DNA of 64,000 nt from Daphnia pulex. Its lineage: Eukaryota; Arthropoda; Branchiopoda; Diplostraca; Daphniidae. The stretch lies in assembly GCF_021134715.1 (NCBI RefSeq), contig NC_060018.1, forward strand, positions 10,557,501-10,621,500, in the 5' to 3' direction. Made by a program: the position numbers and the translations under genes. Of this stretch, positions 1-64,000 are shown in pieces. The notes beneath the pieces were generated by a model. That model searched no databases. It saw nothing but the letters and a program-made list of their open reading frames with translations, and was not told the DNA's origin. Numbering within the stretch: position 1 is the first letter of the stretch; the number at the start of each line of letters is the position of its first letter.

Positions 1-724
1 GATTATGCAGACTGTCAACGAGGAATCGAAATTGATTACGAGCGTCTTTAGCTAGTTTGTGAAATTAATGTAAAATCAGCATTCTACAAAAAGATTTTAA
101 TACTTTTATTACATAAAGAAACACTTTAAAATCTTTCCTTTTATCCTTCTTGTGGTGAGAGATACAGATCTCCATGTTCTGACTCTTTAATTGTTCCATG
201 AGTCTAATAGACGTGATCAAAAGCTGATTTAAAGTAGCAAACAAACCGGTCTTTATCACTGCAAATCATTGTATAATAACTTATTCTAGAGGTCCAGAGG
301 TAGATTGTGGGAATAGGAGGTATGACGTGGAAATAATTCACGGCAGGGATGGCCATAAAGGCACAAAGCCTGACTTGGGTGGAAATGAAAAATGGAAATA
401 TGCCATGGAATGAAATGAAATAAATCAGATGAGAGTTACAGGTGTATTCTCGTCTGAGTACTGAGACCAACTGCCCTAACTGAGTTCAGGGGGGGGGGGG
501 GAGGGAGGGGGGCGACATTTACAGGTCATCACATGTCTCTTTCTCCAAGGTACAAAACACGCAATAGACTGCAGTAAATGAAACATAAATAAAAAGCCGT
601 ATCAAAAGGGAAATAGGGGAAAGATTCACAGAGACTACATTAGGAAAAAAAAGTCTGGAGGGGTGTGGGGCCGACAACGAGAGAATTATGAGTTACACGA
701 GGTGACCAATAAGCGAAGAATAAA
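1..724. other. No gene recognised
   Basis: I see no convincing coding exon here. A run of G residues near 491-503 and short low-complexity stretches are present. The short open frames lack conserved motifs and splice signals in phase. Confidence 0.4.
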
Positions 725-2000
725 TTAACACGCAAAATTTCGTAGATCACCCCTGTTAACCAACACCGAGGCATTATGTTTTTCGGGACGCGATCCGCTG
801 TGAGCGACGAAGACCGACCGATGAAGGGACCGTGGATGTGGTGAGAACAGGAGGATCCGCCAGGAATTATGGTGAGTCAGCAACCGGAGGATGGCAATCG
901 ACAGGCGGCCAAGAAAGGCTATGTGGGACGACCGCAGGAGCACGCAGGCGAAGAAACTAATGACGTAATGACGACGAAACGTAATGACTTTAAGTGCCTC
1001 TTCCAATGCCAATTCAGGAAATTCTACTTCAGAAAACGTGCCGTCAACTGATGGAATTTGGAAATCTGCTTTCATTTGTAAGACGATAGAGTCAAGTACA
1101 TCTTTACCCTCTTCTTGAATCTTTTTTTCTTCTCGAACTTTCGCGTCTTCTTCTGTTGGAACAATTACAACTGCTTTGCGTTTGAATCCAGCAGAAAAGT
1201 TAGCCATGTTTTTCCTTAGTGCTAAAAGATAGATGTTAGGCTGATCAAGGATATAGTTCCTCCGCCGTTTGGCAGCAATTTTGATCAAGATATTCAGACA
1301 GCGAATGCACTTTTGGAACAAAACTTGCGACCTAAATGAGAGCGGAAATAAATCACTATTGCAATTTCTAAATTACAAAATAAGACTATTTTTAACATAC
1401 CTTCCAGTGTAGTATCCATTTACCTTCGTTTTATCCAGTAAAGCATTTATGCCCAAAATATTGAACTTTAGATCAGGATTTTCAGCAGAGAATTTGTTGG
1501 CTCAAGTTGTTTTCCCGGCATAGGGTAGACCACACACTACAATCATCTGACAATCAGTCTTAGTAGCAGGTCTGGAAACTCCTCGTAAACGATTTTCGAG
1601 TGGAATTTTGCTAGCCCACTCGTAGCCTTCCATTGGTGGGAACCAAGGTTCTTCTTTTTGGCCAAAATTTACCTCAAATCGACAATTTTTGGGGGATGCA
1701 AGATGTGGGGGAAAAGTACTCTATCATTCATTTCCTCTAGGGGCAGAGAGAATGCTACGCCTTGAATCACACCGTTGACGCTAAATGATATTTCTACCAA
1801 TTCTGTTTCCTCCGAAGCGTCCTAGAAATTAAAAAAAAATCTATATTTAATCCATCGTAACGTGAGAAAACGAGATTGTTAAGCAGGTAAACACCAACCA
1901 CGTCGTTCAATTTGAAAGGCACCCCGTAATCTTTGAATTCACCATTTTCATATATTTTGGCCGTACCTCCATAGCCGTAAGAAAATGGATCTGCGCCTAA
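725..2000 (-). pseudogene. Truncated hnRNP U-like pseudogene (SPRY plus P-loop kinase-like region)
   Basis: Reading the minus strand from about 1997 down, the first exon gives SPRY-domain sequence (PFSYGYGGTAKIYENGEF), the second (1401-1821) gives the rest of the SPRY (FSVNGVIQGVAFSLP, then VNFGQKEEPWFPP) and the Walker A region CGLPYAGKTT. The third (725-1331) gives RNYILDQPNIYLLALRK, FKRKAVVIVPTEEDAKVREE and EEGKDV. This order is typical of hnRNP U / CG30122-type RNA-binding nuclear matrix proteins. It is broken: a one-base shift at the C/A run near 1690, TGA in place of the Trp that normally follows GKTT, and no SAP domain or upstream exons. Homology stops where the duplicated block begins (~2249), and the C-terminus diverges after the hnRNP U core. 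The Trp-to-stop change is not a homopolymer effect, so decay is more likely than sequencing error. Confidence 0.8.
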
Positions 2001-2248
2001 TACAAAAAATATTTAGTGACTGCGCTGACATGGCAATAAAAATATTTTTTGCTTTTACCCAATTGATACAGTACCCACCAAACTATTAGGTACACCCCCC
2101 TATTTTCAATGCATTCTTATGGCACTACGTGTCCTAGAAAAAATGCAATAACTCTTGAACCGCTTGGGCTAGATTTTTTTCCTTTTGGCCCTGAGTAGAT
2201 CTAATGATGATCTACATTTTTTCTACACATGAAGTTGTTACATGCTAC

Positions 2249-3450
2249 AATTACAAAAATTAAAACAAACTTACCCAACGTTAAGAATTTTCTTAACGAG
2301 ATACCTTTTCCGGTCATCCATGAGGAATTACGTTTAAGAGCTATCAAGAATATAAAGAAAAAAGAAAATATAAAAGAAGTTAATGAAACGAAATACCATT
2401 AGCAACTTGTGAGATTCACATTCATTTTCAAATTCCCCCCGCTTCTGTCTCGAAATAATTTAAATAATTTTCAAAAAAAAGTAATTTCTTTATTTGAAAA
2501 AAAAAATGGATGATTTACGCGAATTCCCGCCGAGCGTACATCAAAAATCATCCGGAAATTCATATTCCTTTTTCTGATGATTTTTGATTGAAACACGGTA
2601 TAAGTATGGAGAATCAAGAGAGGAAGAAGAAATGTCTCTATATTTATAGTATATTGGTATACACACAGACACAAGTCGCATGGATGGAATCTGTTGCGTA
2701 CTTTATGTCTGTGTGTGCGAGTTGGTAACTCTGTACGCGCGCGCAGACCTCTCTCTCTCTCTCTCGGCCCAGCTCGCCCAAGCCGCGACTCTTCGTTCAC
2801 CAAGGCGGCAAGGATTTATCGTTGCGTTACGTTGAAGGTTCACCAATAGCTCACCGGCCCCGGGCAACAAGACATACGGTTGACAATCAAAGATAAATTA
2901 TCGTGCGAAAATAAAAAAAGAAGAAGAAGAAAAAATAAAACATCGCCGGCTTGTTATAGATATCTTCATAGGCGCTGGTGCTCGCATATGGACTAGCCGA
3001 CGATGAGGAACGATCCGGAGCTAAAGAATCCGCAGGTTGCGACAGATTCAATGCAAATTTTGACCCAAACTATCTCCCCACCCCCTCCGCCTTTTCATTC
3101 TTCTTCCTCGCTGAAATGGTCGCATATTGACAATTTTTCATACATTTTTCACGATTGAGGTACAAGAAAGAGTTCTCATCGACAATTTATGAATTCATGT
3201 TAGAACGTTTCGCTGAAACCAGAGTGTGTCATCGGATCGTTTTATTTTTATTTCCCCTTTTTATCTATTTTTTATTTTTCAAGGGGCCAATTTACTTGTG
3301 CCGCTGTAAATTCAACTACAGTTATTAGACAGCCGCTATCTCGAAACCGAAAAAAAAACAAAATTAATACACATTTTTTTGTTTTTTGTGCCCTTGTGTA
3401 AGGGGTCTCTCTCTCTCTCCGAGGAGATAGAAAAGGTGGAAAATGCCCCC
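2249..3450. repeat. Segmental duplication copy 1 (~1.2 kb), containing a stray chromodomain exon 1
   Basis: This block matches 16394-17634 with only scattered single-base differences, so the duplication is recent. It carries on the minus strand a perfect copy of exon 1 of the chromodomain gene (2275-2321, start ATG to GT donor) plus its upstream sequence. The other exons are absent. Copy 2 has ~45 extra bases near 17494-17538. The block ends in a C-rich run here and in unrelated sequence at copy 2. Confidence 0.95.
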
Positions 3451-4677
3451 CCCCCCGCCGCGGAAAAGGGTTGTGTGTGTGTGTAGCATAATGGGAGTTA
3501 AAGGTACCGTACACAAACATACGTCCTACATTTCGTCACGACGCTGGCCCACCAGGAGGAGGATATCAATGCCACAGCTCATACATACACACAACACGGC
3601 GAGTTTTGAATAGCAGATTTTTTTGGGGTTATTTGGTATTTTATTTCAAATAGGCGCAAAAATAAACCGCACCGTCTGGGACGCACTGGTCCGGCAGCAG
3701 GCGTCTGAGAAAGTGTGCGACAGACACGATGACGCCCTAACGTCACCAGTCGCCCCCTTGTCGTCCTCATTCATTTTTTCTTCTCCATTTTTGAATGGGA
3801 CAGAATAATAATAATAAAAAATTGTTCAAATGGTGTGGAAGCGACAACACCATGTTTTCCAGTTGCCATGGCGACGACGACGCCAAAGCGTCAAGAGAGA
3901 TTAGGAATCTTTACGAGAGAAAAAAAGGGAGTGGCTGGTTATTCGTATGTCCTTAAACGGCCGAGAAAAATGTCGATACGATTAGCGCTCCCTAAACAAC
4001 CGGGAAAAAAAGGATGGCCACCAAAATAAAAATTACTTTTTTTTCCACCGCAGGGAGATAAAAATAAAAAGGAGAAAGAGAAGAGAAGATTCACCTGTGT
4101 CTTTTTGATTATCTCCTCGGTTACGTCATAATAAAAACCGACCAACAATAACAAGAACCCAACAACCCAAAAAACGTTTTCTAGGACCAATTTCTGTTTT
4201 TGGAGAGTTTTGGTTGTGTTTGTTTTTTATCGGGTTCCCCGCTAATTGATTGATCGCCCACCGATAGAAAAACCGCGCCGGAGGCAAATAGGATAAAAGC
4301 GAACGAAACGATCAAACTGTTCCGAAAACGGCGAGATGGCTACTCAAATATAAATCAATGAATAGTATACATCCATCCAGCAACATGACGATGGCCAGAG
4401 AATATTTTCAGCTAGTTACGTCACCCATCAAACTAGCACCAATAGTCAACAAACAAAAAACAACAAAAAATCCCGACCTATTTCGTTCGAAATTCACCCG
4501 TGTCGTGTCTTGCCTTGGCATAAAAATAAATCAAAAATTTTCGGAGGTCGGAGGTGGGGCACTGGTTCGACATTTGTGCAATGACACATGGGAAACGTAC
4601 AAACGTACAACACGACGCCGGAAAGAATCGTCAATAAATAACAAGAGTAGCCGAGTTGTGTGTGTAGTTGGTCTTAC
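3451..4677. other. Non-coding, no gene recognised
   Basis: The stretch has AT-rich sequence and several Lys/Arg-rich open frames without family resemblance. Nothing here can be assigned, although it could hold the coding exons or regulatory DNA of the minus-strand transcript suggested by the splice sites at 4678-5193. Confidence 0.3.
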
Positions 4678-5193
4678 CTGTTGCAATCAATGCCATCGAC
4701 GAAGGGAAGAGAAGAAGAAGAAGTGGTCGGTTGATTCCGGCGGAAGTAGACTCGGTCCTCCTTGTCAAAGAGACTGGAATTCCTGACCTTCACTTGAGTC
4801 CGACGTTTAGGGAACTGGTCGCACCTGAAAAGTATGAACGACAGACATTTGAATAACAGAGAGGGCAAAAGACAATTATGACAATGATGATCAAATAATA
4901 CACAATCAATGGGAGAAGAAGAATAAAATTTAAACCGTGAAAAAAGTTAGATAAATAGGTTATGATAAAACTTACCAAGATGATAAAGAAAACTAGATGG
5001 ATAGCCCTGGATCAACCCCAACAGCAATATCCGGCACGCAATTCACAGTACACAGTTCACAAAAATCACAATCCAGCGTCCAGTCAACAACAACAACAAA
5101 CAAACTCGAAAAACTAATCAAAGTGTCTGAACTTGAACTTAAACTCTGAACTTGAAGACCAGATGTTTGCAGAACCCGGCATCCCCGGATCAT
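4678..5193 (-). other. Possible 5' exons of an unidentified minus-strand gene
   Basis: On the minus strand there is a good donor at 4975/4974 (TCATCTTG then GTAAGT) and an acceptor at 4825-4826 (TTTTCAG). Between that acceptor and another good donor at 4677/4676 (CAACAG then GTAAGA) lies a 147-base open segment, 4678-4824. It ends with ATGGCATTGATTGCAACAG, which could be a start codon just before an intron. No following coding exon is recognised downstream. This is a splice-signal inference only; it could be a noncoding transcript or chance. Confidence 0.3.
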
Positions 5194-5335
5194 GGCAGAC
5201 GCACCTATCTCTCAACATCTGATCACCGACCAAACTATCTTGCATTTCAGAAAGTCAACAGCTTGAAGAATAATTACTGATTGAAGATCTTTTTTAGTTG
5301 CATGTTCTTTGTTTGTTTCTTCTAAACACCCCAAA

Positions 5336-5637
5336 CTGGCCTCGTTAGTATCGGAAATTTTTATGTCATTAGGTGAGATTGGTTTTAGGCTGCTGTTTTT
5401 TCAGAATTCACATTAATACATTACTCCATTTCAGGTCAATTTGAAAAAAGAGACTTGCAAACGGAATTTGATAAAGTCAAACGCAATATTGATGATGCAA
5501 AATTCCAGGTTTCCAAATTTGTTGTACCGCACTATCTGGATTTCGATACTTTGCATGTTCACTCAAGAGAATTAGTCAAAACATCATCCAAACTCAGCGA
5601 ATAAGTAGAGGAACTAGTTGCCAAGTCAGAGACTGAA
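5336..5637 (+). pseudogene. ZW10 N-terminal fragment, start codon lost
   Basis: Exon 1 (5336-5372) reads LASLVSEIFMSL and exon 2 (5435-5637) continues GQFEKRDLQTEFDKVKRN, joined in phase across a GT-AG intron. This matches the start of the kinetochore/RZZ and ER-Golgi tethering protein ZW10 (human begins [20 protein letters not shown]). The expected ATG is CTG, and an in-frame TAA lies at 5602-5604 in exon 2. A following segment near 5718 (LKFQIDKLNK then stop) is too short to place. The rest of ZW10 is absent. Phase has survived, so the copy is probably a fairly recent partial duplicate. Confidence 0.75.
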
Positions 5638-5839
5638 GTAAGTCCAAATTGCATAAACTTTATCATAATTTGAAGAATCTGTCCATTCAACAAACCTTTT
5701 CCGATTTATATTTGCAGCTCAAGTTTCAAATTGACAAGCTCAACAAATGAGTTCAATTCCATCGGCAGTTAAATTAATGCTGCCAAGCTTCAAGTGCAGC
5801 TATGAAACACTGCAGCATGAAACTGTTGATTGAGTAACA

Positions 5840-6197
5840 GTGATGAATAACAAATCGATTCGCCTTTTTTTAGTGCCGCCTAGTAGTCCCACCACCCCTC
5901 CTCATAACATGCAGCAGCAGCAGCAGGTACAACAACAGCAAGTGCAGCAACAGCAAGTGCAACAACAACAACACAGCATTCCCACACCTACTCCGCAAGG
6001 GAATGCTTCATCAAACGATCATCACCAAGTCTTTTTCGGAAATGACATGCCTCCAAGTAAAAAACAAAACAAAACCTTTTGGCTTTACAGGAAAAAACGT
6101 TTATGCGATGCTAACTTTCGTTTGTTTCTTTAGGTTCAGGGAATTTGATTCCCATGTCACCTCACAATCTCCAGCAAAACGGGTTCCCAACCGCTGA
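5840..6197 (+). pseudogene. Gln-rich protein fragment (unidentified)
   Basis: An open frame begins near 5840, holds a run of CAG/CAA codons (QQQQQVQQQQVQQQQ) between Pro-rich segments, and after an apparent intron continues with GNLIPMSPHNLQQNGFPTADY before a stop. The composition is that of transcriptional co-regulators, but I cannot name the family. It directly follows the ZW10 fragment in the same orientation, so this locus looks like pieces of two genes joined. It may be a pseudogene or part of an unrecognised gene. Confidence 0.35.
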
Positions 6198-6277
6198 CTA
6201 CACAATACTCAGTTGGTTAGAAACAGAGTTATGTTCCACAGCAAAGTGTGCATCTCAATTTAATTTCAATTTTAATA

Positions 6278-9235
6278 ATGTCGTTAGAACGGACTACTCT
6301 CGTCGATGTCAAACTTGATTCACTGTCAACGGAGTGTCAGTTTGCAGCGAATTTGAGACTGGATAACAACGAGTTCCCAAACAACTGTGAAAACATGCTT
6401 GTACCTGTCTCCCTCGAGGTAAGTGATTTATTGACATTTTCAAAGGGAAATTTCAACAAAACTATTTGTATTTAATAGAAGCTGAAAAAGCTAACTCGTG
6501 CAATTTCTAATGGAAGTAATAAACCAGACCCAACAGACAGATCCACACACTTGTTGAAGTCAAAGAAATTGTGGCCAATTAGTGGACAAGAACTGTTAAC
6601 AGAACATGGATTCACTGCTCTTGCTGAACAGTATTCTGAGACTTTGCCAGCATTAACCAACAAAATGTTACGTCTAATGGGTCTGGACCCTTTTGCGTTC
6701 AAAGTGAAATCAAACCTTGTTAGTGTCATCATTTGTGGAACTGGTCATTCACAAGACAACTGGTCAGGCACTCTAAAGTGGGCCTTGGTTAATAACGAAG
6801 GTACAATTTTTCAAATCTTTCCATAATTTACTGTCCAAAACAAATAATTAATTTTCTCTTTAGCTTGAGGATCATTCATGAAAATGGTATTACAAATACC
6901 AGTTGAAGGTGGCCACGAAGGAGGTCGAAGCAAAGTGGAACTCGATGATCAAATTCGTTTGTTCAACGTTTGCGATGGAAGTGATCGTGATTACCACCTG
7001 ACTACTTTTTACTCTGATTGCCATCATACGTTTGAAGAGGTCAAGTTTGGCTACCGATTGACCATGCAATTCGAGTTGGAACTCGAAACAACCCCTCTCC
7101 TGTCCTCCCTGTTGCCGTCTGTGGATCTCAACACCTTTCTAACGTTCAACGATGTTCAGAAGACTCTTTCCCACTGGGCCCCAACGGAGAGTAACCAGCC
7201 TAATATGCTGGTCCTACTCCTCGAGCATCGCTACGCCCCGTCTGAGCTTAATTTTTGCCGCCTGAAAGGTAAAGATCGCCTTCTGGCTCGGCTCCTTCTC
7301 TCCGTTGGCACTGTCGACATGTATCTGGCCCAATTACGGAAAACTGTCTTCGAACCGTATAACAAGACTCTCTCGGAAGAGGAGAGCGTGGAAACCGACG
7401 AGAAGAATTCGGAGACGGAGCACCCCATTGCCAACTGTTTGTGCTGCATATAAAAACGTTGCAAATGTCTACAGCCAGAAACACAAACAATCTCTGACGT
7501 TGTCTCCCGAAATTGGAGTCTCTGTCGAGATTGCGTGCCTGACGTGTCTCGACGGTCGAATCGTCAAATGCAGACCCCCCCTAAAGGTCGATATCGATAC
7601 AAATATCATCCCTTTCAATCACGGTATCTACACGCTCGAATATGATTGCCTGGAAATGGATGGCGACAGTCTCGACCAGAGTTACTTGCGCAATGTATTA
7701 CATCCTCGATCTGTGCTTGTGACTAGCCCCAAAAATTCCTTGGAGCTGATGTTCAGTTGCAATTTAACTGCTGCGCTGGACCAACTGGAGGCCAACCCGA
7801 ACACCAAAGCCTTGAATCGAGTGACAACATTCTGCCAGGATTTTCCAGACAAAGTTTGGCTGGAGGCCGTCGACCGAGAAGAGAGAACACGGCGTCTGGT
7901 GCCCATTTGCCTTCAACTCATTGCCAAATACAACAATTTGAAGTTACTACATTTGCTGTCCGACAACTTCCCCGGACATCCTATCCACCAGTACGAAGGG
8001 TTGAGGAGCAAAGCGATTGCCATCGGAGTGGCCCGTCTGATAAAAAAGGTTGGAGTGACAACTTCGAATTTTATGAGGGATCTCGTCTGTGAGCGTCGGG
8101 CCGGTGAGCAAATCGAAAATTTCGCCCACTTGGTCATGGAACTTTATAACGTCGACTTGAAAGACGTTGCAGAAAACATCGGCAGCAAATGTGTCACTTT
8201 TCTCTACTCCAAGTCTAAAAATTTGATGCCCAGCTTGTCCGTCTCCACCCTCGTCACCTGTGCCGCCATGGTCTTCCGCATGTACGAGGAGAATCCCCAG
8301 GTCAGAGGCTTAGTTACGCTGCATACATTGATTACATTCGGCGATGACCTCGAGTTGCTTCCTCTGCCTATGCTCTTCTCTGTCATCGAGGGAATCCAGA
8401 CGACTTGCCGATCCCAACTTGACAACATCCAAGAATGCCAGAAAATGCAACAGGGTCTGCACAGGAAGCTGCTCTCCTACTTTATCCCGAAAGCTTTGGC
8501 TGAAGAGGTCATGTTCTTTTACCTCAAACTGGACGACGCCATTTTACTCAAGAAATTTACTCAAGAACTTGTCAACCAGAGCAACTTTGACGCCATCAAA
8601 ATGATTGTCGCTTCTGCCGACGGCTGGTACCAGGCCTTGACCACCATGGGCGGGAAATGGGCGCTCAACTTGCTGGTCTCTACTCGCATCAATCATCTCG
8701 AGTGGATGCGCCTACCCGTGTTCAGCTGGATCCAGGGCACCGCCGTTTTCGATGATTACGAGTTGAAGAAGTTTTTTCATTCCTCTGAGGCCAGAGCAAC
8801 TTTCCCCGGATTCCACAGCCAACAAGCGGCGGAGACTTGGTGCGAGAAATACTTTGGTCCCGATCAGCTGGACAGCGGATACATCGCCAAAACGGAAATC
8901 GAAGGAGAAATTGGGAAATATCATCATGGTTTTTTTTTTTAAATCGCGTAATTGCAAACACTTTGGAGCCACGAATTGATGAAAGTCATGACAAAGAAAA
9001 TGGATTGGCCGATTATACCGGTTTATACTAAACCGACTCGAACTTCCACCTCGTGTTCCAGCTCATCTCGTAAAACTCCGCCTCTGGAACCTTCTCCTAC
9101 AGCTGTTGACAAACAAGAGGATTCTACTCCGCCTCTGGAACCTTCTCCTACTGCGTTTGACAAGCAAGAGGATTCTACTCCGCCTCTGGAACCCTCTCCT
9201 ACTGGAGTTGACAAGCAAGAGGATTCTCCGGCGAT
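6278..9235 (+). pseudogene. Interrupted Fe(II)/2-oxoglutarate dioxygenase-like gene
   Basis: Exons 6278-6418 (ATG at 6278), 6479-6800 and 6864 onward join in phase. The third exon has VEGGHEGGRSKVEL, then FYSDCHHTFEEVKFGYRLTM, the pattern of prolyl-4-hydroxylase-type double-stranded beta-helix enzymes (DxH region ending with the G-x-R strand). A ~500-residue C-terminal region of unknown function follows, open from about 7450 to 8940. Three breaks are seen: TGA at 6866-6868 just after the splice, a frame change near 7440-7455, and stops after a T10 run at 8930-8942. Beyond that the same frame reopens and runs through three 17-residue Pro/Glu repeats (9072-9228). The long surviving frames mean either recent inactivation or assembly error. 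Substrate and role are unknown. Confidence 0.55.
9072..9228 (+). repeat. 51-bp tandem repeat, three copies (coding)
   Basis: Three copies of a 51-base unit encode the 17-residue repeat PPLEPSPTAVDKQEDST with small changes (AVD, AFD, GVD). The unit length is a multiple of three, consistent with selection or origin in a coding frame at the C-terminus of the dioxygenase-like gene. Confidence 0.9.
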
Positions 9236-9282
9236 CCGCGGAAAGTTAAGTATAATATTCGTATTATACTTTTTATTCCGGT

Positions 9283-9760
9283 ATGTCAGCTCAGTTCCTG
9301 CCATAGCCCTATTGATGACTGGGTGGTGGAACGCATGGTGGCCGTCTATTTCCAGCAATGGTAATGGTGGTCCCCAATGTTCTCACCACCCTATTGTTGA
9401 CTGGGTGGCGGGATAAAGGGTTGACTGCCGGTTGGACAGTTTGGTGTGTCAGCTCAGTTCCTGCCATAGCCCTATTGATGACTGGGTGGTGGAACGCATG
9501 GTGGCCGTCTATTTCCAGCAATGGTAATGGTGGTCGCCAATGTTCTCACCACCCTATTGTTGACTGGGTGGCGGGATAAAGGGTTGACTGCCGGTCGGAC
9601 AGTTTGGTGTGTCAGCTCAGTTCCTGCCATAGCCCTATTGATGACTGGGTGGTGGAACGCATGGTGGCCGTCTATTTCCAGCAATGGTAATGGTGGTCGC
9701 CAATGTTCTCACCACCCTATTGTTGACTGGGTGGCGGGATAAAGGGTTGACTGCCAATTT
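9283..9760. repeat. 163-bp minisatellite, about three copies
   Basis: A 163-base unit starting GTGTCAGCTCAGTTCCTGCC repeats near 9283, 9446 and 9609 with very few differences. Each unit itself holds two related stretches (CCCTATTGATGACTGGGTGG and CCCTATTGTTGACTGGGTGG). 163 is not a multiple of three, so the open frames across it are by-products. Confidence 0.95.
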
Positions 9761-9764
9761 CGAG

Positions 9765-10324
9765 GTTTCCGAGACTTTGAAAAAATAGTAACCCTGCTGT
9801 TTACCTGTTACTAATTTTTTTTTTTTTCTTAGGCACCTGTCACGAGTCAAGCCACTGAAGCCAAGAAGATACTGGTTTTTTCTAAATTGTTATTGTTTCT
9901 TGAGCAAAAATTTCTCTCAGCCAATTTTGTTGTGTCAAAACATTTCATTATCCTATTTATACTCAGTTTGGGGTACTTTTCCGCCCATCACATTTTCTAA
10001 TGGTGAAATCTCATCGTTGGTTTGCTAATTCCGGATGGCGGTCAAGCGTAGACGAATAGACAATATTTTATCTTATCTTTCTTTTGGGGCGTCTCAAACA
10101 GAATTCGTCAGTAGATGGATTGAATAACACACAATAAGTCGTAGTCGTAACACATCCAAATTATCGCAGAAATCTTCCTTATATTCAGTTAGAACGGAAT
10201 TATAATACAGTTGGAGATCGTGAAGTGTTTTTCTAGGCGGCCGAACACAAATACGAGTCGATTAAAAGCATCAACGTGGTCTTGGATAATATATTTCGCC
10301 AATTGCGCCATCAGGTTGAACTTG
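9765..10324. other. Intergenic, no gene recognised
   Basis: AT-rich sequence between the minisatellite and the end of the RAD51AP1-like gene. No coding or RNA feature is supported. Confidence 0.4.
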
Positions 10325-11339
10325 TCAGTTCGTGTCAGGAATATTTTGGAATTGTTGGTGTAATTGCTTTTTGGCCCGATGATTACGAGATAAACCTAAT
10401 CGAATTCCTGTCGCAGGAGAATTTCTATTTGACAAAATTCCACCGCCGAAGGCAGTACCTATAAAATATAAATTTTAAAACTTGGAAAACAATCGATTGT
10501 ATCTTGATTAATTTACCTGGTGGTTTCCATTTTACTGGAAATGTTGTTGGAATAACTGGTTGTTTGAAGGTTAAAACAGCATCTTGTGTAACTTTTCTTT
10601 TTCGGTAGATATCAATTTCAATCTTTTCTTCTTTTGAAGACAGTTCCACCACAGAGGAAAGAACTAATTTTTGGTATTTTGTGGAACCTTATTGTAGTAG
10701 TATATATATGTCTTACGATTTGATACTTGTTTTGTTGGGATCAAACTAGGAATCTTCTTTAACTTTTCTGGTAAACTGGGATACGATTCATCAGTGTCTG
10801 AAGAGTCACTCAGTTCATGGAGAGAAAGACAATCACACTCACTTGTGATATTAGTTTCTTGTGACCAAATTCTATGTGGTACCACAATAGGTTCTGCTAT
10901 GAAAGAATTAATCACTTTCACAACTTTTGAATCCGCACTTATTGAAACAGGATTTGCCTTAGAAAAAAAGCAATGTAAAGTATACGATGTCATACTTAGA
11001 AAAAGAAAATTTAGATTCAAACCTTTGATTGTCGATCTGAAATGGTTTTTTGTTCAATAAGTTTTGATTTCTTAGACAACTTAATATCAATTAGTATACC
11101 TGGCTTACTCGATTTGGTAGATGTAAGTCTAGTGGGTTTTACTAGCTTATTGTTAACAAAATCGTTGTCACTAGCACCTGACGATGTATTGCCATCAATG
11201 GCAGCATAATTTATCAACTTCCGAGTTCCTCTAAAAGATATAACATTAACACATAAAAAGAAATTACTTTATTCATTAAGCATTACCTGGTTTTTCGTTT
11301 ATGAACTTCCATTTCAATAACATCGAAAAATTTAACCAT
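10325..11339 (-). CDS. RAD51-associated protein 1-like (RAD51AP1), intact, 5 exons, 260 aa
   Basis: Exons 11287-11339, 11023-11230, 10717-10957, 10517-10663 and 10325-10458 join with consistent phase and no stop. The N-terminus HKRKTRGTRKLINYAAID followed by a Ser/Asp stretch and DNDFV matches the RAD51AP1 start (RPVRHKKPVNYSQFD...DDDFV). The C-terminus has KWKPPG and, near the end, GIRLGLSRNHRAKKQLH, matching the RAD51-binding and DNA-binding tail (KWVPP...LRLGLSRLARVKPLH). In vertebrates this protein binds branched DNA and stimulates RAD51 joint-molecule formation in homologous recombination. The middle is Ser/Asp/Lys-rich and poorly conserved, as in the family. It is shorter than the human protein (about 335-350 aa). 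An alternative is an unrelated short disordered protein, but two end motifs in the right order make that unlikely. Confidence 0.75.
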
Positions 11340-11601
11340 TAAACAATCAGAAAAATCAAAGAAAAACTTATCTTTTAAGAACTAAACTGACTAGATGAAG
11401 GGCGGAGCCTAATGCAGCATTGCCAGATGATTTAATATTCCTACTTTGGAATCGCAATGCAGTTGAATGGATGAAACAGGGAATGGGTAGGGAAAAACAC
11501 CCCCAATTGAATTTCTGGTGGAGATTAGAACATCATACTTGTAGGTGGCTCGAACGACATCACATGTTTGCCACTCGTTGATACCTTCTTCTGATACAAG
11601 A

Positions 11602-14600
11602 ATGAGAACTAAAGGAATGAATTCGACAGTTGTGCCTCCTAAAGGTAAGCCAATAGTTTGTAATCTTTGTTTATGGTGATCTGTAATGATTTATCATTTT
11701 TAAAAATTATTTATTTAAGAACCCGTTGTGTGGAGGCAAAATAGGAAACAGCCAATTGGATATATGGAAACAATCCAACATCGTGGTGGTTATGACTATG
11801 TTGCTTACAAAATGTAAGTTATAATTTTTTTTAATAGAAATGTTTGTTACAGAAAGACATCCACAATATAAATATTTATATGAAATGAAGAGAAAAAGGA
11901 GGAATAGGGTCTTTGCATGAAATTTCGATTTGTTTTTAACATACTTCATGAGAATCAGTTTTTCACGCTGATTCTCATGGTATTTTTTATTTTTTTTTAA
12001 AATCAATCGAAGTGTGTGTTTTTCTAGTTCAAAGTTCGAATATGCGCATCCCATTTCAAAACGGGGTCTCAGCCATTTTTGATGGGCGGTGCTTAATTTG
12101 TGATGAATTTGTAGACGACGCTCACCAAAATCACCCTTTTCGTATTTCGCCTTAAGGCCCTAAGGGCGAAAGAGGGTTGTATTCAGCCGTAGGCAGTACG
12201 AAAAGGGTACAAACAAATCGAAATTTCATGCAAAGACCCTATTGGCCCAGTAGGGTAATTTATACTGATTTTTTTTTTAATTTATAGGAAAAATGGAAGT
12301 GTGAAAGTATTGCGTAATTTAGCAGAAGTAAAGAGACATTTAGCACAACATCCTGATCCAGAAGTCGACATCAATACATTTAACAACCTGAAACAATATA
12401 GGTTAGAAACTGGACGACTTAAACTGGAAGAAAAACCTAGATTGCAAAACATTCAAAAAAAAACATGGAATGCAACCGTTGTTGAATATTCAAAACGATG
12501 CAGAAAAAATCGAACCAGATCAATCCTTTTCCATACAATTACAATTTGGATCGGGTGCCATTCGCGAAAAAGTTATCAAATCTACAAATAATCAATACCT
12601 AAACTTGATGGAAGCACCTAAAGTGTCAAAATGTGATGCGTTAGAGGTAAGCTACAAAACAATTTTCTTTTGGTTGAGGTTTTATGTTTTAGGGGTTTTA
12701 CTTTTTAACCCCAGTTCAGTTCACCACTTTTCCCACAAACAACACTTTTTCCCTATATCTCTTTTTAAACAAACTAGCCACACGAAAATTTTCAAAATTC
12801 ATTCTTTATCTATTAAAAGGTTTTTTAGGATGGAAATAAAAAACTTGATGCAGAGTTGATTAATCCGTGTGTGAAGACAATGAACGCAAACAAATTGAAT
12901 TTCAAAAAATGGATAACTACACGCGATTCGTCGTCGTCCACATTGAACTGTAAGAAGTTATAATTAAAAATTATCTTTTTTCTACAAATTACGTTTTTAT
13001 TTTCTAGCAATTGCATTGGAAGATGACAAGGAAATGGAAAAGTGGGAAAAAAAATTAGTTCTTTAAATATTGACATCGTAGACAAGCCAGAACTAATTCC
13101 TCCAGGAAACGTTAAATGCGAGGGAAACAAGGCATTCAAATGCAAATTGGGTTACCATACTAGTACGAAATGTTCCTATTGTTCGGAAAAATGGATTGCC
13201 ATCCACAATGGACTTACAAACCACTCCAACCATCATGAATCGGTGCAAAAGCTTCTAAATGAGACAAATTGGTAAATCTTTTTTATTATCATCAAGACCT
13301 TTGTTTGTCTAAAATTATGAATATTTCTTGAAATTTGTTGATAATTAATTTCGTTCTCCTTTATTTTGATTTTCAATTATTTCAGGCAAGTTTCCGAAAG
13401 CGTCGGTGTTGGCGAAATTCTCTCTTCACCGAATGAGGTTGCAATTGAGCCGTACATTGAAATAAACCGACTAATTTGCTCTAAATGTGCTCGGAAAGTT
13501 TCACTGTTATTATCCGTTGATCCGAAAATTTGTATTGATTGCAAAAATTCAATTGTGTCGATATACCGAGATATTACAGACATCAACTATTTAAACTATC
13601 CCTTGAATGAAGTAATTTCGGGACAACGTGCAAAAACACTACTTTTTCTATGTGCTCGGAAATCAAACACAAGTCAACCTATTAAAGAAGGATACTTTGA
13701 AACACTTTTCGATTCTGTCATCAACAGTGGAATGTACAGTATCCTAAAAAAAAATACGAATGGATTTTCTTTCAAAAAGCCCCCTATCCATATTGCGGGG
13801 AACTGCGTTGGGCTTTTAACCCAAATTTAGGGGGTAAGGAACAAAGCGAAAGGTGGGAATAAAGAACCCTTTCCCCCTTCCAAAAAAAAATAGGGAACAG
13901 CCTTAGGCCCACTGTCCATTTTTTGAACAAGTGACGAGAAACCCCAAAAGCTTCCAAATCTTCCATCACAAACCGGGGAAAACTGGAAAAACTCAAAGGA
14001 ATCGCTTTAAGTCGGTTCAATCAGTTTTTCGCGCCATGAAAATTCCAGACAGTCTGTCTGATTTCATTCATATTTAGGGGGGAAGGGAGGGGGAAGACAT
14101 GGCCAGTGGCTAATTCATTCTTTTCCTTTCTTCCCACCTTTCGCTTTCTTTCTAGCCCCCCCCCCCCAAATTTGGGCTAAAAGCCCAACACAATTCCCTG
14201 CAAAATGGATAGGGGGCTTTTTGACAATAAATCGCATTCGGATTTTTTTTTTTAGGATACTGTACATATATTTTTATAATTTTTATTTAGTACATTAATT
14301 TTAATTCGATAAAACATATTTAGGAAAAATGGAAGATTTGGTGGACGCAATCGTCCTGGTTATCCAAGGAAGGTTGAGTTGGTGGGAAAATTTGCGAGTG
14401 CAGGAAGCGCAACAAGTCCTATTTCTTCTATGAACCATCCAACTTGTAAACAAGAAAAAGATGTATATACACTCAACATGCTACAAGATTCCATAATAAA
14501 TGCCTACCGGCCGGGTCACATTATTCTGATAGCTATGAGCCAACCAGCCAATTTTTGTGTTTGTCACAGGGATTTGGTACTTATTTTTATTGTCTCCCAT

Positions 14601-15314
14601 AAATATGTCATTTTAAATGTTTTATTTATCTAATGTAGGAAACTTTCATTAGAGAGCTTTTTGAAAGAGGCATTCCACAGGAGGCTCTCTTTATCTATTG
14701 TTACGGGCTGGATACTTCAACTGCAAAAACACTTAGCTACGAAACCATTGTTTTGGCAGCCGATTTACGGAATGCAATTTTGGCCAACTTACCACGATAT
14801 GGGATTAGACCTGCAAAATCTGGCTATCTCTATGCTTGCAATAAAGGTGAGTTCTTTAGTTTTTATATGTTTATGAAATTTCTTCAACCTGCGTTCGATT
14901 TTCGTAGCATTTAACAAGAATTTTGATTTCATTTGCATGTAATTATTAGCTGAAAACCAGCGTTTTAATACACCAGAGAGAGGACGTTACACATACGAAG
15001 AAAAGGACACAACAACAACATCTCAGTGTTTGATACAGGTAAAAACATAAAATGTATTTTAAGAAATTACTCGTTAAAACATGTAAAAAATTTTATATTT
15101 CGTGCAGCACAACATGAATTTAGCTTCTTCACAGTTAAGGTGTCAATTCCCAAATTGCAAACAAAAAATTGGATGTCAATTTGCCGTCAGCTGTGGTAAA
15201 TGCTGTGGATGGTTCCATGGAAATTGCATTCTATTTTCCAAGAAAATGTCCTTAATTGTTGATGAAAATAACAAGGAATGGATCTGCGCAATGTGTGTAG
15301 GAATGTCTTTGTAA
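11602..15314 (+). CDS. MBD-domain plus PHD-finger protein, 10 exons, with two A-run frameshifts
   Basis: Exons: 11602-11644, 11720-11813, 12288-12646, 12829-12949, 13008-13271, 13386-13733, 14324-14576, 14639-14846, 14950-15038, 15108-15314. All junctions keep phase except for one-base shifts in the A9 run at 12455-12463 (one base too many) and the A8 run at 13047-13054 (one too few). Residues ~20-70 (QPIGYMETIQHRGGYDYVAY, KNGSVKVLRNLAEVKRHL) resemble a methyl-CpG-binding (MBD/TAM) fold. The middle has CxxC pairs (CSYCSEKW; CSKCARK; CIDCK). The end (CQFPNC...CGKCCGWFHGNC...WICAMC) is an atypical PHD finger. It is probably a nuclear chromatin reader; whether it binds methylated DNA is unknown. 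Introns 2 and 6 hold MITE-like insertions. AATAAA follows near 15443. Confidence 0.7.
11904..12242. mobile_element. MITE-like element with ~30-bp terminal inverted repeats
   Basis: The left end (AATAGGGTCTTTGCATGAAA...) is the reverse complement of the right end (...TTTCATGCAAAGACCCTATT) over about 30 bases, enclosing ~340 bp with no coding capacity. It lies inside intron 2 of the MBD/PHD gene. TA flanks the GGGTC ends on both sides, compatible with a TA target duplication. The transposase family is not determined. Confidence 0.75.
13736..14275. mobile_element. MITE-like element with ~100-bp inverted repeats, inserted next to a splice donor
   Basis: The left arm, starting CAGTATCCTAAAAAAAA, and the right arm, ending TTTTTTTTAGGATACTG, are inverted repeats of roughly 100 bp (both contain the AGCCCCCTATCCAT block and its complement). 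TA precedes the left end and follows the right end, as expected for Tc1/mariner-type insertion at TA. The target was TGTACA. The insertion sits 2 bases after the GT of the donor of intron 6 of the MBD/PHD gene, changing GTACAT to GTACAG. No transposase frame is present. A rearranged relative lies near 54200-54510. Confidence 0.85.
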
Positions 15315-15809
15315 TTCAATTTCATCTGCTTTCCACTTCAAACTTTTGTTGTCCCATTTCATGTCCTTTGTTACTGATTTTTCAGAGGAAGGAATGATCA
15401 TGTCTCATAGTCTTTCGGTGTCTGTCACATCGTTTTGGACTTGGCAATAAACATCTTAACAAACACTTTTTTCCTATACAGAAATATCAAAATTTATTAT
15501 ATTACTATTCATTAGCGTAATAGCTACTTCATTTGAATAAATGCTTGTAAATTGTAATTTAAAGGCATGTTTTAAGTAATTTAGAAGCAAAAATATTTTC
15601 CAACTATCAATTGTCATGTAAATAGTATATCTAAGTTTCGGTGTAGCATAGTTTTTTTTTTTAATTTATTTTTATTTATTTTTATTCCCCATAGCATAAG
15701 TCACATAGTACAAAAAACATACTGAAAGCAAACATACATATCTACTTTTATACAAACGGTGAAACGCCACAGGTTTTCAAATAATAAATCATCACTAAAA
15801 CTTTTTTAT
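15315..15809. other. Convergent 3' regions
   Basis: This is the space between the ends of the MBD/PHD gene (+) and the chromodomain gene (-). AATAAA-type signals are present on the plus strand near 15443. No other feature is seen. Confidence 0.5.
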
Positions 15810-16466
15810 TCAAAAACGCCCTTCATCTTCTGTAACATCATTTACATTGGCTGGATTTGGTGATCTACAAATAAGAACATTACAAATAATTATGCAATAC
15901 ATAAATTTAAAAAAGGCACAAAAAAATCACAGTTACCTGTCTCTTTGCCTTTTGTCTCCTCTGCCAGTCGTGTCTTGTGATGTTGCATCCTCTGCCGGGT
16001 TTTCCTGAACTACTTCAACTACTGCTATATCCTCTCTATCTGCTACTTCAGCGTAATTATCTTCCAGTCCCTGTTCTCCCAGTCCCAGTTCACGTCTCCT
16101 CCTTTCCTGCACTCTCTGTTCCTGCTCCGCTGAAAATGGCTTTGTCACTCTAAGTGGCACGGGTTCCCCTTTAAACCTGTAAAATTAAACTATGAATTAA
16201 ACTAACGAATTTCTACATTATTTTAAAGCTAACTTACCCATCCAAAAATTCCTTGATACGATCGGGACACCCATCACAATCACGATCGTATACCCAGGTT
16301 GTTTGTTTATAACCCTTCCACTCTACTAAATACCAAGTATCCCCGGCTGGACGTTTTCTAAAACATAAAAATAAAGAATTACATTTTCTAAATAATTACA
16401 AAAATTAAAACAAACTTACCCAACGTTAAGAATTTTCTTAACGAGATACCTTTTCCGGTCATCCAT
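15810..16466 (-). CDS. Small chromodomain protein, intact, 4 exons, 153 aa
   Basis: Exons 16420-16466 (ATG at 16464-16466), 16238-16357, 15937-16176 and 15810-15864 join with no break. The chromodomain spans about residues 7-50: RYLVKKILNVG, then DTWYLVEWKGYKQTTWVYD, with the aromatic positions Y, W and W/Y of the methyl-lysine cage largely present. The third cage position has VYD in place of the usual WEP. After GFKGEPVPLRVTKPF comes an Arg/Glu-rich helix (EQEQRVQERRRREL) and an acidic, disordered tail with KRQR as possible nuclear signal. Chromodomain-only proteins of this size act in heterochromatin or come from chromovirus integrase tails. AATAAA overlaps the stop region. Exon 1 and the promoter lie in the recent duplication, so a second orphan exon 1 exists at 2275-2321. 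Confidence 0.75.
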
Positions 16467-17634
16467 GAGGAATTACGTTTAAGAGCTATCAAGAATATAA
16501 AGAAAAAAGAAAATATAAAAGAAGTTAATGAAACGAAATACCATTAGCAACTTGTGAGATTCACATTCATTTTCAAATTCCCCCCGCTTCTGTCTCGAAA
16601 TAATTTAAATTATTTTCAAAAAAAAAGTAATTTCTTTATTTGAAAAAAAAATTGGATGATTTACGCGAATTCCCGCCGAGCGTACATCAAAAATCATCCG
16701 GAAATTCATATTCCTTTTTCTGATGATTTTTGATTGAAACACGGTATAAGTATGGAGAATCAAGAGAGGAAGAAGAAATGTCTCTATATTTATAGTATAT
16801 TGGTATACACACAGACACAAGTCGCATGGATGGAATCTGTGGCGTACTTTATGTCTGTGTGTGCGAGTTGGTAACTCTGTACGCGCGCGCAGACCTCTCT
16901 CTCTCTCTCGGCCCAGCTCGCCCAAGCCGCGACTCTTCGTTCACCAAGGCGGCAAGGATTTATCGTTGCGTTACGTTGAAGGTTCACCAATAGCTCACCG
17001 GCCCCGGGCAACAAGACATACGGTTGACAATCAAAGATAAATCATCGTGCGAAAATAAAAAAAGAAGAAGAAGAAGAAATAAACCATCGCCGGCTTGTTA
17101 TAGATATCTTCATAGACGCTGGTGCTCGCATATGGACTAGCCGACGATGAGGAACGATCCGGAGCTAAAGAATCCGCAGGTTGCGACAGATTCAATGCAA
17201 ATTTTGACCCAAACTATCTCCCCACCCCCTCCGCCTTTTCATTCTTCTTCCTCGCTGAAATGGTCGCATATTGACAATTTTTCATACATTTTTCACGATT
17301 GAGGTACAAGAAAGAGTTCTCATCGACAATTTATGAATTCATGTTAGAACGTTTCGCTGAAACCAGAATGTGTCATCGGATCGTTTTATTTTTATTTCCC
17401 CTTTTTATCTATTTTTTATTTTTCAAGGGGCCAATTTACTTGTGCCGCTGTAAATTCAACTACAGTTATTAGACAGCCGCTATCTCGAAACCGGTTCTGT
17501 ACACACAAGTCTACTATTTTCAAAAAAAGAAAACAAAAAACAAAATTAATACACATTTTTTTGTTTTTTGTTCCCTTGTGTAAGGGGTCTCTCTCTCTCT
17601 CCGAGGAGATAGAAAAGGTGGAAAATGTCCCCCC
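16394..17634. repeat. Segmental duplication copy 2 (~1.24 kb)
   Basis: This copy is near-identical to 2249-3450 and contains the functional exon 1, donor and upstream region of the chromodomain gene, so it is likely the source copy. Differences include single substitutions and an additional ~45 bases around 17494-17538. Just beyond its distal end lies the SLC26 fragment. Confidence 0.95.
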
Positions 17635-17812
17635 TACCTAACCTATTCTAGACCTATTCTAAGCTAGGGTATTCGAAGCTGGAATATCCGTCGTAGAGGG
17701 TTAGAATATCCCCTGAAAACTGAGAGTGTACGAATAAAGAAAAATGTCTTATATAATTATAAAATTCATTTTTCTATGAATATTAGATTATTAATTATAG
17801 ATTTTTTTTAAC

Positions 17813-18042
17813 CTGTAACGGCAGTCCGGCGACAGCAGCATAGGCAATTCCCTGCGGAATGGTGGTGAGACCGACGGTGATTCCGGCAATGATAGCCTAT
17901 CATAGACAGCAAAATCCCAATTGTAGCTTGGTAACCACTTGAGAATGGGGAACCTCCGTCTTAGTAATTCAACGGTGCAAGCTCCCTTGACTTTTGATCT
18001 TGCCTTACGCTTCCATTCATAACAAGTTCCCATCGATTTCAA
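17813..18042 (-). pseudogene. SLC26 sulfate/anion transporter fragment
   Basis: The minus strand reads ELLRRRFPILKWLPSYNW, then, after a frame change, IIAGITVGLTTIPQGIAYA AVAGLPLQ up to a GT donor at 17811-17812. This is the cytoplasmic start and first membrane helix with the sulfate-transporter signature of SLC26/Prestin proteins. The frame change falls exactly at the 13-base perfect palindrome TGATAGCCTATCA (17890-17902), as though ~5-8 bases were added. No other SLC26 exon is present, so this is an isolated exon. Confidence 0.8.
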
Positions 18043-20708
18043 ATTATTGATTTATTTTGTTTTCTTCGATTGTCTCAAAGTGGAGTCTCCGGAGTCTCCA
18101 TTATTGGAGTGTTCAACAGCTCTTTTCATTTCCCTAATATCGCAATGGTTTATGGAGATGAAAATCAGCTCTTGGCGAATAAGAGATTTTTCCCGGAAAA
18201 GACACAATCACTTAGGTGAATTAGGTTTCACGACCAAGTCCAAAGACCCACAATTGAGAATATGAACTGAAGGGAAAATTACGTCTCGTCAGTTCGAAAT
18301 AAATTTAGTGAGTGCTGGTTTTCTATTTTAAAATTATAGAGATGGAAGTGTCCGTGCTGGAGTCAGGGAGTCTAGCAAACACCGAATGATTTGTGTCCGG
18401 TACGGCGCTGGATTCTGTATTTATATCAGTTTCGGAATACGACAGTACGTGATTTTGAACTTAATCAGGGCATCGGGATTTTTAAATCATGCATAGATCA
18501 GCACTTTTGGTTTCTAATCGGTTGCATTGGCATTCATCAGTTCGTCTACAAGAGGTTTACATTCTGATTCCAGTCAATCGGTACGAATCTATTATCGGAA
18601 CGACGGCCGAGAGTAATTTAAAGATTCTAAAGTTATACGTTTCAATACTATGTAGGCCTATTCTGGTGACGATCTCGTCAACAGAATTTCCATTAAAAGT
18701 TGTTTAGACAGAAAAAAATCTACTGTTAGCTGGCTCACTGTAACAGTCACTCTACGTGGCGAATATTTGAGGGTAATTTGGTACATTGTCAGATTTTCTC
18801 GATTAAAATGTTAAGAAAACTACTATAATCTACTTTGTCGTGTTATCACGGTGTTATTATTCCGGCTTTATTTATGATATAGGCTTAGAAATTACGAAGG
18901 CGGCTCTCAAGGCCAAAGAGTTTAATTAACTCAATGCACGCGGTGATATTCCTTGTATGTCCCGCAGTATCTTCTACTTTTTTTACGTTATCATTTAACC
19001 CCGTTTCTGATGTTTTATTATTGATCTTCCTTGTTATGTAATAAAGAAGCAGATTTTAGCCTGGACTGTCAATGTGACTAACAAAAAGAAAGTGTACTCC
19101 ATATATACATACTCCCAGCATACTCCCATTCACTCTGAATTGAAACGCTCAGTTTTTAGACAAATATAGTGATAGTCCCAGTATATTTAATCAGAGGACT
19201 TCCCGACTTCATAGAAACGCGAGTGTAGTGGCCGCGTCTATCCTCCCACACTTGAATTCGACCCCGACAATAAAGATGTGACAAGAATTAAGCCAACAGA
19301 AACGATGCCATCAAACCGACCCGTTAGCAGGACAGAATGTTATGTAATTTGTAGAGTAAAATGTCTTTTCCGTCCTTCCGTTCTGGCATTCGTTGTTATT
19401 TAGACATTGTGAGCATCTCTTTGATTCTCTTTTCCTTTGCTTGTTTTAAATTTTATTTATCTTTTTTTTCCTAACTTTATCTTGAAAAAATCGCGCTGAG
19501 GCATTGCATAACAAGGAAAAGAAGGTAGATATTAATGAGGGCAGGATTCTCCCACAAATCTGCTTCAGGCCAAGTGAAAAACCTTTCTTTTTCAACCTAA
19601 AACAGGCAATGCTGTCACGCGGAAGAATCCATTGCAATGGAGATGAGTGCGCACAAAGAATTCATAAAAATAAACCTAATGTAAAAAACAAATGTTTTAA
19701 TTTCTCACGTGAAAAATGCATCTGCCAGAAACCCACCCATCGGTCATCACGATGCATAATATATGTTCGTAAAATATCCCTGAAGAATAAATCAAAGTAA
19801 ATTAATTCGAAACTTTGGACCCTGTTAGCGCCTTCCGCCGTTGTTATTCAATTATTCTTTCAGCCATGGCAGAAAGACGACAGCCAAAACCGCTCCGAGT
19901 CGGATGTTTCTTGTCTAACGTATTAATCTCAAGGAGACAAATCCAGAGCCAACCTGCTTCCGAGGTGTCATATGCTGATTAGTGTGCAGACAGCAGAATT
20001 TTAAGATTTGACCGTCACAACCGAGTTGTTCGTCTAGTCTCATGCGTCACAATTTTAAGCTTGGCCATTTTATATATAACAGCTCTCAAATCGCAGCAAC
20101 AATCATCTCATCAACTTTGTATTGAACAGATCATTTACATTTTTTACTAGATATAATTATGATTTCCAAACGATTTCCTCATCGTTTATCGGCACCGCCA
20201 TCACCATCAATATTTTTCTTGATTATTATCAGTTTCAATCAATCATCGTTACATCACGTTTTAATGACCCTCGCAGCGGAAAAACAGCACGGACCTACAG
20301 GATTGCTGATTATGCGTTATACGTTGCGTCCACTTGTGAAAATTCCCTTTGGCGTGGAGGCCGTTGCCAGGTTTTGCAATTGGATTTAGATGATTTCCAT
20401 AAAATCAATTTCCTGGAAAACTTGTTGACTGAATAAGTGTAAGATCAACAGTCGAAGTTCGCTCCTAATAACGGATCGATGCACAGACCATCACCCTACA
20501 GGACTGTTTCCATTTCAGGAATTTCGTCCAATGGTTGGCTGTTTCATATTTATAAAAAAGTAACTCATTAGAATTGGTGCATACTCTACACGAATGACCA
20601 TACAATTACTTAAGCGACGTATATAACAATTATGCAACACCAAAAAAATATTTAGAAAAAATAACATAACCGCATCGTCGCTGGACATTCCACTTCCAGT
20701 ATATTTAC
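18043..20708. other. Long intergenic stretch, no gene supported
   Basis: About 2.6 kb with short open frames only. A TATATATAA at about 20071 precedes short frames starting at 20122-20160, but nothing conserved is encoded. I see no RNA gene or element. Confidence 0.35.
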
Positions 20709-21824
20709 CCTCGTTTGACAGCTTCGATTCCGGCTCTGATTTCGTTGAGATTGTAGTTGCGCATGTGGTAGTGCATCTCCTTGTAGTGCCGGAGAATGTT
20801 CGCCTCCGTGTGAGTGTTGGACAATGGACACGGTGCCAAAGCGGAACGGCGGCTCGTGACTCTTGGGGCTCATCAGCTGTCGGCGCGGACACAAACACAC
20901 ACAATAGGGGAGCCGATGCAGAAAAAAATATCTCTCTGAATTTCCATTCCTAAATTCAAAAATACTAATACTACCCGCGGGTCTTCGACGCCACTCAGGT
21001 CGTAGAACTCTTCGCGAGTGATCATAAAGGCCGCCAGATTGGCAGTGTAAATGGCCAGAAACACGACGGCGAATGTGGCCCAGACGTTGGAAATGAATCT
21101 GCGCCCAAAATAATCCAATATTTGCAAAGTCTGAAGCACACTGTATATAGTGTACATGGGGCGCATGCAAATCAGCTTTCAGGTCTGAGTCTGAGTCACC
21201 AGGTCTGTTTTCAACCTCGATGTGAACCCCTTTGGACAGTCGATGTTGACAGATGCCTGGAAAAGAATGGCCCAGACGAGCCAGTAGGTCCGGAAAAGCG
21301 AGAAACGCTGATTGGTCGGAGCGGATAACTGTGTATAGATGTATAGCATCAGCATCACAAGAAATGTCAATATTTTCCAAAGGGTAAGAGAGTCAACTAT
21401 ATAACTTGACTATACAACGTATAGCGGTATATAATACACGTAACTTTATCCAGAACTAGACACTCACCTGCATGTTGTATCCGGACGGAGAGAGCCACTC
21501 GAAGAGGAAGATGGCCAGGCTACGATACCAGGCTACTTGAATGGCAACGACGCCGACGAGAAGCCAAGACACCGTATCGAACGGCTCTGTGTGGCCCAAC
21601 CGAAAAACAACATCGAATTGTATAAACATCAAACATATACTCTGACATTTACTTTTGGTTGGCGACGTTGCACACAGTTATTATGACCTTTCGGGTTACT
21701 GTATATGTTTACTTAGAAATTCAGTTCAAGAAATGATGCCGGTCCTCTTGGCCACCAAAATAGCGATGCCCGTCTCCATGAAAGGAATTGTGAAATCAGC
21801 AACGTGCTTCCCGCTCGGCGTTGA
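20709..21824 (-). pseudogene. Degraded NMDA receptor subunit 2 (GluN2) copy
   Basis: Minus-strand exons, in order: 21713-21824 (end of ligand-binding S1, DFTIPFMETGIAILVAKR), 21468-21586 ([12 protein letters not shown] to [13 protein letters not shown], helix M1), 21216-21328 (pore, [17 protein letters not shown]), 20975-21098 (M3, [15 protein letters not shown] with the SYTANLAAF-type gating motif), 20709-20876 (S2, SHEPPFRFGTV then HYKEMHYHMRNYN). They are closest to arthropod GluN2. Defects: a one-base shift before VADFT, an in-frame TGA after GIIS, a 12-base duplication in M1 and a one-base shift after FRFGTV. N-terminal domain, most of S1, remaining S2 and M4 are absent. None of the breaks is in a homopolymer. 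Confidence 0.85.
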
Positions 21825-22765
21825 CTGTCAGAGAGAGGAAAACGTTGACGAAGGAAACCGATGCAGCGCCAATAATAAGCCAGCAACTGCACCGAATGTT
21901 CTCTGAACTGATTTAAGCCCAAACCCCAGAACAAGAAATGAAAATCGACAACTGAAATGATGTCACAAAAACAGAAAGAAAACTGAACGTTTTTTTCATT
22001 CTAAATGTTGTTGAAATATTTTACCAGGACATGAAAAATAACAAAAATAAATACTGTATTTTCATTCAGCCATTTCTTTGTTTGTTTGTTTTTTCTTTGA
22101 ATTCTTAATAATGTTGATCGCGCTTCGTTCGGCTCGTCGATGCTATTCCCGAACCCAAAGCCTGCCATTTCTAGGATATATTATCGAATTGAATTTTGAT
22201 CACGATAGTATTCTATTTGCAATTAACGGGATGATTTTTTTTTGTTTTCTAAATTTAGTTACAGTTTAGTTACCCTCCACCCACTAGTAGCCATTGCTGA
22301 ACCCAAATTAATGGTATTACATGCCCACGGAAAACAATCCTAAAACAAAATATTTTTAAATTGACCAAAATTACCCGTTCATTACCACATGGCCACATTT
22401 GAAAAGCGATAGAATCATCAACAACAGGGTTGAGTACGAATCCTTCTATTCTATTCTTGGCCGTTGCAAATGGTGACACGTTTTACTTGCTCAACACTTA
22501 TGTCCGCAAAGACGTTCGATTACATCTCTTCTTCTCACTTTCTTTTATCACACAGCTACAACTACAACTACAAAGATAAAAAAACAGAAACTCAAAACCT
22601 CATTTGCATAATTGAAAGGACCGGGACGAGGTGGTACAAACTGCGATCCAAGAAAATGTCGGCATTGTATTGGTGAATGAAGAGACGAGCTTTGGAAATT
22701 GTGAACATGACGCCGGGAGGAGAGAAAAAAAGAAAACAAAACAACAAGGCGAACGTGTGCTTGTG
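21825..22765. other. No gene recognised
   Basis: Upstream GluN2 exons are not found here. A short minus-strand frame at 22270-22479 is not assigned to any family. A 43-bp segment at 22515-22557 recurs at 24862-24904. Confidence 0.35.
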
Positions 22766-24054
22766 TTAGACTCTGGGAGGGAACTTGAAAGGATTTACGC
22801 CGGTTTGATCGCAGTAAACTTTCATGATTCCATCGAGATCCCCCGATTGGACTAGAGTTCTGAGCTCCTTCTCTTCTTCGGTCCATTCTGTGCGTCGCTG
22901 CAGCCCAAAAAGAAAACAAAAAATAAATAAATAAAAAAAACTATTATAGAACGAGAAATAAAAATCAACAACAACCAAAGTAAAGGAAGGAAACAGTGAT
23001 TAACACTTTCGGAAATAAACGGGGTGGGTGGAGATATGGTTACAAATTTCTTTCAGTCGTCGCGATAATGAAACTGTTATGAATGCTAATAATTTAAAGG
23101 AGAGCCGAATTTGTGATTGTACGGCAGCACGGAATCGAGTGAAAGTTGAATGCTCAATCAATTTTACCTTCTCTCTGAGTAGTTGGTTCTTTTCATCCCG
23201 CTGGATCGGCTGGACGACTTCGGCCAGTTTCGCCATCTTACGCAACAGTTCTTGAGACGTCGAGGCCCTGAGTTCGTCAAACATTTCCATCAGTTTCAAA
23301 GCACTTTGCGGGTTCAGTTGCGGAGGAATGTTGCCCTGAAGAAAACGAAGATTAACTTTCATTCTGGTAAAAAAAAACTGAAATGTGTGATGTCACCTCT
23401 GAGAGTGACGACAGGTACAGGTAAATTGCTTTGTAGTCCACACCACCACAGGAGCTTGGTTTGGGGTGCTCCTCAAACAGGGCAATCCACTTGAGCATCA
23501 CAGAGGGGATGAACTCAGATTGTTGGACTTCAACAGATTCCCTTAAAGCAGAGATCCATTCATCAATGGGAGAACGTGTAAGGTCGCTGCGCCTTTTCTC
23601 AACACTGCACCAACAAGCACAAAAATTAGAACAGTGTCACTTACACATTGATACAAATAAAGAATTACCTTTCGTTGGGATCCTCTTTCCCAGGTTCAGC
23701 CCATGTGCTCATCTTCATGAAAATTTGTTGCAGGCCAACTTCTGAAATCGCATTGATAGGGAACATTTTCAGTACTTCCTCATACTCTCCATGGAATCCA
23801 TTTATTTGCACGTAATCAATGATTTTGCTCAAATTCGCTTCAGTCCAAAAGTTGGTCATGTTTTCGCATTTCGTGTTCCTTAATGTGGCTGGTGTTGTGA
23901 CTGGAGCTTTTTCAATTACAGCAGAACGGCGAGAGACTGAAGAATCACTTTCCGAAGATGACGAAGTTGAACTATCTGACGGCATGACCGTGTTGCGTAA
24001 GAGCCGAAAAGCGTCTGATGATAAAGGGGGCGTTGAGGTCCTGAGGCGGACCAT
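22766..24054 (-). CDS. snRNA-activating protein complex subunit 2-like (SNAPC2/SNAP45), intact, 4 exons, 297 aa
   Basis: Exons 23669-24054, 23397-23604, 23168-23335 and 22766-22897 join in phase. After a Ser-rich N-terminus comes a Myb/SANT-like segment starting FWTEANLSKIIDYVQ and ending LQQIFMKM. Exon 2 gives SPIDEWISALRE and VDYKAIYLYLSSLSE, and the last exon ends QTGVNPFKF. Human SNAPC2 has the same order: WSAREKRQLVRLLQ, APIEVWTDLAEK, VDFEKIYKYLSSVS and a C-terminal NPF. SNAPc binds the proximal sequence element of snRNA genes for Pol II and Pol III transcription. Identity is modest, so the call rests on order and spacing of short motifs. A Myb/SANT protein of another family is the alternative. 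Confidence 0.7.
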
Positions 24055-25127
24055 ATCGTTATTCTTTTTTTTTTGCGTGCGTTGAAAGGGCTAAATACAG
24101 CGTAACATTTTGCGAAACAAAAAGTTTTCCTTTTCCCCACAGAGGTCCAAATTGACGGAGATTGCCACCATTTTTCATTGTCTCCCGCTATGATGAGGCA
24201 TTAAAGGAGGAAGGGGGCAATCAAATTCGATTTCTTCGGCCACTACCCTTGTATGTTTTAATGCGCATTTTACGATTAAACTAATGAAAGACATAGAGCA
24301 GCACGGTATGGTGATATTTGTAAATAATAATATATTAGATAATGGCACAGGGATTACTATACATAACATTACATTAGATCAACTAGTAGGCTATGTGCAC
24401 AAAGAAAGAATCGCAATTAAAGCATGAGTACCTTAATGAATCAAGCTAAAAATCAAAGCTCCCATGTTCTGAATCAAGCTAAAATTTAATCGGCTAAAAC
24501 TTTCCTTAAAATTATGAATGTGAATTTGGAATCTGATTGTTACATGAAAACGAGAAGTTCCATTAATTTTTTATACCAATCTTCTAATTAACAACACCTA
24601 TTTCATTCATGGTATTCCGTATTCATGGTCAACACACAAATAGACCAGCCGTAACCCGTAAGGTGCGCGAAACTCGAAAAATTGAAACTCTAACTATTTG
24701 TTTGTTGATGACGTCTATAGTCGTCTGCTACCAAGACGTTTATTACACTACGACATTTCGCACACACCGATTTCGCAGTTTAGTACGGACGTCGGACCCA
24801 ATGATTAGAATGCAAAACAGGGTCTCAACTTTTGAGGCCGTTTCGCACTTTAGGGACGCCCTTCGATTACATCTCTTCTTCTCACTTTCGTTTATCACAC
24901 AGCTGAGCAGTGGAAGAATAATCAACCTCTCTTCAATCCGGCATTCAGAGTTACAGCAGATACATGGACGCATTTAACGACAGTTGTTAGGATCAGACAT
25001 TTATAAAAACTGAAGACATGGCTTACTAGCTAAATGCTAAGTAAATGTTGACGAGTAGTGAATTCACAGAAGGTGTATTCGGTTATCGGAGATGTGGTGC
25101 CGACATTGCAAAGCATAAAAAGTTATT
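24055..25127. other. Intergenic between SNAPC2-like and RPS2
   Basis: No gene is recognised. It includes the second copy (24862-24904) of a 43-bp sequence that also lies at 22515-22557, so the pair flanks the SNAPC2-like gene. The upstream ~100 bases of the SNAPC2-like gene presumably contain its promoter. Confidence 0.4.
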
Positions 25128-26147
25128 TTAATAGGCTTTAGCTTCTTGACGTTGAGTACCAATGGGACGATGGTTCTTCATCAAGTAGTCGCTGTGTTCC
25201 TGGTACGGGGAGCTATTGAAAACAGTTTCGGTCCACAAATCGGGAGTCAAGTAGGCGTACGTCTTGGCAATGGCGGCGTAAGTTGCCTTAGCTGGAAAGG
25301 AGAAATCAGAACGGTTAACGGCTGATCGCAATACATTCATGGAATATCTAACATACCGAAATTGCCAAGGGTGCCAGTGCTACCACGAGCAGCGGTGTAG
25401 CAATCCTCAATACCAGCCATTTGCAACAGCTTCTTGGGGACAGGTGCTGAGACGATACCAGTACCGCGAGGGCCAGGGATCAAACGCACCAAGACGGAGC
25501 CGCACTTGCCGGTAACTTTACAAGGGACGGTATGGGGTTTACCGATCTTGTTACCCCAGTAGCCACGACGAACGGGTACGACAGAAAGCTTGGCCATGAT
25601 GATTGCTCCACGAATGGCAGTGGCAACTTCCTTTGAGCACTTGACTCCAAGACCAATGTGACCATTGTAGTCACCAATAGCTATGGAAAAATAAACATGA
25701 AATACTTGTCGAACATATTGTTAAATCAATGATCTTACCAACAAAGGCCTTAAAGCGAGTACGCTGACCAGCTCTAGTTTGCTTCTGGACAGGCATGATC
25801 TTCAAAACCTCATCCTTGAGAGCAGTTCCAAGGAAGAAATCGATGATTTCAAACTCCTGTGTTAACATAATATCCATTAATATGGATTCAAACTTATCAC
25901 AAGTTTATTTGCTTGCCTTGATGGGGAGAGAGAAAAGGTAGATCTCTTCGAGGGTGCGAATCTTTCCATCACGGACTAAACGGCCAAGCTTGGTGACAGG
26001 AACCCACTCCTTCTCTCCTTCCTTTCCACGTCCGCGGCCGCGGCCTGGACCACCGCGTCCACGACCACGACCACCTCGTCCTCCGCGTCCACCACGTCCA
26101 CGATCACCAAAACCTCCACGACCACGGGCTGGAGCTGCATCCGCCAT
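25128..26147 (-). CDS. RpS2: 40S ribosomal protein S2 (uS5), intact, 4 coding exons, 278 aa
   Basis: Exons 25917-26147, 25739-25856, 25357-25680, 25128-25291 give a complete uS5 protein. The N-terminus is the eukaryote-specific Arg-Gly-rich tail ([18 protein letters not shown]), an arginine methyltransferase target. Then come [33 protein letters not shown], the S5 signature [32 protein letters not shown] and [20 protein letters not shown]. It sits at the 40S mRNA entry site and affects decoding accuracy. The first coding intron starts with GC rather than GT (ATCAAG then GCAAGC). A 5' UTR exon ends at 26365 with a GT donor, and the ATG follows an acceptor by two bases. Confidence 0.98.
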
Positions 26148-26430
26148 TGCTGAAATCACAGAAGTCAAGTCGTGTTACTTGAGTCTTACTAGCATGAAGT
26201 CTACATTATTGACTTCAACAAAATTAATTTAAGTAAATCTTTCGTGAAAACTTGGCCACTAACTAGCTAAGGACTTTCACACATGTAAAACTGATATTCT
26301 AATGCAAATAAAATATAAAATAACGCAGATGTTTAACGATGAAATAAAAGTTAGTTGCTCTCACCTGTGGTTTGAAATGTACACTGAAGCTGTAGAACTA
26401 AGCGAGGTACTTGGTAAGGAATCCCAGGGT
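26148..26430 (-). promoter_or_regulatory. RPS2 5' UTR intron and leader exon
   Basis: The acceptor TTTCAG lies two bases before the RPS2 ATG, and a donor (CCACAG then GTGAGA) lies at 26364-26363, making a ~215-bp 5' UTR intron. The leader would lie at about 26365-26430. A split leader is common for ribosomal protein genes. The transcription start is not fixed by the sequence alone. Confidence 0.55.
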
Positions 26431-26989
26431 TGCCATATTTAAACTCTTAGTCAAATCATGTCAAACGAAGTTTATTAGTTTATTTTAATTTGTAATTTTG
26501 CTGAATTTTTCAAATGTGAAACCACTATTGTACTTGAAAAAATGTGTGAGATGCAACAAAAGGTAAAATGCTTTATTGAAAAGAAAGGAAAATTCTTTAA
26601 AAAAAAAAATTCTTTTTTGAACGACGTACGGGCCTTAATTATTTACGACGCACGGGCTTGGGCCCGTATGCCGTATGTCGGACACCCTTAAACATCAATT
26701 GACCGCTTAATTGATTTCAGAATGCGGTACTTTTTGTCATCTTTTGTTTGTTTTACTTTTCTTTATCTGCAACTGTGCGCACGGGTGTGTCGTCACATTC
26801 CATCTGACTGTCTAGGAGTGCGATGTTTCGTGCAATGAATGAGTGGAGACCTTCTTCAATGCCTTCACAAACTGTCACTGTATTTCGCGCGTTAGTTTAT
26901 TTCCCCTTGATTGTAATCTTAGTGTTAACTAATGAAAATACACGTTGTAAATTCGATTATAGTATCTATTTATTTATAAAGCTTGACTT

Positions 26990-27741
26990 TTACAGCAATG
27001 CGACACGTTTTACAGACTGACAAGCGTCCTTTAACGTGTTGACTAAGTCTTCCAATTCCGCATGAGATGCAGTGAATGACAATAGTTCGCGGCGACCTTT
27101 ATCCTCCAGAATCAAGTCTATGAAATAAATCAGTTTTTGAACAGGTCCTCTAGTGTTGGTCTTTCAAAAAGGAACAATTTTTAATTAATTGTCTTCCGAT
27201 TGTAAAAAAAAAAGTAAATGTAATACCTCTACTTGATAATCAAGTCTCCAGTTTACATCAACTAGCTTTGGAGGGCTTGGCCCATACAGCTTGAGAATTG
27301 CTTGTATTTTACTTTGGTTGGTTGAGAACATTTTAAGAAGCCTAGTAATTTGTTCAACAGAACAATTTAGTGCATTCAGTTTTGCTTCCAATTGGTTGGT
27401 TGAGACTTTTTCAGATGCAGCTTTGATAAATAGTGATGAAAGGCTTGTGTACAACTGTATTTTCTGTCGGCCTAATTTTTCTAAGGATTTATTCATTTAT
27501 TAGAGATAATGAAATCAGAAATGAGATATTGCTCTTAGTTTGATAATATTTGAATGTTACCTTCCAACTTCTTGATTACATTAATTGATTGATGTGTGTT
27601 TGGAATTTCTGTTAAAGTATCACACACAATTTGTAATAGTACGTCAAATTCATCTAACGAAACAGGTGTCTTGGCATCGTTAAGCGATAAAAGGTCATTT
27701 TGAACAACACTCGAGAGTTCAAAAACTGAAATCTCATCCAT
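26990..27741 (-). CDS. COMM domain-containing protein 3 (COMMD3-like), intact, 3 exons, 201 aa
   Basis: Exons 27561-27741, 27227-27480 and 26990-27160 join in phase. The helical N-terminal part (DEFDVLLQIVCDTL) is followed by the COMM domain: KLVDVNWRLDYQVE, then ELLSFTASHAELEDLVNTLK and DACQSVKRVA. Human COMMD3 has DVSWRLEYQIK and LQDLVGKLKDASKSLERA at the same places and a total of 195 aa. COMMD proteins form the hetero-oligomeric core of the Commander complex, which recycles endosomal cargo with CCDC22/CCDC93 and retriever. Start chosen at ATG 27741; the open frame continues upstream to an acceptor without another ATG. It is head to head with ARMC5. Confidence 0.8.
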
Positions 27742-28376
27742 TCTTTCTGACAGGCCAATTAGTTTCAAGTACAGAGCTACAGCCTATAGACAGTTAGAAT
27801 TACCAACATTTAGACTGTGAACGCAAATGTATTGCAATTTGTAAATACTAAATACCAGTAAATATTAAGGCAGACGATATTTTGACATTTAAAGCAAGAC
27901 ATTCACTTGCGGCAATGCATGATATGTGATAATTGTGATATGGAAAAAACGGAAAGATTAATTCTTTTCTCTGACTCTGACCGTCTGACGTTGAAACTGT
28001 AGATTTTAAATTTTTTTTATTCTTTTCTTATTTATTTTTTTAATTCAACGTTTTTTTTTTATTTCGTGGAGAAATTTTTATTCCTATTAATCGACTTGAC
28101 GACGCCCATCCTTGTAAATGTGTACATACACGGACACACCAACTTGGCCAAAACAGCTGACCATGATTTCTTTGTTTTTTGTTTTATAAATAATTGACAG
28201 TTGGTTTGAAATATTAATTAAGAAATCCATAGGCCACATCTCTTCTTCTCCCATTAAATATCTATGATAAATGTGGTTTTGAAATTTTGGTATGGCTCAA
28301 ATTTTTACAAATTCCAATATTTTTTTCAAAATATTTTTTTCTTTTCTAGTCGGTTGTATTTGCATTGTTGTATGAA
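27742..28376. promoter_or_regulatory. Shared region between divergent COMMD3 and ARMC5 genes
   Basis: About 635 bp separates two start codons on opposite strands. An acceptor (TTTCTAG) at 28344-28350 just before the ARMC5 ATG and one (CTATAG) near 27783 on the minus strand suggest both genes have noncoding first exons here. The region is T/A-rich with no TATA box I can defend. Bidirectional promoter function is inferred. Confidence 0.5.
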
Positions 28377-31300
28377 ATGGATCCTTTAAAAATACCAGAT
28401 TCTATTCATAAAAGGATTCAATACCTTTTCACTAAACTGAGCTCTAGTCATTCATCAGTCTGCTATCGGGCATTGACAGAACTCAGAACTGAGTTTATCC
28501 CCAAACCTCAGTTTTTGACCATTTTTATTCAAGCTGGAGGTTTAAAACACATTGTTACACAGTTGGAAAAGTCCAACAGGAAGATTGTTGATGTCAGTCT
28601 CAGTATTTTAGGTCATTGTGTTTTGGAACAAGAACCTAGAATCATCGTAAGTTCAAGTTCAAAATATTTTATTGTTACAATTGCATAACTTTAAAGGTTT
28701 ATTTGAATTTTAATAATTAAAAAAATCTTTTTCGTTAATAGTTCCGCAAGGAAGGAGGCCTGCCCGTTCTTGTTCGAGTTTTACATTCGTTTGAAGACGA
28801 TACTGCCATTCTTAGTAGGGGTTGTCGAGTCATCGGCACGCTTGCTCATGAGAAATATATTGCTGCTATATTGGTGATAGAGTTCTCAGTTTATCATACT
28901 GTAGGACAAATAATGGATCGTTCGGTTGACGAAGAAATTTTGAGCATGGCAATTCGAGCGATTCATAACCTTTCTGATTCCAAAGAAAACGTTGAAATTC
29001 TTGGAAAAAATTACATCTATCCGAAGCTTTCAAATTTGTTAATGAAAACAGAAAGCTTGAATATTCAAAAGAAACTGTTTTCTACTCTCTCGCACGTATA
29101 TAGCTACATGAAGCGCTTCTCCGAAACTGCTGCTCACTACTGGACTGGATCTGAAAATGGAGGAAAACTAATTGCCAAGTATAAATCTTAAAAAAAATAA
29201 AAGTGGTTTTGGTTTTAAATGAAAATATTTAACATTTTGTCGTACAGATTCGTAGAATTAAGACTCAGCACTTCAGACGTTATTGCAACCAAGGCACCTC
29301 AGCTTTTATATCAGTTGGTTCAAGATAAAAATGTGCGGCCAAAATTAGCATCAAAAGATGCTTTTGAAGCTCTTATTCCGATTGTAAAAGAAGAAAAAGA
29401 ATTGGGGAAATGTGGTAAGTACAAGAACAAAATGAACTATTCCCTTGAAAATAAAAATTTACTTGCCTCTAATTGAAACACAGGAACGACGGTTTATCTC
29501 AGCAGTCTTTTATTACTATGCCGAGAAGATCCACACATATTTTCTGAAGTCGGTGGTATCAAGATCCTTCTTGGATTGATTCGTGAATCTGATCCATTTT
29601 ACGCAGGGGCAGAAGTATCATCACCTTTGCATTCTCAGCGGTTTCGATCCCAGCACAACAACATCTTTAGTACTTTACTGGCCTTTAAATACGATACGAG
29701 TGCTCTGGCAGAACTGGTTGAGGAAGGATTGGTGGATATTCTCACTTTAAGAATTATTAGGTGGTTAATTTCTATTTGATTTCCAGTTTTTTATTGTTGA
29801 CTAATATTCTGTACATGTATTTTCAGATATACTGATATGTGTCGATCCGGCAAAGTTGAACATACATTATCCCGAAATCGCTCACAATCAATAGAAGATG
29901 AAATAAATCCTTCGCCCTTAGAAGTCACTTTTGAAGAGTCTGCAGTCTCTCGCCAGAGTCCTGGTCATCCCGGATGCAAAATGCGATGCCGATCAAGAAA
30001 GCAGTATCGCACCACTAGTCCCAGTTATCAAGCGGTCGAAATGGAGTATGACCAGTTTTTTCGGTTCAGAGAGTCAAATCAGGAAAATCCGGCTGCGCTC
30101 AACATTTTTGGGTGGAATCCTGATAGACCGATTGACAATGAAACCATAAGCCCATCTTCCAGTCCTAGATCCCAAAGCATTTCTTCATCCCCGACTCATT
30201 CTCTCTCAACGTGGTCAGATTCCGGGTCAGACTGCGATGGTGGCTCCGATTATTCATCGGGTAATGCCTCTCCAGCTTTCAGCTCTGGTTATCCAGCGAG
30301 TCCCGTCTCAGACAACTCCATCAGTCCAGTTGGTTCACCTCCTTCTGATTTTATGAGTCCACTTCGTCCTCCGACACTGCCTTCTTCGTCAGATTTTGAA
30401 CAGTCAGACGAAGAAGAATTGGAAGATCAAGCAATTTGTTATTCTCCGGCCAATGTAGACTTCGAAATTGATTCCGAGAGCGATGTCGGTGCTCTTCCCT
30501 CTAGTCCCACATTGTTGCCGTGCAAGAAGCGAGCCAAACTTTGCCAAAGCGAGTCGACTGATCGGAGATATTGCTGCGATAAAGATCTTAAGATGTTGTG
30601 GCTAAAATTAGGACTAGCAGACAACAAAGATTTTTACGAAAATTGGCCAGATTTCGTGGGCCGGCAGTCGCATAATTTACACCAACAAGAAGTGGCCTTA
30701 TATCTTTTACTCAAACTCAGCTGGCTGAAAAAAACACCAAAACAATTGACCAATCGGAAGACCGTCAAAGCAATCATTGATTATTTAGTAGAAACTCCAA
30801 GACCTACGTTTCGAGCCTGTCAAATCCTTTTCCGTCTAGCCAGGTAATATACAATTATTGAATTATACTTTTATAACATGTACATTTTCAAATGAGTAAT
30901 TTTATAATTATTATAGCTGCCACAGCTTATTTGTGGATCTTCTTTTGCGGTCCCATTTCCCGCTAGAAATCTATCTAGGTACATATTTCTCACAAACATG
31001 AAACACTGCCCTTATTTTAAATTAATATTTGCTCAATTGGAAACAGGATTGAACCGACGACTTACTACAGTCCATTGCTGCCCACTACATTCGAGTCTTC
31101 GCAGAGTGGCTGAGCAGATCCTTGATCAAATGGCAGCTATTGTTGCACAGTTTGGTCGCGGTGAAATCGAGCATATTTTAATCAAGCGTGCGGACGATCT
31201 AGAATCATCTGGAGTTGTGGCCATGGCCGCTCCTTTGATTGTGAAATCTAGGTGTCTGTTGCGACGATATGTGAACGATCTCCAAATCCTTGATACCATT

Positions 31301-32069
31301 GGCAAGCAGTTACGCTCACCTGATTCTAGAGCTTATGCAGCCGCTTCCCTTTCTTCCCTCGGTTCATTTCTCAAAATGGACGATTTTCTCAGTCCTCGCA
31401 CGGTCCTCGGCGATCTTTTTAGCCATGAGCCTTGTCAAGTAGCCGATGCAAAAGAGGATGTTTTCTTTCTAATATCCTGCCAACAGATTGGTGGAATCAA
31501 GAGTCGCTTACAAGGTGCTAGTTTTTTCGAAGCTATGTTCCGTGGAGGATTCCAGGAATCTCAAACTAACGTTGTACCACTTGTTGACATACAAGCACCA
31601 GTGCTCAAGGTAATTTCTATCAAATACTACTTACATTATTCTTTTTTTACCTAATATTACTTCAAATTTTGTTTAGGTTATACTGCATCTTATTTACGGG
31701 TGTGGCTGCCAATGCAGTATTATACGAAGCATTGAGCGTTTGGTGAATTCTGACCGGTTGGCGTTAAGTCTTTTGGAATCCCTTGATCGTTTTCTGTTGC
31801 TTGAACAATTAGAAGGTATCAGCAATCTTATTGCCAGTCAGGATTGGATCAGTTCTCCAAACAATTTCATTGCCCTATGGACGTCGTTGGACAGCGGCTT
31901 CGCGTTCCTTGCGAAATTAAAAAATCACTTGCAATATTTTCCGTTTTCTAACGCGGCTGACTTTGATTCCCGATTTCAGTTAATTGATGCAATTCTTCAA
32001 ACGGAAACAGCTGACGAAACCATCGGAATTTGGAAAAAAATGTTTCTTTCTAGAATCGAAGATAAATGA
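28377..32069 (+). CDS. Armadillo repeat-containing protein 5-like (ARMC5), intact, 8 exons, 1061 aa
   Basis: Exons 28377-28646, 28742-29178, 29248-29414, 29484-29760, 29827-30843, 30917-30978, 31047-31609 and 31677-32069 keep phase throughout. The first ~400 residues are ARM repeats (ITQLEKSNRKIVDVSLSILG-like, GGLPVLVRVLHSF, ILSMAIRAIHNLS). A long Ser/Pro/Asp-rich disordered region follows (~residues 400-580), then helices and a C-terminal BTB fold (EDVFFLISCQQIGG, GASFFEAMFRGGF, VDIQAPVLKVILHLIYGC). ARM plus C-terminal BTB is the ARMC5 architecture, the substrate adaptor of a cullin-3 ligase that turns over RNA polymerase II subunit RPB1. Start chosen at ATG 28377, 27 bases after an acceptor. 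A genomic A21-23 tract lies about 120 bp after the stop. Confidence 0.8.
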
Positions 32070-32187
32070 ATTTGTCTGACAAGAATTCGCTATTATTCCT
32101 CACCAACAATTTCGGTCGTTTAAATCCGTGATTGTAATCTAATCTAATAATGTTGTTTTCTGTATGATACATAAAATAGACTGTTTC

Positions 32188-32212
32188 ACAAAAAAAAAAA
32201 AAAAAAAAAAAT
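32188..32212. repeat. Long genomic poly-A tract
   Basis: More than 20 A residues in a row lie about 120 bp after the ARMC5 stop codon. It may be a simple mononucleotide repeat or the scar of a retroposed sequence. No inserted element is recognised next to it. Confidence 0.7.
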
Positions 32213-32553
32213 CCTAACCCTGGCACAAAATTGTATTTTTTATCTCGTATAATTGAAATTTATTTCACTAGATGGAACTATTCAACAAGCAGAAGACGAA
32301 AAGGCCTAAAATATTTCTGACACCGGCTAGTGGCGTTGCTACGTAAACAGAGGGGTAACGATCCCGAGTTAGGTAATAAACCGTAGTAAGTGATAAGCTT
32401 GGTACCTTGCCTTTTGATTGTTCAAATGGCCACTCCCTCGTCGTAAACGAGTGACTCATCAACGTGTGCTAATACTAATAGTGGTCTCATACATTTTAGG
32501 GGGCTTAAACTTCTCATTAGTCATTAGTCTCTAACATTTCAGAGGTTTCAAGC

Positions 32554-34665
32554 ATGGTCGTCCAATGGGATCTATACGAAATGTATCTTGCCTTGTTACA
32601 AGTAAGTGTTCTAATTGTTTATAATTGGAGTATTAAAAAGTTAAAAAGTCGTTCAGTGAATGTTTACTCATTTATATTTTTAAACAGGCTCCTTTGTATC
32701 ACTTAATAATAGAAGGGCTTCTAATGGTTTGGGTTGCTTGGCTTCTCCTCAGGAAACCAAAGATTCGTAAACCCAAATTAACTGAGAAGGTTAACTACTT
32801 TACTTATTTTTTACATTTCAAATGGAATATAGAATTTGAAATTCATCACAGGAACAAGAAGAGCTTATATCAGAATGGCAACCTGAACCTCTTGTTCCAG
32901 ATACACCTGAAGACCATCCTGCTCTTGATCCCTTTGTTGTGGAAGGGAAAGTATGGCTTTTGTAAAATAAACTCCAGTATTATGAAAATATTACCTATAA
33001 ACATTTTTCCAGGTTGGAAAATATGTTTGTGTAAATGGCAGGGATTGCCTTAACCTTGCTACACATAACTATCTTGGACTGGTTGAAGATAAAACTATGG
33101 AAGACAGTGCAGTAGAGTGTATAAAAAAATATGGGTAAGAATATTTTATCTAAAATTAATTTATGTTATTATCAAGAAAGGGACATGAAGCATATTTAAT
33201 TATTTATATATTTTTTTCCCTTAGAGTGGGATCCTGTGGTCCTAGAGGCTTTTATGGAACTGTTGGCAAGTATTTCATTGGTGAACAGCAAAAATAAATT
33301 ACTAACTTTGTTCACATTAGATGTACACTTGAATCTGGAAACACGGCTGGCTCAATTTATGGAACTCGAGGAGGCGCTCATATACTCTTACGGGTTTTCA
33401 ACAATTGCAAGTGCTATTCCTGCGTACGCGAAGCGAGGCGACGTCATATTTGCGTTAGTGAAATTTTATTATAAAAACTATACAAAAAAGTATGTAACAT
33501 TAAATATATATTTGATTTGTGAATCACAGTGACGAAGGAGTCAATTTCGCTGTGCAAAAAGGACTTGAAGCTTCCCGCAGCGATGTTCGATTTTTCAAGC
33601 ACAACGACATGAAAGATTTAGAGCGGCTATTGGAGGCTCAGCGATCAAAAGAACTTAAGGTAGTGAGACTTTTCTTTGGAATATTAACAGTTTAATCACC
33701 TTTTGAATGTCTTATCAGAATCCTAAAAACGGGAAAAATGTCAGGAAATTTTTAGTAATAGAGGGAGTTTACATGAACAGTGGAGATATTTGTCCCCTGC
33801 CAGAGATTGTCGAGTTGAAATCAAAATACAAGGTTCGTTTATTCGTTGATGAGAGCATATCATTCGGCACTTTGGGACGCCACGGTAAAGGAATTACGGA
33901 ATACTATGGTATCCCAGTAAGTATACATAAAAAAAGTTGCGTTAATTAAACAATCGTTATTTAACAATAAAAACCTTTCAACAGACGGATCACATTGATT
34001 TAATCATGGGAAGCCTTGAATATGCCATTCCGTCAGTCGGTGGGTTCTGTGTGGGAACATCTTATGTGGTTGATCATCAGCGCCTTTCTGGACTAGGTAA
34101 CCTGCCATCATTATGTAAAACGATTATCTTAGCAGTGCTGATTGATTCATTTTACTCCCCAGGCTATTGCTTTTCTGCCTCTCTACCTCCCATGCTTGCA
34201 GCGGCAGCAATTACTGCTATAGATAGCATGGAGAAAAATCCAGACATGTTTCTGGACTTAAACAACGTGTGTCGTCAATTACACAGTGCATTGTCTTCAC
34301 TCCATCAACTACGCCTTGGTGGTCATAAAGATGCCCCAGTCAAGCATTTACGCCTTGCAAAGTCGACGGGGTGTAATAATCATGATGGTCAATTACTTCG
34401 ACAAATAGCAAATGAAGTACAAAAGCTATATATAATATATATTTTTTTTATCAGCAAGGATGATTTGTTAACATTTGCTTATTTTTCTCTTCATTAGTCA
34501 ATGAAAAGGGGTTTAGCTGTTATTGTAGCCTCATACTTGGATCAGTCAGAACGCTTCTTACCGCAACCCAGTCTGCGATTGGCGGCCAACCGGCTGCTCA
34601 CTGAAAACGATTTAGATAAAGTGATCAAAATTCTTGAGGATTCTTGTACTGCTATTCTTAGTTGA
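32554..34665 (+). CDS. SPTLC1: Serine palmitoyltransferase long-chain base subunit 1 (SPTLC1), intact, 11 exons, 468 aa
   Basis: Exons 32554-32601, 32688-32789, 32852-32950, 33013-33134, 33225-33265, 33321-33453, 33530-33659, 33719-33916, 33985-34096, 34163-34416, 34498-34665 keep phase with no stop. One membrane helix is near residues 17-40 ([16 protein letters not shown]). The aminotransferase-fold body has [31 protein letters not shown] (with the Cys at the position mutated in human HSAN1), [35 protein letters not shown] and PSVGGFCVG. As in all SPTLC1 proteins there is no PLP lysine at the expected site; catalysis is by the SPTLC2 partner. The ER heterodimer condenses serine and palmitoyl-CoA. 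Exon 5 ends in a GC donor (GTTG then GCAAGT). AATAAA follows at ~34719. Confidence 0.97.
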
Positions 34666-35469
34666 AATATAATGAAGTTGCCTTTGCATTCCAAGTGCTC
34701 TCCAGAGTCTAGAAGCCAATAAACAAATGTAATGGAGTCAGTGAGCAATGAACTGTTTTATTTTGTATTTATTTATTAGTTTCGTGTTCAAATAAATTGT
34801 TCTTTGAGTATCGATGGCTAAGACGGTAGAGCAATAGACTAGTGAGGGGGTGATTGAAAGGGATGATCGATGATGTTCGCGCCCCTCTTACCTGCTCTCT
34901 TTTTCTTTGTTAAGTTAATTTGTTTAAAAAAAATTATATTTTTATCAACAAACCTAACGTTCTTAGCGTAGATTCTTTGAATACGAATACGATGAAAAAA
35001 AACGACGAACGAAAGGACATAAAATTCTTAGAAAAGCCCTTGCCATCTAGTAAATATAGCAAATGGTCATCGAGGGCTTATGGAAAAATTTAACGTTGAG
35101 CTCAGCAACCGTAGGTTATATGACTCTGAAACAACGAAAGAAGAAAAAAAATACCTGAATAGATTTTTAAAATATATATTAGATTTACCGAAATGTTAGG
35201 TGTTGGAGGATTAGTGCCAGCATGGGCATGGAGAGATGGTTTCCAGTCTCCATCCCCATATTAAATTTCCCGTAAGGGGTTGTCCGCTTTTTTTACTAAA
35301 AGGTCTCTCGGTATGTCCCTATGCCGCGAGAGCCTAGATGGCACCACCGTCGGAGAGACCTCCCTATGCCTCCACGTAAACGTCGTTATAAAAAAGTAGC
35401 TTCCCGTCGAATCCCCTTATGCGAAATTTAACACTGTCATTGGGAACCACCTCTCCATACTACTGCCAG
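34666..35469. other. Intergenic, no gene recognised
   Basis: After the SPTLC1 polyadenylation signal there is AT-rich sequence. A short tRNA-like box (TGGCTAAGACGGTAGAGCA at ~34823) does not fold into a tRNA. No coding exon is supported. Confidence 0.4.
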
Positions 35470-35721
35470 CATGGTGTATTAGTATGGTGGGGGAACTTTT
35501 GTTGGAATCGGCTATCTCGAATGAAGCCAGTTTCCGGACAAGAGGCGGAGCTTAGTGACAAAGGCAAGCCAATTGCAGGGCTGGTCACCTATTCTTGGTT
35601 CAATTCTTTGGCCTGTCATTGGTTCAATTCTCCAAATTGTCCACCAGGCAGCGCTGATCATAGGTGACCACTGGCTTCAGCCGAGATGGCCGAAGTTCCC
35701 CCACCATACTAATACACCATG
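35470..35721. mobile_element. 252-bp inverted-repeat element with 7-bp target duplication
   Basis: The left end begins CATGGTGTATTAGTATGGTG and the right end is its reverse complement; inverted similarity runs inward for about 60-70 bases (GAAGCCAGT in both arms). The 7-base direct repeat CTGCCAG lies immediately outside both ends (35463-35469 and 35722-35728). There is no transposase frame, so it is a nonautonomous element. The 7-8 bp duplication fits hAT-, P- or Dada-like mobilisers; which one is not decided. Confidence 0.9.
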
Positions 35722-35728
35722 CTGCCAG

Positions 35729-37163
35729 TGATGATGATTTCATTTCAATAGGGCTGTTCGACATCTTTTTTTACATTTGTTGCCATCGCGGCAACGCAGC
35801 ATTTTAGTCAAAATGATGTCTGCTACAATAGCCCGCCCAGCCCATTACCAATTGACGTAGGTCACATGACGTCAGATTTTGTCCGACTAATTGTAGAATG
35901 TAGCCACACTGTGGCTCCACCTTTTTTTCGTAAAAAGCATTCGTGCACCGTGTTCCCGCAATAAAAAATTCAAAATTTTGCTTGACAATTAATGGTGCCG
36001 TGCCACGCAAATCACTGTAGTCCAAGAGCCTGCGTGGGTTTGGCAATGTTTTTAACATTTGGCAGGCCCCGAAAAATATTTTAGTTAGAATATTTATCGT
36101 GGGAAATGAAAGTCTGCTGTAGCGCAAAGGGTTTATCTGGGCGGTACCGGCTCACGAAGTCGGCGGAAATTCTCCAAAGGGTGAAATTTTTAACAGGGAT
36201 AAACTTAACATCAATAAAAATAGCGTAAAAATTTATTTAAATTCCCTCCAGACCAGAAACAAATCGGGTTCCCAATAACGACCAGAAACACGCAGAAAGA
36301 GGTATGTAACGATTTTTATCCTGTCAAATACCTCTATCAACTATGGCAACGCCGCATTTAAGCCGCCATAAATTAAATTTTTAATCCTTTTTTGTAACTA
36401 GCAGATTTAATTTCTATTAACAATGCGTCCACAACTCAACCAGGCTAGATTTGGGGGTTTGCATTTTTTGGAAATCGCGACTAGGAATCTGAGCAAATCG
36501 CAATGTAGACTATTCGAAACGGAATTCATCGGAAAATCATATGGCGTAAACGGCGTTTTCTTAGCTGTTATATTTTTTTAAATATAAATGAAAACTAACC
36601 AGTGATAGCCGAAAATCGTGAATTTTTTTGTTTTGTTTTGTACAGCAGTTTTCTGCCAAACAAGACCAAAAGAAAAAAATTAATTTCCTACAAATGTAGA
36701 TCTAGTTCCCCTCTACAGTTATCTAAAACCGTTTGATTATCTATGGCTTATTGCCGAGATATTTACGGTTTTTCTTGTGTTTGTGTTTTCTATTTTTTCG
36801 TGTTCCAAATTGAATTGAACTACTGCGAGAAAGATGGCCGCCGCCATATTGGATGGTACCTAGATGAGAAAAACTATTAATCTTGGAAATTTTGAATGAA
36901 GTTAGCACTGCAAAGTGATGAGCTCTGGGGAGTGGTACGGGACTGAAGAAATGCCTGGTGTGATGAGTAATTGTTGATTTATCGGTTTTCTTACTGTGTA
37001 CCTGTTAGAAAAAATTGTGTTCGGTAAGGCCATCATGCAGTCATGCTGTCAGTATGTGTACTAAGTGTTTCTGCTTGATAGTTAGCATCTAAAAGAAAGC
37101 TGATTGTTTTTCCACATTGTGATAATGTCAGAGGGATTCCACATTGAGATAATAAGAGACCGT
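35729..37163. other. Intergenic; no 5' LTR recognised
   Basis: No gene is recognised. The 5' LTR of the copia remnant should lie at the right end of this stretch, but I find no sequence repeated after 40480, so LTR boundaries cannot be given. Confidence 0.35.
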
Positions 37164-40100
37164 CATGGACACCAGACAACTAACCAGCCTTCTCTTTAAT
37201 TCAACCCAGAGACGCAATGCTGACCAGGAAATCGCGAATTTAACTGATATCAACAATTTGGACAAGAGAAACACCAGGGTGATGCAAAATATGTTTGGAG
37301 CTATCAAATAAGAGCAATCAAGAATCCTGATGACTTGCAACACAGTCCGAGAGACGATGTGGGTAAAATTGGAAACCGAGTATGAGGAAGCTGCTGCTGA
37401 TAGCGTACCTTTATTTTAGACCTAATTCTATGGGTGTATATTTTGGCAAGGCCAAGGTGTTTCTCAAGCTTCTTGACCAAGTTGATCAGATTGCTTTCCA
37501 CCTGAGAAGCCTCAACACAATCATTGATGATGTTTGATTAATGGCAAATGTCCTCATGTCAATCCCTCCAAAATTCCGTGTCTTTAGTTTTGCGTGGGAA
37601 AGTACACCCATCACTGAGAAGACTCTCGAAAAGCTAACTAGCCGTCTCATTACACTGGACGAGCATGCGCAACGATGAAGAAAACCGATCAACTCCTGAT
37701 GCTGCTTTCTTAGTCAGAACACAAAAAGGGCTGATACGCACTCTGAAGAGTCAACAGAGCATGCACTACCTGCCCAGCATGATCGGGAGAAAGGAGGAGG
37801 CTATTCTTCTCATCAACACTCTGGTGAACGCAAAGAATACTGGGAGTGTGGATCAACTATACACATCTCAGAGCTCAATGTCTTCAATGTAAACGCCGTC
37901 ACAAAAAAGAAGAAGATGAATCAGTTTGAAAAAGGAAGCGTTACGATCGATACGAGATGATAATCGTAGAAGAGACCGACGAAGAGTTGACAACGGTTAT
38001 CGCTATGAAAGTGATAGATATCAAAATGAGCACCAGAGAGAACGAAAGGGGTACAGCCATAAATCCTTAATGGATCTAGAAGCCAAGAAACCTGCAAGAT
38101 GTACGCTGATTCTGGGGCTACCCAGCATGACGTTCAACAAGTTATTTCTCACCTACTTTGTAACTACTGGACCAGAGAGATGGTCGGTATCCATAATTGG
38201 AGAAGCAAGCCTAACAGTAGCAGGGCCAGGGGATGTTGTTCTTACTGCTACTGTAAATGGAGAACGTCTACATAGAACGATGAGAGGTGTGCTCTATGTC
38301 CCTGGACTGGGTATCAACCTTTCCTCGATTGGTGCCACAACTGACGCAGGCCTCAAAGCAGTCTTTACCGACGACAATGTCTCATTCTCTCAAGAAGATG
38401 TTGTCATAAAAGAAGGAAAGAAAGCTGGAAAGTTGAAAGAAGACTATAAAATCTCAAAATCCAAGCAAAAGAACACCAATCTACAGTTGAGAGGACACTG
38501 TCTGCTGCTCAAGTTTAAACTCTCTCTTTATGGCATAAACGTTTAACCACAAAACCGTCTTAAGGATGCCAACTTTGGGGAGTGTCTTCAGCCTCACTTT
38601 TTTCAATGACAAACTTACTGTCTTCACTCACTGTCGAGGACTCTGTTCTGAGGAAGATGCCACGCACCTTTTTTCAGTCTACTTACACCAGAGGGACTCA
38701 CGTTGGAGATATCGTCCACTCTGATGTGTGTGGTCCTATATTCATATATGAACACCAAGCGAAATCTAATTGCTGAAGCCAAAGTCTGAAGTGTCTGAAG
38801 CCTTTAAGAGTTAAATGCCAAGATGAAAACTGAGACTGGACAAAAAACTAAGATCCTGAAATCTGACGAAGATTTTGAAGATTGGCTGGCCAAAGATGGG
38901 ATTGCTCACCAAGTCACTCCACCATATACCACTCAAATAAACGGAGTAGCCGAAAGAGTAAATAGAACGGTGGTTGAGTCTGCACGTAGCCAGATGTACG
39001 GAAGGAAAGTTCCCCTGGGTTGAGACTGGCAGTTCTATCTCTGCACTCTTCGGATTATACTTGCTCGGGGCCCTCGTGATCTCGCCTTCATCCAACTAGA
39101 TGTGAAGACGGCATTTCTTTACGGGTGTATTGAAGATGAAGTTTACATGCGCCTGCCAGAAGGCTATTATGCGGTCTCTGGTCGCGAAAATGTTTTATGC
39201 TGCTTGATCAAAAGTATCTATGTGCTTAAGCAGGCGCCACGTCTGCTTTTATGTGGAAAATGGCGCTTAATGATGCTATAATCAAGTTTGGCCTCACTCA
39301 CTCTGAGCATGACCCTTGTCTATTTTTCCGTCTTCAAGGGTAGGTATGGGTTGTATTTCTTTTCTTCGTTGATGACGCTATTGTGTGCGGAACCAGCAGC
39401 AAAGCACTGGAGGACTTTGTGATTTATCTTTAGAAAATGTTCTGGCTGCGGACTCTCCTGCAAGCTGATTCCTGGGCCTCATAATTAAGCATAACAGAAG
39501 CAAAAGCATGCTGAGTCTTTCCCAGCTGGATTTTTGGGACAGTATAGTGAAAAATTCAAAATAAAAAGCTGTCATCCTAATGTGATTCCTGCTGAGCCTG
39601 GTCTGCAACTCAGTTGTTCCATGGCGCATAAACTAAATGGAGGAAGCCAATATGAAGGAAGTCACGTATCAAAGCGCAGTTGGAGCTCTACTGTACCTCT
39701 CAACCATAATACGCGCTGATATTGCTTATGTGTGAGCAAAGTAACACGATTTAATAAAAATACAGGAGCCCAACACTGGATTGCTGTCAAACGCATCATC
39801 CGCTATATAACTGGAACCAGGGAGTATGTTATATCCAACAAAAGAAGAAGGAGCGCATGGATTCACTGATACTGGCTATAGCGGAGATCCTGACAACAGG
39901 AAGTCAACATCAAGATGTATCTTTCTACTTCAAGGTGGACCTATCTAGTGGTTCGTAAGCAGGAATGCACAACTACTTTTACGATCGAGGCGGAATTTGT
40001 AGCCAAGAGTGAAGCCTCCAAGGAGGAAACAGGAATCAAGTCACTGCTGGAGGAAATTGGGCAAGAAACATCTGGTCCTATCCAATTATTCTGTGACCAT

Positions 40101-40350
40101 GAAGGGACAATCAAATTTTACAACCAGGAAATGCAACGGAGGTTAGTTGTTGGTGAAAAATATCGCCATCTGATACTGCTACATAAGAGAAGCCCAAACC
40201 AGCCGATTGATACAAAATACCAGCAATGTGAGCTCCCAGGAGCAACTAGCAGATACCTCCACGAAACCTCTTCCTGCTCAACATTTCAAGTATCTTCGTG
40301 ACCAGAATGGTGTTCGTGGTGTAAGCGATCTGTTATTGGGGCAGATTTCT
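37164..40350 (+). mobile_element. Decayed Ty1/copia retrotransposon
   Basis: In order on the plus strand, with many stops and frame changes: a gag-like start (MDTRQLTSLLFN, ~37164), a protease core with the DSG motif (~38105), a gag-pre-integrase LWHKR segment (~38530), integrase (TRGTHVGDIVHSDVCGP ~38690; VTPPYTTQINGVAERVN ~38910), reverse transcriptase (QLDVKTAFLYG ~39090; FFVDDAIVCG ~39360) and RNase H (~39690-40030). The integrase-before-RT order is that of copia elements. A purine-rich tract near 40487 may be the PPT. The element is not functional; parts of integrase and RT are missing. Confidence 0.95.
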
Positions 40351-43300
40351 TGTGATTAGCTCATAATCGTCAGGAGTGTGGGACATACGCATTTCCCTTA
40401 TTTGTGAGTGTAATATGCTGCTTACTTGTATCGTATGTTTGCATGTCCTGATATGCTACTTTTTTTGTTATGTTGTTCATCAGTTTGAGGGGAGAACACA
40501 CCGAGAATGTGTCAACGCGGACTTCTAGGCTGAAGGGAGGGAAAAACCAGAAGGGAATTAAGAGAAGAAGAAACTGATATTCTGGCTGTACACCGAATGA
40601 AGATTACACAGTGATTAAGTTATAAAGATTGTCTAAAGGTTACTAAACCTGCAGGATCCGCCTTACTCCCCTGTTAAACGGCTCGCCGCCGATCATGTGA
40701 ATTGGAGAGCTTTGATTGAGTTCAACAACGTTATTTCATCTGGAGACTTCGAATTAGACGATGGCATGTTCATGAAAAATGTTGACAAAACCATCAGTTC
40801 GTTTTCCTGCGTCATAAGTACTGGGACCCATTTTCCCTTTTTGACAACAAAAAAGGTGAAATATAGTCCCGTGTCATACCGTTAGTGAATACCAGCAGCG
40901 AAAGTAAAGTTGTAAGAAGTTTTTCAATTAGCCCCAACTGTTTATCACATTTCTTGGTTTTCAAAAATATTGTAGTATTTCCAGGTGAAGGTGAATTCAG
41001 TAAAAGCTTCCTTTTAAAAAATAGATTGGTCTGATCTCGAGTTCCAAATTTCCCCAAAAATCTGTTGAGAATTTGGGAATTGAATTTTTTCCTTAAAAAA
41101 GTGGAAATTGTGGTAGTGCTATTATATTGGACGTTGGTTCTTCAGATTTGAATGATTTAAAACTAGTTGGTATTGCCATATCAAGTTTCTTTAGATACTT
41201 TTACTGTTATTGGTTTTGTTACATACCTACATATTCTAGAAAATTAATTATAATTATATTTCATGCTTGAAATAAATTTTTGTATTGGAATCGTTTAAAT
41301 TGCTTCAGTTCATACAGGGTCAGTCCACATGAAACCAACCAATCAAAGTGACTGCCATCTCACTGATTTTTTTATTTTTAATGTTTTTTTTTTATATAAC
41401 TCCTCACAAACTCCAGTTGCTGAGAAGGAATCAGTTGGTCTTTCACAAAATCCTTCCTCTATCATACCGGCTATTTTTTTTGCTACTTCACCGCCTATTA
41501 TGAGTGCTACCCTGCCCTGTATGCCCCTATGGCTTCCACTCCACCACCAGATTTTGATTCTGTATCAATAGCTGACACTTCACAAGAAAAAATTCATCCA
41601 TGTTCTCGGAACATTTCACAGACTACAAATGTTGAGAAGAAATAAGATTTTTCTTCACGAAATCCAGCTTCCAGCCTGTCAGCTTTTTGGCTGTTGCTCC
41701 GCAGCTTATCATGGCTCCTTCTTCGCCGTCTAAAATGGCTCCACTCCACCACCAGGTATCGATTCTGTTTCATTACAGATGACAACGTCAATAAGAAGAA
41801 GTCCCATGTGCTCAAAATACTGTTGGATCTTTGAGCGGTAAGAAGAAAATATGCGTAAGAGGAAATCTTCTGCATCGTCACCAATTTCGGCTTTCATTTC
41901 ACCGCCAAAAATTGAAAAATCGACTGGAAGACCAAAGGAGAAATTGAAATATGATGGTGAAAGTAAGAATAGGGAGCAATATCAAACGCTACCGTGCAAA
42001 TTGATAATGTGAAAATTATAGATTTGTTAATTGAACTATTCTTCATTGTTTATTATTGATATTAGCCTAAGGAAACAAAAACATGGGTGCAATGCGAACC
42101 TTATTGTGAAATGCGGTTATTTATTCGGTTGGGGAATAGTTAAAAAATGTTCGATGGTTTTTCTAATCTAATTTTTTTCTTTATTTTTCAGGTGTTTGGG
42201 CTTGAGCATCCAGATGAAGGTCAGAGTAACTAATTGATTGCCAACCTATCGAGCAACCTCCAGAAAGCAATTTAGTATGTATTGCATCTACCTGTTATCC
42301 AATTGTCCGTAATTATGTTTTAGAGCTGTGATACTGCACTTAAAAATGTGAGAAGAGCTGTGGAGACCACTAACATAGACACGGACATGGAAGCTGTTAA
42401 TCAGTGCAGAGGAGAGAGACAGAAAAAATCCCCACAACAAAATGATCCATCTACTCCTGTTGGGCCACCACAGGAGTCTTCGGACAGCGATGATGAAAAT
42501 GAAGAAAACATGCTTCTTAAACGTTCTTTGTTACCTTGTCTTCTTATCCTTCTTTTCATTCGACATTGAGTACATTTCAAGTAAAGATGTTCAGCGATAA
42601 TTTTTTTTTAATTTCTTTGTTATATTTCTAGGTTGGTTCGCAACCTCAACCCAATACCCTTCACAGCCTTCACCAAATCCTGACAATAGCAGGCTTTCTG
42701 TGTGTTGTCCTTCCCGTAAGTAATTCAATAGTAACGAAAATCATTTCTTGAGTTTTAATAATTTGATTTATTTTCTTAGTGCAAGATACAGTAAATATGA
42801 CACTAAATGGTAGCCCAAAATTCATTAGCAGTTGAAGTTTGAACGACAGCCAACAGTTAAATGGCGAAAAACAGTCTCACATCGATATGGATTAACCTAT
42901 AAGTACTGTTCCTATTTCTCAGCCATCTCGTGCCCTCATTGCCTGCCCAGTCTACCCCTATACTGAATGCTTCTCAGTCATCCCATGCACCAAATGAAAA
43001 CCAACGAGGTACACTTAATGTTACTCGACCATTTTTTCCATGTATTGCTGTTCAGTCAGGTGTTCAGCCCAATGTTATCCAGCCAGCGTTTCGGTTAAAT
43101 GTTGTCCAATGTTGTCCAGCGACCTCTTTAGCCCAATGTTGTCCAGCCACTTCTTCAGTCCAATGATGCACAGCCTGACGTAGCGGATTTCCAATCACTA
43201 TAAATTCCTCAAGCGCAAAGCTCTCTATGCAAGGTGTGAAGAGGGGACAACAGAAAAACCCCGAAAGGTTCTATAGTTATTGCTGTTGTTTTTGGTAAGG

Positions 43301-44090
43301 GAATCCAATCCAAATACCGTATTAGGAATATAATAATTTATTTTTATACAACTGGGAGAAGAACAAACCCGCAGTATGCTGCGTGCACCGATGCCATGCT
43401 AGAACAAGAGACCACTCGAACGTTTGTCCGGGAACCGGGAGCTGTAAGACGTCGGGATACTGTTACAGCAGGGACATTGAAGGAACGGCGCCACACAGCT
43501 GCGGCTGATGATGCAGTCGACCGCGAAGAAAACTAAACACCCCCGTATCTTTTATCGTTCATTTCTTTATTTTGAAGATTGGTATTACTAGAATGCGCTG
43601 GTGCGTTTTGTGAAAATACGTGCGCGGATAACTTAAGGTTTGTTTTGTGTTTGTTTTAAGTGCGCGCACAATTCCCCTGCATATTAGTGCCCTCACGCAC
43701 ACTCCGCAATCTAGTAACACCTCTTCAGTTTTATTCACAATTCATTTGTATTACTCACTTTTTGCGTGACAAGGAACAATTTTAACTGAGAATTTCATTT
43801 TGTAAATGTGTCCTACTTACGCGGAACGTTTCTCCAATAAAGTTTTATTCCGGAATTAATAAGCTTTTTTTTATAGCCAAGAATTTTTCAGTTAAGACAT
43901 TCATAAAAATACAGACATCGTGTGAATTTACTTCCCATAACAGACGCCGGTTGTAAAAATTTGTTCTACTTCGACTACAACATCTTAATTCCCGTCTGCA
44001 CAGCAAACCACTGGTTGCTAATACACGTTTCCAACGACAAGAAGTCCCAACGGTAACTGGAGTTATTTACATTCTTAAACTAGTTTCCAA
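40351..44090. other. Mostly unassigned; scattered possible exons
   Basis: Open segments with Pro/Ser-rich or acidic composition occur at 40660-40885, 41405-41571, 42325-42570 (Glu/Asp-rich, SDSDDENEEN) and 42930-43166. The two stretches near 41410-41570 and 41630-41790 resemble one another (both encode or shadow a VEK/EKES...P...STT pattern), so a local duplication is likely. Some are bordered by GT/AG sites, but no phase-consistent model or family emerged. Confidence 0.3.
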
Positions 44091-47000
44091 TAGTTTGCGT
44101 CCCACAATTTCCAGTGTGTCGTTGAACATTTATGACTCCATTGCAAACAGTAGCACGAAATGCAAGAGTATGATCAATGGTTTAAATAAGTTCATAGGAT
44201 GTGAACTGCTGCGCAAGTACGACAGAAAAGTCGCCAAACTTCTAGTACCCGTGCGGAAAGTCAAATACTGGAGATTATGGCTGGTAATTTTTTCTTGCTT
44301 TCCAAACCCAATTTAAATGTAATTGATAGTTACGTTTTATTCGATCTAATGCGCGTTTTCCATGATTTTTTAAATATAGTCTATGAACGCAAACGAACAA
44401 TCATTATGGTAGAGTGAGAAAATGAGAAGACGGCAAATTAAATTGGAAAAACAATCTGTCGTAGACTTGCAAATTCGCAATTCGAACCGAAAATTTCGGA
44501 GACTTCTAAAAACCTTTCAGCGGAAGAATCGAATACTGTTTACCATTATTTGACTGTTGACAAGCCCAAGATAGGGTTACGAAATGCTATTGTCAGTACC
44601 CAGACTGCAAAAAGAATTACAAGAAACCATATGATCTATTACGACATGAGAAAACTTGCAACAACAATGCTTTTAAAACGAATTACCCTTGCGAAAGTTG
44701 CAAAATCACAACATTAACTGAAGATGGTTTCAAAATTCACACGGCTAGATTTCACCCAGACTTACCTGTTTCAGAAATGCCACAATTGGGTAAAATTTAA
44801 TTCAATTTACTTTATGTAACTCATTTTCATAATGATTGTTAATTTTTTCCAGGAAAAGAATCTGGGAAAAAGATTCCGTTGCCATTACCAGTTGACGAAT
44901 TGTGTCAGAGTGTTGTCTTTGAAATTCCTTACTACATTCGTGTACGCATCGCCTCAAGATGTGATATCACAAAGTTTATGGAATATGTAAACAAGGAAGT
45001 CAACAACACATTCAGTTTTCGAGACGTTACTTTATCAACGGAATCCAAATGACCGGATACACAGCTACCGAAACAAGGCATCATTTCCAAGCAGCTGTGA
45101 TTCACGCAAGTCCAAAAGGTTGGGCATATTTCCGTTGTGCTAAAGAGAATCTCTGTTGTGAATGACGAATGTGTGGAAAGCAACATGACAAATGATCCAT
45201 CAATCTCCCCTTCTGACCCCCTACGGGAATCTCCAATGTCATCGCGTGCAACCACGTCGGTTTTTGTGCAACCTGGCCAAAAAGTTGAAGAAAATGAAGG
45301 GCCACCACGTTCCAAAGCACGAAAGATGACAGAATCCGTTAATGGAAAAGTTGTATTTTGGAAGGGCCACGACAGCAAAGTAACTGTTCTCTCAATGCTC
45401 AATTTCGCCTCGAGATATGGACGCATAACAAATATTCTTTTGCACAAGTCAACCACGGAATCGATGTCTTCGTTTATGGAATTGGAAACGCCAATGGCTG
45501 CCAAACTGTTGGTTTCCTCTTATTCCAAACGATTCAAGATTTCCAAGTAGAACACAATCACAACAAAGGATCCCATTGTTTTGGTAGTAATTTTTTAAAA
45601 GTTTCAATTTCAGGGGAAATGCTAATGTTTATTTTCTGCAGAAAGAAATTTCAGATTTTTATCTTGAATAACAGGAATGGTGTTTGAGCAAGTGGAAAAA
45701 GCGACATTTGGCCAGAGTTTTCGAAACAGCACCAATGTTTTAAATTTCCATCTCATTTTTTATTTTTTTATTTTTTTTTTGTTTAACACAGAAATTGTAA
45801 ATTTCATCAATATTCTTTTAAAATGTTCATCGAATCCAACAACACTGTTGTAATATAGTAGAATTTGGTAATGTTGTAATATCCTTTCTTTGTCTCCAAC
45901 ACAACCATTTCTGCTGCACACCACTTCCATGGTCTCTTCTCCATTTCATTTCCCAAAAAATTGCTCTAGCTTAACTTTAACTAATCTAATTGAGATTAAT
46001 TTTCGCTAGCTTCTGTTAATTCTATTAATCCCTCATACCGTCGTCCAGTTCCGCAGACGGTAATTCAGGATATTATGAAATTAATTGCATCTGAAAAAAC
46101 CAAGTGTACGAAGGTAACTACTGTGAGTACTGCACTGCCTTCCACCCTTTAATATCGGGATTGTCAAAACATGAACAAAAAAAAATATCCTGGGCATTTC
46201 GAAAAGGCAGTGTACGAAAACATTTAACTTGCAAAACCAATAGCCGATCCTGTCTTCCAATAAGCAACAAATTTTATGGCTGCCGAAGTAGTTGGCATGG
46301 AGGACTTCGAGATATTACTCGACCCTCAACTATCGGTATGGAAATTTGAATTTCATATATTTCCCTAACCTAAGCTTACATTTCATATTTCTTTAAATTT
46401 TAGGAAACTCTTTCCAAAAAGATGCGTATCATTAAATCTGCAACTAAGACGCCATTTTCTCCCATTCCGAAAAGGAGATCAATTGCCGCAGTTCCTCTAT
46501 CTCCAAATACACTAACAAGTCCAATGCCCTCTAATCGTCAGCTAACAACTAGTCATCCGTCGCCAAAAACCACCATGTTGCACGAACAACATCGTATGCT
46601 GCAAAGTATGTTCGAAATGAACCAGAAAAATCAAAAGGAGCTGTTTGAATACCGGAAGAAGGATTTAGATGAAAGACAAATGAAACTTGAAAAAGAAGAA
46701 AAAATTCGGAAAGAATGGGAAAGGCAGCGTTCTATTGCCCACCGCAAAATACAAAACGGAAGTGAAAATCAAATTGAGAAGATGGAACATGTAAGGACAA
46801 CTAATTTATCAACGGGATACTTGAGGTTGGGTAACAACCAACAATTTCTCAATTACCAAAAAAATCCAAGGAGCAGCAGCAATACCCGTATTATTGGGTG
46901 AATCCTTGCAATGCCATACCTTGCCACTGTTCTGGAAATCCTCCAGCTAAGTGGTTCGAGGAATCCGGCTGCTTCCGTTGCGAAAAATATAAACTACCGA

Positions 47001-47145
47001 AAAAAAAATGTTGCCTATACATCCCTGTACGTGGCTTACAAAAACAAATGCTCCAGTAAAATGCTCTCAAATCCAATCTCCCTTAAAAATGTTCCCAGAA
47101 TTCCTAAACAACAACAATTCCACCCACCAAGTAATACTTTCACTT
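44090..47145 (+). CDS. Unidentified multi-exon locus: C2H2 fingers, coiled coil, Cys-rich end
   Basis: Pieces on the plus strand: a possible first exon at 44095-44283; 44570-44790 with two C2H2-type fingers (CYCQYPDCKKNYKKPYDLLRH; CESCKITTLTEDGFKIH) ending at a GT donor; 44853-45050 (PLPLPVDELCQSVVFEIPYY); 45137-45550 (Ser/Pro-rich then GKVVFWKGHDSKVTVLS); 46104-46340; 46405-46850, a charged coiled coil (EYRKKDLDERQMKLEKEEK); and a Cys-rich end (PCNAIPCHCSGN, CFRCEKYKLPKKKCC) reached only if the A7 run near 46858 is one base longer. I do not recognise the family. Several frame changes make an intact gene, a pseudogene or two genes all possible. Confidence 0.4.
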
Positions 47146-49867
47146 AGTTGAACATTATACGAACAGCAGGATCAAATCTATTTTTTTTTCTTGTGATTTT
47201 CCCGATAGGGATTCTATCGAAACTCGACCCCCCAAACCCAATAGTCGACAACTGATAAGATGGCGCTGTTCCTCTCAGAGGTATGGGCTGAACGAGGGGG
47301 GGTTCGTTGTTAATTTATACGTTTTTTCAAATGTTTAGCTAAAACAAAAAAAAATAATTTTAGGTTGTAGAAGAGATGACGACGGATGGCAACGTTATAG
47401 TGCCAGTTAGATTTGAGTAACCATTAATTTAGGTTAATTGATGGAAGTGTGGAATTCGAGAAAAATGCGTTTCAGTAATAAATTTTTTTTCCGACAGATG
47501 GCTCTCAATGTTTGTTCTACAAACTGTTTTTTAAGGCCGTAAAATACTAACTAGCTATATATCAATATATGTGTGAGGCCGTTGCCGTACAGAGATACAG
47601 ATACAGAAGGTTTCTTGAAAATCAAAATGGTTTTCAAATAATAATTGTTTGTCATAACCTTTTTTATGTTTCTTACTTTTTTGTTATTGATTTGGAGTGT
47701 TAAAACGATGGTGGAAATGACCAAACTTCACATTGCTTTCATATTGCTCCAACGGTTATGCTCACCAAAATTGTGAAAATGTGACATGGAATGTTTACGT
47801 CAACTGTTTGAATTTGGTAACATTTGTTGAGGTAAGAAGGACTGTAGGCTAGAAATATAGCATATTGACTTAAAATTTGATGTTTCTTCTAAATAGATGA
47901 TATGATATTTTAGGGAAAAAGTACTTGATCAAATCCTTTAACAGATGTACGTACTCAGGTTGTGTCATGTTTATGTCTTATCAGTTGACGTAAATGGAAA
48001 CAGACAGAGACAAACAGTCATAGTGGTGAAAATTATGTTGGTTTTCATATGGTAGTGTTTTTTTAAATATTTGTTTCATAGGTTTAAAGAACATGGAATT
48101 GTTAGGGTCAAATTGCAATAAATATGCTCATAAATAAATGTGAGAAAATTACATGGCAATGGTTACGGCAATTGTTAGAGGAATCACTAAGAGGCTAGTA
48201 AAGAAAATGTCTATTATTTTACCAAGGTGTTTTTTAAATGCTAATTAATGGGTTTGACAGAGAAAATATATTTTTTTTATTATAAAAAAAATTTGTTGCG
48301 GTAAAGTGTTTTGAATTTTTGAAAATGCTTCACCTAAAAAGCCGCACTTGTTAGCGAATCGCAAGTCAAATAGACAGCCCTTGTTTAAATGGCGTTAATC
48401 TTGATTAATCTGAAATAGTATAATTAAAAATTTGAAAATCTGATACGGTTTGTGTTAACTAGTTTAAAGACTTGGTTTTTTCTGATGTAGTACTTACTTT
48501 AAAATTGACGGTAATTTGTAATTTAACGAAAAGTGCCAAGAAAAATAGTAGGCCTAATTGCAAAGCGACGTTGGGTGCACCTAAAGGTGCGTTCACACTG
48601 CCACTAACGCAACGTTACGGAACAAAGCGAAGCGTAGCGTCACCTTTTGTGACGAAAGAATATGTACTGTAGCTTAAGGGTGTCTTAAGCTCCTCCCCAC
48701 GCTCGTAAGGGTGTTGAGCATTCACAGTCGCACAAGGCACAAGGGGAAAGCTGTTTTGCCTCAGATGCTGATAGCCCATCGTCCACCTATATCTTTTCAC
48801 ACTTTGAAACATTGTGCGGGGGATTATGTGGTGACCTGTCCATCAGCTTTTCATTTCGTACTCAACGAAGGCGCCAACGTGGCGGAAGCCATGACTTCTG
48901 CGGTAGGGAGTGGAAATTTTACCGGTACCCACTTAAAAGGTGCACTTGTCGGCTTCTCGCTGGTTATAGAGCCATCGAAAGGAAATTTTAAAAGCTTAGT
49001 TAGTTTTTAGTAACGCGATATCACTTGAATTATTAACAATTTTCTTTGAAATTTACAGTAGATTTAGCTAATTGTGATTTAGTGAAAACATCAAATCGAG
49101 GAAGACACAGAACTGAAATTCGCTCACAGCTAGTACTAATCCCATACTATCATTATATTTTGAAAAGTTTTTCCAATAGCAGCAGTTTTTTTTCCGTTAA
49201 ATTAAAGAGAACATTACCTATTTTCGTTAAGGAGTTCTCTTATCCCCTTCTTACACCTGTTTGTTTTGGTTTAATTATTATCGATTGAATTGAAAGGCGT
49301 GAAACAAAATTGCCTCATAAAGTGAGTTATTTTTACATCGGAATCTCCATCTCCTTTCGAACATGTCTACCAAGGAAGCTGGTTGTGATATCCAACATTT
49401 TCTCCACCATTTTCATGTGGCGTTATGTTTGTACTTCCCACAACATCATTTTTGAAATATAGTAAAAACCAAGCAATGAATACACATCAATGTTTCCAGT
49501 TTATTGACGTGTCAATGACTCTGATTTCCATTTGTATTCCCTTGCGTTGCCCCACACATTCAAGCACCTTCGACTTACAACCCCCCCAATGCCGCTGCCC
49601 CATCTTACTATATGTATCATCTTACTGAGCCAACCAACTACACTTAAGCACCCATCAGTGCTATGCTGCTCCAAGTGACTACACCGACGCTCTTAAATAC
49701 TACAGCAGCAAGAAAAATCTACTTGATTTGATAAAAAAAAAACAGATTTATTTCTCGTTCCTTTCTTTGTTGACATGGCCCATGAAGGCGAAACCAACAA
49801 ATATATGAAAACAATTCCATTGTCGATATCCACACTGCAATCAAGATTAAAGAAAACGTAATCGGCG
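47146..49867. other. Long intergenic stretch
   Basis: No gene is supported. Near 48580-48980 a stretch begins with GGTGCACCTAAAGGTGCGTTCACAC and ends around AAAAGGTGCACTTG; the ends are weakly inverted and the GTGCGTTCACAC style is common in MITEs, but I cannot define boundaries. Confidence 0.35.
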
Positions 49868-50561
49868 TCACACGTCATCTTCCAGGTTAGGTAGCTGATC
49901 AAAGGGAACAAAGTTGTTGGTGATTGAGGGGACATCTGCTACCTCTCCATCATCATTAACAGTCTGAGGGTTTCCGAGCATTTCTCCCACCTGAACAAGC
50001 ATTGATAAAAATAAAGTTTTGATTTCAATCTTGAAAATAAACAAAGTGACCATACCTCACTACCAGGCACAAGTTGCACGATATCCCAAAGAATGATTTC
50101 GTATCCTTTCTTTCCATCAGCTTTAGAAGCAACTACTGTTGGGAATGTAATGACAAACTTTTTTACTTTAATTATTGTAAAAATTTCAAGCTGACCATCC
50201 TCGACAAGATGATTGAGTTTTGTTGCCAACATTCCATATGTATAGGAATATTTTCCATCAGAGATGACAAGTCTATAACGATCATGTGTATCACCCTTTA
50301 CAGCTGTGTAATCCTATTGTAAGAACATAAAATTAAAAAATCTACAAATACAGTAAATTTGTTCTAATTTGTTTTACCAAAACTTGTAGAAATACTGGTG
50401 TTTCTTTGAGGCAATTCCTAATGATGCACTAGTTTGAAAAACAAATAAATTTACAATTTCACATAAAATTTGGAAAAAAAAATAAATAAAATTACCGGAA
50501 TTGCGCCAGTGCTTAAGCTATCCCTCCAAGAATTTAGTGCTTGGATATCTCTTTCATTCAT
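49868..50561 (-). CDS. Stand-alone RPA70 N-terminal domain protein, intact, 4 exons, 165 aa
   Basis: Exons 50496-50561 (ATG 50559-50561), 50378-50428, 50056-50313, 49868-49990 join in phase to a TGA. The protein begins MNERDIQALNSW and continues LSTGAIPCIIRN, PVFLQVL, YRLVISDGKYSYTYGMLATK, LNHLVEDGQL, VKKFVI and KKGYEIILWDIVQL. This matches residues ~1-110 of replication protein A large subunit (LSEGAI, PILQVI, YRLLMSDG, MLATQLNPLVEEEQL, LMELEVL), the OB-fold that recruits checkpoint and repair proteins. The ssDNA-binding OB folds A-C do not follow. Instead it has a short acidic tail (TVNDDGEVADVPSI to NLEDDV). It could be a partial duplicate that became a separate gene, perhaps a competitor or adaptor for RPA70N ligands; that role is inferred. 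Confidence 0.8.
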
Positions 50562-53084
50562 TTTCCCCAGGTAACGGTAACTACTTGCATCCAACGTGCT
50601 TTAGCAAGTTTACTGCCAAGACGAAAAGTGCGAAAGGTGGGAAAACAGATAGCAACAGGAACTTGGGCTTAACGTGCAGCGTTGGAACATTAAGACACAT
50701 GTAAACTAGATGATGAGTTTTAACAAATTAAAACAAAAACAAGTTTGATGATATAAACAAAAAAAAAATATTATTTAGCTCGCTTATTTAATCTGAATAA
50801 TAAAAAACAACCACTTGGTGTACAATGCCGTTAATGCAATTGTGAAAAACACCAAATGCGATGGATGTTCAGCTAAAAAATTTGCATGCAAACACCTTGG
50901 CGTAACTGGAAAACTTCTTGGCGGAAAACACTACATGTGGGTCAATCCATTCGAAATCGACCAAAGCGTGTTGCGACCAAGTCGCCGATTTTGTTTAAAA
51001 TTTTACCAGTTATAGGTCTATATGTTAAGTTTAATATGTGTAAAGGATTTTTTTTTCATGAAATACAACAAAAGTTATGGAATATTTAATTTTTAATGTT
51101 TTATTTTTCCGCGTTTTGCAAGTTTTCTGTTTTTCGGTTTAATTTCCTCAATTATCGTTATATATTCTTAAAAATTTGTTGAAAGTGAAATTGTAGTGTA
51201 AGAAACAAAGTTCACTTTTATAAAACAAAAAATTTAATTACAATTAAGATTTTTTTAAAGAATTAAGTGTAAAATGGGCCCTTAAGTGTAATTCAGATTG
51301 CTAGAAACCTTCCTGGAATTTAAGAGATCCGATTATGCGATATAAAAAGTTGACATCGTCAACTATATTACTTGGAAGAATCGCCGAGGTTTTTTTTAAA
51401 TTGATCATGCTGTGTCTATTCAAAGATGAGCCATTTTTAGGATTGTTTCATCTTTTCTCTGCAATTTTTCCAGTCCTTGGTCCTATATGACGCGTCGTCA
51501 AATACCGCCAAAGGCATAAAAGGGGTAAATTTATAGAAGGGGTGAGGATGTACCATCCCCTGGATTGCACCTCTGAAATTTTTTGTCTAATTGATGTACC
51601 TCATTTGTTAAAAACAACTAAAAATAATTTGTTAAACCACAAAGAAATTATGATTTGCTTAGATTGTAATTGTACTTAGATTGATTTAGAAGTAAATTGT
51701 AATTTTAATTTACAATTTGTTTGTTAAACTATACTGATTGATTTAAAAGGGTCATGCTGCTTCTACTGTACATTTAAAAAACAAGGAAGCAATTTATCTG
51801 CACGAGAAAGACCAACAGAAGAAAATGCTGCCAAGCCTAACTTATAGCCACATATATCCTATTAATTTTGAAAAGATGATTGTTCGGGGAAGGAGGCAGT
51901 TTTTTTTCGAGACAGATGTCTATTGCGATGTTAGAATACGTGAAAAAAAAAATTGAATCTTTGTTCGAAGGTTAGTTTTTACCTAATGTTTAAAATATTT
52001 CTGTTCTTTAATTAATGAACTCTTTCACAAATAAAATCTCAGATTACGTTGTTTCGGAAAAATTAACGCTTTTGATGAACATCGTTTTTGACGTCTTAAA
52101 TGGCCGATGTATTAGGAATGGAAACACCCTTGCTAATTGGGGAAATAAATGTGTAATTTTAGAAGATTTGTTAAACATCTTAGACAAGACTGAATTTCTG
52201 TTTGACAAGTTGAAAATGAAACGAACGACACGGACATGGAAACAACCAATGGAACAAACTATGAAACAACCCAAGGAACAACCCATGGAACAATGCAATG
52301 GCATTGGCGATTTGTTCCTAAGTAAATTCCATTGCGTGACCCCTAAAACTCATGCTATCAACTTGAAAATGTAACTGCTATTTTGCTAGCATATTATCTA
52401 CACACGGTCTAAAGGCCGAAATTAAAAAACTAATACTGTAGTAGATAAAAATAACCTGACCCCTAAATCAAAAATTTCAGTAAAAATAAAAAAATAGGTG
52501 TTGTTATAACATGATAACACACCCCAATTCGTAAGGCCGATATCAAATTCTAAAAAAAGGGGCAAATGAAACACCCTAAGCCCTTATTTGTACATCGAAC
52601 TGCACAAGAAAACAGCAATGGCAAGGAAACGAAGAGAATGAGAGGATCTCTTCATTCTTTGTTTGTTTGATAATAAGAATCTATAAGCTGCAGTACTTTT
52701 GTTTATTTATGCAAGTGCAAGTTAAAACTTTTATGAACTTATTTATATTAAATCTTAATTTTCTTATATGTAGTATTTGATAAAGAACAAACTTGATAAA
52801 GAGCAATGGTAAAGATTTTTTGTTCTAAGCGAAACTTAAGCAAAGCAGAATTAATGACAATATGTTTAACAGCAATATAACCTCCGTTTACAAAGTTTAC
52901 ACCCGCTAAGCTGATTGAGATGAAACCCAATGTTGGTTGTGTTATTGATTCAATGACCACAAACCGGTACTATGACCCGAGGGTATGAGTTTGTGCTTCT
53001 TGGTTTTCCTTATTCTTCTTGGTAATGTTAAAGTTTTCGCTGTTTGTTTTGTTTGTTTTGGTTTATTTGGTTTTTTACTCAACA
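50562..53084. other. Intergenic; one hypothetical ORF
   Basis: A 119-codon plus-strand frame at 52015-52374 (ATG) ends in a Gln/Lys/Met-rich repeat (KQPMEQTMKQPKEQPMEQ). It has no recognised family and could be real or chance. The rest is AT-rich without features. Confidence 0.3.
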
Positions 53085-54010
53085 GGCATTCGACACTTCA
53101 AGATGTTTTGCAGTGGGCAAGACGAGATCCCGAATCGCATCGTAGTGGAAAGCTAAGAAGCCCTTTGTTTACAATACATTCGTTTACAATTTTTTTTCTC
53201 CCCCTATGTTTTTGGCTATCTGGCTTAATCTTGAATGTTTTTTTTAAGTAAAAGAAATTTTCTTTGAAACCTCAGTTCAAAAGGTGTGGATCTTCTTAAT
53301 TATTATTTAAACGATTAGTACGAAACCTTTCAAATTACATTATTGGGCATGTGTTCAGTCATTAATATTTTCTCTTTCCAAATCTTGCAGCTAAGGCCTT
53401 GGTGGTCCACTGTACACTTGGGTTAAACAGGATGGGTTATTTGGTGTGTCTGTATCTGATAGAGCGTAGGATATTCACTTGCGACTGCTTTAACAGGTAT
53501 TTAAATTTTCCAATATTATGTTTTCACTGTTCAACTCTTACCAGCTGTTTGCATTTACCTATGAGCTTTCATTTGGCACAGATTTACTTTGCAGATTTGG
53601 CCCAGGGCCACGAAATGGAACACGATTTGTACCTAGTTCTTCGACGAATAGGCCCCAGGTTTCGTAATCGACATTTTTTATTCACTTAAAATATTTTCTT
53701 GGAAAATAATCATTCAAAAAATTTTATTTTTCTTAACATATTATTCATTCTAAAGATTATAGTCTATCTGAACAACTCCACCGTCGCCAAGAAGAACAGA
53801 TGAGTGATCGAAATGACGAATGTGGTCAGGCTGGCCATCTCAATCGGACGAGAAGCGTGATGTCTGATGTGAAGTTACTTCCCTACGTTGACGCAGAGGA
53901 GAATTTCTTTTTGCAAAGTCAAACGTTTGGTTTAATTCAGGCATGGAAGGAAAGTGTTTCTTGTACTACGTGAGGAGACAGTTTTCTTGGTCGTCTTCTT
54001 CTTTACTATA
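53085..54010 (+). pseudogene. DUSP11/PIR1-like RNA 5'-phosphatase remnant
   Basis: An exon from 53391 (acceptor TTGCAG) to 53496 (donor AACAG/GTATTT) encodes VVHCTLGLNRMGYLVCLYLI, the cysteine-phosphatase P-loop HCx5R with the GLNRTGY-like context of DUSP11 and mRNA capping triphosphatases. The next exon (~53590-53660) encodes AQGHEMEHDLYLVLRR, matching the RGHxIER(E/Q)NY segment, but the phases do not agree. An upstream piece (TLQDVLQWARRDPESHR) and a downstream open piece from ~53757 may belong. The catalytic Cys and Arg remain, but the splice phases fail and the N-terminal half is not seen, so I call it a remnant. Confidence 0.6.
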
Positions 54011-54199
54011 TAGGGCGGGAATACCACACCAAACAACGCGACAAAACGAGTCACGTTGGGCAGATGACACGATGTCTATCGTCATGGAAGCAGATTTTTT
54101 ACAACACTTTTACGCAAGGCAGTGTTACTAAATTTTGCAACCCCCGTGCCCAAGTATAAATCCCGTAATCTGGCATCTTTCAGTTGGGGAATTGCATTT

Positions 54200-54510
54200 T
54201 TCCCCGCTTTATGATGCATATTTTTTACAGCTTTTCGTTTTCTCGTCACTTGTCGGCAAATTGACAGTGAGTCTAAAGATTTTGCAATTCGTTTATTCAT
54301 TTTTATACGCTACAGAAATTCAAGATAGCCTGTCTGGCTTCATTCATAAATTTTTTTTTTGGTGGGGGGGGGGAGAATTGGCCAGTGGCTAAATGAGCCT
54401 ATTATTCCTTCCCTTATTTCTTCCCATCTTTCGCTTTGTTCCCTCCCCCCCCCCCAAAAAAAAAATGGGATTAAAGTTAAACATAGTATTCCACAATATG
54501 GGTTGGGTAG
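54200..54510. mobile_element. Rearranged relative of the 13.7-kb MITE-like element
   Basis: The part from CTGTCTGGCTTCATTCATAA through GGCCAGTGGCTAA to TCTTTCGCTTTGTTCCCTCC parallels 14050-14160 of the other element. The part before it (TTTCTCGTCACTTGT) matches 13924-13945 in reverse complement, so one internal segment is inverted between the copies. Clear terminal repeats are not preserved. Confidence 0.65.
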
Positions 54511-56348
54511 CTTTTAAAATTAAAATCGCTGTTTTTGTATACCATATTACTTTATTTGTATACATTACTTAAAACAATTTTTATTTCTTCTTCTTCTTTA
54601 AATGTTGCTCAACTTAATTAGCCTGATATTCTTCTTCACCACCTCCTTATTGTCATTTCTGGCGTTTTCTTTGTAATGCCAAGGAAATTCGCTGAGAATT
54701 AAAAAAAAAAAATGTAAACTATCCATAAATTAAGAAAAAAATTTCCAGCGTTTTCCATTGGCCGATAACAATAAATTTGCGATGAAGACCCCATTTTTTC
54801 CACGCTAAATTCACTCCAGGGTTGGATATTTCCTAGCATATGTCTCAACTTTAGACCAAGTATTGTGTGTACTGTAACCTCCTTGTGGGTCAAGGTTCGC
54901 ACGGAGCATGGATTGGTAGCTAGCAATCCTTGGTCCCGGATCGTAGTTTTCTAGGAATTTCGCTGGGCAGTATCTCTATCACCACAGCTGCAATGTGTAA
55001 CAAAGTTGTCAACTATTTAGAATAAATAATGTGGTATATTTCATATTACAAAATTTTGAGAAAAAAAATTACCTGCCACACGAACTGTTGATTGATAACT
55101 TATAGAATGGATGTTCAACCTAATGGTTGCTCATATTGATACATATCTTCATAGTCTTCCTCTCTTTCATCCGTTAGTTGTCCGTTTCGGTCCAGTGTCC
55201 TTCCGAATAAAGACGAATAAAGGCCTTATGATTTTTTGTTTCTTCTTTTTTTCTGACCAATAGGCATTTCTTACTTTTCTGAAATGTATTGCCGCCTATG
55301 ATTCTCGGAAAAAATCCCCACTTCTCCTTTCCGTTCCAATAACTCATCCTGAAATAAAAGAACGCCATTCTGGTAGCTACGACAAGACCTCTGACGCCAT
55401 ATTACCATCGAAAAATGAATCCATTTCTATTTCTTATACCTTCCTTGTAACCTTTATTTTCTTGTGACCCGAATCATTCAAAAATCTAATGTTGATTGTC
55501 AACACACATAGATTACTTTTCTTTTTTTACAATTTCTTTGTAGAGATTCGCCTTTGAAATCGTAATTTCATTTTGGAATTGGGGATCACAGTTTTAAAGT
55601 TCATTTTGACTGATAAACATTACTCTTTTCTTGTGCTTTTCCAATAATCTATCCCAATCTGATTTTTCACTTACAGAATCCGAAGCCCACAGTTCACCAA
55701 GATAATTGTCGGTGGACGACTCAGAATCCAATGAAAAACGCGAGGAAACCATTGGAAAACCCGTTCGTTAATTGACAGGACTAGGACGACATAGGTCTTT
55801 CGGAGCCGTAGATTTACATGGTTCGGATACTGAATTACAGCTAGTGTCATCTACCACCAACTTGCTGCTAACTGAGGTATTGGTCATACGCCCGGTAATA
55901 TGACATCAAGATTAGATTTGAACGCTTTAAGTAGCAACCCATTAAGCACTAGCATGTTAAAATACGTTTGGCTAATAGCTGGTTGACTACGGAACAGGCG
56001 CGTGTAGCTGCCCATTTGAAGATTGTAGCTTTTAATAAGAGAAAGGAAAAGAAATTCAGGAAAAAATCATAGTTCATTTATTATTAATTGTTGGATGCAA
56101 TCTTTTGTATTTTTGAATGTTTTTGTAATAATTCAAAAATTCTGAACAGAAAATTGAGAAGATGTGTAAAATGGGAGAAAAGCGGAAATTGGTTCAGCAG
56201 TTTTCGGTTTTGTTATTTTCATTTTTGCTGTTTTGAATGAATTACTGTTGTAGAATAGGGGGTGGTGTGTAGTCACTTTCTAGAAATATCCTGTAAGGCT
56301 TGATCCTCAGTTTTTCTGTTTGTTTTCCAAAGTCGTTTCCTTAGATAA
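54511..56348. other. No gene recognised
   Basis: AT-rich sequence with short frames. No conserved motif, RNA gene or element is supported. Confidence 0.35.
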
Positions 56349-56522
56349 ATGGTGCTGCCACCACGTGTAGCGTTAGTGAATCGTGTTGGTTCCAAAGATT
56401 TGTTATCAGCACTACAATTTTTAAATGAGAAAGCAATTGATAGCCAATTGCAGGTTGAAGACGACTGGAAAGTAACTAAACCCAGAAATTTTGCGGAAGT
56501 TGTGTGGATGTGGAAAACATGA
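56349..56522 (+). CDS. Hypothetical 57-aa ORF
   Basis: ATG at 56349 opens a 58-codon frame (MVLPPRVALVNRVGSKDLL to EVVWMWKT) ending in TGA. Composition is protein-like (mixed charges, no low complexity), but no family is recognised and no phase-consistent neighbouring exon was found. A GT is available inside it for splicing onward. It may be the first exon of an unidentified gene. Confidence 0.3.
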   Translation: MVLPPRVALVNRVGSKDLLSALQFLNEKAIDSQLQVEDDWKVTKPRNFAEVVWMWKT

Positions 56523-58600
56523 AAATTACAATGTTTTTTTTAGATATCAAGATTATGCATTGTAATTATTGCTGCAAACTGATGTTCAAAGGCATGATTG
56601 AATATGCTGAATTTGCATTGATGATAGAGGTATGTTTTTTTTATTGAAAGTTATGTTACATAATGCTTACTTATGTAAATATTTGGGACAAATAAAACGC
56701 TGTTCTTTTGATGTTCTTCATTGAAAAATTTTAAACTTTTCACCATTAACAAGGTACCCGTTATTTCCACTATAGAAGACTACATTGAAACCAACTGTTT
56801 TTTTTCACGATAAGTGACAGCTTAAATGTTTGTTTTCTACCTTCCTTATATCTGTAATGTTAGACGTCACCGTTATAAGCGCTGTTGTTTTTTTTATTGT
56901 AAAACGTGAAGATGTCATTGGATTCAAAGATTTTTTTAGATTTTTCTGTAGATCCGAAGTTATCTCTTGATCTCTTGACGTCTTAGTTGAAAATTTTCCG
57001 GTGCAAGAATTATGGAATTTATGGGGAATAATTTGTGAGAAACTACCAGTTCAATAATCATAATAAAAATTTATTAATTGGCAGAATTTGCCCAATGTGT
57101 CCTTCACGACCCGTATTCAAATCAGAATCGGGGTTTAAGAGTCATGCATAAATGCAAAAAAAAATTGTTTTCTAATTAGTTTTAAGGAAATTGACAGTGT
57201 TAATGTACATTTTTGTTGTGTGTGGGGGGTTAATAATTGAGAGTTTTTTTCTGAAATAATTCGTTGTGGACACGAATTGACGATGCCGTTGGAACAGCTT
57301 TAATTCACTACGGATTTTAATGTTTCTGAAGTTGTTGTTCTGTCTGGTGAATCTATTTTCACAGATTGTGCCTTCGCAGACCTTATGGGCGTGGTCGTAA
57401 CAAGAGCCATGTTACGGAATGGAAAGATGAAGATGTTTATTATCGGCCTCGCGGACGAGGTGTTGTCGTTTCAAGAGCTGGTCTCTCAGAACGCGGCTCT
57501 GCCCCTAGTGATGAAGCCTCGAATCGACGGAGAGGAATGCGGAAGGTACACATTGTACGTTGGAATAGGGATACATACAACCCCAACTGTGTCATCTTTC
57601 CGAGACGCTAAAGCACCTCGCATCGTTTCTTCTGCCTAAATATTTTCTTGTATGCAGAGAAAATTCAGAAATAAATGTTTCCTTTTCTTTTGTTCTCCTG
57701 GTTTCCTGGTTTTCTCTCTCTCTTGTTATTTGTTGTACATAGCGTTTTTTTTAACGGCGTGGCCCCGATGGGGAAGCGATGATGACGTGTACATATAACA
57801 CATAAATGGTAGTTTCTTCTTTTTCGACTCGAACCAATCCCTCTCTGCGTTTTGGTGAGAAGAAGAAAAACGAACCGGGTGGAGCTGATGGAATGATGAA
57901 TGATGAAAAACCGCTTACAGAGCTTTTCGACTGTAGTAATAAAAATTTTAATGATTGATCGCCTCTGCTGGATGCGTCTAGTATAGAAGGTGTACATATT
58001 TTCACATATAAATGCAAGGCGGTGAGATAAACTTCCAACGGCATCCGGATGCGTCAACACACGACGGGTTAAACGACAATTAACGAGTGAAATGGATGAT
58101 TGTTGAAACAGTTTAAAGGAGGGCTACTTCTGAAAAGTCAATAAGGCCACAACATAACCGAAAAGTGGAGAACTGACACACCGCATCTCATCAATCCTGA
58201 TGATGTGATATGATGTGATCTGAAAATTATTTTTTGATAATTTTTTCTCAATTTATTCTTTAATAAATTTTTTTCTCTGCTTCATTTAGGCACATCCTAA
58301 TGGACATTTACAACTGTATATCTGCTGGATGTGACAGTGAAACAGCATCTCGTTCCAGCAATCTCCATGAAAAAGACACAACCTACTACACTGAAGTTCC
58401 GAAATACTTAAAATCTCCAAGCAGAGCAGGTCATGTAAAATTTTTTCATTATTTGCTCGTGTAATCAATCAATCTCCTACCATCCCTGTACTCTCTCTAT
58501 CCCTGTAATCTACTGTCTCTGAAAAGCCGTGGGGCATTTTGCATCAGCCCTCTAAAAAAAATGTTCCTATATTTTTTAGTTTTTTTTTTCTTTTGTTGCT
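56523..58600. other. Unassigned; possible exon at 57366-57639
   Basis: After an acceptor-like AG near 57364, two overlapping frames stay open for about 80 codons: an Arg-rich one (RPYGRGRNKSH...RPRGRG) and one reading MFIIGLADEVLSFQELV...YTLYVGIGIHTTPTV. G+C rises locally relative to the flanks, which supports coding sequence, but neither translation is recognised. The remainder holds no visible gene. Confidence 0.3.
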
Positions 58601-58606
58601 GGATTG

Positions 58607-58750
58607 ACGATCTAGTGGTTGACTCGTCGGTTTTTGGAACTTCCTGACATTCAAGTGGTCGTCATCCAGTTTTAATGTGTGTGACTTTACGATCTAGTGG
58701 TTGACTCGTTGGTTTTCTTGACCTTCCTGACAATCAAGTGGTCGTAATTC
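58607..58750. repeat. 82-bp tandem duplication
   Basis: Two copies of a segment starting ACGATCTAGTGGTTGACTCG begin at 58607 and 58689 and share about 55-60 similar bases up to CAAGTGGTCGT. The CTAGTGGTTGACTCG core recalls a tRNA A-box, but no tRNA can be folded. Confidence 0.7.
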
Positions 58751-59029
58751 ACTATTGTCTATTGCTGAACCGTTGGTTAAGTTTGATTAAATTCTTTTTA
58801 AAAATTTCCTTTTTTTTTAAATGTTATTTTCAAACATCAATTTTAACTAAATCTAATAATTATCCTATTTTTTATTTATTTCATTTCCCCAAGATTTATT
58901 TTATAATTATATTTATTTTTTTATCTGAGTTTTTTACTTTAGATCTGTTTCGTTTTCATTAGTTACGTTTGATGTCTTTGCCTTGTCGTGTTTTATTTCT
59001 CGAGTTTTTTTTAAATTACTTTTACTTTT

Positions 59030-60140
59030 AGATGCTGCTAAAATTGGAGTTGGGAAACATACGGTCTTTGAAGAAAAAGGAAGGTAAGTGGGATGCCAAA
59101 GGGATGCTCGGTTGGTTCTCCTTCTTGTGGGAACCATATATCTTGAGAAGCTGTTGGTTGATCGACATCTCGTCCTTAACGAACTAAAATTCCCGACGCA
59201 ACTCTCTAGCAGCACTTGCGGTTTTGTTGGCCTGTTCGAGCCAACGGCCAACAAAAAAGAAACCAATGTGCCCCACCAACGGACCGGAATACCACACACC
59301 AACAAAGTCATCGATATTGATAACATCGATGACGATGTTGTGGAAGTAAATCCACCGGATCAAGTTTTTCTGGAAGCCCAGTTAAGGTGGTATCATACTG
59401 AAGGATTCCTCCTTGGATTGGTAAGAATTTAATTTTTTAATAGTGCACTATTTATACATTTCATTAAAATGTCAAATTTGTAGAGAATTGCCGAGGAAGC
59501 TGCTGCAGCTGCATCCGCTGGTCTCCAGATGGGAGATGTGCGCCGAGCGACAGTCGACGGGCCTAACAGCGGTCAAGTGATGACCGTGGCCGTCATTCCA
59601 GCGGTGGCTGCGGTGGAGCGTCCGGTAGCGGGCAATCCAGCGGCGGCAAGGGCGGAGCGTCCGATAGCGAGCAATCCAACGGCAGCTGCGGTGGAACGTC
59701 CGGTAGTGGGCAATCCAGCGGCGGCAACGGCGGAACGTCCGCTGTCGGGAAATCCAGCGGCGGCTATAGCGGAGCGTCCAGTAGCGGGCAATCCAGCGGC
59801 GGCTACGGCGAAGCGTCCGCTGTCAGGCAATCCAGCGGCGGCTATGGTGGAGCGTCCGCTGTCGGGCAATCCAGCGGCGGCTATAGCGGAGCGTCCAGTA
59901 GCGGGCAATCCAGCGGCGGCTACGGCGGAGCGTCCGCTGTCGGAAAATCCAGCGGCGGCTACGGCGGAGCGTCATGGTAACAGGGTTTGCTACCACTGCC
60001 GCGAAAAAGGACATATTAAAAGAAATTGTCCCGAGATCGTTAATCCCAAGATCCGGGATCCAAGTATAAGGAAAAATAGCAATCAGGTAACACTTTTACG
60101 TTTTGAGAGTTTTCCGGTTCCTTTTTTTACAGACCTGATT
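59030..60140 (+). CDS. CCHC zinc-knuckle protein with 13-residue repeats (partial model)
   Basis: The exon ending at 59420 carries DIDNIDDDVVEVNPP and VFLEAQLRWYHTEG; it joins in phase to 59484-60086, which begins RIAEEAAAAASAGLQMGDVR RATVDG. Then come about nine 13-residue repeats (ERPVAGNPAAATA type) and one zinc knuckle, CYHCREKGHIKRNCPE (CX2CX4HX4C, complete). The gene is a relative of the one at 62.5-63.9 kb (same MGDVRxATVDGP block and knuckle). Upstream, 59035-59170 reads AAKIGVGKHTVFEEKGR, then TAA, then DARLVLLLVGTIYLEKLL, faintly like a BEN domain. No start codon is secured. It is probably nuclear and nucleic-acid binding, but function is unknown. Confidence 0.5.
59610..59975 (+). 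repeat. 39-bp coding tandem repeat
   Basis: About nine copies of a 39-base unit encode variants of ERPVAGNPAAATA. Alternating VAGNP and LSGNP types suggest higher-order duplication of pairs. The repeat remains open on the opposite strand too, which explains the long antisense frames. Confidence 0.9.
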
Positions 60141-62476
60141 TAATGTTAAGCTCTCAACAACGGCATCACAGACGCCCAATCACGGTAGTCGTGGGAGCAA
60201 AACTCTGCAGTAGAAGTGGTGGAGGATGTAAATCAAGGATGATTACAAGGATTTTATTTAAACAAGCATGAACATAGAATTTTGCTTATCTTATTGATTG
60301 TGAATTTTTTTTCTATTTCCACTAATTTTTTTCGTTAAACAAATACAAAAATGCCCTTTTGAAAGTTTTTAATTGTTGTGAGAGATCATTGGCAATTTTC
60401 CAAACAAAAATCAATTCATTTTTTCGAAGGGAAAAATTCTCAGACCAGCTGCCGCTGCAGCCCGGACCTGATGAAGACAACCCAGACCGATAGAGATATG
60501 CTGATCCGGCGATCCCGCCAGATATAAACCGCAGTTTTTCCCCCCTGTCTCGCTCTCTGCTACCCACTCTCCCTCACGACATTGACTCTCTTGTACTCCC
60601 GTACTTGACCAGCAATACATCTAGTTCGTAACCCAAGTTGCCTCATCTTTATTCCCCTGTAAATCGGAGCTTTACATGGCAATGAAATATTTAAAGAGTG
60701 TGACAATGAGTGACAGAGTGTGGAAATGCTGGTAGGAAGCAGTAAAATTGAGAAATACTTATTGGTTTCCAAAAACTCCCTTGCCTCAGTCGGATATGAA
60801 GAAATTTTCTCTGTAAACAATGGTGAATTTCAAACCGTGGAAAGAGAGAACCTGCGATGTACCTCGGCGGAGCCAAGGTCAGTTCTTATTCTAGAACAAA
60901 GAGGGGAAAGTTAGAAAAGGGGGTGAGCGAGGGTAGCAAAATGAGGGGAGCAGCATTGCATTATATGAAGAAATTGAGCGCGAAATGGATATTTCTGACA
61001 AGGGTGAAGGGTGTTCCTCCGCTGTCTGGCATCGCAGCGAAAGTAATTCAAAGCATCGTTTGCTCTAGTTTCTCGCGTATAGACCACTTTTGACTTGCTT
61101 CTTATCCGCCATAGCCAGTCGTGCGGCTAGTCGACTAGTGCGCACCGTGGCGGGGGATAGCCAAAACATGCTGTACAGACTCGGCTAGATTGAGCCTATG
61201 TCCTAGGCAGTTGTTTGCTTGTTTAGCTATCATACAAAAAAAGTACCAGCTCAGCTTCGCAATAAGTAGCGCAACTATGTTGGTTTTCTCTGCTGATTTA
61301 ACTAGATTCTCGTTGATTCTCACCGCCGTTTTTTCGTCCAAGTTGTAATCTATCTTTGCTCTTACGACAAGAAGCCTCTAAGAAGGCGAAATGACTATTG
61401 TTTTTTAAGGACTGAGTGGAAGACAGAAATGGAATGGGATCTCATATGAACTTAATTTGGCCGACCTTGCCCAAATTGGCTCGAAACTCGACGAAACTCG
61501 AAACTCGTGTTTCCCGAGGATAATGATGGACACTGATAAGCTGGTGGAACGTTTGGACAATTTCTTGCCGAATGCCCTTTCATGTTACAGGCATAAAAAC
61601 GTAGAGGTGAACGAGTTGGATTGTCGCTTGTATAGAACTGAAATGAACCTTTTGGCTAGCAATATGGCTTTGAGAGTTGACCCATGGTATTCATTTTGCA
61701 ACATGGTCTAACTCCATATTTACTACTTAGTCCACAATCGCAGCTGCACTTTTTTATACAGGCTGGTCTTGTTATGCCATCAAACGGCCAGAGGAATGAA
61801 ACATAACCCTACCTACCCACACCCCCCCCCCTACCTGAAAATAAATCTGTATCGAATCATTAGTTTAGTGGTTAGCAAGCCACCTAATCACTTGAAATGG
61901 TTCAAGGTTCGATCCTCGAATCAGACTAAGCTTTTATTTTACTTTGCCGATTCTAGCGGCTGCTAGCTTTTGAGCGGAGCATGCACTGCATAGGCAACGT
62001 TGCCAAGTGAGAATGTATTTTTTCACGCGTTGATTTACATCAATCTGGCAACATTGTATGGTGAGAGCCAATCAGAATGCTGGAAAAAGTGCTGTCGTGA
62101 TTATGTACTACTTAGTACATATTGCCTCGAGACCACACTGTCATTTTGGCCATTAGAGCCTCCAGTACTAGCTGGAGCTAAGCTGGTACTAGCCTTGCCT
62201 GTTGAAGAATCTGATCCGAATGATGCGACACCAGATTCTTTCATTTTTTATGTTGGCACTGGTTGGATAAGTCTGGTAGTTTGCTCCAACAGTTGAATTT
62301 CAGATAGGAAATAAGCAAAATTGTCTGGTGGATTGGAACATATTACTGCTATACTGCATTACACGTTTTTTTGCGCTCATTATTCTTCATATTGTCACGG
62401 TTGCACGACAAAGAACCCGTGTCCTCACGTCCACGTAAAGCGATTTCTCTTCGCGAGTCATGTCGTTTACGTTCAT
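60141..62476. other. Intergenic, no gene recognised
   Basis: Short frames only. A stretch near 61868-61925 has tRNA-like A and B boxes (TAGTTTAGTGG, GGTTCGATCCT) but cannot form acceptor or T stems. It may be a decayed tRNA-derived SINE. Confidence 0.35.
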
Positions 62477-63911
62477 CTATGCGGGACTTGCTCCTGAATG
62501 CCCGCGATGTTGACTGCAGCTGCGCCTTCAACCATTAAATTTGATTAGTAAACGGGTTACTCCACCCAAAGATATGTTTTACCTGGAGCGAGAACGTGAT
62601 CGATGACGTGAGTGGCAACGAGAACGGGAACGCGAGGCTGAGGGAGAGCACGAACGACGGCAACAACCAAGTCTCCCAAAATCTAGAAATAGAAATTCAA
62701 GTATTAAAAACATTACTATACCATCAAATGTTATTCTATTTAAAGTTACCTAGATGGAGTTTTGGACAATTTTTTTTATATGTCCTTTATCGCGGCAGTG
62801 GCAACAAAACCTATTTCCAGGACGCACCTCCACTTCCGCCGCTGGATTGATGGCAACTACGGGAGGTTCCGACACAGCCGCCACTGGAATGTCAGACAGC
62901 GGAGGCTCCGCCACAGCCGCCACTGGATTGACGGCCACTACGGGAGGCTCTGCTACGGGAGGCTCATCTACGGGAGGCTCAGCTACGAGAGGCTCAGCTA
63001 CGAGAGGCTCAGCTACGAGAGGCTCAGCTACGAGAGGCTCAGCTACGAGAGGCTCAGCTACGAGAGGCTCAGCTACGAGAGGCTCAGCTACGAGAGGCTC
63101 AGCTACGAGAGGCTCAGCTACGGGAGGCTCATCTACAGCCGCCGCTGGATTGACGGCCACTACGGGAAGCTCGTCCGTTGGCCCGTCGACCGTCGCTTGG
63201 CGCACATCTCCCATCGGCGGACCAGCGGATGCAGCTGCAGCATCTTCTCCTCTAACACGCTACAAATTTTAAATTTTAATAAAATGTATAAATAGTGAAC
63301 TATAAAAAAATTAAAATCTTACCATTCCAGCGCGGTATCCTTGATTAACTAACCCCCAAAACTGGGCTTCCACCACAGCTAGATCCATTAGGTGGTTGTT
63401 GTGTAGTGTTGCGATCTGTGGGTTGGCCACATCTGCAGCAGTGAGCTGTTGCACTGGCAGGCCAAATTACTTGAACCTATCAAAAAATTTTCGATAAATA
63501 AATTGTTAATTCTAGGTAAACATTGAAATTGACTTACAATTTATTGAATATCTTGACTAACTCCTTGCAATTTTGCATATTGCTCGAAGGCTCCCAAGTA
63601 TTCTCGGTGTTATCGTAATCCATCCATTTGACAAGATACATGGTCTTCCTGTTGTAAACGCAAAAAAAAATTGATTACAAACAAAACTCAAGCACATTTC
63701 AACAAAATATTACCCTTTATAAAGGATTCGGTCGACCTCCACCGTGGTATTGTAAAAGAAAAATCCTTTTTCTTTCTTCTCTTCTTTTCTTCCGTTCTCC
63801 TTCTTTTTTTTTTGTTTCTTTGGTCCTTTTTCTTTGGTTTTTTTCTTCAACTGGCATTAACTTTTGTCGTTTCCCTTGAGTTGTGGAGCTAGTAAAATCG
63901 ATTATCCCCAT
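62477..63911 (-). CDS. Chromodomain - repeat - CCHC knuckle - RS domain protein (with three small breaks)
   Basis: Exons: 63714-63911 (ATG 63909-63911; basic, Lys/Arg-rich, then [10 protein letters not shown]), 63538-63648 ([20 protein letters not shown]), 63323-63476, 62750-63259, 62583-62682, and a last exon from 62519 or 62513 to TAG 62477-62479. The chromodomain has the cage residues Y/W/W and WEP. Exon 4 has [25 protein letters not shown] pentapeptide repeats and the knuckle [12 protein letters not shown]. With one more A in the A7 run the knuckle completes as NCP and splices in phase to an RS domain, [18 protein letters not shown]. Breaks: the A10 run near 63800 (one base), TAA at 63467-63469, the A7 run near 62775. 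Chromodomains read methyl-lysine; CCHC-RS is seen in SR splicing factors. The combination is new to me; role inferred. Confidence 0.55.
62951..63135 (-). repeat. 15-bp coding tandem repeat
   Basis: Roughly ten copies of a 15-base unit (GGCTCAGCTACGAGA on the plus strand) encode the pentapeptide EPLVA on the minus strand, flanked by EPPVA and EPPVD variants. Near-perfect identity of the inner units points to recent expansion. Confidence 0.95.
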
Positions 63912-64000
63912 CTGCAAAAATTAAACATTCATGTAGTAAGTGAAACTGCTGTACTTACTTTAAGAATTTTTCTAAAAACTATGTAATACTAACAATGGTA

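What the first reader, a model, noticed from the sequence alone, without database searches (positions are those of the whole stretch)
62477..63911. Unusual architecture: chromodomain, acidic/proline repeats, CCHC knuckle and RS domain in one gene
Seen: a chromodomain split over two exons with all cage residues, a linker, EPLVA repeats, a CCHC knuckle and an RS-rich exon, with splice phases that agree once an A7 run is read one base longer. Known: chromodomains bind methylated histone tails (HP1, Polycomb), while CCHC plus RS occurs in SR splicing factors. A single protein linking the two would connect chromatin state to RNA processing. The TAA in exon 3 and two A-run shifts leave open whether this copy is live.
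Basis: partly seen in the sequence, partly recalled or inferred. Interest (0 to 1): 0.75.

Follow-up and report, generated by a model that had tools for sequence, protein, structure and literature searches.

The report
Broken chromodomain gene beside splicing-gene fragment
This stretch of what is probably a water-flea chromosome holds a damaged copy of a small family of chromatin-reader genes lying next to a scrap of an unrelated splicing-factor gene, so the apparent single protein joining chromatin reading to splicing is most likely an accident of duplication.

Summary
The motifs are there, on the minus strand, but not as one live gene. A real chromodomain (PF00385, 4e-15) lies in two exons, followed by a linker, an Ala/Pro/Glu repeat exon and a knuckle-like stretch. 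At least five copies in the genome, and Daphnia proteins, show that chromodomain, linker, repeat and CCHC knuckle belonged to one gene family. This copy is broken. The exon-2 acceptor seen in two paralogs is lost, exon 3 has a TAA, and the fourth knuckle Cys is out of frame (no zf-CCHC hit). The 'RS exon' is foreign to the family: 0 of 5 other knuckle-bearing copies or proteins run into RS, while the same sequence is the RS exon of SRSF4/5/6-type SR genes on two other chromosomes and of a decayed SR copy 265 kb away, beside the repeat block that also flanks the finding. A D. pulex gene model uses this stretch in a non-RS frame. Verdict: mosaic pseudogene; a chromodomain-SR protein is not supported, though no RNA data were available. 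Residual interest: a chromodomain-knuckle family in a duplication hotspot.

The parts
The true exon 1 start (ATG) lies outside the window, at the position that would be 64122
   Evidence: absent from copies A and B and from the P0001 model; GGTC on both sides; parts match other chromosomes at 81-88%
63714..63737 (-). remainder of chromodomain exon 1 (VDRILYKG), donor GG|GTAATA
63323..63476 (-). linker exon 3 with an in-frame TAA near its start
62750..63259 (-). exon 4: Ala/Pro/Glu repeats (15-base units 62938-63136) and a knuckle remnant with its fourth Cys out of frame in an A8 run
62373..62684 (-). fragment of an SRSF4/5/6-type SR gene: RS exon 62530-62684 and following piece 62373-62528
   Evidence: 72-84% to C5:9336058, C3:1706504, C3:1759686 and C2:10354736, with an 82-base piece at 90%; parent matches SRSF6 RRM2
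60453..62319 (+). repeat block between the two inverted copies; parts of it also at four other places within 334 kb of the same chromosome
59263..60143 (+). inverted paralog: linker, 39-base repeats and an intact CCHC knuckle in open frames; no chromodomain found before it

Best explanation
The finding is a mosaic of two unrelated pieces. The first is a decayed member of a small gene family, so far seen only in Daphnia, whose ancestral product was chromodomain - fast-changing linker - Ala/Pro repeats - CCHC knuckle. The intact ancestor probably read methylated histone tails with the chromodomain and bound nucleic acid with the knuckle; that step is inferred from the folds, not shown. The second is a fragment of an SRSF4/5/6-type SR gene that lies beside it, most likely because a local duplication unit (repeat block plus SR fragment) was copied around 10.34-10.68 Mb of this chromosome. 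In this assembly the copy cannot make the proposed protein: exon 1 is interrupted, an acceptor is lost, exon 3 has a stop and the knuckle is frame-shifted.
For: Copies A and B, about 208 kb away, show exon 1, chromodomain exon, linker and (A) the repeat-exon start contiguous on one strand, with no RS homology. The inverted copy shows linker, repeats and knuckle. The copy on C9 has exon 1, a degenerate chromodomain exon (PF00385 21.7 bits, below the cut-off of 25.1), linker, spacer and knuckle-like stretch in order within 762 bases, no RS seen. Homology between the finding and the inverted copy ends at 62764; homology to SR genes starts at 62684. The 10-kb loci around the four SR-type places gave no chromodomain or knuckle match. 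Parent RS exon: RRM_1 4.9e-5, SRSF6 3.7e-10. Lesions. P0001 lacks the insertion and the TAA and reads the RS stretch in a non-RS frame.
Against: No transcript data were available. The D. pulex model P0001 does join the linker exon to the stretch that is RS in another frame, so splicing across the boundary may happen in some isolates. The A8 shift in the knuckle could be an assembly error. The finding is the only place seen where all the motifs lie in a row, so a new chimeric transcript cannot be excluded. In the C9 copy the knuckle has lost its His and gives no zf-CCHC hit, so the chromodomain-knuckle link rests on order and linker homology there.
Confidence: 0.86

Rival explanations
1. A live chimeric gene: chromodomain gene and SR fragment newly fused, making a chromodomain-knuckle-RS protein.
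For: All motifs lie on one strand with usable splice sites; the D. pulex model P0001 splices from the linker exon into the SR-derived stretch.
Against: Insertion, lost acceptor, TAA and frame-shifted knuckle in this copy; P0001 skips the knuckle and reads the SR-derived stretch in a non-RS frame; P0002, P0003 and P0009, which keep the knuckle region, do not run into an RS domain, though P0009 has only 10 residues after the knuckle.
Confidence: 0.05
2. A functional short chromodomain protein (chromodomain plus linker, about 116 residues) in some isolates and species, with everything downstream of exon 3 dead. This can hold together with the best explanation.
For: D. pulicaria P0005 (116 aa, chromodomain 57.0 bits, all three cage positions filled) ends in the residues that a read-through of intron 3 gives; in exon 2 the finding and copy A differ with dN 0.14 against dS 0.82 over 37 codons, stop codon left out.
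Against: The copy in this assembly is broken in exon 1 and exon 3; P0001 carries Leu at the second cage position.
Confidence: 0.35
3. The chromodomain and CCHC knuckle come from a Ty3/Gypsy-type retroelement (chromovirus), which carries both.
For: Such elements carry a Gag CCHC and an integrase chromodomain (recalled); a weak Gag-like knuckle lies in the block at 61452-61655 (PF00098 0.028, below the cut-off).
Against: Introns at shared positions in paralogs; chromodomain nearest CDYL and HP1-class chains among solved structures; no protease, reverse transcriptase or integrase family among the Pfam hits of the finding's exons or of P0001, P0002 and P0004. The neighbourhood was not searched for such genes.
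Confidence: 0.03

Closest known systems
Chromodomain proteins of the CDYL / HP1 class
   Same: PF00385 above the cut-off; solved matches include CDYL, CDYL2, CDY1, HP1/CBX, MPP8 and Rhino
   Different: linker, repeats and knuckle downstream; no enoyl-hydratase or chromoshadow family among the Pfam hits; first cage residue lost in this copy
Daphnia pulex DAPPUDRAFT_332551, _332530, _263680 and D. pulicaria 'chromodomain Y-like protein' (P0001, P0004, P0002, P0005)
   Same: same family; P0001 matches the finding copy at 89% over 66% of the searched part, P0005 at 75% over 36% of the query
   Different: P0001 and P0005 lack the insertion and the TAA; none shows an RS domain; the P0002 model runs into a CASC3/Barentsz segment (Btz 24.3 bits)
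SRSF4/5/6 (B52) type SR splicing factors
   Same: source of the RS stretch
   Different: RRM-type; no chromodomain or knuckle found within the fetched 10-kb loci
SRSF7-type SR factors (RRM, CCHC and RS; recalled)
   Same: CCHC followed by RS on paper
   Different: knuckle and RS here come from two different families; no RRM hit in the finding's exons

Membership tests
Chromodomain (PF00385) | profile match above the cut-off | tested here: met
   4.4e-15, 55.8 bits against 25.1; P0001 45.6, P0004 32.7, P0005 57.0 bits
Chromodomain (PF00385) | three-aromatic methyl-lysine cage (positions recalled from HP1) | tested here: not met
   finding copy Val-Trp-Tyr; P0001 Phe-Leu-Tyr; P0005 Phe-Trp-Tyr
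zf-CCHC (PF00098) | C-x2-C-x4-H-x4-C in frame | tested here: not met
   no hit in exon 4 of the finding; met in the inverted copy (25.3 bits), P0003 (25.8) and P0009 (24.0); below the cut-off in P0002 (11.1) and no hit in the C9 piece
SR protein (SRSF7 type) | RRM, knuckle and RS in one gene | tested here: not met
   no RRM family hit among the finding's exons; RS homologous to RRM-type SR genes, homology starting after the knuckle homology ends
SR protein (SRSF4/5/6) | RS exon continuous with RRM2 | tested here: not met
   only the RS part is present at 62530-62684; the parent at L048 5114-5335 keeps the RRM2 end
live protein-coding gene | intact reading frame through all exons | tested here: not met
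   insertion, acceptor loss, TAA, knuckle frame shift
live protein-coding gene | transcript evidence | not testable with these tools
   no RNA data held

The most novel reading that the evidence does not exclude
A chromodomain-linker-knuckle family, so far seen only in Daphnia, is evolving like conflict-driven chromatin readers such as Rhino: the chromodomain is conserved while the linker changes faster than the neighbouring intron, copies turn over quickly, and fragments of RNA-processing genes (SR, Barentsz) are repeatedly brought next to it in a duplication hotspot, now and then as expressed chimeras.
Probability: 0.12. Interest if true: 0.55.

Novelty: new variant of a known kind. Interest (0 to 1): 0.27.

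Why it matters
It removes a tempting false lead, a chromodomain-SR fusion protein, by tracing each part to its source. It also points to a Daphnia family combining a chromodomain with a zinc knuckle, for which my paper searches listed nothing specific, with an intact-looking relative of its chromodomain-linker part in D. pulicaria, set in a stretch where gene fragments have been reshuffled.

Tried and rejected
Reading the RS exon as part of the family: rejected on homology and on the absence of RS after the knuckle in five other copies or proteins (inverted copy, C9 copy, P0002, P0003, P0009). Retroelement origin of chromodomain and knuckle: not supported. tRNA and Rfam scans of the window gave nothing. 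Papers: the three D. pulex model names gave 0 papers; 'Daphnia pulex' with 'chromodomain' gave 7, and 'chromodomain' with 'zinc knuckle' and 'fusion' gave 7; 'Daphnia', 'chimeric genes', 'tandem duplicat', 'pseudogene' gave 0; 'Daphnia pulex', 'KAP4', 'assembly', 'chromosome' gave 4. I saw listings only and opened no paper. The linker test (finding against inverted copy: dN 0.58, dS 0.03, 23 codons; Fisher p 0.026 on rounded counts; exon against intron p 0.002) is post hoc, one of five codon comparisons made (the others gave dN/dS 0.14/0.82, 0.72/0.19, 0.27/0.29 and 0.24/0.33), and far too small to prove positive selection. In one search the tail lengths printed for P0002 and P0003 are wrong because gapped alignment rows were read; I do not use them. 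The protein searches were capped on candidates, and the genome search scored 150 of 979 candidates, so five copies is a lower bound and absence outside Daphnia is not shown.

Full report
Setting. The window is C2:10557501-10621500 of a 133.19-Mb assembly in 13 contigs. Size, contig number and the 89% match of the finding to a D. pulex protein point to Daphnia pulex; the species name is an inference. The finding lies on the minus strand near the right end of the window, and the gene's original start lies just outside it (L015).

What is there. Two exons give a chromodomain (PF00385, 55.8 bits). A linker exon follows, then an exon of Ala/Pro/Glu repeats (15-base unit, 13.3 copies) that ends in a knuckle-like stretch, then an RS-rich stretch in one frame. 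An inverted paralog lies at 59263-60143 with linker, 39-base repeats and an intact knuckle in open frames (25.3 bits); no chromodomain was found before it.

The family in this genome. Searches with pieces of the finding and with two D. pulex relatives gave at least five linker-bearing copies: the finding, the inverted copy, copies A and B (L016, about 208 kb away) and a copy on C9 (one search scored 150 of 979 candidates, so this is a lower bound). A and B have exon 1 (MASVSDPG...), chromodomain exon, linker and, in A, the repeat-exon start on one strand. The C9 copy (L063) has exon 1, a degenerate chromodomain exon (21.7 bits, below the cut-off), linker, spacer and a knuckle-like stretch whose His reads Gln, in order within 762 bases. 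So chromodomain, linker, repeats and knuckle were one gene. Four of the five copies are visibly broken: the finding; A (stop in the chromodomain, one-base gap in the linker); B (exon-1 donor changed, gaps in exon 2); C9 (both chromodomain Trp lost, reading frame changing within exon 4). In the fifth, the inverted copy, no chromodomain was found. None of the five is an intact full-length gene.

Lesions of the finding copy. Aligned with A and B, about 343 bases (64080-63738) are absent from both; the exact ends are uncertain by a few bases. The D. pulex model P0001 ([21 protein letters not shown]...) runs straight across this place. GGTC stands on both sides. The residue at the first cage position thereby becomes Val (Phe in P0001 and P0005; cage positions recalled). 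A TAA stands in exon 3, and an A8 run leaves the fourth knuckle Cys out of frame; the latter could be an assembly error. Intact-looking relatives exist: P0005 of D. pulicaria (chromodomain and linker, 57.0 bits) and, from metagenomes, P0003 and P0009 with complete CCHC motifs (25.8 and 24.0 bits).

The RS stretch. A DNA search with 62500-62760 gave seven matches: the finding itself and six matches at four other places, C2:10354736 (two matches), C5:9336058, C3:1706504 (two) and C3:1759686. The C5 and C3 places read DLNGRRIKLVEDKDSGRRGSRRRSRS..., the end of an RRM followed by RS. The C5 piece matches SRSF6 (3.7e-10) and RRM_1 (4.9e-5); the C3 piece at L049, lacking the rest of the RRM, gave no RRM hit. 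The window stretch [34 protein letters not shown] aligns along its length. The 10-kb loci around the four places showed no chromodomain or knuckle homology. Homology to SR genes begins at 62684, after homology to the inverted copy has ended at 62764. At C2:10354-10356 kb the SR fragment lies beside the block that in the window spans 60453-62319, though in another order, which suggests that block and SR fragment were copied together. P0001 uses this stretch in the frame [21 protein letters not shown], which is not RS. Of five other copies or proteins that keep the knuckle region (inverted copy, C9, P0002, P0003, P0009) none runs into an RS domain; P0009 has only 10 residues after it.

The hotspot. 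The 1.27-kb part of the block occurs over 300 bases or more at four other places (86-89%), all on C2 between 10.347 and 10.682 Mb; the remaining listed matches are shorter than 200 bases (56 listed, 40 of 63 candidates scored). Those places sit near chromodomain copies (L016), a chromodomain/Barentsz-like copy (L060), an SR fragment (L047) and a Barentsz-like copy (L056). The D. pulex model P0002 joins half a chromodomain, linker, repeats and knuckle to a Barentsz segment (Btz 24.3 bits against 22). Local duplication with reshuffling of fragments accounts for the finding; the mechanism is inferred from these arrangements.

Selection. Exon 2 of the finding against copy A: dN 0.14, dS 0.82 over 37 codons, which fits past constraint on the chromodomain. 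The 3' part of the linker differs more from the inverted copy (47 of 69 identical) than intron 3 does (57 of 63; Fisher p 0.002). This is a small post hoc comparison, one of five codon comparisons made.

Verdict. The motifs are real, but a chromodomain-SR fusion protein is not supported; the locus is a decayed mosaic. The chromodomain-knuckle family itself is a modest new variant of chromodomain genes.

Noticed in passing
window 60453-62319; C2:10347312, 10355039-10355619, 10408984, 10680385: A repeat block occurs, whole or in part, at five places within 334 kb of one chromosome, near different gene fragments (chromodomain, SR, Barentsz-like).
   Followed up: partly
P0002 (DAPPUDRAFT_263680): A D. 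pulex gene model joins chromodomain exon 1, linker, repeats and a knuckle lacking its second Cys to a CASC3/Barentsz segment; in this assembly no knuckle was seen by eye in the 3.3 kb around the Barentsz-like copy in L056.
   Followed up: partly
63323-63391 against 59351-59419: The linker's 3' part differs between the two inverted copies almost only by amino-acid-changing differences and more than the neighbouring intron does.
   Followed up: partly
window 61452-61655, minus: A weak Gag-like zinc knuckle (PF00098 0.028, below the cut-off) within the shared block; a similar piece lies in L016 1974-2210.
   Followed up: no
L015 4015-6962, plus: Frames that look by eye like a non-LTR retroelement (endonuclease and reverse transcriptase) upstream of the finding's gene.
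   Followed up: no
window 37920-40301, plus: Frames that look by eye like pieces of a Copia-type retroelement.
   Followed up: no
window 9280-9755: A 163-base tandem repeat, 2.9 copies at 99% match, overlapping the end of an open frame (8952-9416).
   Followed up: no
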